Of a stretch of 64,000 nt of DNA, positions 1-64,000 are shown piece by piece. Position 1 is the stretch's first letter, and every line of letters begins with the position of its first letter. The notes below the pieces were generated by a model. The model was given only the letters and a program-made list of their open reading frames with translations, made no database searches and was not told the DNA's origin. This DNA is from Serratia symbiotica (GTDB lineage: Bacteria; Pseudomonadota; Gammaproteobacteria; Enterobacterales; Enterobacteriaceae). Location: the NCBI GenBank assembly GCA_011754105.1, contig JAAKDF010000005.1:30471-94470 (forward strand), written 5' to 3'. A program made the position numbers and the translations under genes.

Positions 1-18
1 CTTTCGGGGTTATAGGGG

Positions 19-900
19 TTATTTTTTACTAATTGATTCGAATTTTTCATGCTCCCGGCGCAGATCGTAATAGCGTAAGTCTTCGATACCCAGAGCATTC
101 CTTACATGTTGAAAACACGCCGTTACGGAACGGGAGTTGTAGGGGAAAATTAACTCGCTTGTTTTAGGCGGTTGTTGCACTATGTTCCAAGCATAGCTGA
201 GAAGTAGTACCAACATATGGTTACCTAATTTCCCCGCGGATATTTTCAGTCTCTGACCAGTACGGCACTTTGTTTTTCGTCCACGTCCTCCCAACAGATT
301 TACACACTTCGCCCACCCTCATGCAACTGAGGATTGAAAAGTTCAGAATATCAACGAAGGAGATTTTTGCTAAGACGTGATCGCTTCTGACCTCAAGCCC
401 TGTGCCAGTAACCTATCCAACTCGTCGCTAGCCGTGCGGCGCCTGTAGCGTTTAGATTTCCTATCTGGAGCAATAGCGGTCTTGCATCGGTTGCAGGGTT
501 GCTTATGTAGTCGATACCGTAGACAGATTTTGCAGACGCTAGAACGGAAGAGAGATAACTTACATCGTGGTTAATAGTGGAAGGGCTAGCGACGTTTCTC
601 TTGCTGCAGTGGTTCAATAACATGGCTGGTTGATAGGTATGTAAGGGGAATTTTCGGATATGTTGCAGTCCAGCAACATATCCAGTAAATAACTTTTGGT
701 GCGTCCTGCTTTGCCATAGAGTTTAGGATCGTTGATGTAGCGTTTTAGCAGGTCACCAACTTTCATTTTGTTTAAGTAGTTAGGGTTACGTATCCCTGAC
801 TGCTCGAGTTTAATTGCACGTTTAGAACCCCATGTTTTTGCATGGGGTTGCTTTGTAAAGATTTTACTTTCGTTATAGAATCTTTTATCGTCTTTCTTGA
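19..900 (-). pseudogene. Tyrosine recombinase/phage-type integrase, degraded
   Basis: Minus-strand ORFs 19..294 (NSRSVTACFQHVRNALGIEDLRYYDLRRE, integrase catalytic-domain-like) and 393..623 (STINHDVSYLSSVLASAKSVYGIDYISNP, core-binding-like) lie in different frames with stops between. Confidence 0.7.
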
Positions 901-1069
901 TGCTAATGGAGCATCGGTATCAAACCATGCCATCTGCTTTCGCTATTGTGTACTATGGTATAGTACGCAATTTTAACTATGTCCCATGTCAGATTTAAGC
1001 ACTGAAGACACCAGGTCTAGGTTGTACTCAGTGGTGTCATTATAAAAAAATACGACATAAAGATAAAAA

Positions 1070-2098
1070 ATGCACGAAAACAAAGGAACCCCTAACTCTC
1101 ACCAGATCAGCGAAAATATTGGTGTAGCGCCGAAATACAGCCCTTCACGATTTTCAATTGCCCCGATGCTTGATTGGACTGATCGTCATTGCCGTTACTT
1201 TCACCGTTTGCTGACCAAGGAAACGCTGCTTTATACCGAGATGGTAACTACTGGCGCGATTATCCACAGTAAGGGAGATTATCTATCCTACAATAAAGAA
1301 GAACATCCGGTGGCGTTGCAACTAGGTGGCAGCGATCCGGCTGCGCTGGCGCACTGCGCCAAGCTGGCAGAACAGCGCGGATATGATGAAATCAACCTCA
1401 ATGTCGGTTGCCCATCTGATCGGGTGCAGAATTGCATGTTCGGTGCCTGCTTGATGGCACAGGCGGCACGGGTTGCCGATGGCATCAAGGCGATGCGTGA
1501 CGTGGTGTCAATTCCAGTAACGGTCAAGACACGTATTGGCATCGACGATCAGGATAGCTACGAATTTCTGTGTGACTTCATCACCACCGTTGCTGGCCGT
1601 GGTGAATGCGCTATGTTCACCCTCCATTCGCGCAAGGCTTGGCTATATGGCCTCAGTCCGAAAGAAAACCGCGAAGTTCCGCCGCTAGACTATCCACGGG
1701 TGTATCAACTAAAGCGAGACTTCCCAGCGTTGACCATCGCCATCAATGGCGGCGTAAAGACGCTGGAAGAGGCACAGCAGCACCTACAGCATTTGGATGG
1801 TGTTATGATGGGTCGCGAAGCCTACCAGAACCCCCGTATTTTGGCGTGGGTTGACAACGAGCTATTTGGCGTTCATGGTGCAGTCAAGGACAGCGTGGCG
1901 ATCATTGAATTGTTGTACCCATACATTGAGCGTGAGCTATCTAATGGTACTTATCTGGGCCATATTACCCGCCATATTCTTGGCCTGTTTCAGGGGGTGC
2001 CAGGCGCACGGCAGTGGCGTCGCCACCTGAGCGAAAACGCCCATAAGCCGGGAGCTGATATTCAAGTGGTAGAACAAGCGCTGGATTGGGTGCGCTAA
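1070..2098 (+). CDS. dusA: tRNA-dihydrouridine synthase A
   Basis: Full-length [58 protein letters not shown] motifs. Confidence 0.96.
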
Positions 2099-2257
2099 CC
2101 GCGCAATAAAATGGCGTAATGTTCTCGATCTGCACTTCACGTCTGCCGTACGTAGTGAAATAAAATTAACCTATTGCAATACTTTCGAGTCACTGGTGGT
2201 GGAGAACGCTATGTACTTTGCCATCCCACTATCTGGTTTTATCCCCGTCATATTTAA

Positions 2258-2455
2258 GTTGCCTCTACGTTAGTTTTCCTCACTCACCGGAGTCACATTA
2301 ATGATGTAAGCTCATATGGGTTAATGAACCTTATTCCTGAGGTTTAGCCTGAGGTTCAGCATGCGGCTCAGCGCAAGCGCTGTTCAAATCGATTCCCGAT
2401 CAATGTGTCGCTGCGTTGCTGCCTTCCTATAACTGGAATTATTCAGAGTATAGCT
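2258..2455. repeat. Dispersed intergenic repeat, copy 1
   Basis: Aligns by eye with 21102..21277 (gttgcctNtacgttag..., ...ttcccgatc..tgtcgctgcgttg..., ...aacttgaattatt.ggttatag). Confidence 0.65.
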
Positions 2456-2586
2456 GGCTTTGTTGAATAAATTGGATTTGGAATAATAAAGAATCCCCTA
2501 AATGGGCATCTTGCAGACAACGCGTAGAGTTTTTGACATACCGGCCAGCGTCATCTTGTTTAATGCACAGATCATGGACATAGCGC
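2456..2586 (-). mobile_element. IS903-like right-end fragment (inverted)
   Basis: Starts ggctttgttgaataaatt; then reverse complement of the transposase C-terminal end (catcttgtttaatgcacagatcatggacatag). Confidence 0.8.
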
Positions 2587-2853
2587 TCTACACTAGCGGA
2601 ACGCAACAGCTCCGCCGCAGTGAGCATCGACGTACGCAAAATGCCGGAATTACCGGAGGTATTCTAATACGCCATGACTTAACTGCCGAACAGTCTCTCA
2701 CCACAGCTACTGTTCCTCTAAAATTTCGGGTCCAAGCTGCAATAGAGAAAGTTCGAACTACGGGAAATCTAGTTATCAGCCTTACGTAATGCGGAAAACA
2801 GATTGGTTCCAGTTTGCCAATCAAGCAATATTACCCTCTTTTTACCTTCAACA

Positions 2854-3839
2854 GGACTTTGTTAAAATCTAACATTTAGCCGGCACTTAGATGACTCTCC
2901 TTCTGTCAAAATAGCGACATTAGCTTGGCTAAGCAAAAGGTTAAGATCACCAACTGGTTGGCTTACAATAACGCCCTTATAACACTCGGGGTTCACTCAC
3001 TTTCTGGGTGGATGAAACGGCACTTCACGCCCGGTACTGCGAAGCAAAACCTTCATTCCAATGTGGCAATGACCTGCGTATTGATGCTAAAACGGATTTT
3101 CGGCCTGACACTTCGCACCCTCCATGGCTTCGTCGACTCCATTGTTATACTGATGAAAGTGCCGTTGAATTGCCAGAACTACACCTGCATCAGTAAGCTG
3201 GCGTAATCCGTCAATGTCCCGGTTAAAACCCCAATGCTGGGCAAAATTGCGCACCTGGTTTTAAAACACGGTCAGGAAAACAGCGGCTCTGGAGAAAACT
3301 ACATTTAGCCGTAGATACAGAGACACATGAGGTCATCTATGCTGACCTTTCCTTAAGCAAGGTCACCGATAAGTAAGCCTTCCCAGGTGTCATCCGCCAG
3401 ACGGTACCGTAAAATCAAAGTAGCCTCGGCGGATGGGGCTTACGATAGGCAAGTAAGTCATGATGAGTTAAGGCGCAAGAAGATAAAGACATTAATTCCA
3501 CCCAGAAGCGGAGCCAGTTATTGGTCGGCAGACTATGCAGACCTAAATCAAGCGGTAGCGAACCAGCGCCTTACCGTAGACAACACTCGGAGAAAAATTA
3601 TAACAGGCTACCACCGATGTTCGATAGCTGAAACAGCGATATACAGAGTTAAAACAGCTATTTAGTGGTTACCTTGTCCGCTGCGAGATTATGATGAGTA
3701 AGTTGCAGAGGCTATGTCCATGATCTGTGCATTAAACAAGATGACGCTCGCCGGTATGCCAGAAACTGTACTCGTTATCTGCAAGATGCCCATTTAGGGG
3801 ACTCTTTATTATTCCAAATCCAATTTATTCAACAAAGCC
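2854..3839 (+). mobile_element. IS5-family (IS903 group) copy A, transposase degraded
   Basis: Left end with ccttctgtcaaaatagcgacat; ...AKQKVKITNW..., SADGAYD, AETAIYRVKT; right end ccaatttattcaacaaagcc; frameshifts; lacks the DSTGLK segment. Confidence 0.9.
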
Positions 3840-4028
3840 AGTAAAAAAAGCAAATTCAGAAGAACGTAACTTCACGAAAAATCTGCCCCCAATCTTTAGT
3901 GATGAATCGCTGGCTTGCAAAAATCTTGCAATAAATTTAATTTCTGTGTTCGATGCTTATTATTCTCTGAACAAAAATGAATTCATAGGCAATAACTATC
4001 CATACTTGGCGTCTGCAACCTCAACTGA

Positions 4029-5072
<1,044 letters not shown>

Positions 5073-5394
5073 CCTGAGCTTTATCTAAACGGCTAAAGCT
5101 TGCAGGACAAAGGGGGAATTTACCTCCAAGGAGATCCACGCCTCGGCTAACCCGTAGTCTAACGCTACCAAGCCGGAAAAAGCGACAGGTGGCAGCGGGA
5201 TTTTGCCGCACCGGATGTTGGATAACAGAATTTCTTGCCTAAAAGCCGTCTCAGCGTGGCTGAGACAATTTATACAGCAAATTTTTACCACTTGATTATT
5301 GTCGGTCTGCTAGAAGACGGGGTAACATTAGCTTTTATTGGTAAGCCTCAAATTGAGGAAACCTCTTTTTTAAGAGTATACAACCTTGTTTGTT

Positions 5395-6272
5395 ACTAAC
5401 AAGGTGCCAGCAGTCAAACAAAGTGCCAGCAGTCAAACCTGGCTGCTGGCTGACTTGCTTCATTCCCTTATCATCGCGCATTACCCACGTGAAAAATTGC
5501 TCCAGTCCTTTGTCTGGCATAGCCACCACATTGGCACTTCGCGAGCTGCTAAGCTAGCTACGGGAGCGCGTTGGTTTCATCTGCGCCTAAGTGATCCGCC
5601 AACGCATACGCCAGCATGTGCTGGACAAATTGCAACAGCTTGTCCCAGCCTGGATCCATAATAAGCCAGCAGGAAGTTGGGCTAGTATCATTGGCTAGCA
5701 GATTGAAGATATGCAGGATTATTATTACCGTTATTTGCCGCAAATAACTCTGGCCGTGTTTATTAAGCTGCTGATCTTGCTCACAGTCTTCCTGATCAAC
5801 TTGGCAGCCGGTGCTATTCTGCTGACCACTGCACCGATGATCCCGCTGTTTATGGTGTTAGTCGGTATGGGTGGCTTTGGCACGTCTAAGCGGCAATTCC
5901 CTTGACCGCCTGCGTGTTCTAGACAGCCGGCGCATGTTTAATAGAGCAACTTCGGAAACGGCGCAGATCGCCAAGTTGTCGGAAGACTTCTGTAGCCGCA
6001 CCATGGAGGTGCTAAGCTTGGCATTCCTGCCCTCAGCAGTGCTGGAATTATTCGGGTCGCTCTTCATTGCGGTACTGGTGGTTAATTTTGGTTTCGCCAA
6101 CCTTGTTGGAGAGCTTAACTTTGGTAGCTACGTCCTTGGCGTCACGCTATTTTCAGGTTTTCTTGTGTTGATCCTAGCACCATATTTTTCCAACCGCTAC
6201 GCGATCTAGGTACCTTCTACCACGCCAAAACGCAAGCGGTCGGCTCAGCGGAGGCGTTCGAAACCTTTTTAG
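5395..6272 (+). pseudogene. cydD: Heme/cysteine exporter CydD, degraded
   Basis: QTWLLADLLHSLIIAHYPRE; MQDYYYRYLPQITLAVFIKLLI; LALARLSGNSLDRLRVLDSRRMF in several frames. Confidence 0.85.
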
Positions 6273-6277
6273 TTACG

Positions 6278-6545
6278 CACATTCGGTAGAAGTCTGGCAG
6301 CAGGGCTAACTTGTCGGCGGTATGTACTGCTTGGCACAGGGCGGACTGTTCTGCGGTAAGTCAATGTTTAGCCATGTTAACAGTGCCTACAAGTATGTCC
6401 TGATAGCTATTTATCGGCATTTTGCTGCTTATAGCGGAGAATTAATTGACTGTCAGGTGCTTAACGCTCACACTGCTCATCTCGGAGTAAGCAAGATGAA
6501 ATTCCTTAGCGACAGGATACTGACTACCGCAAATAGTACCTAAAC
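6278..6545 (+). pseudogene. aat: Leucyl/phenylalanyl-tRNA-protein transferase fragment
   Basis: [35 protein letters not shown]...[17 protein letters not shown] resembles the Aat C-terminal half. Confidence 0.8.
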
Positions 6546-6685
6546 AACACAGTATACTGTGTCTCTCTCCAATAAGCTAATTTGCGTAAAAAGTGCAATG
6601 TCTACCAACACTCCTTTACATAAAGGAGGTTTTTCGGCATTATTTTGCCGATTAAAAATTAAGGTTGTTAGACCTAGAGGATTAG

Positions 6686-6904
<219 letters not shown>

Positions 6905-7048
6905 TCGGCACATCGGTCAGCCAGGCACTGGCTACATTGAGTATGTGCCACCTACTATACCCCATAGTAATGCTCAGCATCGCGTTTTAGAGGCGCAAGT
7001 AAAGTAAAATAGAGAGGCTATCTCATTTTATTTACGAATTTTCACCCA

Positions 7049-7086
7049 TAAAGAAGAAGCGATGCCACGGCATCGCTTCTTCTTTA
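7049..7086. terminator. Perfect hairpin between infA and clpA
   Basis: taaagaagaagcgatgcc-ac-ggcatcgcttcttcttta, 18-bp arms. Confidence 0.65.
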
Positions 7087-7106
7087 CTAGCGCCATAGCT
7101 TTGAAT

Positions 7107-9215
7107 CTATTCCATTAGGCTCCTAGTGCATCGCTCCCCCATCAGCCGGCTTACGCATAGACTCGCTGAGGAAGTGAGAGGAAATGATAGGTCAGTTTTT
7201 TTGTCTTTATCCAGCTTGACTTTCACTAAAAACCCGTTCATCAGTGAACCACACAGCAGTTCGTTGGCTATCGGTTTCTTAAGGTTTTCTTGCATAACAC
7301 GTGCCATCTGGTAAGCGCCCATCGCACGGTCATATTATGTCATAGATAGCCAATCTCGCTCTTCACCGCTGACTTCTAGCGAGACGCCCTTTGCATCTAA
7401 CTGTGCCTGCAGTTCAACGATGAACTTGTCAACCACATGGTGGATCACCTCGTAATGACAAATGGTTAAACCAGATGATGTTGTCCAGACGATTGCGGAA
7501 TTCAGGTATAAACACTTTCTTGATCTCTTCCATCGCATCGGTTCTATGATCCTGCTGCACCAGACCAATCTATTTGCGTTCTATTTCGCGTACCCCGGAG
7601 CGTTAGTCGTCATTACTAAGATTACATTGCGGAAGTCTACCTTGCGGCCGTTGTTGTTGGTTAGCGTGCTATTATCCATCACTTGCAGCAGCAAGTTGAA
7701 CACTTCTAGGTGCGCCTTCTCGCTTGCATCTAGCAGGACTACCGTGTGCGGATGCTTAAGTAAGTACCGCATTAGTTATCAAACAACCTTGATCATAACC
7801 GACATAGCCCGGAGGTGCGCCGATCAGGCGGCTGACGGTATGACGCTCCGTATATTCTGACGTATCAAAACGCAGTAGCTGGATGTCCATCGCTATTGGC
7901 CAGTTACATCGTGACCTCGGTTTTTCCGACCGCAGTCGACCCAGCGAACAGGAACGACCCCACCGGATGGCGATCATGGCCTAGGCCAGCGCGGCTCATT
8001 TTAATCGCTTAAGTCAAGGCTTCTATCGCCTAATCTAGCAAATACCGATCATTGATGTATTGCACCGAGAATTCCACCGCAGCGCGGATCGGATCGCCTT
8101 GGCGGTGTAACACACATCGTGGCGCGCCTCATATTGGGTTTTCAGCCAGTTGATGACCTCAATAGTCTTTTCTAGAGTTGGCTTATTAATATCAATTTTC
8201 TGGAAGCGGCGTGCTAGCGCACAGTCTTTTTTAAAAATATTGCTGAACTCCTGATAGGTAGTTGAACCGAATATCCGGATCTTGCTGCTAGACAGCAGAG
8301 GCTTAATCAGGTTTGCAGCATCTACCTGACCATCGGAAGCTGCACCAGTAACGATAATGGTATAAATTTCGTCGATAAACAGGAGGGTGTTCTGATCCTG
8401 TTCCAGTTGTTTTAGCAGCGCCTTGAAGCGTTTCTCGAATTCACCACGGTATTTAGTCCCAGACAGCAGCAAACCTATGTCCAGCGAGGTGCATTATGCA
8501 GTCCTCCATCACTTCCGGCACATCGCCCTGCGCGATACGTAAAGCCAGCTCTTCAGCGATATCGGTTTTTCCTACGCCGGATTTACCCACCAACAGTGGA
8601 TTATTTTTACGACGGTGGCATAATACATTAATCGTGCGTTCTAGTTTAGAGTTACGACAAATCAGAGGATCAATACCGCCTAAGCTAGCCAACTGGTTGA
8701 GAGTGGTAGTTAAGTTTTCCATACGGTTTTCCCCTCGAGGCTGCACTTCATTCACCGGGTTTTCCGCATGTGGTGCTTTGCTTAGCTCGTCTTTGCGCAT
8801 GCCATGTAAAAAAATTCACGATATCAAGACGGCTTACATCATGTTTGCGTAACAGATAAGCCACCTGCGACTCCTGCTCGCTGAAAATCGCCACCAGCAC
8901 GTTGGCACCGGAATATTCGCGGCGACCGGAAGATTGCACATGGAAAACCGCATGCTGCAACAAGCGCTGGAAGCTGAGCGTTGGGTGAGTGTCGCGCTCT
9001 TCTTAGCTAGGGCAGCTTAGGCGTAGTTTGTTCGATGAAGGATCCCAGTTTATGTCGCAACGCGGCCAAATCCACCGTACATGCATCAAGCTCTTCCCGC
9101 GCGGAAGGATTGCTAAGTAGTGCCAATAACAGGTACTCTACAGTCATAAACTCGTGTCTGTGCTCACGCGATCTGGCGAAAGCTATGTTGAGACTAAGTT
9201 CTATTTCTTAATTAA
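7107..9215 (-). pseudogene. clpA: ATP-dependent Clp protease ATPase subunit ClpA, degraded
   Basis: Fragments: GTKYRGEFEKRFKALLKQLEQ, LLVGKSGVGKTDIAEELALRIAQGDVPEVM, FSEQESQVAYLLRKHDVSRLDIVNFF, VVLLDASEKAHLEVFNLLLQVMD; multiple frameshifts and stops. Confidence 0.93.
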
Positions 9216-9245
9216 GCACAAGCAGATCCCTAATAAATCGCCTTA

Positions 9246-9397
9246 ATCAGGCTTTTCCCAGCGTACAAAGTAACGGGTACTCGTTTCCACTTGCGTAGCA
9301 ATTCATATGAACGACTTTAGTCTTCGCCACTTCGGCAGTAAAACATCGATAATCGCCTTGCTTTGATAGTGAACCCTAAGCATCAGTTGCATTGCGC
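9246..9397 (-). pseudogene. clpS: ClpS adaptor C-terminal fragment, truncated by IS copy B
   Basis: Reverse translation [16 protein letters not shown] / [31 protein letters not shown] with a frameshift. Confidence 0.75.
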
Positions 9398-10412
9398 GGC
9401 GTTATTGAATAAATCTAACATTTTTTCGGCAAGAGGATCAGATCACTCTCCTTCTATCAAAATAGCGACATTCTGTGGCCAAGCAAAAGTTCAAGATCAC
9501 CAACTAGAAGGCTTACAACAACGCCATTTTTAATCAGGGTTCACCCATTTTATGGGTGAATGAAACGGCACTTCACGCCTAGTACTGCGAGGAAAAACCT
9601 TCTCTGCGTGGTTGCCCACAAGATTATTCTAATATGGCATGGCAATGACCAGCGTATTGATGTTAAAACGGATTTTCGGCCTAAAACTTCGCGCCCTCCA
9701 GGGCTTCGTCGACTCCATTTTCACACTGATAAAAGTGCCGTTGAACTGACTGGACTACACCTGCATCAGTAAGCGGGCTCAGTCCATCAATGTCCCGTTT
9801 AAGACCCCAACGCCGGGTGAAATTGCGCACCTTGCTACAAAACACGGTCAGGAAAAACAGCGGCTCTGGCTTAAACTTCATTTAGCCTTAGATACAGAAA
9901 CACATGAGGTTATCTGTGCTGACCTTTCCTTGAGCAATGTCACCGATAATGAAGCCTTCCCAGGTCTTATCCACCAGCAGTACCGTAAAATCAAAGTCGC
10001 CTCGGCGGATAGGGCTTTCGATAGGCGAGTGAGTCATGATGAGTTAAGGCGCAAGAAGATAAGGGCGTTAATACCGCCCAGAAGCGGAGCCCGTTATTGG
10101 TCGGCAGACTATGCAGTATGAAATCAAGCAGTGGTAAATCAGCGCACTTACCGGAGACAAAACACGGAGGAAACAGTATGACATGCTACCACCGACGTAT
10201 AGCCGAAACAGCGATGTACAGAGAAAAACAGCTATTTGGTAGTCACCTTTCGCTGCGAGATGATTATAATGAGCAAGTTGCAGAGGCTTTGGTCATGATC
10301 TGTGCATTAAACAAGATGACGCTCACCGGTATGCCAGAAAGTGTACATGGTGCTTGAAAGATGCACATTTAGGGGAATCTTTTATTCCAAATCCAATTTA
10401 TTCCATAACTCC
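9398..10412 (+). mobile_element. IS5-family (IS903 group) copy B
   Basis: ggcgttattgaataaatc left end; KRRKIRALIPPRSGARYWSADYA, AETAMYREKQLF; degraded right end; lacks the DSTGLK segment. Confidence 0.9.
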
Positions 10413-10427
10413 ACTATTCACCTGAAG

Positions 10428-10457
10428 TCACCTGAAGTCACCTGAAGAAAAAATAAT
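10428..10457. repeat. Short tandem repeat (tcacctgaag)x3
   Basis: tcacctgaagtcacctgaagtcacctgaag. Confidence 0.85.
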
Positions 10458-10717
10458 CAGTACAAGGGGGCAGTAGTAATGCTGCTCCCCTATTATATCG
10501 AAAGGGATTAACGGTTATCGATTCAACGAATCAATATTGTGCGTAAACAGCCTGATTGGATCGCAAATTTTAGCGGTAGTGATGCTCTTCACCTCACTTT
10601 CTATCCAGCCATCAAGTAAAAGTGTTTTTAGTCGTTCGCCGAGTTGAGCCTATTTAGTGCTTTCAGCAGCTCGCCGCCTTGGGTTTTTGTTACGCTGTAG
10701 CTGCGCTCCAGCGGCGC

Positions 10718-10777
10718 CAGCAGGAGTACCGCTTACAGCTGGCGATTCAGCGCCTGCTGTAAGCGGTACTCCTGCTG
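10718..10777. repeat. Perfect inverted repeat, 22-bp arms, inside xseA pseudogene
   Basis: cagcaggagtaccgcttacagc ... gctgtaagcggtactcctgctg; 16-nt spacer, itself partly self-complementary. Confidence 0.95.
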
Positions 10778-10898
10778 TTACACATGCTGTTGATAGCGTT
10801 GAATGCGGTTCTACGGCTTTATCTGCGCCAACCGTTTCTGGACGTGTTTGTTTTGCGGCGAGGACAGGAGCAACTGATTTTGCGTGCCCTCTTCTAGA

Positions 10899-10931
10899 CG
10901 GCGTCAACAGCAGAGACTGCTGTTGACGCCG
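10899..10931. repeat. Perfect inverted repeat, 15-bp arms, inside xseA pseudogene
   Basis: cggcgtcaacagcag-aga-ctgctgttgacgccg. Confidence 0.95.
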
Positions 10932-11919
10932 GACCAGATAGTATAATCCATCGCCATTTCCAACCGTTGTTGCTGCGACCGCAACTGACGCACTAGCTCA
11001 AGCTGATTGCGGATGACCAGTTCAGCGTCAGGGGAAGGGGTTGGCGCACGCCGATCAGGATCTGGCTGGCGAATATCGCATGTGCTATGCTTTCATCATT
11101 TAAACTCGACAGATCTTCCAGCTAACCTCCACCCCGGCCAGCGATCAGCACATCACATTTATCACGGCGGTTGGCGGTTTCAATGGCGCGCACGATCTGC
11201 ATTGGCGCATCCTTGCCATGCAATGAGGGGGGGGTAAATAATGATCGACAGTGAAGGATCACACCTTTGCAGCACCTGCAAGATATAATGCAATCCCTCG
11301 TAGCTGGCGGAGGTGATCACCACAACGCATTTGGCTGGGCTATGCAGCGGCTGTTTAAACTGTGGATCGAATAAACCTTCGTCGCTTAGGCACTTACTTT
11401 AGTTGATCGAACTTCTGTTGTAATAGGACGTTGCCGACAGTCCGATACTTATCGGCGATCAGTTGATAATCGCCACGCGGTTCGTATAGGGTGATGCTGG
11501 CGCGCACCAGAACTTGCTATCCGTTCTGCGGATGGAAGGTGTTACTTCGGTTGCTATTGCGGAACATCGCACAGCGCACCTGCGCGAGTTAGTCTTTCAA
11601 GATGAAATACTAGTGGCCGGATGCTAGCTGGGAAAAGTTAGAGATTTCGGCAGAGATCCCTATCTGCCCCATTTGCATTTCCAGCAGTTATCAAGCATCT
11701 TGATTTAAGCGGCTTATAGTAAAAATGGACGGTGTGAGATCTTAGCGACATATGATCCAAATCAAATATTAAAATAAGCACTCAATTGTCTTATTTCATG
11801 GTTAAAATAGGTAATCAATGGTTTTTGCAAGAAAGTGCTGGAGGCAAACGATTACGCTCTGTATAATATCACGGCAATATTTTATCCCTTTCACAGCCCA
11901 CCATGGTGAGATATTGCCC

Positions 11920-13383
11920 ATGCTACGTATTATTAAAGAAGCGTTAACGTTTGACGATGTACTCCTGATTCCTGCCCATTCAACCGTTCTGCCTAACACC
12001 GCAGAACTCGGCACGCAGCTTACTAAAAATATCCGCCTGAATATCCCTATGTTGTCCGCCGCCATGGATACCGTAACCGAATCTAGCCTGGCTATCGCGC
12101 TGGCGCAGGAAGGTGGTCTTGGTTTTGTTCACAAAAACATGTCTATAGAACGCCAGGCTGAAGAAGTCAGCCGGGTGAAGAAACATGAAAGCGGTGTAGT
12201 AACCGATCCACAGACCGTCATCCCAGCAACCACCTTACAAGAAGTTAAAAAGCTCACTGCTCGCAACGGATTTGCTGGCTACCCGGTTGTTACAGAAGAC
12301 AATGATTTAGTGGGGATCATTACTGGGCGCGACGTACGCTTCGTTACCGATATGAACCAGCCAGTCACCGCAGTTATGACGCCGAAAGCACGGCTGGTAA
12401 CAGTGAAAGAAGGTGAAGCGCGCGAAATCGTGCTACAAAAAATGCACGAAAAACGCGTTGAAAAAGCGCTGGTAGTGGATGATAGCTTCCACCTGCTGGG
12501 CATGATCACCGTTAAAGACTTTCAGAAAGCAGAACGCAAGCCCAACGCCTGTAAAGACAAGCATGGTCGGTTACGTGTAGGTGCAGCTGTTAGTGCGGGG
12601 GCCGGTAACGACCAGCGCGTTGATGCGCTGGTTGCAGCAGGTGTTGACGTGCTGCTGATCGACTCCTCACACGGGCACTCCGCAGGTGTACTGCAACGTA
12701 TTCGAGAAACCCGTGCAAAATACCCCGACTTGCCGATCGTCGGTGGCAACGTTGGCACCTACGTTGGTGCCAAAGCCTTAGCTGAGGCGGGGGTGAGCGC
12801 GGTTAAAGTGGGCATTGGCCCTGGTTCTATCTGCACTACCCGTATTGTCACTGGTGTAGGCGTACCACAGATCACGGCCATTGCTGATGCGGTTGACGCG
12901 CTGGAAGGCACCGGTATCCCAGTTATCGCCGATGGTGGCATCCGTTTCTCTGGAGACATCGCCAAGGCTATCGCGGCGGGTGCCTCCTGCGTGATGGTTG
13001 GCTCCATGATGGCAGGTACCGAAGAATCACCTGGTGAAATAGAGCTGTACCAGGGACGTTCGTTCAAGTCCTATCGTGGCATGGGGTCGCTGGGTGCGAT
13101 GTCCAAAGGTTCTTCTGACCGTTACTTCCAAACCGATAACGCCGCCGACAAACTGGTGCCAGAAGGTATAGAAGGCCGTGTAGCCTATAAAGGCATGCTG
13201 AAAGCCATCGTTCATCAGCAGATGGGCGGGTTGCGCTCCTGCATGGGTCTGACTGGCTGTGCCACCATCGACGAACTGCGCACCAAGGCAGAATTTGTGC
13301 GCATTAGTAGCGCTGGTATTCAGGAAAGCCATGTACACGATGTGACTATCACCAAAGAGTCGCCGAACTACCGCATGAGTTGA
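11920..13383 (+). CDS. guaB: Inosine-5'-monophosphate dehydrogenase
   Basis: [25 protein letters not shown]..., CBS domains, [17 protein letters not shown]; start moved to 11920 from the ORF-track start. Confidence 0.97.
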
Positions 13384-13526
13384 TTTCAAGTGGGCATGGC
13401 TGATCATTGGATTTAATGTCAACGGCATTAAGGATACGGCGGGTGACAACTTACTGGTGGGCCTTGTGCCCCATGCACCAGACGATTTTATTTTTCCTTT
13501 GTTTTTGTTGCTAGAATTCATTTTTT

Positions 13527-15104
13527 ATGAAAAAAAATATCCATAAGCATCAAATTCTTATTCTAGATTTCGGTTCGCAATATAGCCAATTGATTGCCCG
13601 TCGCGTGCGCGAAATCGGCGTTTACTGTGAGCTATGGGCCTGGGATGTGAACGAAGAACAGATCCGTACATTCAATCCCAGCGGCATCATTCTTTCCGGT
13701 AGCCCGGAAAGCACTACCGCAGACGACAGCCCGCGCGCCCCTGAGTTCGTGTTTACTGCCGGTGTGCCGGTGTTGGGTGTGTGCTACGGCATGCATACTA
13801 TGGCGATACAGTTAGGTGGTTGTGTGCAGGGGTCTAACGAGCGTGAGTTTGGCTACGCGCAGGTGGAAGTCATCAATGAGTGTGCGCTGTTGCGTGGCAT
13901 CGAGAATATCACTAGCCTGTTTGGCAAACCGATATTGGACGTATGGATGAGCCACAGAGATAAAATTACTGCCATTCCATCTGACTTTGTGACCATCGCC
14001 AGCACCGATAGCTGCCCGTTCGCCATTATGGCTAATGAAAAAAAACGTTTCTACGGCGTGCAGTTCCACCCGGAAGTGACTCACACACAACAGGGCCAGC
14101 GCATGCTAGAACGTTTTGTTCTGGATATTTGCCAATGTGAAGCCCTGTGGACTCCGGCCACCATCATTGAAGATGCGGTTGAATGTATTCGCCAGCAAGT
14201 GGGGGAAGACCATGTGATCCTCGGCCTTTCCGGCGGTGTTGACTCTTCCGTAACCGCGATGCTGCTGCATCGTGCCATTGGTACACGACTGACCTGCGTA
14301 TTCGTTGACAACGGCTTGCTGCGCCTGAATGAATCTGATCAGGTGCTAAAAATGTTCGGCGACCATTTCGGCTTGAATATCGTGCATGTGGCGGCGGAGA
14401 ATCGCTTCCTGAGCGAGTTGGCTGGCGTTGACGAACCAGAAACTAAGCGCAAGATCATTGGCCGCGTATTCGTGGAAGTGTTCAACGAAGAAGCCTGCAA
14501 GCAATCTTACGTGAAATGGTTGGCGCAGGGCACTATTTACCCGGACGTGATCGAATCCGCTGCTTCCGCCACTGGCAAAGCACATGTGATCAAATCGCAT
14601 CATAACGTGGGTGGCCTGCCACAAGAGATGAAGCTGGGGCTAGTCGAACCGTTGAAAGAACTGTTCAAAGATGAAGTGCGCAATATCGGTCTAGAACTGG
14701 GACTACCTTACGATATGCTGTACCGGCACCCATTCCCTGGGCCTGGTCTAGGCGTCCGCTTGCTTGGTGAAGTGAAGAAAGAGTATTGCGACCTGCTGCG
14801 TCGTGCAGATGCCATCTTCATTGAAGAGTTGCACAACGCTGACCTGTATAACAAGATGAGCCAGGCATTCACCGTATTCCTGCCGGTACGTTCGGTGGGC
14901 GTAATGGGCGATGGTCGTAAATACGACTGGGTTGTTTCACTGCGTGCAGTGGAAACTATCGACTTTATGACCGCGCATTGGGCGCATTTACCCTATGACT
15001 TTCTCGGCCGCGTCTCCAGCCGCATTATCAACGAAGTAAACGGCATTTCGCGCGTTGTATACGACATCAGTGGCAAGCCGCCAGCGACCATTGAGTGGGA
15101 ATGA
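13527..15104 (+). CDS. guaA: GMP synthase (glutamine-hydrolysing)
   Basis: [48 protein letters not shown]. Confidence 0.97.
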
Positions 15105-15262
15105 TCCGCGAGCGTTTTTCTACGATTAATATCCATTAAAAATAATGCAAAAGTTTTTATTTATAGGCTTTTTTTATTTTTAGCCATTAGTATACATCAG
15201 TAACTATAGATTATTTTTAACGGTAAATCCGACAGTATAAGAATCTTTTTGTTAGTGTTACA

Positions 15263-15330
15263 GGCTTTGTTGAATAAATTGGATTTAAAATACAGAATTC
15301 CCTGAATGGGCACTCTTGTAGACAACGCGT
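15263..15330 (-). mobile_element. IS903-like right-end fragment (inverted) abutting copy C
   Basis: ggctttgttgaataaattggattt... gacaacgcgtagag, joined directly to the left end of the next copy. Confidence 0.8.
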
Positions 15331-16243
15331 AGAGTTGTTAAATAAAATCAACATTTGGCCGGCACGAAGACCAGGTCACTATCCTTCTATCAAAATAGCG
15401 ACATGGCGTGGCCAAGCAAAAGTTCAAGATCACCAACTGGAAGTCTTACAACAACGCCATTATCACTCGGGTTTCACTCACTTTCTGGGTGGATGAAACA
15501 GTACTTCACGCCTGGTACTATGAGGCAAAATCTTCTCTGCGTGATCGCCTACAATATTATTTCGATATGGCAATGACCAGCGTATTTATTCTGAAACGGA
15601 TTTTCGGCCTTACACTTAGCGCCATCTATGGATTCGTCGACTACATTTTCACACTGATGAAAGTGCCGTTGCATTGCCCGGAATATACCTGTATCAGTAA
15701 GCGGGCGAAGTCTGTAAATATTACGTTTAAAACCCCAACTCCGGGTAAAATTGTGCAAATCGTTATAAAACATGGTCAGGAAAAACGGCGGATTTGGCGA
15801 AAACTGTATTTAGCCGTAGATACAGAAACACATGAGGTAGTCTGTGCTGACCTTTCATTGAGCAATATCACCGATATGGAAGCCTTCACAGGTCTCATCC
15901 GCCAGAAGTACCGTAAAATCAAAGTCGCTTCGGCGGATAGGGCTTACGATAAACGAGTGAGTCATGATGAGTTAAGGCGCAAGAAGATAAGGGCGTTAAT
16001 ACCACCCAGAAGCGGAGCCCGTTATTGGTCGGCAGACTATGCAGAATGAAATCAAGCGGTGTCGAACCAGCGCCTTACCGGATACAACACACGGGGGAAA
16101 AGTATGACAGGCTACCACCGACGTTTGATAGCCGAAATAGCAATGTACAGAGTAAAACAGCTATTTGGTGGTCACCTGTCCGCTGCCAAATTATGATGCG
16201 CAAATTGCAAGGGATATGGCCATAATCTATGCATTAAACAAAG
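15331..16243 (+). mobile_element. IS5-family (IS903 group) copy C, right end missing
   Basis: 213-aa ORF 15408..16049 MAKQKFKITNWKSYNNAIIT...KIVQIVIKHGQEKRRIW...ASADRAYDKR; no DSTGLK segment; truncated against flgI. Confidence 0.92.
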
Positions 16244-17040
16244 CGTTCGGTGTCACCACCGTCTAGCCACCGCCAAGAGGCGTACCCGGCTGGCTAACCG
16301 TATTTTGCTGTTCGACCATCACCGGTAGGTTGCCATGTGCCACAGCACATGGCGTCTAAAATCACATCGCGGTTCATCACTACTGAACCAGTATGTAAGT
16401 TGATCACTACCTTGGCGTCGATCGGCTCCAACTCTGCCGTTGATATTCTAAATTTCTGCCAAGAAAAGCACCTGCGAGCTGTTGCCCTAAGGTACTCGCA
16501 CCTGCATGGTAAGGGCGTCGAGCGGAGATGCGATCCCGCCGCAGCGTTGACGATTGATGGCATCACTGATCTGCTGCGCCATGGTAAAATCTTTGTCATT
16601 CAGTTGCATGTTGATCACCTTGCCACTGCCAAAGGTGATCAGTAATTCACGTTCGATGAGGGCACCATTGATGATGCGCCAACCCGTCAGTTGATTGACC
16701 TGTACGCTTCATCCTCCAGCAGAAGCACCAGCCCCCCGACCAGTATGTTACCCTGCGCCAGTGCGTAGATCTGATTATCTACGCCTTTCAGCGGCGTCAT
16801 CAGTAAGGTGCCCGCCAATTAGGCTTTTGGCATTACCCATTGAGGATACAACTACGTCGATATTTTGCCCAACACGGGAGAACGGCGGCAGCTTGGCCGT
16901 TACCATCACCGCCGCCACGTTAGCCAGGTGCAAGTCAACGTTCTCCGTGCGCACTCCGGCTGTACAATGGCCATAATGGCTATTGTATGAACATCCGCTG
17001 TTGTCACTGCCGTCAAATGCCCGCCTATGGGGGCACATTA
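16244..17040 (-). pseudogene. flgI: Flagellar P-ring protein FlgI, degraded
   Basis: [61 protein letters not shown]. Confidence 0.88.
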
Positions 17041-17400
17041 GTGTCTTGGTTCGTTGCGGCCAGCAACGGCGATTTATTCAAAATGAGGTGCTGGCATTCT
17101 GCGACTATTTAGTTTTAATACGCAATATTAGCGCTCGCCGTCACTTGACGGCAGCGGATCTCAAGTTGAAAATCGGACGACTCGATATCCTGCCGTCACG
17201 TACGCTTACTGAGATGATCAAAGCGCTCGGGGCCGTCACTTTGCGCAATAGCATCCCCGGCCATCCGCTAACCTTATACCCATGCTACGCCGCGACTGGG
17301 TAATCAATGCAGTTAGATAGCGTGCGCGTACGTATGGTATCGGGGCAAATTGTCCGCGGCATAGCTGTCGACGATAGCGTGATGCGCATTGCTTTATAAA
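17041..17400 (+). pseudogene. flgA: Flagellar P-ring assembly protein FlgA fragment
   Basis: LTAADLKLKIGRLDILPSRTLTEMIKALGAVTLRNSIPGHPLT...VRVRMVSGQIVRGIAVDDSVMRIAL. Confidence 0.75.
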
Positions 17401-17528
17401 AAAAAGTAAAGATTGAGTAAAACCTGCCGATAAGAATCATTGGCGGTATTTTACCGACTATCAGTGCCGCACTGATTATCATATTAGCGTCATCGCCATC
17501 TCGGAGATAGTGCAGATGGAGATTGACT

Positions 17529-17640
17529 ATGAGTCTTGATCGCACCCAGCGACTGCAACCTGTTTCATCCGTGCAAAAACGTGAAGCACCATCCGATGGC
17601 AAGCACCTTATGGTGGGGTGCCGCAATTTGCGCAACGTTG
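17529..17640 (+). pseudogene. flgM: Anti-sigma-28 factor FlgM N-terminal fragment
   Basis: MSLDRTQRLQPVSSVQKREAPSD resembles the FlgM N-terminus; position downstream of flgA fits. Confidence 0.65.
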
Positions 17641-17848
17641 GCAACAAGTTTAGTTGTTATATTTTATTGCCCGGTATGGCTTCAGAGTGATAGAAACCTG
17701 AGTCAGCAGCCTGCTGCCTCAGGTTTCCCACTAGCTGAGTTTGTTTAGTCCCCATACCCAGTTTCACTTCATTCAGCTTCGAAGTAGCTTCCCCTTTCCG
17801 CTGCGGCGTAAAACTACACATAACCACACTAAAGACAAACTAATACCA

Positions 17849-18757
17849 GCTTGGTTGAATAAATCGGATTTGGAATAAAGAGTCCCCTGAATGGGCATCT
17901 TTCAGGCAACGAGTACACTTTCTAGTATACCGGCGAGCATCATCTTGTTTAATGCACAGCATGGCCATAGCCTCTGCAACTTGCTTATTATATGTACTCT
18001 GTACATAGCTGTTTCGGCTATCAAACGTCGGTGGTAGCCTGTCATACTTTTCCCCCGTGTGTTGTCTCCGGTAAGGCGCTGGTTTGACACCGCTTGATTT
18101 CATTCTGCATAGTCTGCTGATCAATAACGGTTTCCTATTGTGTGGGAGGTATTAACTCCTTTATCTTCTTGCGCCTTAACTCATCATAAATCACTCTCCT
18201 ATCGTAAGCATCTATCCGCCGAGGCGAATTTGATTTTACGGTGCGTCTGGCGGATAATACCTGGAAAAGCTTACGTATCGGTGACATTGCTTAATGAAAG
18301 GTCAGCAGAGATGACCTCATGTGTTTCTGTATCTACGGCCAAATGCAGTTTTCGCCAGATCTGCCGTTTCCCCTAACCGTGTTTTATAACCAGATGCGCA
18401 ATTTCATCCAGCATTGGGGTTTTAAACGGGACATTGACGGATTTCGCCCGCTTACTTATGCAGGTGTATTCCGGGCAATTCAATGGAACTTTTATCAGTG
18501 TGAAAATGGAGTCGACGAAGCCCTGGATGACGCGTAGTGTCAGGCCGCAAATCCGTTTCAGCATAAATACGCTGGTCATTGCCATATCGAAATATCCACC
18601 CAGAAAGTTAGTAAACTCTGAATGATAGAGGCGTTGTTGTAAGCCTTCCAGTTAGTGATATTAAACTTTTGCTTGGCCACGGAATGTTGCTATTTTGACA
18701 GAAGGAGAGTGATCTGATCCTTTGGCCGGCCAAATGTTCGATTTATTCAACAAGGCC
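17849..18757 (-). mobile_element. IS5-family (IS903 group) copy D
   Basis: Both ends present (ttgaataaatcggatttgg / aatgttcgatttattcaacaaggcc); MAMTSVFMLKRICGLTLRVIQGFVDSIFTLIKVPLNCPEYTCISKRAKSVNVPFKTPMLDEIAHLVIKHG. Confidence 0.9.
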
Positions 18758-19314
18758 GGATATTTTTATACAAATAACTAAAAAGGTCTTTTAGCTATTC
18801 GGAAAAGTAAAAAATGATATTTCTGCAACTCCCGTCATGGGCGTGGTGATAAAAGTTATCCACTATTCCTGTAGACAACCATTTGTATTAGGTTTAGAAA
18901 AGCAGCTTAAAGCGAGAGGGGACTCGGGTTTTATACGTTTTTCTGCCATTCTCTACTCTTTGATGAAGTTTTTATATATCAACTGGTTATTTAAAATCAA
19001 GCCACTGACTATTGATAGGATTTTTATGTAAGAGTTATATTCCAGAACTATCAATAGGGTAATTTGAGATAAATTCTATGGATAAATCTATGACTAATAC
19101 CAAAAATGTTATGGCAGGATACCGCCAAGGGGGGTATCCACTCCGGGCTGATGCACGCTAAAGTGTCAACTTACGCTCGAGTCTGGTTTTATACCCATAA
19201 TCATAAGCACTGGGGTAAATTACCGACGCTTTCCATAATAAACAGGGTGGTTTACTCGGCACCTCCACGGACAATCACTTGTACGTACTCATCTTCATAA
19301 GGCAGCTGAACCAA

Positions 19315-21050
19315 TGAGTAAAATTTTCAAACTTTATGCAGATTTCAAACCGGCTGGCGATCAGCCGGAGGCAATCCGTAGACTGGAATCAGGGCTAGAA
19401 GATGTCCTGGCTCACCAGACGCTACTTGGGGGTCACCGGTTTAGACAAAATTTTTACTATCGCTAATGTTATCACAGATCTAAATCTACCCACCATGGTG
19501 CTAGCACCAAACAAGATGCTGGCAGCGCAGTTGTACGGTAAGATAAAAGGGTTCTTTCCTGAAAATCTAGTTGAGTATTTTGTTTCTTACTACGACTACT
19601 ACCAGCCAGAAGCTTACGTACCTAGTTCAGATACATTTATAGAAAAAGATGCCTCGGTAAACGAAAATATCGAGTAAATGCGGCTTTCTACCACTAATGC
19701 GTTACTTTAACGCCTTAGTGGTGGTGGCTTCCGTCTCGGCGATCTATGCCTGGGTAATACAGATCTGCACCTTAGGATGATATTACAACTGCACCAAGAT
19801 ATGATCATCGATCAGCGAGCTATCTTACCACGGCTAGAAGAATTGCATTAGAGTCGCAAAGATCAGGCTTTCCAACGCGCCACCTTCCGTGTGCGCGGCG
19901 AGGTGATTGACATCTTTCCAGCAGAGTCGGACGATATGGCGCTGCGCGTTAAGTTGCTCGACGATGAGGTAGAACAGTTGTCGCTGTTTAATCCGCTCAC
20001 CGGGCAGATCGAACAGGTGGTGCCGCGTTTTACTATTTACACCAAGTTACACTATGTAACGCCGCGCAGGCGGATACTCCAGGCGATAGAAGAACTCAAA
20101 GACAAGTTGGCCGAGCATCGCCAAATGCTGTTGGCTAACAATAAGCTGTTCGAAAAACAGCACTTGAGCCAACTTACTCAGTTTGATCTGGAAATAATTA
20201 ATTAACTGGTTTACTGTTCAGGCATTGAAAAATATTCGCGCTACCCATCCGTGCGCAGCGCAGGTGCGCCGCCGCCGACGCTGTTTGACTACCTGCCAGC
20301 ACACGGCCTGTTGGTAGTGGATGAATCTCACGTCACTATTCCGCAGATTTACAGCATGCTCAAAGGCGATCATTCGCGCAAGGGAACCCTAGTGGAGTAG
20401 GGTTTCTATTGCTGTCGGCGCTGGATAACCGCCAGCTGCGCTTTGAATATTTTGAGGAGCTGTCACCGCAGACTATCTATGTATCCGCCACGCGGGGTAA
20501 ATATGAGCTGGAGAAATTCGGTGTTGATCTTATCGATCAGGTGGTGCGCTCTACCAGGCTTCTAGATCCGAAAGTAGAAGTGCGCCCAGTTACCACCCAA
20601 GTGGATGATTTTATCTCGGAGATCCGTAAACGGGTAGCGCTCAACGAGCGTGTGCTGGTAACCACGTTGATCAAGCGCATGGCAGAAGACCTGACCTACT
20701 ACCTGGAGGAACACGGTAAGAGCGTGCGCTACCTGCACTCAGATATTGATACCGTGGAACGCGTTGAAATCATTCGTGACCTGCACCTGGGTGAATTTGA
20801 CTTGCTAGTGGGCATTAACCTGTTGCGTGAGGGGGTAGACATCTCTGAAATGTCTCTGGTAGCAATTTTGCACGCAGACAAGTAAAGCTTCCTGCGCTCT
20901 GAACACTCATTGATCTGGACTATTGGCCAGGCGGCGCGTAACCTCAATAGTAAAGCTATCCTGTAAGGTGACCGCATCACTGACTCGATGGCCAAAGCGA
21001 TCGGTGAAACCGATCGGCGGTGCATTAAGCAGCAGGCGTACAACGCATAA
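19315..21050 (+). pseudogene. uvrB: Excinuclease ABC subunit B, degraded
   Basis: [114 protein letters not shown]; multiple stops. Confidence 0.95.
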
Positions 21051-21101
21051 AATATTATCGTACCACAGGGGCTAAGTGTGCGCCTGCTGGCACAGGTTTT
21101 A

Positions 21102-21277
21102 GGTTGCCTGTACGTTAGCTTTTCTTGCTCACCCCTGGCACTTACATTAGTCAGTGCCAGGGGATATTAGTGAACCTCATGCATGATGTTCATCGCAAAC
21201 GCGGTGTAGATGGGTTCCCGATCCATCTGTCGCTGCGTTGTTCCCGTCTTGTAACTTGAATTATTTTGGTTATAGTC
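21102..21277. repeat. Dispersed intergenic repeat, copy 2
   Basis: See copy 1 at 2258..2455; contains a perfect 11-bp hairpin cccctggcact...agtgccagggg. Confidence 0.65.
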
Positions 21278-21283
21278 ATCGGT

Positions 21284-21340
21284 GTTGTTAAATAAATCGA
21301 ACTTTTGACCGGCACGAAGATCAGATCACTCTCCTTCTGG
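21284..21340 (+). mobile_element. IS903-like left-end fragment
   Basis: ttgttaaataaatcgaacttttgaccggcacgaagatcagatcactctccttct matches the left end of other copies, then breaks off. Confidence 0.8.
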
Positions 21341-21522
21341 CTTTGTTTAACGGGTTTTTGGTACTCATTTATGTATATCCTGATTGAATAATTGAATTTA
21401 AATTCACTTTATATATTTGAGTATTTAATTTCAACGCTTGAGAAGAAATCTTTCATGTTTATCATGTAAACCATATCGGCAGTGTGTGAAAATAGAAAGA
21501 AATCTGACTTGAGGATATAGGT

Positions 21523-21933
21523 ATGGCAAACCGCGCATTGGTGGAAGAACAACGTGAAGATACCCGCCTGATCATTGAAGAACTTCTGGAAGATGGCAGC
21601 GATCCACACGTGCTCTATACCATAGAGCACCATCTCTCTGCTGAAAAATTTGAAGCACTGGAGCAGGCTGCCGCGGAAGCCTTCAAGCTCGGCTTTGAAG
21701 TAACCGACGCTGAAGAGCTGGAAATTGAAGACGGTTCACTGGTAATGGGCTGCGATGTGATCAGTGAAGTTAATCTAAACGCCGAACTCATCGATACGCA
21801 GGTGGATCAATTGGTAGCGCTGGCAGAGCGCTATGGTGTTAACTACGACGGTTGGGGTACCTATTTTGAAGATCCGAACGCTGACGACGAAGATAGTAAT
21901 TTCAGCGACTACGACGAAGGTAAGCGCCACTGA
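21523..21933 (+). CDS. rraB: Ribonuclease E inhibitor RraB
   Basis: 136 aa; [36 protein letters not shown]...[17 protein letters not shown]. Confidence 0.93.
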
Positions 21934-22016
21934 TTAAGTGTATTGATCCTGTACATAAATTTGTGTAATTGCTTGATTTTGCTATGTTCAATCTAGCATT
22001 AAATAAAGGTTAATTT

Positions 22017-22385
22017 ATGGATTAAAACAGTTGCAAGTTCTGGCTAACAAACTAGTTAAAAATCTCAAAACCCCTGAGGATCTGAGCTAGTTCTAGCGCC
22101 TGCTGAAGAAAATTGGCGTCGAAGCGGCTGGCTCCCAACGCTAAAATGACTCACCACCCTAGGCTACGATAAAAATCAGCCTAAATCCAGCTTAAATACC
22201 CCGCAATGACTACTCGACAAAGATCGTAACCACTGTTGATCGCCCGCTGGAGCTGCGTATTGCACGCGATATCGAAGTAACCTTTAAACAGCAACTGTTG
22301 AAGAAAAACCAGATACGTATTACCAGGATGGATAACCAAATGCTGTTAATGCATTACTACGCGAGAGATTGCCGCTGCATGTAAC
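22017..22385 (+). pseudogene. IS256-family transposase remnant
   Basis: Pieces across frames: KQLQVLANKLVKNLKTPEDLS..., TKIVTTVDRPLELRIARDIEVTFKQQLLKKNQIRITRMDNQML. Confidence 0.6.
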
Positions 22386-22448
22386 ACGCTGTGTTTCCAT
22401 CATTCAATGCACATACGTCGACTGCCGTAGGTCGCATCCATTTCTAGA

Positions 22449-22551
22449 CATCATCTTGCAGCGACAGGTGACCACCGACGTTCGATAGCCAAAACAGCGA
22501 TGTACAGAGTAAAACAGATATTTGGTAGTCACCTGTCGCTGCAAGATGATG
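22449..22551. repeat. Perfect inverted repeat, 24-bp arms, at edge of IS fragment
   Basis: catcatcttgcagcgacaggtgac (22449-22472) vs gtcacctgtcgctgcaagatgatg (22528-22551). Confidence 0.95.
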
Positions 22552-22666
22552 ATGCGCAAGTTGCAGAGGCTATGGCCATGATCTGTGCATTAAACAAGAT
22601 GACGCTCGCCGGTATGCCAGAAACTGTACGCGTTGCTATTCCAAATCTGATTTATTCAACAAAGCC
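22474..22666 (+). mobile_element. IS903-like right-end fragment (copy I)
   Basis: accgacgttcgatagccaaaacagcgatgtacagagtaaaacag...tgatttattcaacaaagcc. Confidence 0.9.
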
Positions 22667-22902
22667 CCACGAACTATCAGATAAGATCTGACCAGATATT
22701 AAACTGCGACATCCTATAGGCTAACGCCGCCGAGTTTTCAATCGTTATGAGTAACGCCGGAAGTTGATGCCAGCATGGAAGCAACCGTCCCAGGACGATG
22801 ACTCTGCACAGTCTCATACAGAATAAACGCAACAAAACTGGACTTCATTGGTTGATTTCCTACAATCCCCGCTGAGCAACTTTGCTCTACGAGAAGAAAA
22901 TC

Positions 22903-24006
22903 ATGACGCCCGATAATTTTTCGATTAAACGTTACAATGATCAACTAGCGGAGAAAACCACTCGGCTAAAGACATTGCTGGCACCGTTCAATGCACCCGA
23001 ACCAGAGGTATTCTACTCACCAGTGAAACATTACCGCATGCGCGCCGAATTCCGTATCTGGCATGATGCAGATGAGATGTACCACATTATGTTCGATCAG
23101 CACACTAAGCAGTGCTTGCGCGTCGATCAATTCCCAGCTGCTAGCAAGTTGATCAACCGCCTGATGGGCGCACTGATTGCTGCTATCAAGCCGAACCCGG
23201 TGCTGCGCTATAAGCTGTTCCAGATTGATTATCTGTCGACACAAAGCGGCAAAATCATCGCTTCGCTGTTGTATCACCGTAAGCTGGACGAATCCTGGCA
23301 GCGGAACGCCGAACAGCTGCGCGAAGATCTGCGCGCCCAGGGTATTGACCTGCAACTGATTGGACGTGCATCGAAGATGAAAATCATGCTATATCAAGAC
23401 TTTGTTGATGAAGTTCTGCCGATCGCTGGCCGCGATATAATCTACCGCCAGGTGGAAAATAGTTTCACCCAGTCCAATACGGCAATAAACGTGCAAATGC
23501 TGGAGTGGGCGTTGAAGGTGACCGCATATTCAAAAGGTGATCTGCTGGAACTGTACTGCGGCAACGGTAACTTCTCGCTGGCGTTGGCACGCAACTTCGA
23601 ACGGGTATTGGCTACTGAGATAGCCAATCCTTCCGTTGCAGCGGCGCAGTATAACATCGCGGCTAACCACATTGACAACGTGCAAATTATCCGTATGGCG
23701 GTGGAAGACTTTACGCAGGCGATGAATGGAGTGCGCGAGTTTAACCGGCTAAAGGGCATCGATCTGAGCGGCTACAACTGCGAGACGATTTTTGTCGATC
23801 CGCCTCGCAGCGGGCTGGATGACAATACGATAAAAATGATACAAGCTTATCCACATATTTTGTATATCTCATGCAATCCGAAAACACTGTGTGACAATCT
23901 GGTAACGTTGCAGGAAACACACCAGATCAGCCGCCTGGCGCTGTTCGACCAATTCCCGTATACTCACCACATGGAATGCGGTGTACTGCTGGAAATACGT
24001 AGCTAA
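22903..24006 (+). CDS. trmA: tRNA (uracil-5-)-methyltransferase
   Basis: [19 protein letters not shown]...[19 protein letters not shown]...VDPPRSGLD...[13 protein letters not shown]. Confidence 0.96.
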
Positions 24007-24041
24007 TTTAACTAAGGTGACAATTCGGCAGCCCTGATTTA

Positions 24042-24409
24042 TCACTCTTGGGCATTTTTATTCAATCTATTACGCTTCTTAAGTTTAAACCCTATCCAAA
24101 ACATCAGCACCACGCAGAGGATAGACAGCAAGAAATTAGAGCTAATTTGCGGGTGCTCCACACTCATGATGGCACTGTACAGCAGAAACCCAGCAGGAAA
24201 CCAGCGGCCAGCTTCGGAATGCCATCTAGCATGGCGCGATTCAGATAACGTTTTTGCAGGTAGTAAACTGTCAGCAACAGTGCGATTATCGGGAAGACTG
24301 AAAACGGCACCGCCGAGTTGAACAAGGTGGTAAACGAACTATTAATCGAAAAGCCGACAATCAACGTTAGCAGTAAGGTGCCATTCTTACGGTCGGGTTT
24401 TTCCATCAC
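24042..24409 (-). pseudogene. yijD: YijD-like DUF1422 membrane protein, frameshifted
   Basis: [60 protein letters not shown]...; continuation [18 protein letters not shown]...FWIGFKLKKRN in another frame; adjacent to fabR. Confidence 0.75.
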
Positions 24410-24422
24410 TTTTATCTTTTAT

Positions 24423-25055
24423 TTACACGTGGAACACAGGAGCTTTTTCTTGCTCACGGCGATACCAGTAATAAGCACCTTTATAAATCATCCGCAATTG
24501 CAGCACTAACCTTTCTTCCAACTGTCGACGTTGTTTAAGATCAATATCCAGTGCTTCTGCGCCAGCACTAAACACTATAGTTACCATAGCTTCCGCCTGC
24601 GCTTCGGTAAAGCTGCGCGGCATTTGGTTTTCGAGCTCAAGATAATCCGCTAGTTCGGCAATAAAATGCTGGATCTCTCGCGCTACGGCCGCACGAAATG
24701 CAGAGGAGGTGCCAGAACGTTCACGCAGCAGCAAGCGGAATGCATTAGGATTGTCGCCGATAAATTCCATAAAAGTGGAGACGGAAGTACGGATCACGCT
24801 ACCGCCCTTGGCGATGCGCTTTCGCGCCTGGCGCATCAACTGACGCAACATCAGGCCACTCTCATCGACCATGGTCAGTCCTAACTCATCTACATCACGG
24901 AAGTGGCGATAAAACGAGGTAGGCGCGATCCCCGCTTCGCGTGATACTTCCCGCAGGCTTAGGCTAGCAAAGCTACGTTCGGCGCTCAGTTGGCTGAATG
25001 CGGCTTCGATCAGAGATCGACGCGTCCGCTCTTTTTGTTGTGCTCTGACGCCCAT
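24423..25055 (-). CDS. fabR: Fatty-acid biosynthesis transcriptional repressor FabR (TetR family)
   Basis: [60 protein letters not shown]. Confidence 0.95.
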
Positions 25056-25081
25056 ATGTATATCCAGAGTAAGTTACATTT

Positions 25082-25151
25082 CATTAGTCTAACGCCTTAA
25101 GCTGGGCAATAAAGCAAATTTTATTGCCCAGCTTAAGGCGTTAGACTAATG
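25082..25151. repeat. Perfect inverted repeat, 32-bp arms, in fabR/sthA divergent intergenic region
   Basis: cattagtctaacgccttaagctgggcaataaa-gcaaat-tttattgcccagcttaaggcgttagactaatg. Confidence 0.97.
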
Positions 25152-25280
25152 CGCTTAATCACAGTTCCGATTTAAACCAACTATGTGCTGCCCTAAAAAT
25201 CTTATGGTGATTGGGTCGTATAACGCTATGATATTAGGATACCGTTATAATTTTGTATAAAAATAGGGCTTTCCTGCATG

Positions 25281-26555
25281 CAATAACACTATCAATCGCG
25301 ACAATAATGTCGGCGGTGGATGTACCCATTTCCATCCAAAGCCCTCCGCCACGCCATCCGCCTTATTATCGAATTCAACCAGAACCCCCGATTTACAACA
25401 ACTAACGCACGCTCAGCGTGACACTCCCTGACATTCTACCTACCCCAGGCCGACAACGTCATTAACCAGCAAACCCTTATGCTCCAAGCCTTCTATGCCC
25501 GCAATCAATGTAAGCTGTTCGCCGAAGAGGCACGCTTTATCGATACTAACACTATCAGCGTCGGTTTTATAGACGGCTCCCAAGACACCATCCGTGCCGA
25601 CCATATCCTGCTCGCCCGCTGATCGCGCCCTTATAATCCGGCGAACGTCAATTTTAACAACCAGCACATTTACGACAGCGACTCGATCCTTCAGCTGCAC
25701 CACTAACCGCGCCATGTGATTATTTACGGTGACGTGGTCATCGGTTGCGAGTACGTTTAGATTTTCCGGGGCTTGAATGTCAAGATGGATCTGATCAATA
25801 CCCGTGATCGTTTTCGATCAGGAAATGGCAGATTCGCTGTCTTATCACCTCTGAAAAAACGGTGTCGTTATCCGCCACAACGAAGAGTTCGAGTAGATCT
25901 AAGGCACTGAAGACGATGTGATTATTTACCTAAAATCAGGCAAGAAAGTGAAGGTGGAATACTTACTGTACGCCAATGACCGTACTGTGAATATCCACTC
26001 ATTAGGGTTGGGAAAAATCGGATTGGAGCCTTACAGCCGCGGCTTGCTGAAAGTAAACAGCATGTACCAAATCACACTAATGCATGTTTATGCGGTAGGT
26101 GATGTGATCGGATACCCAAGTCTGGCATCAGCAGCCTACAATCAGGGCCGTATTGCCGCGCGGGCCATCACTCCCAGCTAAACCAAAGGCCATTTGATCG
26201 AAGACATTCCAACCGGTATTAATACCATTCCGAAAATTAGCTCCGTCGGAAAAACAGAACAAGAACTAATGAAGATGCCATACGAAGTGGGCCGTGCCCA
26301 GTTCAAACATCTGGAACACACACAAATCGCTGGGATTAACGTTGGCTGCCTGAAGATCAGGTTCCATCGTGATACCCAGGAAATCCACTGCTTTGGCAAA
26401 AATGCGGCAGAGATAATCAGCATCGGTCAGTCGACCATGGAACAGAAATTTGAAGGCAATACTCTCAATATTTCGTTAATACTACCTTCAACTATCCAAC
26501 CATGGCCAAAACCTACCAAGTTGCCGCGCTAAACGGCTTAAACCGCCTGTTTTGA
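25281..26555 (+). pseudogene. sthA: Soluble pyridine nucleotide transhydrogenase, degraded
   Basis: [61 protein letters not shown]...[48 protein letters not shown]. Confidence 0.9.
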
Positions 26556-26559
26556 CCCA

Positions 26560-27160
26560 TTGCTAATGTAGTTCTGCATATGTTCGCGGATCTCTTTAAC
26601 CAAGTGTTTATAACGGCGGCGCAACGGAGAACCGGGGCGGTATACCAAGGCAATGGTGCGCTTCGGTTCAGGTTTGTAGCAGTCCAGATAGCAGCTACCA
26701 TATTGCGCAGTGTTTCTAGGCTAGTGGCGCGAAAGTGAGTATCCTCATCCGGCACCTGCCTGAAAATACAATCTCATTGCCTGATCGCGTAGACAGTGGC
26801 TATCTTCTAACATAAGTAATTTCTCTCCCGCTAAATCTGGCATCGCCACAGGCTCACGCTGCGACCAGTGGTGGTCAGAATAATATCGCTAGATGCTTCA
26901 TCGGTTCATCAAATAACGGTACTTCGATAAAGGCTTCCCGTTTCATTTACCTGCGCCAGACTGGCACAGTCCAGCTTTGGAAAAGTGTTATACATTGGGA
27001 TGATTTGTGGCAGCAGATAAGGCCCCACGGTTGGGACCATGCTTATATGCAGCGGCCCAGACATAGCTTCGCCTTGCTAGCTGGCCATATCTTTCAAGAC
27101 GTTGACTTCACGTAGCACGGTACGCGCTTATTCCACTAGCAACACATATGCTTGGATAAG
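26560..27160 (-). pseudogene. oxyR: Hydrogen-peroxide regulator OxyR, N-terminus lost
   Basis: EQARTVLREVNVLKDMA, GEAMSGPLHISMVPTVGPYLLPQIIP, DTHFRATSLETLRNMVAA on the minus strand in several frames. Confidence 0.85.
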
Positions 27161-27164
27161 CAGC

Positions 27165-27600
27165 GACAGAGATATAAAAGTCACCAATGTCTTTCAGCAG
27201 CGTCACCAGATCGGTGGTGTACATTTTAGGCTTGCCACCGTCCGTAGGTAGCAGATCGCTGCGCAGCGCTACGATATCGCGGATGCCGCTTCTTTATCAA
27301 TCGCTAGCGATATCGCGCAATTGATCTGGGCTAGCGTCGATGCAGGTTAGGTGCGAGGCAGCCTCCAAGCCGGTGCCGAGCATTAATTCCCTTAATGATG
27401 CTGTGTGTGCGTTCACTCTCGCCGGAGTTAGCCCCGTAGGTAACTGAAACGAATTTAATTTTGAGGCTGCTTAGCTGATAGATCGATTTCCATATGGTGT
27501 CTTCTATCTCGCGGGTAAGCGGTGGAAAGAACTTGAATGATACGTTAATCTGATCGTTTAACTCCTCCAGACTCTGATTTAGCGCTGCCTGCTAGTTTGC
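27165..27600 (-). pseudogene. metF: Methylenetetrahydrofolate reductase N-terminal fragment
   Basis: LNDQINVSFKFFPPLTREIEDTIWKSIYQLSSLKIKFVSVTYGANSGESERTHSIIKG on the minus strand. Confidence 0.85.
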
Positions 27601-27837
27601 GTGATAAAAACTAATACCCTGTCAGCATCTTATCGATTATTGCACTGCAACAATAAACATCTATACGTTTAGATATTTATAGAGAAATTGCCGCTGGTCG
27701 GTTAAAGAGTCAACAGGAAAGTGGGAGTAATAAGATGATTAATCTTCATCTACTAAGCGAAATAATTTCATGATGAAAACAGCCGTCATTAATTTGGCAG
27801 GAAAAGTGCGGGGGCGCGGTAAAGCGCCCCTAGAGAA

Positions 27838-29100
27838 TTACAGTATTTGCGTCAGAAGGTTTAGGTCTGACTGGATCGCGCTCGCAGTCACATCGCGGCC
27901 AGCGCCGCCCGGCCAACGGATCACCAACGGATTATCGAGATACCAGCGGCTTTCGATAGCGAAAACGTTATCGCACGGCGGCAGCGAAGCCATTGGGTGT
28001 TTAGGACGCACTGCTTTCACACCGACGCGCGCTCCTTACCGTTAGCATCAAAACGTGCTACATGACGCAATACTAGCCCCATTTCTCTGGCAGCGTCAAA
28101 ATGCTGCTGTATTTGCTGATTCAGTACATCACCGTTCTCAAAAAACTGGTCAATGAAACCCTGCTCACAGCCCGCTGGCACTAGCAAATTGACCCGTGCC
28201 TGATTAGGATCAATGAAATAGCCCGCTTCGCGCGCCAAGACCACACATTTGTGCATTATGTCCTGACCAGATAGATAAATTCGTGGGTCTAGTGTCAGTC
28301 AGCCCTTGCTGCTAGGCTTGATCAGACCAATTCGGTGAACGGGACGGTGCCATCGTACTGTAGGAATAGCCAAGACAGAGTGCCGGGGAAAATACCGTTG
28401 ATCTCTATAGTGCTGTCACCGCTGTCGCGTAGATCGTGCACTGTATGGTTGACTGGCCGCAGGCCAGCACCCACGGTAATGTTATACAACCAATGGAGAC
28501 CAGTATTGGCGAAAGCATCGCGGATTTGGCGATAAGTGCCACCGTCCGCCGCCCTGGCCAGCTTATTGACACTAATCACATGAAAACCATAGCTGGCGAA
28601 ATTCGGATATTGCTTAACTAAGTGATCGCTGGCAGTGAGGTCAAGCACCACCAGACCATTAAACGGGTGCGCGCATCCACAAGAACAGCTACTCTTCTTC
28701 CAGCTACTGCGCTTCTTATTTGAAGAACGCCAGCGCGTGGCTAGAGTCTAGCCCACTGTAGTTTAGTAGGCTATGGTAGCTTATCCACCACCCCCGCTAG
28801 ACTGAACTCAAAGTCGCTGCGGGCGGAAATATTCTTCTATTCATGGGCAAATAGTTCTAACCAGCGTGAACCGATATTGCCTTTGCCGAACAACACCATA
28901 ATTATATGTTTTTCAGCGCGGAACAAACTCTGGTGCAAGCCCTGAATCAGTAACCCAGTTGGCCCCTGGCGTAACACCGCCACCAGGCTGATGCCGTCTT
29001 CCGCTTACCAGAAAAACTCGACTTGCTAGTCTTTCAACTGCTAATAGAATCGGTGGCTGTGCAGTGGTTTTTACTTACGCCCGCCCATACCATCGATACC
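27838..29100 (-). pseudogene. metL: Bifunctional aspartokinase/homoserine dehydrogenase II, degraded
   Basis: AREAGYFIDPNQARVNLLVPAG (N-terminal half of the remnant), VISVNKLARAADGGTYRQIRDAFANTGLHWLYNITVGAGLRPVNHTVHDLRDSGDSTIEINGIFPGTLSWLF, VIRWPGGAGRDVTASAIQSDL. Confidence 0.85.
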
Positions 29101-29199
29101 AGTATTAAACTTTCGCTTAATTACCTCTCGCCCGATAGCACAGAGTCCTGCAAAATATACAGGACGCTGCTAGACACTTCAGAGGTATAACACAACTAA

Positions 29200-29776
29200 A
29201 CTAGATTGTGTTCTGGTTTGATCGTCTGCTGCAACGCCGGGCTGAGAAAGGTGTTATCCACCATCACCTGTGCGCCCGACGCCGTATGCGCAGCGTCAAA
29301 AATCGCCGCAATATACACCACCAGCAGCAACGGGTTGTTAGAGAATTCGATCAGCACTAACTTCGGTTTTTGCGCTAACCATGCTGTAGCGCTTTTCCAT
29401 TTCCCTAATTAATAAATAGCCCCCGTTAGGCACCGAGTTTGTTTAGGCTATCAAACAAACTGTAGCTGCCGCCATAGCAGTCATGCGGGGCCACTAGCAG
29501 TTTACCAAGATTCAGCAACAAGGTCGTCACCAGGTGGAGCGTTGACATCCCGCTAGCGGTAATCACCGCACCGCTTCCATATGCTATAACTGCCAACGCA
29601 CGTTGTATCACATTACGCTTGGGGTTACTGCGGCGCGAATAGTCATGAGCGCGTGGCTGGTTGAAACCGATAAAGTTATAAGTGCTAGACAGATGGATCG
29701 GTGGAATAACGCAGCTGTGCTGTTTATAGTCATTCAGGCCGCTGCGCACGGCAATAGTATTTATTTTACACGTCAT
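29200..29776 (-). pseudogene. metB: Cystathionine gamma-synthase, degraded
   Basis: MTCKINTIAVRSGLNDYKQHSCVIPPIHLSSTYNFIGFNQPRAHDYSRRSNPKRNVIQRALA...; 3' part broken. Confidence 0.9.
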
Positions 29777-29835
29777 ACTCAGCTCTTCTGGATATCGGTA
29801 AAGAAGAAGCCTCAAAGATTAGTCGCAATAAATAT

Positions 29836-29867
29836 AGAAGTCAAAACATCTAGCCGTCCAAATATCT
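29836..29867. promoter_or_regulatory. Putative MetJ operator: four degenerate met boxes
   Basis: Tandem octamers agaagtca/aaacatct/agccgtcc/aaatatct versus consensus AGACGTCT (5-6 of 8 matches each) between metB and metJ. Confidence 0.65.
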
Positions 29868-30083
29868 TTGCGTGTATTTTAAGAACCTCCCCTAATACCC
29901 GCTAAAATTAAGTCAGTTTGATATGACGATAGAATGTTAATTAGAACTTATAGATAAAGCCTATTGATCGTCAATACTCAATAAATTGAGTCTCACCAGA
30001 AGGGACATTTATTTAGTGAGAACAGTTAAAATCGGGCATAATTGACCAATTTTGTAATTTTTCTGATAAATCTAGGGTGTCCT

Positions 30084-30401
30084 ATGGCTGAGTGGAACGG
30101 CGAGTATGTCTGCCCTTACGCTGAACACGGTAAAAAAAGCGAGCAAGTAAAAAAAATCACGGTATCCATCCCGCTGAAGGTGCTGAAAATTCTCACCGAC
30201 GAACGAACTCGTCGCCAAGTGAACAACCTGCGCCACGCTACTAACAGCGAATTGCTGTGCGAAGCGTTTCTGCATGCCTTTACCGGCCAGCCGCTACCGA
30301 ATGATGAAGACCTGTGCAAAGAACGCATCGATGAGATACCAGAAGCCGTAAAAGTGCTGATGCGTGAACTGGGTGTCGATCCCAATACCTGGAAATATTA
30401 A
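30084..30401 (+). CDS. metJ: Methionine repressor MetJ
   Basis: [72 protein letters not shown]. Confidence 0.97.
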
Positions 30402-30429
30402 TGAAAGGGCACCGAAGGTGCCCTTTCAT
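30401..30429. terminator. Hairpin after metJ
   Basis: atgaaagggcacc-gaa-ggtgccctttcat, 13-bp perfect arms. Confidence 0.8.
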
Positions 30430-30446
30430 ATGACTGTAGGATAATC

Positions 30447-30662
30447 TTATTTCTTAGCGCCGAGTACGCTGAAACGCTTGTTGAAGCGGTCTACACGGCC
30501 ACCGGTAGCAACATCACGCTGCTTGCCAGTGTAGAACGGATGGCATGCGCCACAAACATCCAGGTTCAGATCGTGCCCCACAGTAGAGCGAATTTTGATC
30601 ACGTTACCGCAAGAGCAGTTAGCAGTAACTTCTTCGTATTTTGGGTGGATACTTTGCTGCAT
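30447..30662 (-). CDS. rpmE: 50S ribosomal protein L31 (zinc-type)
   Basis: [60 protein letters not shown]. Confidence 0.97.
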
Positions 30663-30831
30663 GGGAAACCTCAGTTAAGGCCGTCTCGCTATCCAGCCCT
30701 ATTGTGCCAGATACCACACGTGGTTGATAATAGAATTTGGTATCGAATTATACCAAAGGCGCTAAATTGTACAGAATTAAAAGTACTATGCAATCGGAAA
30801 GGCGTATTTCCCCATGCGCCGTGTAAACTGA

Positions 30832-33057
<2,226 letters not shown>

Positions 33058-33308
33058 TGCCAATAACAGTGCTGATTCAGTGGTTCTAATGTAAACGTTT
33101 ACCATCGAAATGGAGGATGAATGCTAAAAAGCGTTTTCTATTCACAATTTTATGCAAATTAGGTAACAAATTTAGGACATATTCTCTTTAGAATGTAGGC
33201 TCGCTGCATACAGAATATTAAATCGCAAATGACGCTAGACAATAACTATACCGCCCGACAGCAACTCAGTAGTCGCTTAGACGTGGGGCTGACGTAAGGA
33301 GATAATAT

Positions 33309-34315
33309 TTGGAAAATAAGAAAAAATTACCGATATTGACGATGAAAGACGTTGATAAAATAACAGGCGTTTTAACAGAAACCATATCGCCAGCGCTAAT
33401 GAATCCGAAAAAAGTATCAACACTGACGCGTCAGAAAGTGGAACAGGTCGTGCTGGCTTTGCGCTATTCCTTTCGTGGCCTGTCACGCACTATAAAAAGC
33501 CAGGAATCCCGCACTATTTTAGTGATCACTTCAGACATCTGCGATCTATTTTTCGCCGAAGTAATCCAGGGAATATAGCACACTGCTACGAAACAGGGCT
33601 ATTTGGTGATGATCGGCGACTGCGCACACCAACTTCAGCAGAAACACACCTTCTTCTACCTCATAATCATCAAACAGATAGGCAGCATGCTGTTACTAGG
33701 CTCCAACCAGACCCTTAACGTTAGCAAGGAAGAGCAGCGCCATATACCATCGATGGTATATAGCCAACGAAGTTTCCCCGTTGTTGGAATTACCAACAGT
33801 ACATATCAATAACCTAACCGCCGCCTTCGAGGCCGTGCATTATTTATACCAGTTAGTACATCGGCAGATCGCTTATATCACTGGGTCGGAACAGATTTTG
33901 CTAAGCTACTATCGGCTACAAAATTACATGCAATCGTTACGTCGCAATGGCATTAGCGTCGAAATCAGCTATATTAACCGAAGTGACTTTACCTACTAAG
34001 CATGCGCTCAGGCGCTGGCGGCGTTTATGGTTCAGCCTAAACCGCTAACGGCGGTCTTCTGCCATAGGCATGTGATGGCGATAGGCGTACTGTCACAAGC
34101 GAAAAAAATGAACTTGCGGTTGCCGCAATATCTATCAATCGTCGGCTTTGACGACATCGAACTGGCATAATATTGCGTTCCGCCGTGAACCACAGTGGCA
34201 CGGCTACGCTACCATATCGGTAGAAATGTTGGAGCAACTATATGGATAAAAAGTATCGAGTGGCTCGCGGCTATTAGATATAAAGCTGATTATCCGTGGC
34301 AGCAACGCTGCCCCT
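33309..34315 (+). pseudogene. cytR: LacI-family regulator CytR, degraded
   Basis: MKDVDKITGVLTETISPALMNPKKVSTLTRQKVEQVVLALRYS; later fragments in other frames; between priA and ftsN as in other enterics. Confidence 0.85.
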
Positions 34316-34389
34316 AAAAGCTAGTAAAATATATTATTATTCAGTAACATGTTAGACTTATCCCCTAATCATAATACAGCAGAATAATA

Positions 34390-35212
34390 GTGGCACAAAA
34401 AGACTATGTAAGCCGTGGAAACGTGGCAAAAGCTAGGCATAAACCATTTAGCCGTACAAAACGTGGCTCTACCAAGGTCTCCAAAACCTTGCTGGCACTG
34501 TCCGCTGCCCTGCTGGTGATCTTTATTGGTGGCTTCTATTTCATCATGCACAAAAAGCCGAACAGCTTGCCATTGCTGCCAACGCCCAACAACCGTCCAG
34601 GCAATAGCCTGCCACCAAAACCTGAAGAGCGTTGGCGATATATCAAGGAGTTGGAAAACCGCTAGATTGGCGTGAAAACCTCAACCGAACCTACAGCTAG
34701 CGGTGAAGTGAACGCCGAAATTACGCAGACCGCTGAGCAGCAAAAACTGTTAAAACAAATGCAGGCTGATATGCAACAGGGTCCAATACAACTCAATGAG
34801 GTGCCGTACAACACCCATTCACAAGTCACTGCGCGTGGCAATAGCCATCAACAACAGCAGGTCGGATCCAATAAGCAATCTATTTAACAATGGAGCGATC
34901 AGCGCACCGGCTCAGCCTCCGATTGAACCGAAGCTGGCAGTGAAAAGGACATACTTAAGCAGGAAGTTAATACTGAATCTAAACAAAAATGTATGGTGCA
35001 GTGCAGCCCCTTCCGCACTCCCGATCAGGCTGAATCCGTCCGCGCACACTTGGCTTTTGAAGGTATCGAAGGCCACATCACCACCTGTGATGGCTGGAAT
35101 TGTGTCATACTCGGCCCCTACAGCAGCCGCGAAACGGTAGACAAGAATCTCGATCGCCTGCAGGTTATTGGGCCATGTCAAGTTGTATTACCCGCGCCGT
35201 GGGGGGTTGAAA
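34390..35212 (+). pseudogene. ftsN: Cell division protein FtsN split: 91-aa TM+E-domain ORF (34390..34665) and orphan SPOR domain
   Basis: MAQKDYVSRGNVAKA...LLVIFIGGFYFIMHKK...LPPKPEERWRYIKELENR*; SPOR-like [63 protein letters not shown]. Confidence 0.88.
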
Positions 35213-35313
35213 AGCGCCAATTCCCCCCCATTTATTCTCTCAACATTACTCATATTCTCAGCATAAGCAGAGACTATGAGTGCTTTCTTTCTGTATTCAA
35301 CCAGGATATGCTC

Positions 35314-35844
35314 GTGACAACAATAGTAAGCGTTCGTCGCCAAAGCCAGGTAGTAATCGGCGGTGATGGCCAGGCTACCTTGGGTAGTACAGTGATGAAG
35401 GGCAACGTTAAAAAAGTACGTCGCCTGTATAATAACAAAGTGATTGCTGGTTTCGCTGGCGGCACTGCTGACGCTTTCACACTCTTTGAGTTGTTTGAAA
35501 AAAAATTAGAAATGCATCAGGGCCACCTGGTAAAAGCCGCCGTTGAACTGGCGAAAGATTGGCGCACTGATCGCATGTTGCGCAAACTTGAGGCATTGCT
35601 AGCCGTTGCCGATGAACACGCCTCGCTGATTATCACGGGCAACGGTGATGTCATTCAGCCCGAGAACGATTTGATTGCCATCGGCTCCGGTGGCCCATAT
35701 GCCCAAGCTGCGGCGCGAGCGCTGTTAGAAAATACCGAATTGAACGCCCGCGAAATCGTTAGTAAATCTCTCGGTATTGCTGGCGACATCTGTATTTACA
35801 CTAACCATCTCCACACTATTGAAGAATTGCCTTCCAAAGCGTAA
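35314..35844 (+). CDS. hslV: ATP-dependent protease subunit HslV (GTG start)
   Basis: (M)[58 protein letters not shown]. Confidence 0.96.
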
Positions 35845-35856
35845 GGATCAAATACC

Positions 35857-37191
35857 ATGTCTCAAATGACTCCGCGCGAGATCGTCTGCGAGTTGGACAG
35901 CCACATCATTGGCCAACACAAGGCCAAACGTGCTGTCGCCATTGCTCTGCGCAACCGCTGGCGTCGGATGCAGCTCAATGATATCATGCGTCATGAAGTG
36001 ACACCAAAAAACATTTTGATGATTGGCCCGACGGGTGTCGGTAAAACCGAAATCGCCCGCCGTCTGGCGAAGCTGGCCAAAGCACCGTTCATCAAGGTTG
36101 AAGCGACCAAATTCACCGAAGTGGGCTACGTAGGTAAAGAAGTGGACTCCATCATCCGCGATCTAACCGACTCTGCAATCAAAATGGTACGCATACAGTC
36201 GCTCGAGAAAAACCATGCCCATGCCGAAGAGCTGGCTGAAGAATGTATTCTTGATGTCCTAATCCCACCAGCCAAGAACAACTGGGGCCAGTTGGAAGAG
36301 CATAAGGATCCGTCAGCCGCTCGTCAGGCATTTCGTAAGAAACTGCGCGAAGGTCAACTAGACGACAAAGAGATCGAACTCGATCTGGCCGCTACCACGA
36401 TGAACGTGGAAATCATGGCACCTCCGGGCATGGAAGAAATGACCAACCAGTTGCAGTCGATATTCCAAAACCTGGGTAGCCAAAAGCAGAAGCCGCGCAA
36501 ACTGAAGATCAAAGAAGCTTTCAAGCTGCTGGTGGAAGAAGAAGCCGGCAAGCTGGTTAATCCAGAAGAGCTGAAAGAGCAGGCGATCGAGGCAGTCGAG
36601 CAACACGGTATCGTATTTATTGATGAGATCGATAAAATCTGCAAACGTGGTAACCAAAGTTCTGGCCCGGACGTATCGCGTGAAGGCGTGCAGCGCGACC
36701 TGTTGCCGTTGGTAGAAGGATGTACCGTTTCCACCAAGCACGGTATAGTGAAAACCGATCACATCCTATTCATCGCATCAGGCGCATTCCAGACTGCCAA
36801 TCCGTCAGATCTCATCCCAGAATTGCAAGGTCGCCTGCCAATCCGCGTTGAGTTGCAGGCGCTGACCACTGAAGATTTCGAGCGTATCCTGACCGAACCC
36901 AGCGCCTCACTGTCCGAGCAGTATAAAGCACTGCTGGGTACAGAAGGCGTTAACATCGAGTTCACCACTGATGGCATCCGACACATTGCAGAAGCTGCAT
37001 GGCAGGTTAACGAAAACGCCGAAAACATCGGCGCGCGCCGTCTGCACACCGTGCTGGAACGTTTGATGGAGGATATTTCCTACGATACGAGTAAAATTAA
37101 CGGTCAAACTATTACAATCGATGCGGATTATGTGCGTAGTCATCTGGATGAACTGGTTGCGGATGAAGATTTGAGTCGTTTTATCCTATAA
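35857..37191 (+). CDS. hslU: ATP-dependent protease ATPase subunit HslU
   Basis: [55 protein letters not shown]. Confidence 0.97.
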
Positions 37192-37201
37192 TCGCTCAAT
37201 T

Positions 37202-37263
37202 ATTGTCCTGTCAGTTATTTATGTGGGAGGTATGTATCCCACATAAATAACTGACAGGACAAT
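37202..37263. terminator. Perfect inverted repeat, 27-bp arms, between hslU and menA
   Basis: attgtcctgtcagttatttatgtggga-ggtatgta-tcccacataaataactgacaggacaat. Confidence 0.75.
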
Positions 37264-37279
37264 TTACTGATAGAAGCGA

Positions 37280-38215
37280 AATATTAACGCATCAATCCCC
37301 ACACCGATCACCACTTAGCTGGAAAGTTTACGACCGCATCCTAACGCTGACTTTCGCCTCTATTGTCGTTGGTTCTGCGATCGCCTCCTGGCATAACAGC
37401 TTGAAGCACGGCGTAGCATTGCTGGCATTTTGACTGCTAGCCTGCTGCAAATTCTCTCTAACCTGGCTAATGACTATCGCGATGCGGTAAAAGGCAGTGA
37501 CAAAGATGATCGTATCTGGCCGTTACGCGGCATGTAGAAAAGTATGATCACCTAGGCGCAGATAAAACGGGCGCTTGTGATAGCAGTAATGTTGATCGCC
37601 ATCGCTGGCCGGCAAGCAGCCCAGCGACATTATCGTAATTCTTATGTTGGGTGTGTATGTTTTCGATCATCGCCGCCATCACTTATACCGTTGTCACCAG
37701 GCTAGGCCTTACGTCTACCTAGGGCTAGGAGACGTATCGGTAATGGCGTTCTTCAGCTGGCTGAGCGTAGCGGGCTACTACCTACAGACGCATAGCTTTA
37801 ACAACGTGGTGATGCTGTAGACCATCGACTGTTGTCTGCTGGCAACAGCGGTGCTCAATATCAACACCCTGCGCGATATCAACAGAGATCGCGCGAACGG
37901 AAAAAACACTTTGGAGGTGTAGTTGGTGCCACAGATGGCGCACGTCTACCACGTGCTGCTGCTGAGCAGTTCTGTGCTTTGCTCTGTTCACCCTGTGCAA
38001 TCTGCACAGTCCGTAGGGCTATCTTTTCTTGCTGGCGATCCCGCTGCTGGTTTGTCATACACTGAGTGTACAACGCGACTTAACGCCAGTGGGCATGAGA
38101 CCGATGCTGGAGCACATGGTCAAGGCGGTGCTGGCGCTGCTAACCAACTTGCTTTTCGCTATCTGCGCGGCACTCAGTTAAAACCCGATGATTGTGCCAA
38201 TAGGGCGAAAAAAGG
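37280..38215 (+). pseudogene. menA: 1,4-dihydroxy-2-naphthoate octaprenyltransferase, degraded
   Basis: LLQILSNLANDYRDAVKGSDKDDRIWPLRGM..., VLNINTLRDINRDRANGKNTLEV; position hslU-menA-rraA. Confidence 0.85.
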
Positions 38216-38256
38216 AATATAATAAACATGCCATTGGCAAACCGATGCAAATTCCT

Positions 38257-38722
38257 ATGAAGTACGATACTTCCGAACTTTTCGGCATCTATTATCATGA
38301 AGAGTCGAATATTTTCAAACCTCTTTTCGCCAATTTTGGCGGGCGTGGGCTTACTTCATTTTGTATGCAGTTCACCATGCTAAACTGCTTTAAGCATAAC
38401 GTCTTGTTGTTTGACCTGCTTGAATAAAACGGCAGGGGCCAAGTGCTATTGATAGACGGTGGTGGGTTCCGTGCGTTGTGCGCTGATCAACGCCGAACTG
38501 TAGCGCCTAGCTACCCTGAACGAATGGGAAGGTATATATGATTTGGAAGAGTTAGAAATCGGTATTCAGGTAATGGCGAAAATCCCGGTAGGCGCAGTTA
38601 GCGGGGGCGTAGGTGAAAGCGATATCCGCGTTAACTTCGGTGGCGTCACTTTCTTCTCCGGAGATTATCTGTACGCCAACAAAATAGGTATTATCCTTTC
38701 CGAAGATCCACTTGATCCTTGA
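38257..38722 (+). pseudogene. rraA: Ribonuclease E inhibitor RraA, degraded
   Basis: [31 protein letters not shown]..., [46 protein letters not shown] in broken frames. Confidence 0.88.
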
Positions 38723-38790
38723 GTAAGCCACAAAAACGAAAATGGCGCACTAAGCGCCATTTTCGTTTTTGTGGCTTACTCAAGGATCAA
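38712..38790. terminator. Perfect inverted repeat, 37-bp arms, spanning convergent rraA/zapB ends
   Basis: ttgatccttgagtaagccacaaaaacgaaaatggcgc-actaa-gcgccattttcgtttttgtggcttactcaaggatcaa. Confidence 0.8.
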
Positions 38791-38960
38791 ACTTCTTCCA
38801 TTTTCTCCAGCAGGTTGCATAGGCAATCTTGCCATACAAGCTACTCTTCTTTTAGTATTTTGTTCTCGCGCAGTAAAGATTCATGGTTAGTAGCCTGCTG
38901 ACAACTGTTTAGCATTATATCTACTCATCACGCAGTCAGTTGCAATTGTTCCTACCGCCA
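38787..38960 (-). pseudogene. zapB: Cell division factor ZapB fragment
   Basis: Minus strand ends LLEKMEEV*; degraded NNHESLLRENKILKEE...W-like upstream; syntenic with rraA. Confidence 0.65.
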
Positions 38961-39019
38961 CCATCAGCAAAAATCGAAAATACCCTCTACCCAAACACCA
39001 CACGATTAACCACTAAAGG

Positions 39020-39727
39020 GGCGTTGTTGAATAAATCGAACGTTTGGCCGGCACTAGGATCAGATCACTCTCCTTCTGTCAAAATAGCGACATTGCGTGA
39101 CCAAGCAAAAGTTTAAGATCATCAACTATAAGGCTTACAACAACGCCATTATCACTCGTAGTTCACTCACTTTCTGGGTGGATAAAAAGGCACTTCACGC
39201 CTGGTACTGCGAGTCAAAACATTCTCTTCGTGGTCGCTTACAGCATTATTCAGATATGGCAATGACCATCGTATTGATGCTGAAACGGATTTTCGGCCTG
39301 ACACTTCGCGCCCTCCAGGGCTTTGTCGACTCCATTTTCACACTGATGAAAGTGCCGTTGAACTGCCAGGACTACACCTGCATTAGTTAGCGTGCGAAAT
39401 CCGTCAGTGTCCCGGTTAAAAACCCAACTCCGGGTTAAATTGCGCACCTCGTTATAAAACACGGTCAGGAAAAACGTCGGCTCTGGCGAAAACTGCATTT
39501 AGCTGTAGATACAGAAAGACATAAGGTCATCTGTGCTGACCTTTCCTTGAGCAATATCACCGACACGGAAGCCTTCAAAGGTCTCATCCGCCATTCGTAC
39601 CGTAAAGTCGAAGTAGCCTTGGCGGATGGATCTTACGATAGGCGAGTGAGTCATGATGCTTTAAGGCGCAAGAAGATAAGGGCGTTAATGCCGCCAAGAA
39701 GCAAAGCCCGTTATTAGTCGGCAGACT
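39020..39727 (+). mobile_element. IS5-family (IS903 group) copy E, right part missing
   Basis: ggcgttgttgaataaatcgaac; MTKQKFKIINYKAYNNAIITRSSLTFWVDKKALHAWYCESKHSLRGRLQHYSDMAMTIVLMLKRIFGL; aattgcgcacctcgttataaaacacgg (DSTGLK segment absent). Confidence 0.9.
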
Positions 39728-40107
39728 GGACTGGCTTTGTTGATTGGCGATGGGGCGGCGCAGCTTACAGCGCAGGGACTTGGATCGATGCTGCGAGATG
39801 AGCTTAAGACAGTGATCTTCTTGTTGAACAACTAGGGGTATAACATTTAGTGTGCAATCCGCAGCCCTGAACAGCGTTACAACGATATTGCCCAGTGGGG
39901 CCGGACGCTATTATTACAGGCGCTGGATAACGAATATCCGGTATAGATGCTGCACGTCAATGAACCGGAGCAACTGCAGCAGGCACTGCTTAAAGTGGCA
40001 GATTGTCGCTAGTTAGCTTTTATTGAAGTCGTACTGCCAAAGATGAATATCTCAGAATTGCTGAATTTCATCTCGCAAGCTATTCAGAATAGCAACACTG
40101 TTTTGTG
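39728..40107 (+). pseudogene. Indolepyruvate/2-keto acid decarboxylase C-terminal fragment
   Basis: LIGDGAAQLTAQGLGSMLRDELKTVIFLLNN...RYNDIAQWGRTLLLQALDNEYPV...EPEQLQQALLKVADCR*LAFIEVVLPKMNISELL (ThDP-dependent decarboxylase family). Confidence 0.75.
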
Positions 40108-40456
40108 AACAGTGTTTATTCCAAGCTAGAACTAGCTATTAGTGATGAGCTGTTGCCGAAATGCAACTGAACCCGAACTTCTGATTTAATGCAATATAGG
40201 CATTTTACTATTAAAACCCTGGCAATTCCTGCACCGCAATCATTTTCTGATGTAGTGGGAAATGGGGATCAGAACCGCTATTTAGGAATGCAACACTAGA
40301 GTCAGGAAGATGGCATAACCAAACTTGCTGTGTAGAGTACAAATGTTTCGGCCAGCGCACAGGCACCTAGGCTGATGCTGGACAGCGCGTTATTTTCGAG
40401 TATCATCTGCGCCGTGCAGTAAATCAGTCACCTCCCGAAATACAGGAAAGTACACC

Positions 40457-41524
40457 ATGCCAGTGTTACATAACCGAATTTCTAATGAGGAACTAAAGGC
40501 GCGCATGCTAGCTGAAACCGAGCCGCGTACCACAGTTTCTTTTTATCAATACTTTGCTATCGACGATCCCAAAGGGTTTCGTGACAACCTTTATATCCAG
40601 TTAGACAAGCTAAAGATTTTTGGCCGCGTTTACGTGGCAAAAGAGGGCATCAACGCGCAAATTAGCGTACCACAAAACAATTTTGCTGCTTTCAAAGATG
40701 TGCTGTTTGCCTTACACCCGGATCTAGATCAGGTACGTCTAAATATTGCGTTAGAAGACGACGGAAAATCCTTTTGGGTGTTGCGCCTAAAAGTGCGTGA
40801 GCGCATTGTGGCTGATGGCATTGATGAAGATATTTTTAACCCAAAAAATGTTGGTGAATATCTGCAAGCTGATCGGGTTAACCAAATGATCGATGATCCA
40901 GATACGCTGTTTGTCGATATGCGTAATCACTATGAGTATGAAGTGGGTCACTTTGAAAATGCTATTGAGGTGCCTTCAGATACCTTCCGTGAGCAACTGC
41001 CGATGGTGGTTGAGATGTTACAGGAAAGCAAAGACAAGAACATTGTCATGTACTGTACTGGCGGCATTCGCTGTGAAAAAGCTAGCGCCTACATGCGGCA
41101 TAACGGGTTTAAAAACGTTTACCATATAGAAGGCGGGATTATTGAATATGCACGCAAGGCGAAAGAGCAAGGGCTACCGATGAAGTTTGTCGGCAAAAAC
41201 TTTGTGTTCGATGAGCGAATAGGCGAACGGATAACTGATGATGTAATCGCCCATTGCCACCAATGTGGCATAACATGCGATACCCATACTAACTGTAAAA
41301 ACGAGGGTTGCCACCTGTTGTTTATTCAGTGTCCGAGTTGCGCCGCCAAGTTTGAAGGCTTTTGCAGTGAGATCTGCCGCGAAGAGCTGGAACTACCGCA
41401 TGAAGATCAACGCGAACGTCGCGTTAAGCGTGAGAGTGGCATAAAGATCTTTAATAAAGCGAAAGGTTTACTGCGTACCACGATGCACCTTCCAGCACAA
41501 GAAAAAGCCGGGTCAGCCAAATGA
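40457..41524 (+). CDS. trhO: tRNA uridine(34) hydroxylase TrhO (rhodanese-domain, formerly UPF0176/YceA)
   Basis: 355 aa; [72 protein letters not shown]. Confidence 0.95.
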
Positions 41525-41590
41525 GAAGTCTTTCATCTTGATCTTCCCGTTGGCTTCAAAGCCAGCACAGTAAACGTCCCAAGGATCATT
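41525..41590 (-). pseudogene. YceI-like protein C-terminal fragment
   Basis: Minus-strand [22 protein letters not shown] resembles YceI DPWGG.RAGFEA.GKIKLKDF. Confidence 0.55.
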
Positions 41591-41992
41591 CCCTTGACAA
41601 ATCAAGGCTTGGTATTCAGCTCATGCAGCAGCGAAAGCACGATCACGGCCCAAGCTAGGTAAAGAGTATCGGTAATGCCAGTTTTGCTTGGCCATGCTGC
41701 TGATGGTGGTAGGAACCTAAAACTAGCCTAACTAGCTGATTGGCTTGACGCCTGCGGGGAGAAAAGATAGCCGTTGATCAGAATGCTAAACGGGAGTTAC
41801 AATAAATCGTTGGTCGAAGCAGGATGATTCTGATACGCGTAAAGTGTCTGTAACGAGACAGCATCATGCCAATACTTTTATTGTTCTGCTGTGTCTTATG
41901 ATACCAAGCACAGTAATATCCCTGCGTTACTCTTCACAGACCAAAAGCGAACACAATGTACGCAATCAGTGCCACTAGCGCGCGGGTCAACA

Positions 41993-42817
41993 GGCGTTGT
42001 TTAATAAGTTGAATAAATCGGACATTTTGCCGGCACGAGGATCAAATAAATCTCCTTCTGTCAAAATAGCAACATGGCGTAGCCCAGTAAAAGTTCAAGA
42101 TCACTAACTGTAAGTCTTACAACAACGCCCTTATCACTCGGGGTTCACTCACTTTTTGGGTCGATGAAACGGCACTTCTCGCTTAGTACTGCGAGGAAAA
42201 ACCTTCTCTGCGTGGTCGCCCACAATATTATTCCGATGTGGCAATAACCAGCGTATTGATGCTAAAACGGATTTTCGGCCTGACACTTCGCGCCCTCCAT
42301 GGCTTCGTCGACTCTATAGTAAACGGGTGCAGTCCGTTAATGTCCCGTTTAAAAACCTAACGCCGTGTAAAATTGCGCAACTGGCTATCGCTTCTACCGG
42401 GATCAACGTCTTGGATGCAGGGCAGTGGAAGGTAAAAAAACGGTCAGGGGAAACGGCGGATCTGGCGAAAACTGCATTTGGCCGTAGATAGAGATTTGCT
42501 GACTTTCCCTTGAGCAATGTCACCGATACGGAAGCCTTACCAGGTCTTATCCGCCATCGGTACCGTAAAATCTAAGTCGCCTTGGCGTATAGAGCTTACG
42601 ATAGGAGAGTGAGTCATGATGAGTTAAGGCACAAAAGAAGGTAAGGGCGTTAGTACTGCCCAGAAGCGGAGCCCGTTATTGCTTGGCAGTCTATGCAGAC
42701 TGCGAAATCAGGCAGTGCTAAACCGGCATTTTACCGGAGATAACACACGTAGGGAAAGTATGGTACTCTACCATCGACAAGCAAGCAAGGCAATCGCCTG
42801 ATTTATTCAACAAAGCC
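41993..42817 (+). mobile_element. IS5-family (IS903 group) copy F, internally deleted but retaining the DST-equivalent segment
   Basis: ggcgttgttt...gaataaatcggac left end, caaagcc right end; contains ctggctatcgcttctaccgggatcaacgtcttggatgcagggcagtggaaggtaaaaaaa. Confidence 0.88.
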
Positions 42818-42859
42818 ACTCGAGACTGCAAAATGGGTTTTAGACCAAAATTATACTAT

Positions 42860-43262
42860 AGTTGATCATAAAATCAGTATACCTAGATAGCTTGTTTCCA
42901 CCGCTCTTCATACACGCACGGTGGTACACCACCATTTTTGTATGAGGACGAAAAACATTGTAATAAAAGTTTATCCAGTCGTTGATATCAAGTAGCGCAT
43001 GAACAAAATCAACATAACCTCTTTTGGGTAGCCATTCTCTTTTGAGACTGTGAAAGACTCTTTCCATTGGTGAATTGTCCAGACACTTCCCTTTGCAACT
43101 GATACTTTGCATCGCACCATATCGCCAGAGTAATTTTTTAAATTTGTCGCTTTTATACTAACTACCCTACTCCAAATGAAACAACAGCCGCCATTACGTT
43201 GTCGCGTTTCCATAGAATTACGCAAAGCCCTGCACACTAAATTAGCATAGGTGGTTACTGCC
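42860..43262 (-). pseudogene. IS3-family OrfB (DDE transposase) remnant
   Basis: [57 protein letters not shown]. Confidence 0.75.
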
Positions 43263-43289
43263 AAGGCTCTCCAGATAGCTTGGGAACTA

Positions 43290-43580
<291 letters not shown>

Positions 43581-43740
43581 CCAAATGAATCTGAGCGACT
43601 GTTCTACGAATAGTCAGGTCGCGTGAACAAATTTATTTGACTATTACATCCTTGCGGCAGTATGAACGGAACGATTTATTGCCTGACCAGGCGACTGAGA
43701 ACCTGCACTGCTTCGAAGTCGCTACGGAAGGGGTTGATGT

Positions 43741-44768
43741 CTAAACCGCCACTGCGGGTATAGCGGGCGAAAACGCTATTACTGTAATTTCGGTACCCTG
43801 ACGGATCTTCGCTACTTGATCTATGGTATTCAGCACCGAAACCGCAGGTTTGTTATCCACGTTGATAATAATGTCATTGATTTGAAAGCCAGCGTTGCCA
43901 GCTTGGCCGTTTAGCGTGATCTCGTTCACAATAATGCCTTGTAGGCGCTCGATGCCAGAATTGGACGAGCACAACTGGATAATCTCTTTGCCCTGGTTAC
44001 CGAAGTAACCTTGAATGACGCGGCCATCGCGGATCAGATTACCCATAATTTTGGTAGTTATTTTTATCGGAATGGCGAAGCCGAGATCTTCCGGCATTTC
44101 ATTATCGGTAATTTTGTCGAAGGTCAAAGTATTGATGCCGATCAGTTCGCACACTGAGTTTACCTGCGCGCCACCTGATTTGCCACGGTTAATCGAGGAA
44201 TTGGTTTGCAGAAAAGTCTGGCGGCCAGTAGCGCTTATGCTGATGCGGCCAGTGGCGCTGATAATGCCTTGGGTGACCTTTTGCCCAAGGTTGTATGGGA
44301 TTACCAATCGACAACACAACGTCACTAACGTGGGCGATCCGGGTGTTATTGATCAGAATCACTGGTAAATTGCCGGGGTCAATCTGCAACGGAGACAGAT
44401 CGGTTAATCTGTCTGCGCCGACCAGCAGAGCTTCATCGTGGCGGCCATCCTGTAATACTACAGTAATCTGCTGTACATCCTTAATCACGTAGCGATTGGT
44501 GATAATATAGCCGCATTTGTTCATGATCACGCCTGAACCCAGCGCCAGCACGTTGGCGGTACCGCTTAGGTTGCGATTATAAATATTCACCACCTAAGGC
44601 GCGGCACGGCGCACCGCCTTGTTATAGCTCAACTGTGTTTCGTCGCTGGTATTCTCATGGCTTTTCTGCAAATAAGCTGTGGGAAGAACGCATCATAGTC
44701 TGCGCGGCCAGCAGTAGACCAGCAACGATAAGACCAATAATAATATAACGCTGCTGCTTGGCAGACAT
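43741..44768 (-). pseudogene. degS: Periplasmic serine endoprotease DegS, frameshifted
   Basis: MSAKQQRYIIIGLIVAGLLLAAQTMMRSS...; LGSGVIMNKCGYIITNRYVIKDVQQITVVLQDGRHDEALLVGAD; INRGKSGGAQVNSVCELIGINTLTFDK; frameshifts. Confidence 0.9.
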
Positions 44769-44857
44769 GGCGTTTTAATGGATGAAGTTAATGGTGCACT
44801 GAGGTTAACATAAGTTAACTGAGTGCAGAATGCTAACGCGCCTAGTTTTTAAACACA

Positions 44858-46231
44858 TTATCTCAGTAGCAAATAAATACGCTCGTTACCACGTACGACA
44901 TTGAGCGCCATGATCGGCGGCTTGGCCTCCAGTATCTTGCGTAACGCTATGATGCTGTCAACGCGCTGGCGGTTGACACTAATGATCATATCGCCTTTTT
45001 TTAGGCCGATCCGCGCTGCTATTGAACCTTGATCGATGTTATCTACCTTAACACCCTGCTCGCCGCTCGGCAGTATGCTATCGCTGAGGGAAACTCCCAG
45101 CAACGCTGGTGACAGCGTTTCAGCTTTGGTTGAAGAACTTTCATTATTGTCTAGAGTGACCGAGAGCTCTTGGAATTTACTATCTCGCAGTAGGCCTATT
45201 TTGATCGTTTTACCCGGTGCGGTAGTACCAACTTTAGCGCGTAGCTCGGCAAAACTGCTGACTGTCTTGCCATCAATGGAAACCAGTATGTCGCCAGCCT
45301 TGATACCTGCCTTATCGGCAGCGGATTTTGGCAACACTTCGCTGACAAAGGCACCACGCTGGGCATTAGTATTAAAGACTGTGGCCATGTCAGGTGTCAT
45401 TTCGCTGCCTTTGATGCCTAGCATACTGCGCTTCACTTGGCCGAATGCGATCAACTGTTGGCTAAGGTTTTGCGCCATGTTGCTTGGAATGGCAAAGCCG
45501 ATACCGATGTTGCCGCCGCTTGTTGCCAAAATGGCAGTATTTATGCCGATCAGCTCGCCGTTGAGGTTAACCAGCGCGCCGCCAGAGTTACCACGGTTAA
45601 TCGAGGCATCGGTCTGGATAAAGTTTTCCAGGCCTTCCAAATTCAGACCGCTGCGGCCCAGCGCCGAGATGATGCCGGATGTTGATGTCTGGCCTAGGCC
45701 AAATGGGTTGCCGACTGCCACGGCGAAGTCGCCAACGCGCAGTTGATCGGAATCCGCCATTTTAATTGCAGTCAGGTTTTTCACCTGACTAAGTTGCAGT
45801 AGGGCGATATCGGATTGTTCATCGTGGCCAACCAGTTTGGCATCCAGCTCACGCCCATCATTTAGCTGTATGTAGATTTTGTCGGCATTGTTGATAACGT
45901 GATTATTTGTAAGTACGTAGCCTTTGGCGGCATTGATGATTACGCCAGAGCCTAAACCTTCAAACGGGCGAGAACTGGGTCTTTGATCGGGAAAATCGTG
46001 GCCAAAGAAACGTTTGAACTCTTTAGGCAACTGCGGCTGATATTGCACTTGGGTGCCTTCAACATGCACGCTGACCACGGCGGGCAACACTTTTTCCAGC
46101 ATGGGTGCCAGGCTTGGCAGCGGCTGCCCCTGCACAACAACGGGTATTGCTGCTCTGGACACCGGTAAGGAAGTAAGTGTCATGCCAATGCTTATGGCCA
46201 ATGCACTAAGAATTAAAGATTTTTTCTTCAT
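44858..46231 (-). CDS. degQ: Periplasmic serine endoprotease DegQ/DegP-like
   Basis: MKKKSLILSALAISIGMTLTSLPVSRA signal; GSGVIINAAKGYVLTNNHVI, DIALLQL, INRGNSGGALVNLNGELIGINTAI, two PDZ regions. Confidence 0.93.
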   Translation of the reverse strand: MKKKSLILSALAISIGMTLTSLPVSRAAIPVVVQGQPLPSLAPMLEKVLPAVVSVHVEGTQVQYQPQLPKEFKRFFGHDFPDQRPSSRPFEGLGSGVIINAAKGYVLTNNHVINNADKIYIQLNDGRELDAKLVGHDEQSDIALLQLSQVKNLTAIKMADSDQLRVGDFAVAVGNPFGLGQTSTSGIISALGRSGLNLEGLENFIQTDASINRGNSGGALVNLNGELIGINTAILATSGGNIGIGFAIPSNMAQNLSQQLIAFGQVKRSMLGIKGSEMTPDMATVFNTNAQRGAFVSEVLPKSAADKAGIKAGDILVSIDGKTVSSFAELRAKVGTTAPGKTIKIGLLRDSKFQELSVTLDNNESSSTKAETLSPALLGVSLSDSILPSGEQGVKVDNIDQGSIAARIGLKKGDMIISVNRQRVDSIIALRKILEAKPPIMALNVVRGNERIYLLLR

Positions 46232-46423
46232 TGATAATAACTCTCTCAATACCTGCCGATAAAATATGAATGAAGCCGCAATAGCACTGATCAACGCGAG
46301 GTGTAAGACCAATAATTTGTATAAAAAGTTCAATAAATCATTGTATCAGTCTATAATTATGATAAGAAGAGAACGCGGTAGTCAAAGGGCAAAACTCGTA
46401 GCCAAGTTCCATGGGTAAGAAGC

Positions 46424-46828
46424 TTAGTCACGACGGGGTACTTGGCCACGCAACAAGCCGGATGCGCCTTCTGAATAGTCACGAGGTATTTCTACCGGTG
46501 CTTTATTATTGTCTGCTTCAGCTTCTTCGGTCAACTGATAGCGGAACGATTTTTCCTGGTTTGGCAAATCAGGCAGCAAGTTATTGGAGCTCTTTGCAAT
46601 ATGTTGATATAACTGTCGGTAATCGCTCGCCATGTTATCGAGCAACTCTGCACTGTATGCAAAGTGACCAACCAGTTCCTGGCGGTATTTTTCCAGCTCG
46701 GTTTTGCTCTTATCCAGTTCGTGCTGCAAAACTTGTTGTTGACGTAGTTTACGATTGCCAAAACGCATCGCAACCGCACCGATGACAATGCCGAATACTA
46801 AACTAACCAGCGCATAATCCCAGGTCAT
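46424..46828 (-). CDS. zapG: ZapG/YhcB (DUF1043)
   Basis: MTWDYALVSLVFGIVIGAVAMRFGNRKLRQQQVLQHELDKSKTELEKYRQELVGHFAYSAELLDNMASDYRQLYQHIAKSS. Confidence 0.9.
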   Translation of the reverse strand: MTWDYALVSLVFGIVIGAVAMRFGNRKLRQQQVLQHELDKSKTELEKYRQELVGHFAYSAELLDNMASDYRQLYQHIAKSSNNLLPDLPNQEKSFRYQLTEEAEADNNKAPVEIPRDYSEGASGLLRGQVPRRD

Positions 46829-47098
46829 AATGACTCCTTTTGTGACTTAGTTGTTCTGAAGGGATTTTTCACTTAATAATATCCACTATAACCGTTAACC
46901 TTATCCGAGTGGAATCCTGAAGCGTATTTGCAGGTTCTTTTAGCATTACCCGGAGCTGGAATTTGTGGCAATAATAGCGCAAAATAGTCTAAATTTCCCG
47001 CTAATTTTAGCTAAATAATTTCTTATATCCGAAAAATTTCGGAGTAGTCGCAGTTCCGAAAAGTGCAGGGGATCACGTTCATAGGGAAGATCGAATAG

Positions 47099-48226
47099 AT
47101 GCAGGAACAATCACCGATATCCTGTTACCATCAGGCGCTTAATACAGGGAAATATCAGGCCGATGAGGTGCAACGCCAGGCTGTTGCTCAATTGAATCGT
47201 ATTTACCAGGGGCTGCAAAAAGCACCAGCGGTGAGCGTGCCAACCGGCTGGCTGGGTAGTAAACTCAGCCGCTGGTTGGGGAAAAGCATTGAAACGGCCC
47301 AACAACGCACGATACAGGGGCTTTATATGTGGGGCGGTGTCGGGCGTGGCAAAACCTGGCTGATGGATATGTTCTTTCACAGCCTGCCTGGGGATCGCAA
47401 ACTACGACTGCATTTCCACCGCTTTATGCTACGTGTGCATGAACAATTGATTGAGTTACAAGGGCAGGAAAACCCGCTGGAAAGCATTGCCGATGGGTTC
47501 AAGTTGCAAACTGATGTGCTGTGCTTTGACGAATTCTTTGTCTCCGACATCACTGATGCCATGCTGCTGGGCACATTGTTACAGGCATTGTTCGCGCGTG
47601 GCATTACGTTGGTAGCTACTTCCAATATTCAGCCAGATTCTCTGTATAGCAATGGTTTACAGCGGGCGCGCTTCTTGCCTGCTATAGATCTGATTAATAA
47701 GTACTGCGACGTGATAAACATCGATGCCGGCATCGACTACCGCTTACGAACTCTAACGCAGGCACAACTGTATTTGATGCCACTTAATGCGCAGACGCGA
47801 GAGACTTTAGATAGGATGTTTATCACGCTGGCTGGCAAGTACGGGGAAGATGCACCGATGTTGCAGGTCAATCATCGGCCTTTGCAGGCGATCCGCGCGG
47901 TGGATGGAGTGCTAGCGGTGGAGTTCCACACCCTGTGTGAGGAAGCGCGTAGCCAGTTGGACTATATTGTTCTATCGCGTCGGTACCGTAGTGTGATGAT
48001 ATACAATGTGCAAATAATGGGGCAGAGAAAAGAAAACACCGCCCGTCGCTTCTTGGCGCTAGTAGATGAATTCTATGAGCGCCACGTTAAACTAATGATC
48101 GCTGCTGAGGCTTCAATGTTTGAGATCTACCAAGGGGAACAGTTAAAGTTTGAATATCAACGCTGCCTATCGCGTTTACAAGAGATGCAGAGTGAGGAGT
48201 ATCTCAAGCTGCCGCACCTGCCATAA
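47099..48226 (+). CDS. zapE: Cell division ATPase ZapE (AFG1-like)
   Basis: GLYMWGGVGRGKTWLMDMFFHSLPG, LCFDEFFVSDITDAMLLG, ATSNIQPDSLYSNGLQRARFLPAI. Confidence 0.95.
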   Translation: MQEQSPISCYHQALNTGKYQADEVQRQAVAQLNRIYQGLQKAPAVSVPTGWLGSKLSRWLGKSIETAQQRTIQGLYMWGGVGRGKTWLMDMFFHSLPGDRKLRLHFHRFMLRVHEQLIELQGQENPLESIADGFKLQTDVLCFDEFFVSDITDAMLLGTLLQALFARGITLVATSNIQPDSLYSNGLQRARFLPAIDLINKYCDVINIDAGIDYRLRTLTQAQLYLMPLNAQTRETLDRMFITLAGKYGEDAPMLQVNHRPLQAIRAVDGVLAVEFHTLCEEARSQLDYIVLSRRYRSVMIYNVQIMGQRKENTARRFLALVDEFYERHVKLMIAAEASMFEIYQGEQLKFEYQRCLSRLQEMQSEEYLKLPHLP

Positions 48227-48576
48227 ATTTAACTCAACGGGATATCTGTAGACGATGTTGCTCTCCACCCTTCATGTACTCGAAGTACGTGAAGGTAGCT
48301 GTGCGTTTGTCCGCCGCCAAACTGCCTAAGCTGGAAATGCCCTGTGAGCCGATTTTGGGGCAGGCAAGTGAACGTTGTCCAGGGGATAAAAAATCCATTT
48401 AAAAACTGTTCGATCTTTGTGATCGACTTCTCTATAATCTTGCCACCTCACGTTACAATAAAGTTTTTTCCTTAAACTTTTATAGTGTCGGCAATGGCTA
48501 TTCGAAGGAATAGTTTTACTAGACTCGTATGGTCGTGCAAGACTCAACTATTTTCGAGCATTTTGGTGCTCACTAA

Positions 48577-49443
<867 letters not shown>

Positions 49444-49473
49444 TCTTTACTCCTTAAGCAATTTGGGTTGCGC

Positions 49474-49507
49474 AAAACCCGGTGCAGTTCGCTGCACCGG
49501 GTTTTTT
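49474..49507 (+). terminator. Rho-independent terminator after rpsI
   Basis: aaaacccggtgcag-ttcg-ctgcaccgggtttttt, TTCG loop and T-tract. Confidence 0.93.
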
Positions 49508-49762
49508 ATGCTTCAAAATAGGCATATCCCTACTAAAATGCTTGTAATATCAAAAATAAAAAATAAAAAATAAAATTGTCGCTTGGCTCCCACAAAACAA
49601 GTAAATTCTGGTAGAATTCCCCCTACTTTTCCACCTTTTTGCCGTCAGTTTAACTCCAAAGTCGGTTTTATGGCCAGGTTGGTTGCGGGCTGCCTGTATG
49701 TGGCGTGAAAGATGAAGGTGAGCTAGCTATCCGCAGTATTGTTAAATAACTTGGAGGGTTTC

Positions 49763-50410
49763 ATGGTTGTCGCTGCCAACAAACATTCGGTAATGACACT
49801 GTTCTCTGGCCAGACCGACATTTTTAGCCATCAAGTACGTATCGTACTTGCGGAGAAAGGTGTCAGCGTCGAGATTAAGCAGGTCGAGATGGATAACCTG
49901 CCGCAGGATTTGATTGACCTCAATCCTTACCAAACATTGCCGACACTGGTCGATCGCGAACTGACCTTGTATGAATCCCGCATAATTATGGAATACCTTG
50001 ATGAGCGTTTCCCACACCCACCACTGATGCCAGTTTACCCGGTCGCTCGCGGTGAAAGCCGGTTAATTATGCTACGTATTGTGAAAAACTGGTACTCGCT
50101 GATGAATAATATTAAGCAGAGCAGCGGCCAGGAAGCGGAATCCGTTCGTCGCCAACTGCGCGAAGAACTGCTGGCGATCGCACCGATCTTTGGCCAAACT
50201 GCCTACTTTATGAGTGAAGAATTCAGCCTAGTGGATTGCTACCTAGCCCCGTTACTGTGGCGCTTGCCGCAGTTGGGTATTGAACTAAGCGTAAGCGGTG
50301 ATAGCTCCAAAGAGCTTAAAGGGTACATGACCCGCGTATTCGAACGTGATGCGTTCCTGGCTTCTCTGACTGAAGCCGAGCGCGAAATGCGTCTATATAC
50401 TCTAGGCTAA
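49763..50410 (+). CDS. sspA: Stringent starvation protein A
   Basis: MVVAANKHSVMTLFSGQTDIFSHQVRIVLAEKGV...ESRIIMEYLDERFPHPPLMPVYPV. Confidence 0.95.
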   Translation: MVVAANKHSVMTLFSGQTDIFSHQVRIVLAEKGVSVEIKQVEMDNLPQDLIDLNPYQTLPTLVDRELTLYESRIIMEYLDERFPHPPLMPVYPVARGESRLIMLRIVKNWYSLMNNIKQSSGQEAESVRRQLREELLAIAPIFGQTAYFMSEEFSLVDCYLAPLLWRLPQLGIELSVSGDSSKELKGYMTRVFERDAFLASLTEAEREMRLYTLG

Positions 50411-50415
50411 GTATT

Positions 50416-50903
50416 ATGGACATCTCTCATATGACTCCGCACCGTCCGTAACTGCTGCGGGCAATCTATGATTGGCTGCTTGATAACCAATTGACGCCGC
50501 ACCTGGTAATAGGTATTACTTGCCCTGGTGTTCAGGTGAGATGGAATTTGCTCGCGATAATCAGATTGTATTGAATATAACGCTGCACGCAGTCGGCAAT
50601 CTGGAACTAGGCGATGACGAAGTGCGCTTCAACGCGCAATTCGCCGGTGTGCCGCATCAAGTTTCATTACCTATGGCTTCTGTGCAGGCGATTTATGCAC
50701 GTGAGAACGGCGCAGGTAGTCTATTCGAATCGGAGGCTGCCTACGCAGTAGAAGAAGTTAGTATTGAAAGTCTGGACAATAAGACACACCCTGTGGAAAG
50801 CTTGATATCGGTGGTTGACATTAATCCCCCAGAGACGAGTGATGGCAGCGGTTCGTCGCCATCGGCGGGTGGCCGCCGCCCGTCACTGCGCATGGTTAAA
50901 TAA
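50416..50903 (+). pseudogene. sspB: ClpXP adaptor SspB, stop at codon 12 plus frameshift
   Basis: MDISHMTPHRP*LLRAIYDWLLDNQLTPHLVIGITCPGVQV/ then MEFARDNQIVLNITLHAVGNLELGDDEVRFNAQFAGVPHQVSLPMASVQAIYARENGAG...GRRPSLRMVK. Confidence 0.85.
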
Positions 50904-50926
50904 AAGGCTCGGCATGCCGAGCCTTT
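50903..50926. terminator. Palindromic terminator after sspB
   Basis: aaaggctcggcatgccgagccttt between converging sspB and gltD. Confidence 0.8.
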
Positions 50927-50944
50927 AAGCAAGGGCTAGTGAGC

Positions 50945-56838
<5,894 letters not shown>

Positions 56839-57142
56839 ATTCAGTGAACCTCCCCAGGTTTTGTATGACTCCTACAACCTGCTACGATGGGGCTTATCAA
56901 CTTCACGCAGAAATCTAATCAGCAAGTTAACCCGCCAATCGATTTTTCGCCCTCTGTTAATGGCTGCTCGTGACAATTTTGACAATTGGTGTATGACTTA
57001 TTTTTAAGAGAATGTCTTAAGTGATTGCATAAATATGACGAGACGTCCACTCGACTAGAAAGCGTCCAGTTAACGTCCAACTTAGCGAGAAAGAATACGC
57101 AGGTCAAATATAGGAGCAAGATAAAACTTTATTGCGTCTGTA

Positions 57143-58155
57143 GGCGTTGTTGAATAAATCGGATTTGGAATAAATAGTCCCCTGAATGTAAATATTTCAG
57201 GCAACGCGTACAGTTTCTGGCATACCTGCAATAGTCATCTTGTTTAATGCACAGATCATGTCCATAGCCTCTGCAACTTGCACATCATAATCTCGCAGAG
57301 AAAGGTGACTACCAAATAGCTTTTTTACTCTGTACATTGCTATTTCGGCTATATAACGTCGGTGGTAGCCTGTCATACTTTTCCTCCGTGTGTTGTCTCC
57401 GGGAATGCACTAGTTCCCCACCGCTTGATTTCAGTTTGCATAGTATGCCGACCAATAACGGGCTCCGCTTCTGTGCGATATTAACGCCATGATCTTCTTG
57501 CTCTTTAACTAATCATGATTCACTCGCCTATCTTAAGCCCCATCCGCCGAGGCGACTTTGATTTTACGGTACCTTCTGGCGGATGAGACCTGGTAAGGCT
57601 TCTGTATCTGTGATATTGCTTAAGGCAAGATCAGCACAGATGACCTCATGTGTTTCTGTATCTACGGCTAAATGTAGTTTTCGCTAGAACCGCCGTTTTA
57701 CCTGACCGGGTTTTATAACAAGGTGTGCAATTTCACCCGGCATTGGGATTTTAAATAGAACATTGACGGACTTATCCAGCTTACTGATACAGGTGTAGTC
57801 CAGGCAGTTCAACGGCACTTTTATCAGTGTAACAATTAAGTCGATGAAGCTCTGGAGGGCACGAAGTATCAGGCCGACAAATCAGTTTCAGTATCAAGGC
57901 GCGGGGCATTGCCATGCCATATAGGAATAATGTTGTGGGCGACTACGCAGAGAAGGTTTTGCCTCGTAGTACCAGGAGTAAAGTGCCGTTTCATCCACCT
58001 AGAAAGTGAGTGAACCCCGAGTGATCAAAGCGTTGTTGTAAGCCTTCCAGTTAGTGATCTTAAACTTTTACTTGGCTACGCAATATCACTATTTTGATAG
58101 AAGGAGAGTCATCTGATCCTTGTACCGGAAAATGTTTGATTTATTTAACAACGCT
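57143..58155 (-). mobile_element. IS5-family (IS903 group) copy G, near full length
   Basis: 1013 bp between ggcgttgttgaataaatcggatttgg and aatgtttgatttatttaacaacgct; ttttataacaaggtgtgcaattt (DSTGLK segment absent). Confidence 0.92.
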
Positions 58156-58498
58156 CCATATGGCTGCAGCCGGCAAATTGCTATCAGGTTAGGTTTATTA
58201 ACTTGCGAATTGTTTCATATCAAGTAAAAATTCAACAGTAGTATTATAGTAGTAATACTATATCTGCCTGTTAAATTTCTGTATTATTCCCCTCTCGTGT
58301 AAGCCAGATTTTGCAGGAGAAAAGCCCTATCGGCTTTAAGCACCATCAACAAAGACATTCCTCTTGCCTATTCTCTCTGTTTCAATGTAGCTTGGCAGAT
58401 TATGATAAAAGGTCGACTACGACAATGCATCTGTCATGCGGCACTTAGGTAAAAAGGCGCCGAGATAGTCAAGGCGCTTCAGATTTTGGCTCAGTAAA

Positions 58499-58753
58499 TC
58501 AATGTTTGCTTATATTGTGAGCTTGATAATCTGTAGACTGAATCTTGGCGATACCGGCTTCTAATATGTTAATTAATTGACGAGCGACATCTGTAGTAAG
58601 CCAAAGCGTTCTGTCTACTTGAGCTTCTTCGGGAGTTTGGTCTAGTGAAGACAGGTAATGAAGGCGTATCATCATGGCATCGTAAATATCTACAGTGCTG
58701 ATATCCCACCCAACAAGCGGGTGTGTCTGAATTACTTTATCGTTTCTGTACAT
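58499..58753 (-). CDS. bssS: Biofilm formation regulatory protein BssS
   Basis: VIQTHPLVGWDISTVDIYDAMMIRLHYLSS...LWLTTDVARQLINILEAGIAKIQS. Confidence 0.9.
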   Translation of the reverse strand: MYRNDKVIQTHPLVGWDISTVDIYDAMMIRLHYLSSLDQTPEEAQVDRTLWLTTDVARQLINILEAGIAKIQSTDYQAHNISKH

Positions 58754-59029
58754 AAAGACCCCTTATTAAGTAGTAGCTACCCTGAGTGACTAACGAGGAT
58801 CAATGCGGCTTATCATCATAAGAGCAACTACAGTATACGCATCTGATTGCATTATTGGCGCTTTTCACTACTTATTTTGCAAAATAAATATTTATTCACC
58901 AATTTTATCGGTGAATTGAATGATTAATAATGGTTGTATCGAAGTTGGGTGGCGGAATGCTAAAAATAAAACAGTTGGATAACTAGGCAAAAATCGGTAA
59001 AAAGCAGCATTGCTGTATTTATTCTGTAC

Positions 59030-59262
59030 TGAACCACTCGCCCGCATTTTCACACATTTCCTGGAGTATTCCCTCGATCAGATCCCAGTCGGTATTCCTC
59101 CCCCGTAGCACTGATAGCCAGTTAGCGCTGGCATAACGTACCTAAATTACGGCGTCAGGAAATTGGCGGTTCACCTGCCTGCTCTCAGCTCGATGGTCAG
59201 AGCCTCAATAGCTCCTGATGGCAGCGGCTTATTTTTATCTATAGTGACTTCAACACGCACAT
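59030..59262 (-). pseudogene. dinI: DNA-damage-inducible protein DinI, frameshifted
   Basis: VRVEVTIDKNKPLPSGAIEALTIELR..., VRYASANWLSVL..., DWDLIEGILQEMCENAGEWFSTE; between bssS and pyrC. Confidence 0.8.
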
Positions 59263-59344
59263 TTATTACTAAAGTATTTTACTGATTTTTTATATGGTTT
59301 CTCCTCTGTGGGAGCAATAATAACGCTAAAAAAGATTAGCCATT

Positions 59345-60376
59345 TATCGACCAGTTCAGGGGTTAGCCAGCAAAGAAAGGTATGACATATTCGTTGCCCA
59401 TAGCTATCTCTGCTAGTTGAGTGGTCGGCACGCGTTGCAGCTCGATAAAATCTTCATTGATAGGCCATAGAAGCGCGGCCCTTTCATTGAGAGGAACGCT
59501 TCAAAGTATTGCAACGCGTCTAGTTGCTCAAAGAACGCGTCTAGTTGCTCAAAGACAGTGGTGTAGGCCGATATCGCGTTCGGGGCATTGAACACTCCTG
59601 CGCAACCGCAGTCGGATTCTTTACGGTATTTAGTGTGCGGTGCTGATTCAGTACCGAGAAAAAATGATCATAACCTCTGGTGGCCGCTTTACACAGCGCT
59701 ATCTGATGAATATTACGTTTGAGGATCGGCAGACAAAAGAGCGGACGAATCCCTTCAACCAACATAAGATATTGCGGTGTAATGGTGGTACCAAGGAATC
59801 GATCGCCATCCTGCACATATTGAAACGCTGCTTTGGTGATGATGTGCTCGAAAACAATTTTTAGTTCGGGGAACTGTAGGCGGATTGGCGCCATCACTTA
59901 GTCAATAAAGCGCGCCTCGCTGTCGAATATATCGACATCGACATAGGTGACTTATCCATATATTAGTAGTGGCATGCCGATTTTTTGCATTTCTGAAACA
60001 GTGAATAAATGCCTTTTACATTACTCACGCCGGGGCTGGCGTTGGTAGTGGCATTTGCTAGATACAGTTTAGCGGCGGTAAATACACCTTGTTCAAATCA
60101 GTTAACGAGTTCTTTAGCGGAGAGAGAGTTTGTCAGGTAGCAGGTCTTCAGCGTGGTGAAGATGTCGCCCTGCAGCACTGCGGACAGTATGCGCTGACGG
60201 TAGGCGCGAGTGTCGTATACAGTGGTGATTGACGGATCCAGGTTTGGAATCAATATCGCCATGATACACACCTGACTGGTATAGGGCACCACCGTTTTCA
60301 GCATCTCGCCGTTACGTAGATGGGTATGCCACTCATCAGGGCGGCGAATTTTTAGGGCTTGGAGTTGTGCAGCCAT
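59345..60376 (-). pseudogene. pyrC: Dihydroorotase, degraded
   Basis: [32 protein letters not shown]...[66 protein letters not shown]. Confidence 0.92.
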
Positions 60377-60597
60377 GTTGCTGGCTCCGACGTTCAGAAA
60401 ACATTTATCTATAAGTGAATAATGGGGTTATCAACGCCGGAGTGTAAGGATAAGCGTAAAATTTCCTTGATGCATCTGTTTGTTGCGACCAAGTTCAAAT
60501 CAATTGGCTATTGGCCATATAGCGGTAGGGATTTTAATGCTCATGGTGATTGAAGCACCCAGAGCCTGGTCTTTATCATCTGGATAGGAGGAAAGAA

Positions 60598-60857
60598 ATG
60601 GAAATAAACGTTATTGCTAGGCGACAACAGAAACCTGAGTTTTCGTCTGTCGTCAGCGATGCAAGACACGATCTTATTTAACTAAGATGCAAAAATTTAG
60701 GTAACCTACAGAACGATCCGCTCTACGATTTGGAAAATCCGGATACCTTCGACAGCTTTGAGCGTTGGGCTAGCAGTGAAACCTTGGATAAACCTAGTGT
60801 AGCCAGGCATTTCCAATTGTTTATCAGCCAGGTTGATGGCAAGTTGGATATGTTAGG
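60598..60857 (+). pseudogene. Antibiotic-biosynthesis-monooxygenase (ABM) domain protein, broken and IS-truncated
   Basis: MEINVIARRQQKPEFSSVVSDAR..., GNLQNDPLYDLENPDTFDSFERWASSETLDKPSVARHFQLFISQVDGKLDML. Confidence 0.55.
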
Positions 60858-60858
60858 T

Positions 60859-61171
60859 GGCGTTGTTGAATAAATCGGATTTGGAATAAATAGGCACCTG
60901 CCTAGGCATCTTTCAGACACCTCGTACTGTTTCTGGCATACCTGCGAACATCATCTTGTTTAATGCAAAGATCATGGCCATAGTTTCTGCAACTTGCGCA
61001 TCATAATCTTGCAGAGAAAGGTGACTACCAAATAGCTGTTTTACTCTGTACATCGCTGTTTCGGCTATCTAACGTCGGTGGTAGCCTGTCATACTTTTTC
61101 ACCTTATGTTGTCTCCGGTAAGGCGCTAGTTCGCCTCAATAAAGGGCTCTGCTTCTGGGCAGTATTAACGC
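60859..61171 (-). mobile_element. IS903-like right-end fragment (copy H)
   Basis: ggcgttgttgaataaatcggatttggaataaatag...catcttgtttaatgcaaagatcatggcc...ggtggtagcctgtcatac. Confidence 0.9.
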
Positions 61172-61176
61172 CTATG

Positions 61177-61918
61177 CCCAGAGCTGAATCACGCTATCCG
61201 AACAGCTTCTGGCGCCCTGGTGCGTGTTAGACTGCTGTGTTAACATCGGCAATTGCTGGCGGAGAATGCTGTGTGTGCGGTCGAAATAGGGTCTCACGGT
61301 ATCGATTTCAACTGCGGTTGCCCATCGAAGCTGGTCAACCGCAGCGGCGTTGGGGCGGTACTGCTGAAAGATCCGGTGTTGGCAAACCCGATGCCGGTGA
61401 CGGTTAAATTACGTCTAGGTTTGGATTCTGCCAGCCGTAGCATTGCTGATACTGTGCAGCAGGAGGGAGCCAAATTAGCGGTTAATTGGCGCACTAAAGA
61501 GCGACGGCTACCGAGCAGCGGGTATCAATTGGGCAGCGATTAGCAAGATCCGTCAGCACCTGACCTGACCATCCCGGTAATCGCCAACGGTGAAATCTGG
61601 AACTATCAGAGCGAGCACGATTGCCTACAGGTGACCGGCTGCAACCCGGTAATATTAAGGCGTGGTGCGCTCAACGTACCGAACCTGAGCCGTATGGGTC
61701 AAATATAACGAACCGCGTATGCCTTGGCTACAGGTGTTGCACCTGTGGCAAAAATACGTTCATTTGGGAAAACAGGGTGATACCGGCCAATACCATGTGG
61801 CGCCTATCAAACAGTGGCTGGGCTATTTGCGCAAGGAATATGATGAGTCAACGGTATTGTTTAGCCATATACGTACTCTGATCCATTCCAAGGATATCGC
61901 GCAGGTAATTTGCCGCTG
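61177..61918 (+). pseudogene. dusC: tRNA-dihydrouridine synthase C, degraded
   Basis: [92 protein letters not shown]. Confidence 0.92.
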
Positions 61919-61958
61919 ACGAGAAATAATCGCCCCGTCAGCAGTGGCTAGGCTCAAT

Positions 61959-63425
61959 TTAGTGAGAGCCTGGTGCTTCGTGTATATGCTGGTCTTGCTT
62001 AACTTCCTGTGCATGTTTGCGTAGGCCAAACCAACCGAGCACCAGCAGCACGGCCAGCACAGGAATAGTAGCGATAGTCCAAGTGCCATTAGGGTAGTCG
62101 AACGCCATCATAATCACCACCGCTAGCAGAAATGCCAGCGTTAGCCAGGAGGTGAATGGCGCGCCAGGCATTTTGAAGTAGACCGGCTTTGCGTGGCCTG
62201 CGTGGATGGCTTTGCGCAGACCCATTTGACAGACAATGATAAATGCCCAGGAACTAATAATGCCCAGCGAGGCGCTGTTTAACACGATTTCAAATACCCG
62301 CGAAGGCACCAAATAATTTAACAACACACCGATTACGTAGATGCCGCAGGTTACCAGGATGCCGGCATAAGGCACCTGCTTGCTGCTCATTTTAGCCATG
62401 AATTTAGGCGCAGATCCTCCCATCGACAGCGAACGCAGGATACGGCCAGTAGAGTACAGGCCAGAGTTTAGGCTGGACAACGCGGCGGTCAGTACCACGA
62501 TGTTCATGATGGTGCTGATATAAGGCACCCCCAGCTTGCTGAAGAAGGTAACGAACGGGCTTTGACCTGCCTGGTAGGTATTCCAGGGTAACAGCAACAC
62601 CAGCAGTACCACGGAACCTACGTAGAACAGGCTGATACGCAAGATAATGTTATTGATTGCCTTCGGCACCGCTGCTGGCTCCCGGCACTCGCCAGCGGCG
62701 GTGCCGATCAGCTCAATGCCAGCAAAGGCGAAGATCACCCCTTGCACCAATACCAGCGCTGGTAGAAGGCCATGCGGGAACATTCCACCGTTTTCGGTAA
62801 TCAGGTGCAGACCGGTGGTGTTGCCTGCCAGCGGGGTGCCGATACCAAGTAACACCACGCTAGCTATCAAAAACAGTGAGATGGCTGCAACCTTGATCAG
62901 CGCAAACCAGAACTCCATTTCACCAAACCATTTCACGCCGATCATGTTCATTGTAGCGACCACCCCAAGGGCGCAGAGCGCGAACAGCCACTGCGGCACT
63001 TCGGCGAAGGTACCCCAGTAGTTCATATACAGCGCAACTGCGGTAATATCGACGATACCAGTCATCGCCCAGTTAAGGAAGTACATCCAGCCGACGACAT
63101 AAGAGGCTTTTTCGCCGAGGAATTCACGGGCGTAAGAGACGAAGCTGCCGCTGGTAGGGCGGTGCAACACCAACTCACCTAACGCGCGCAAAATGAAGAA
63201 CGAGAAAAACCCGCACACCAGATAAACCAGCGCTAATGCAGGCCCAGCCATTTCTAAACGGCCACCGGTGCCGAGGAACAGGCCGGTTCCGATTGAGCCG
63301 CCGATGGCAATCATTTGTATCTGCCGGTTACCCATGCTTTTGTGATAACCGGCTTCATGGGTATCTAACCAACGTCTTTTGGCTGTGTGCTTGTTATGTG
63401 CAAATTTACTATGTGATTGCATCAT
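61959..63425 (-). CDS. ansP: L-asparagine permease (APC family)
   Basis: RRWLDTHEAGYHKSMGNRQIQMIAIGGSIGTGLFLGTGGRLEMAGPALALVYLVCGFFSFFILRALGELVLHRPTSGSFVSYAREFLGEKASYVVGW. Confidence 0.9.
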   Translation of the reverse strand: MMQSHSKFAHNKHTAKRRWLDTHEAGYHKSMGNRQIQMIAIGGSIGTGLFLGTGGRLEMAGPALALVYLVCGFFSFFILRALGELVLHRPTSGSFVSYAREFLGEKASYVVGWMYFLNWAMTGIVDITAVALYMNYWGTFAEVPQWLFALCALGVVATMNMIGVKWFGEMEFWFALIKVAAISLFLIASVVLLGIGTPLAGNTTGLHLITENGGMFPHGLLPALVLVQGVIFAFAGIELIGTAAGECREPAAVPKAINNIILRISLFYVGSVVLLVLLLPWNTYQAGQSPFVTFFSKLGVPYISTIMNIVVLTAALSSLNSGLYSTGRILRSLSMGGSAPKFMAKMSSKQVPYAGILVTCGIYVIGVLLNYLVPSRVFEIVLNSASLGIISSWAFIIVCQMGLRKAIHAGHAKPVYFKMPGAPFTSWLTLAFLLAVVIMMAFDYPNGTWTIATIPVLAVLLVLGWFGLRKHAQEVKQDQHIHEAPGSH

Positions 63426-63429
63426 CCGT

Positions 63430-63501
63430 CCTGTTTACCTGTTTACCTGTTTACCTGTTTACCTGTTTACCTGTTTACCTGTTTACCTGTTTACCTGTTT
63501 A
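63430..63501. repeat. Octamer tandem repeat (CCTGTTTA)x9
   Basis: 72 bp of uninterrupted CCTGTTTA units immediately 5' of the ansP start codon. Confidence 0.98.
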
Positions 63502-63654
63502 TGATTAAACCTTTGTTTAACAAACGGAAACGTTTACTACCGCTATTAGTTATGATAATTAGATATTGGCATCATTCTGTTGTTTATTGTATATATAGCT
63601 GCTACTGAATAACGGCGAGACACGCTACCTGTTCTCGTTTACATCCTCCCCGGC

Positions 63655-64000
63655 CTAAAGAAAGGGGATTCCTATAGCATTCAGACCGAAACCTGACCCT
63701 GCTTGGTGGTTTCCTGCTTCAACGGGCTGAACGAGCGGTTCTGATTGCACCATCCTGCCACAGGCGAGTACGGCATGTCTTGCCACTAAAATGTTACCAG
63801 CTCCGTTGATATCGGAGTTCGTGGCATATCCACATACCTAACACATAAATTTATTTTGTGACAGGCGGTTTTCTTTCTCTATATAACCGCAGCATGCACC
63901 CCGCTAGCTAGTATATGCCGCCGCAGATACTGCCAGTACCTGTGCTCCTCGCCAGAGCTGATTGTACTCAAGCTGACTATGCATTTAATACCAGCCCTGA
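63655..64000 (-). pseudogene. tnpB: IS200/IS605-family TnpB C-terminal remnant
   Basis: Minus strand SQLEYNQLWRGAQVLAVSAAAYTS*RGACCGYIEKENRLSQNKFMC*VCGYATNSDINGAGNILVARHAVLACG. Confidence 0.8.

Follow-up and report, generated by a model that had tools for sequence, protein, structure and literature searches.

A Serratia symbiotica ftsN frame closed directly behind the E-domain as a probable minimal FtsN

In E. coli, the E-domain of FtsN has been mapped to L75–Q93 (PMC7939390, PMC6325244), within which W83, Y85, and L89 are crucial (PMC6325244), and a 2022 review found it puzzling how about 18 residues carry the essential function of the protein (PMC8998562). A gene of the aphid-type symbiont Serratia symbiotica raises the same question in natural form. 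Its ftsN frame closes after 91 codons, directly behind the E-domain and ahead of the SPOR domain. Is this a minimal, working FtsN or a dead gene? Here, we analyzed the locus within a stretch of 64,000 nucleotides, referred to as the window (G000:C5:30471-94470), from a draft genome of 1.535 Mb in 37 contigs.

The ftsN locus and its surroundings

The open reading frame starts with GTG, and the full 91-amino-acid length of its product aligns with FtsN of 110 enterobacterial loci (Table 1). The one hydrophobic membrane segment was read from the sequence and is matched by the alignment. D5 and Y6, the tail residues of the FtsA interaction, are intact and are invariant in a 17-sequence alignment that includes the window. 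The three crucial E-domain residues are also present (W82, Y84, and L88 in window numbering), and Q93 is absent. The TAG sits at the position of Q93, with which the mapped E. coli E-domain ends; thus, the product contains the E-domain minus its final residue. The original prediction of a 91-residue ORF composed of tail, membrane segment, and E-domain, with a stop directly behind the essential part, is therefore borne out, with only that last residue missing.

Table 1 Features of the window at and around ftsN
Feature	Position	Strand	Remarks
cytR pseudogene	33309..34310	+	five stops; ω about 0.97; neutral yardstick
ftsN ORF, truncated	34390..34665	+	cytoplasmic tail, membrane segment, periplasmic stem, E-domain; 91 aa + TAG
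Single membrane-spanning segment, TLLALSAALLVIFIGGFYFI	34486..34545	+	about codons 33–52; read from sequence, aligned with E. coli FtsN
E-domain, LPPKPEERWRYIKELENR	34609..34662	+	codons 74–91 = E. coli L75–R92; E-domain limits from PMC7939390, PMC6325244
Stop TAG	34663..34665	+	replaces CAG (Gln, E. coli Q93); one C to T change
ftsN linker + SPOR remnant, untranslated	34666..35207	+	three indels; ω about 1.3, window branch
SPOR remnant	34990..35184	+	Pfam SPOR, 39 bits; W201C, G206S, S207P, R238C at conserved positions
hslV, intact	35314..35844	+	ω about 0.29

Two features go beyond the original prediction, namely a remainder of the gene that is still readable and three indels within it. The SPOR domain, still recognizable by its Pfam match, is located beyond the TAG and two frameshifts and is not part of the product. 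Codons 1–91 harbor no stop or indel; the next 176 codons harbor one stop and three indels. Compared with all relatives, these indels are +1 at about 34864, −1 at 34945/34946, and +2 within 35170–35174. Later in-frame stops (TAA at 34885 and TGA at 34924) occur only where the sequence is out of frame, from the first indel to the second. Because of these indels and the unconstrained linker and SPOR region (see below), a full-length FtsN cannot be made.

The +2 indel also removed the old ftsN stop, leaving 34927–35844 on the forward strand open from the SPOR remnant into hslV; a 283-amino-acid ORF from ATG 34993 spans both. This frame is probably meaningless, since the GTG of hslV at 35314 is intact, but an automatic annotation pipeline could mistake it for a SPOR-HslV fusion. 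The window retains the gene order cytR-ftsN-hslV-hslU, confirmed by intact hslV, and the flanking priA, hslV, and hslU are all intact. cytR is broken in the related genomes G027 and G028 as well.

Elsewhere in the genome, ftsL, ftsI, ftsW, ftsQ, ftsA, and ftsZ of the dcw cluster lack internal stops, and open frames remain for FtsB, PBP1b (UB2H domain included), MinC, and DedD. The first gene of the cluster, mraZ, contains several stops (L156 17691-18095, G000:C8); the remaining genes are intact. The amidase gene adjoining tsaE is open, and the N-acetylmuramoyl-L-alanine amidase gene adjoining mltA contains an internal TAG (L155, G000:C9:36878-37051). By position, we take the former to be amiB and the latter to be amiC. 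A search of the genome revealed no second ftsN and no SPOR domain of damX or rlpA; the sole other SPOR gene found was dedD. Hits in a promoter and terminator scan were no more frequent than in shuffled sequences.

Relatives and selection on the window branch

The ftsN-hslU region of the window groups with that of G027 (1.9 Mb), beside G026 (3.6 Mb) and G028. The N-terminal part of ftsN is present in all 30 genomes of the genus that were examined, and among the 110 ftsN loci an in-frame SPOR domain is absent only in the window and G027. The G027 gene (L006) has a TAG at codon 186, ahead of SPOR, together with a D5Y change in the FtsA-binding motif. At codon 186, where G027 has this TAG, the window carries a one-base deletion. 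A nonsense change at codon 186 may have been earlier and shared; SPOR would then have been lost before the window acquired its own TAG.

To gauge selection, omega (ω) was estimated for the window branch with a GY94 branch model on a seven-genome tree. The tree was built from a shorter stretch, because a rearrangement in G027 had distorted a tree from a longer one. For ftsN codons 2–91, ω was 2.2 and not different from 1 (2ΔlnL vs ω = 1 of 1.1), and window-branch dN/dS was accordingly dropped as proof of function. On the same branch, codons 92–267 had an ω of 1.3 and the cytR pseudogene one of 0.97; the values for hslV and hslU were 0.29 and 0.16, respectively.

The distribution of changes along the gene was uneven. 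Ten nonsynonymous and two synonymous changes fell in codons 2–72 (10 of 71 codons changed), compared with no nonsynonymous change, one synonymous change, and no indel or stop in codons 73–91. Codons 92–267 accumulated 34 nonsynonymous and 6 synonymous changes plus the stop, and cytR accumulated 58 and 18, respectively, plus five stops. At a neutral rate pooled from cytR and the ftsN tail, 13.5 nonsynonymous changes are expected in codons 2–72 (P = 0.21 for the 10 seen, which is near the pseudogene rate), and 3.8 are expected in the 19 codons from 73 to 91, where none was seen (P = 0.023). The original prediction had named relaxed selection within codons 1–91 as evidence against function. The outcome is mixed: ω of 2.2 and the near-neutral codons 2–72 point to relaxation, but codons 73–91 are unchanged. 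Judged by these substitutions, selection looks relaxed over the cytoplasmic tail, membrane segment, and stem, and the modest numbers for the E-domain are suggestive of constraint.

Short FtsNs in other symbiont genomes

A profile of the FtsN N-terminus was compared with 392 genomes from 154 genera of the family. The profile matched in 302 of these genomes and detected no FtsN N-terminus in the other 90, which indicates that complete loss of FtsN may also be tolerated. Thirty-seven small genomes, including those of the window, G027, and G028, were examined. The frame ends before SPOR in 27 of them and SPOR is kept in 10; all examined genomes of 2.5 Mb or more have long ftsN frames. A full FtsN with SPOR is kept in G108, G083, G057, G094, and G036 (L124, L122, L128, L137, and L150, respectively), which measure 0.6–1.6 Mb. 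Loss of SPOR is thus not inevitable at small genome size.

All 27 truncated FtsNs retain W83, Y85, and L89 (E. coli numbering); the E motif was placed by its W, Y/F, L pattern, and every locus passed. No frame ends before the E motif, and the 91-position segment is free of stops in 25 of the 27 genes, the exceptions being G047 (one stop) and G295 (two). Tail length, counted in residues from the E-motif W through the C-terminus, is 10 in the window. The 27 values are 9, 10 (eight times), 11 (twice), 18, 20 (twice), 23, 26, 27, 30, 32 (twice), 40, 42, 61, 68, 72, 95, and 104, such that 11 truncated FtsNs stop no more than one codon from the end point of the window. The short ftsN is followed in many lineages by hslV at a distance of about 45–600 bases, and no SPOR motif was found between the two genes.

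On an RpoB tree (INDEPENDENCE), the truncated state corresponds to 11 changes by a quick method and with several long branches in the tree; well-supported branches alone force at least 5. Most of these changes should be losses, since a domain once lost should not be regained. When the loci were reduced to clade-level events, 7 of 21 fell within W+9 to W+11 (P about 2e-6 if end points are uniform from W+9 to W+104), and conservative merging left 4 of 14 (P about 7e-4 under the same assumption); these P values are rough guides because merging was done by hand after the data had been seen. Among truncated genes, larger genomes tend to have longer tails (Spearman 0.64, without phylogenetic correction), a pattern that gradual shortening of the frame down to an essential boundary would produce. 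The window departs from this trend in that it is at the boundary already, though early in reduction.

Selection on these other short FtsNs was measured as pairwise maximum-likelihood ω. Three pairs gave ω significantly below 1: G066/G282 (ω 0.16, 2ΔlnL vs ω = 1 of 21.7; E-domain alone 0.006), G285/G351 (ω 0.04, 2ΔlnL 13.4; E-domain 0.10), and G129/G310 (ω 0.15, 2ΔlnL 16.9; E-domain alone 0.02). The pair G144/G247 had low ω, but was saturated. Evidence from G221/G415 was weak (2ΔlnL 5.6), and ω for G415/G295 was not significant.

A probable minimal FtsN and its counterparts

The 91-codon ORF is probably a minimal FtsN that is still made and used, where both expression and activity are what we infer from the following observations. 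The original prediction that the gene is not dead and encodes a minimal, working FtsN finds its main support in comparison, because other short FtsNs are under purifying selection and all 27 truncated symbiont FtsNs keep the E motif, with 11 ending alike. The survival of the short ORF beside hslV in many lineages where no SPOR motif was found downstream supports it further. Within the window strain, the same conclusion is favored because the frame closes directly after an E-domain that holds its three crucial residues and is unchanged despite the changes expected, because the partner genes are open, and because E. coli lives with FtsN 1-119. The reading is weakened by the ω of codons 2–91, which is not distinct from 1 with 10 of 71 codons changed, by the small basis of the E-domain result (19 codons) and the missing Q93, by D5Y in the sister G027, though its stop is much further on, and by the 90 family genomes with no detected FtsN N-terminus.

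A rival explanation is an early-stage decaying pseudogene. In that scenario, ftsN would be wholly relaxed and on its way to being lost, the E-domain would be intact by chance, and division would proceed via DedD and activated FtsQLB/FtsA. Codons 2–91 with ω not below 1, codons 2–72 changed near the pseudogene rate, the dead cytR next door, and the many tiny genomes with no FtsN seen all agree with it. We nevertheless regard it as unlikely: the E-domain took none of its 3.8 expected changes, every stop and indel lies behind codon 91, and truncated FtsNs of other lineages persist under purifying selection.

The other two explanations concern the stop itself, and both appear highly improbable. 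An error of sequencing or assembly might be suspected in a draft of 37 contigs; against it stand four separate lesions with a decay-type substitution pattern, intact priA, hslV, and hslU on both sides, and the SPOR-removing stop at a different codon in G027. Still less credible is a full-length FtsN obtained by readthrough of the stop or by re-initiation at GTG 34672. The SPOR region is recognizable and that GTG lies right after the TAG, but ω of the linker and SPOR region is at or above 1 and conserved SPOR residues are altered. Readthrough would have to cross two further frameshifts before SPOR, so a full-length product by this route is all but ruled out by the indels, and re-initiation would yield a product without the membrane segment.

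If the 91-codon product is indeed a minimal FtsN, host restriction would have come first and made SPOR loss tolerable; a single C to T change (CAG to TAG) would then have ended the frame right after the E-domain, leaving the remainder of the gene to decay. In E. coli, FtsN is recruited by its tail and FtsA at first and by SPOR and denuded glycan later; the E-domain activates septal synthesis, and SPOR holds the synthase on the septal track (PMC9525312, PMC9426451). By analogy with E. coli, D5 and Y6 of the tail would recruit the protein to the Z-ring by binding FtsA, the membrane segment would put the E-domain into the periplasm, and W82, Y84, and L88 would switch on septal wall synthesis via FtsQLB/FtsWI and PBP1b. 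Normally, FtsN is concentrated at the septum because SPOR binds denuded glycan; that binding would be lost here, and the one SPOR protein found intact is DedD. Recruitment would rely on the FtsA route alone, and division in the window strain may be delayed or its cells elongated.

It is plausible, with somewhat less assurance than for the window gene, that genome reduction subjects FtsN to a natural deletion experiment. Stops would accumulate freely in the linker and SPOR, and the frame would shorten stepwise to the boundary after ...YIKEL(E/K)N(R/L), taking several unrelated symbionts to the same FtsN of 85–95 residues. If true, this defines the smallest FtsN compatible with life and renders the SPOR feedback loop dispensable in host-restricted cells. 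Annotators should not label short ftsN ORFs of this type as dead genes.

The idea of a minimal FtsN is already published for other S. symbiotica strains. In SCc and STs, Manzano-Marin and Latorre (2016, PMC5013485) found ftsN shrunk to a very small portion, which they argue is functional, and they noted that most gene diminutions of this kind occur commonly in other small genomes. Gene, species complex, and argument, namely that only the N-terminal essential part remains and probably works, are the same here. The window differs in that its frame ends at codon 91 right after the E-domain through a single nonsense lesion, with the decaying tail still readable. In terms of gene diminution (PMC5013485), the window gene has lost non-essential domains and kept the experimentally essential part; as for constraint on what remains, an E-domain without changes and a near-neutral rest on its own branch stand beside three clearly purifying pairs elsewhere. 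New are the window example, the survey, the recurring end point, and the selection tests; neither a recurrent end point after the E-domain nor selection tests on short FtsNs were found in the literature searched. Ca. Pantoea carbekii is likewise an insect symbiont with a reduced ftsN, but that gene was called degraded and tied to irregular cell shape rather than considered a minimal functional gene (reviewed in PMC5091035).

The closest experimental counterparts come from E. coli. The last 18 residues of the window product correspond to L75–R92 of the E. coli L75–Q93 peptide; the experiments, unlike the window, include Q93. E. coli survives with FtsN 1-119, with filamentation reported (Gerding et al. 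2009, as cited in PMC5013485). As described there, FtsN 1-119 resembles the window product in combining tail, membrane segment, and E-domain without SPOR and supports division; it differs in being a laboratory construct with about 27 more residues. Natural FtsNs that end after the E-domain, repeatedly and under purifying selection, would provide evolutionary support for the conclusion drawn from such E. coli constructs, without overexpression or engineering.
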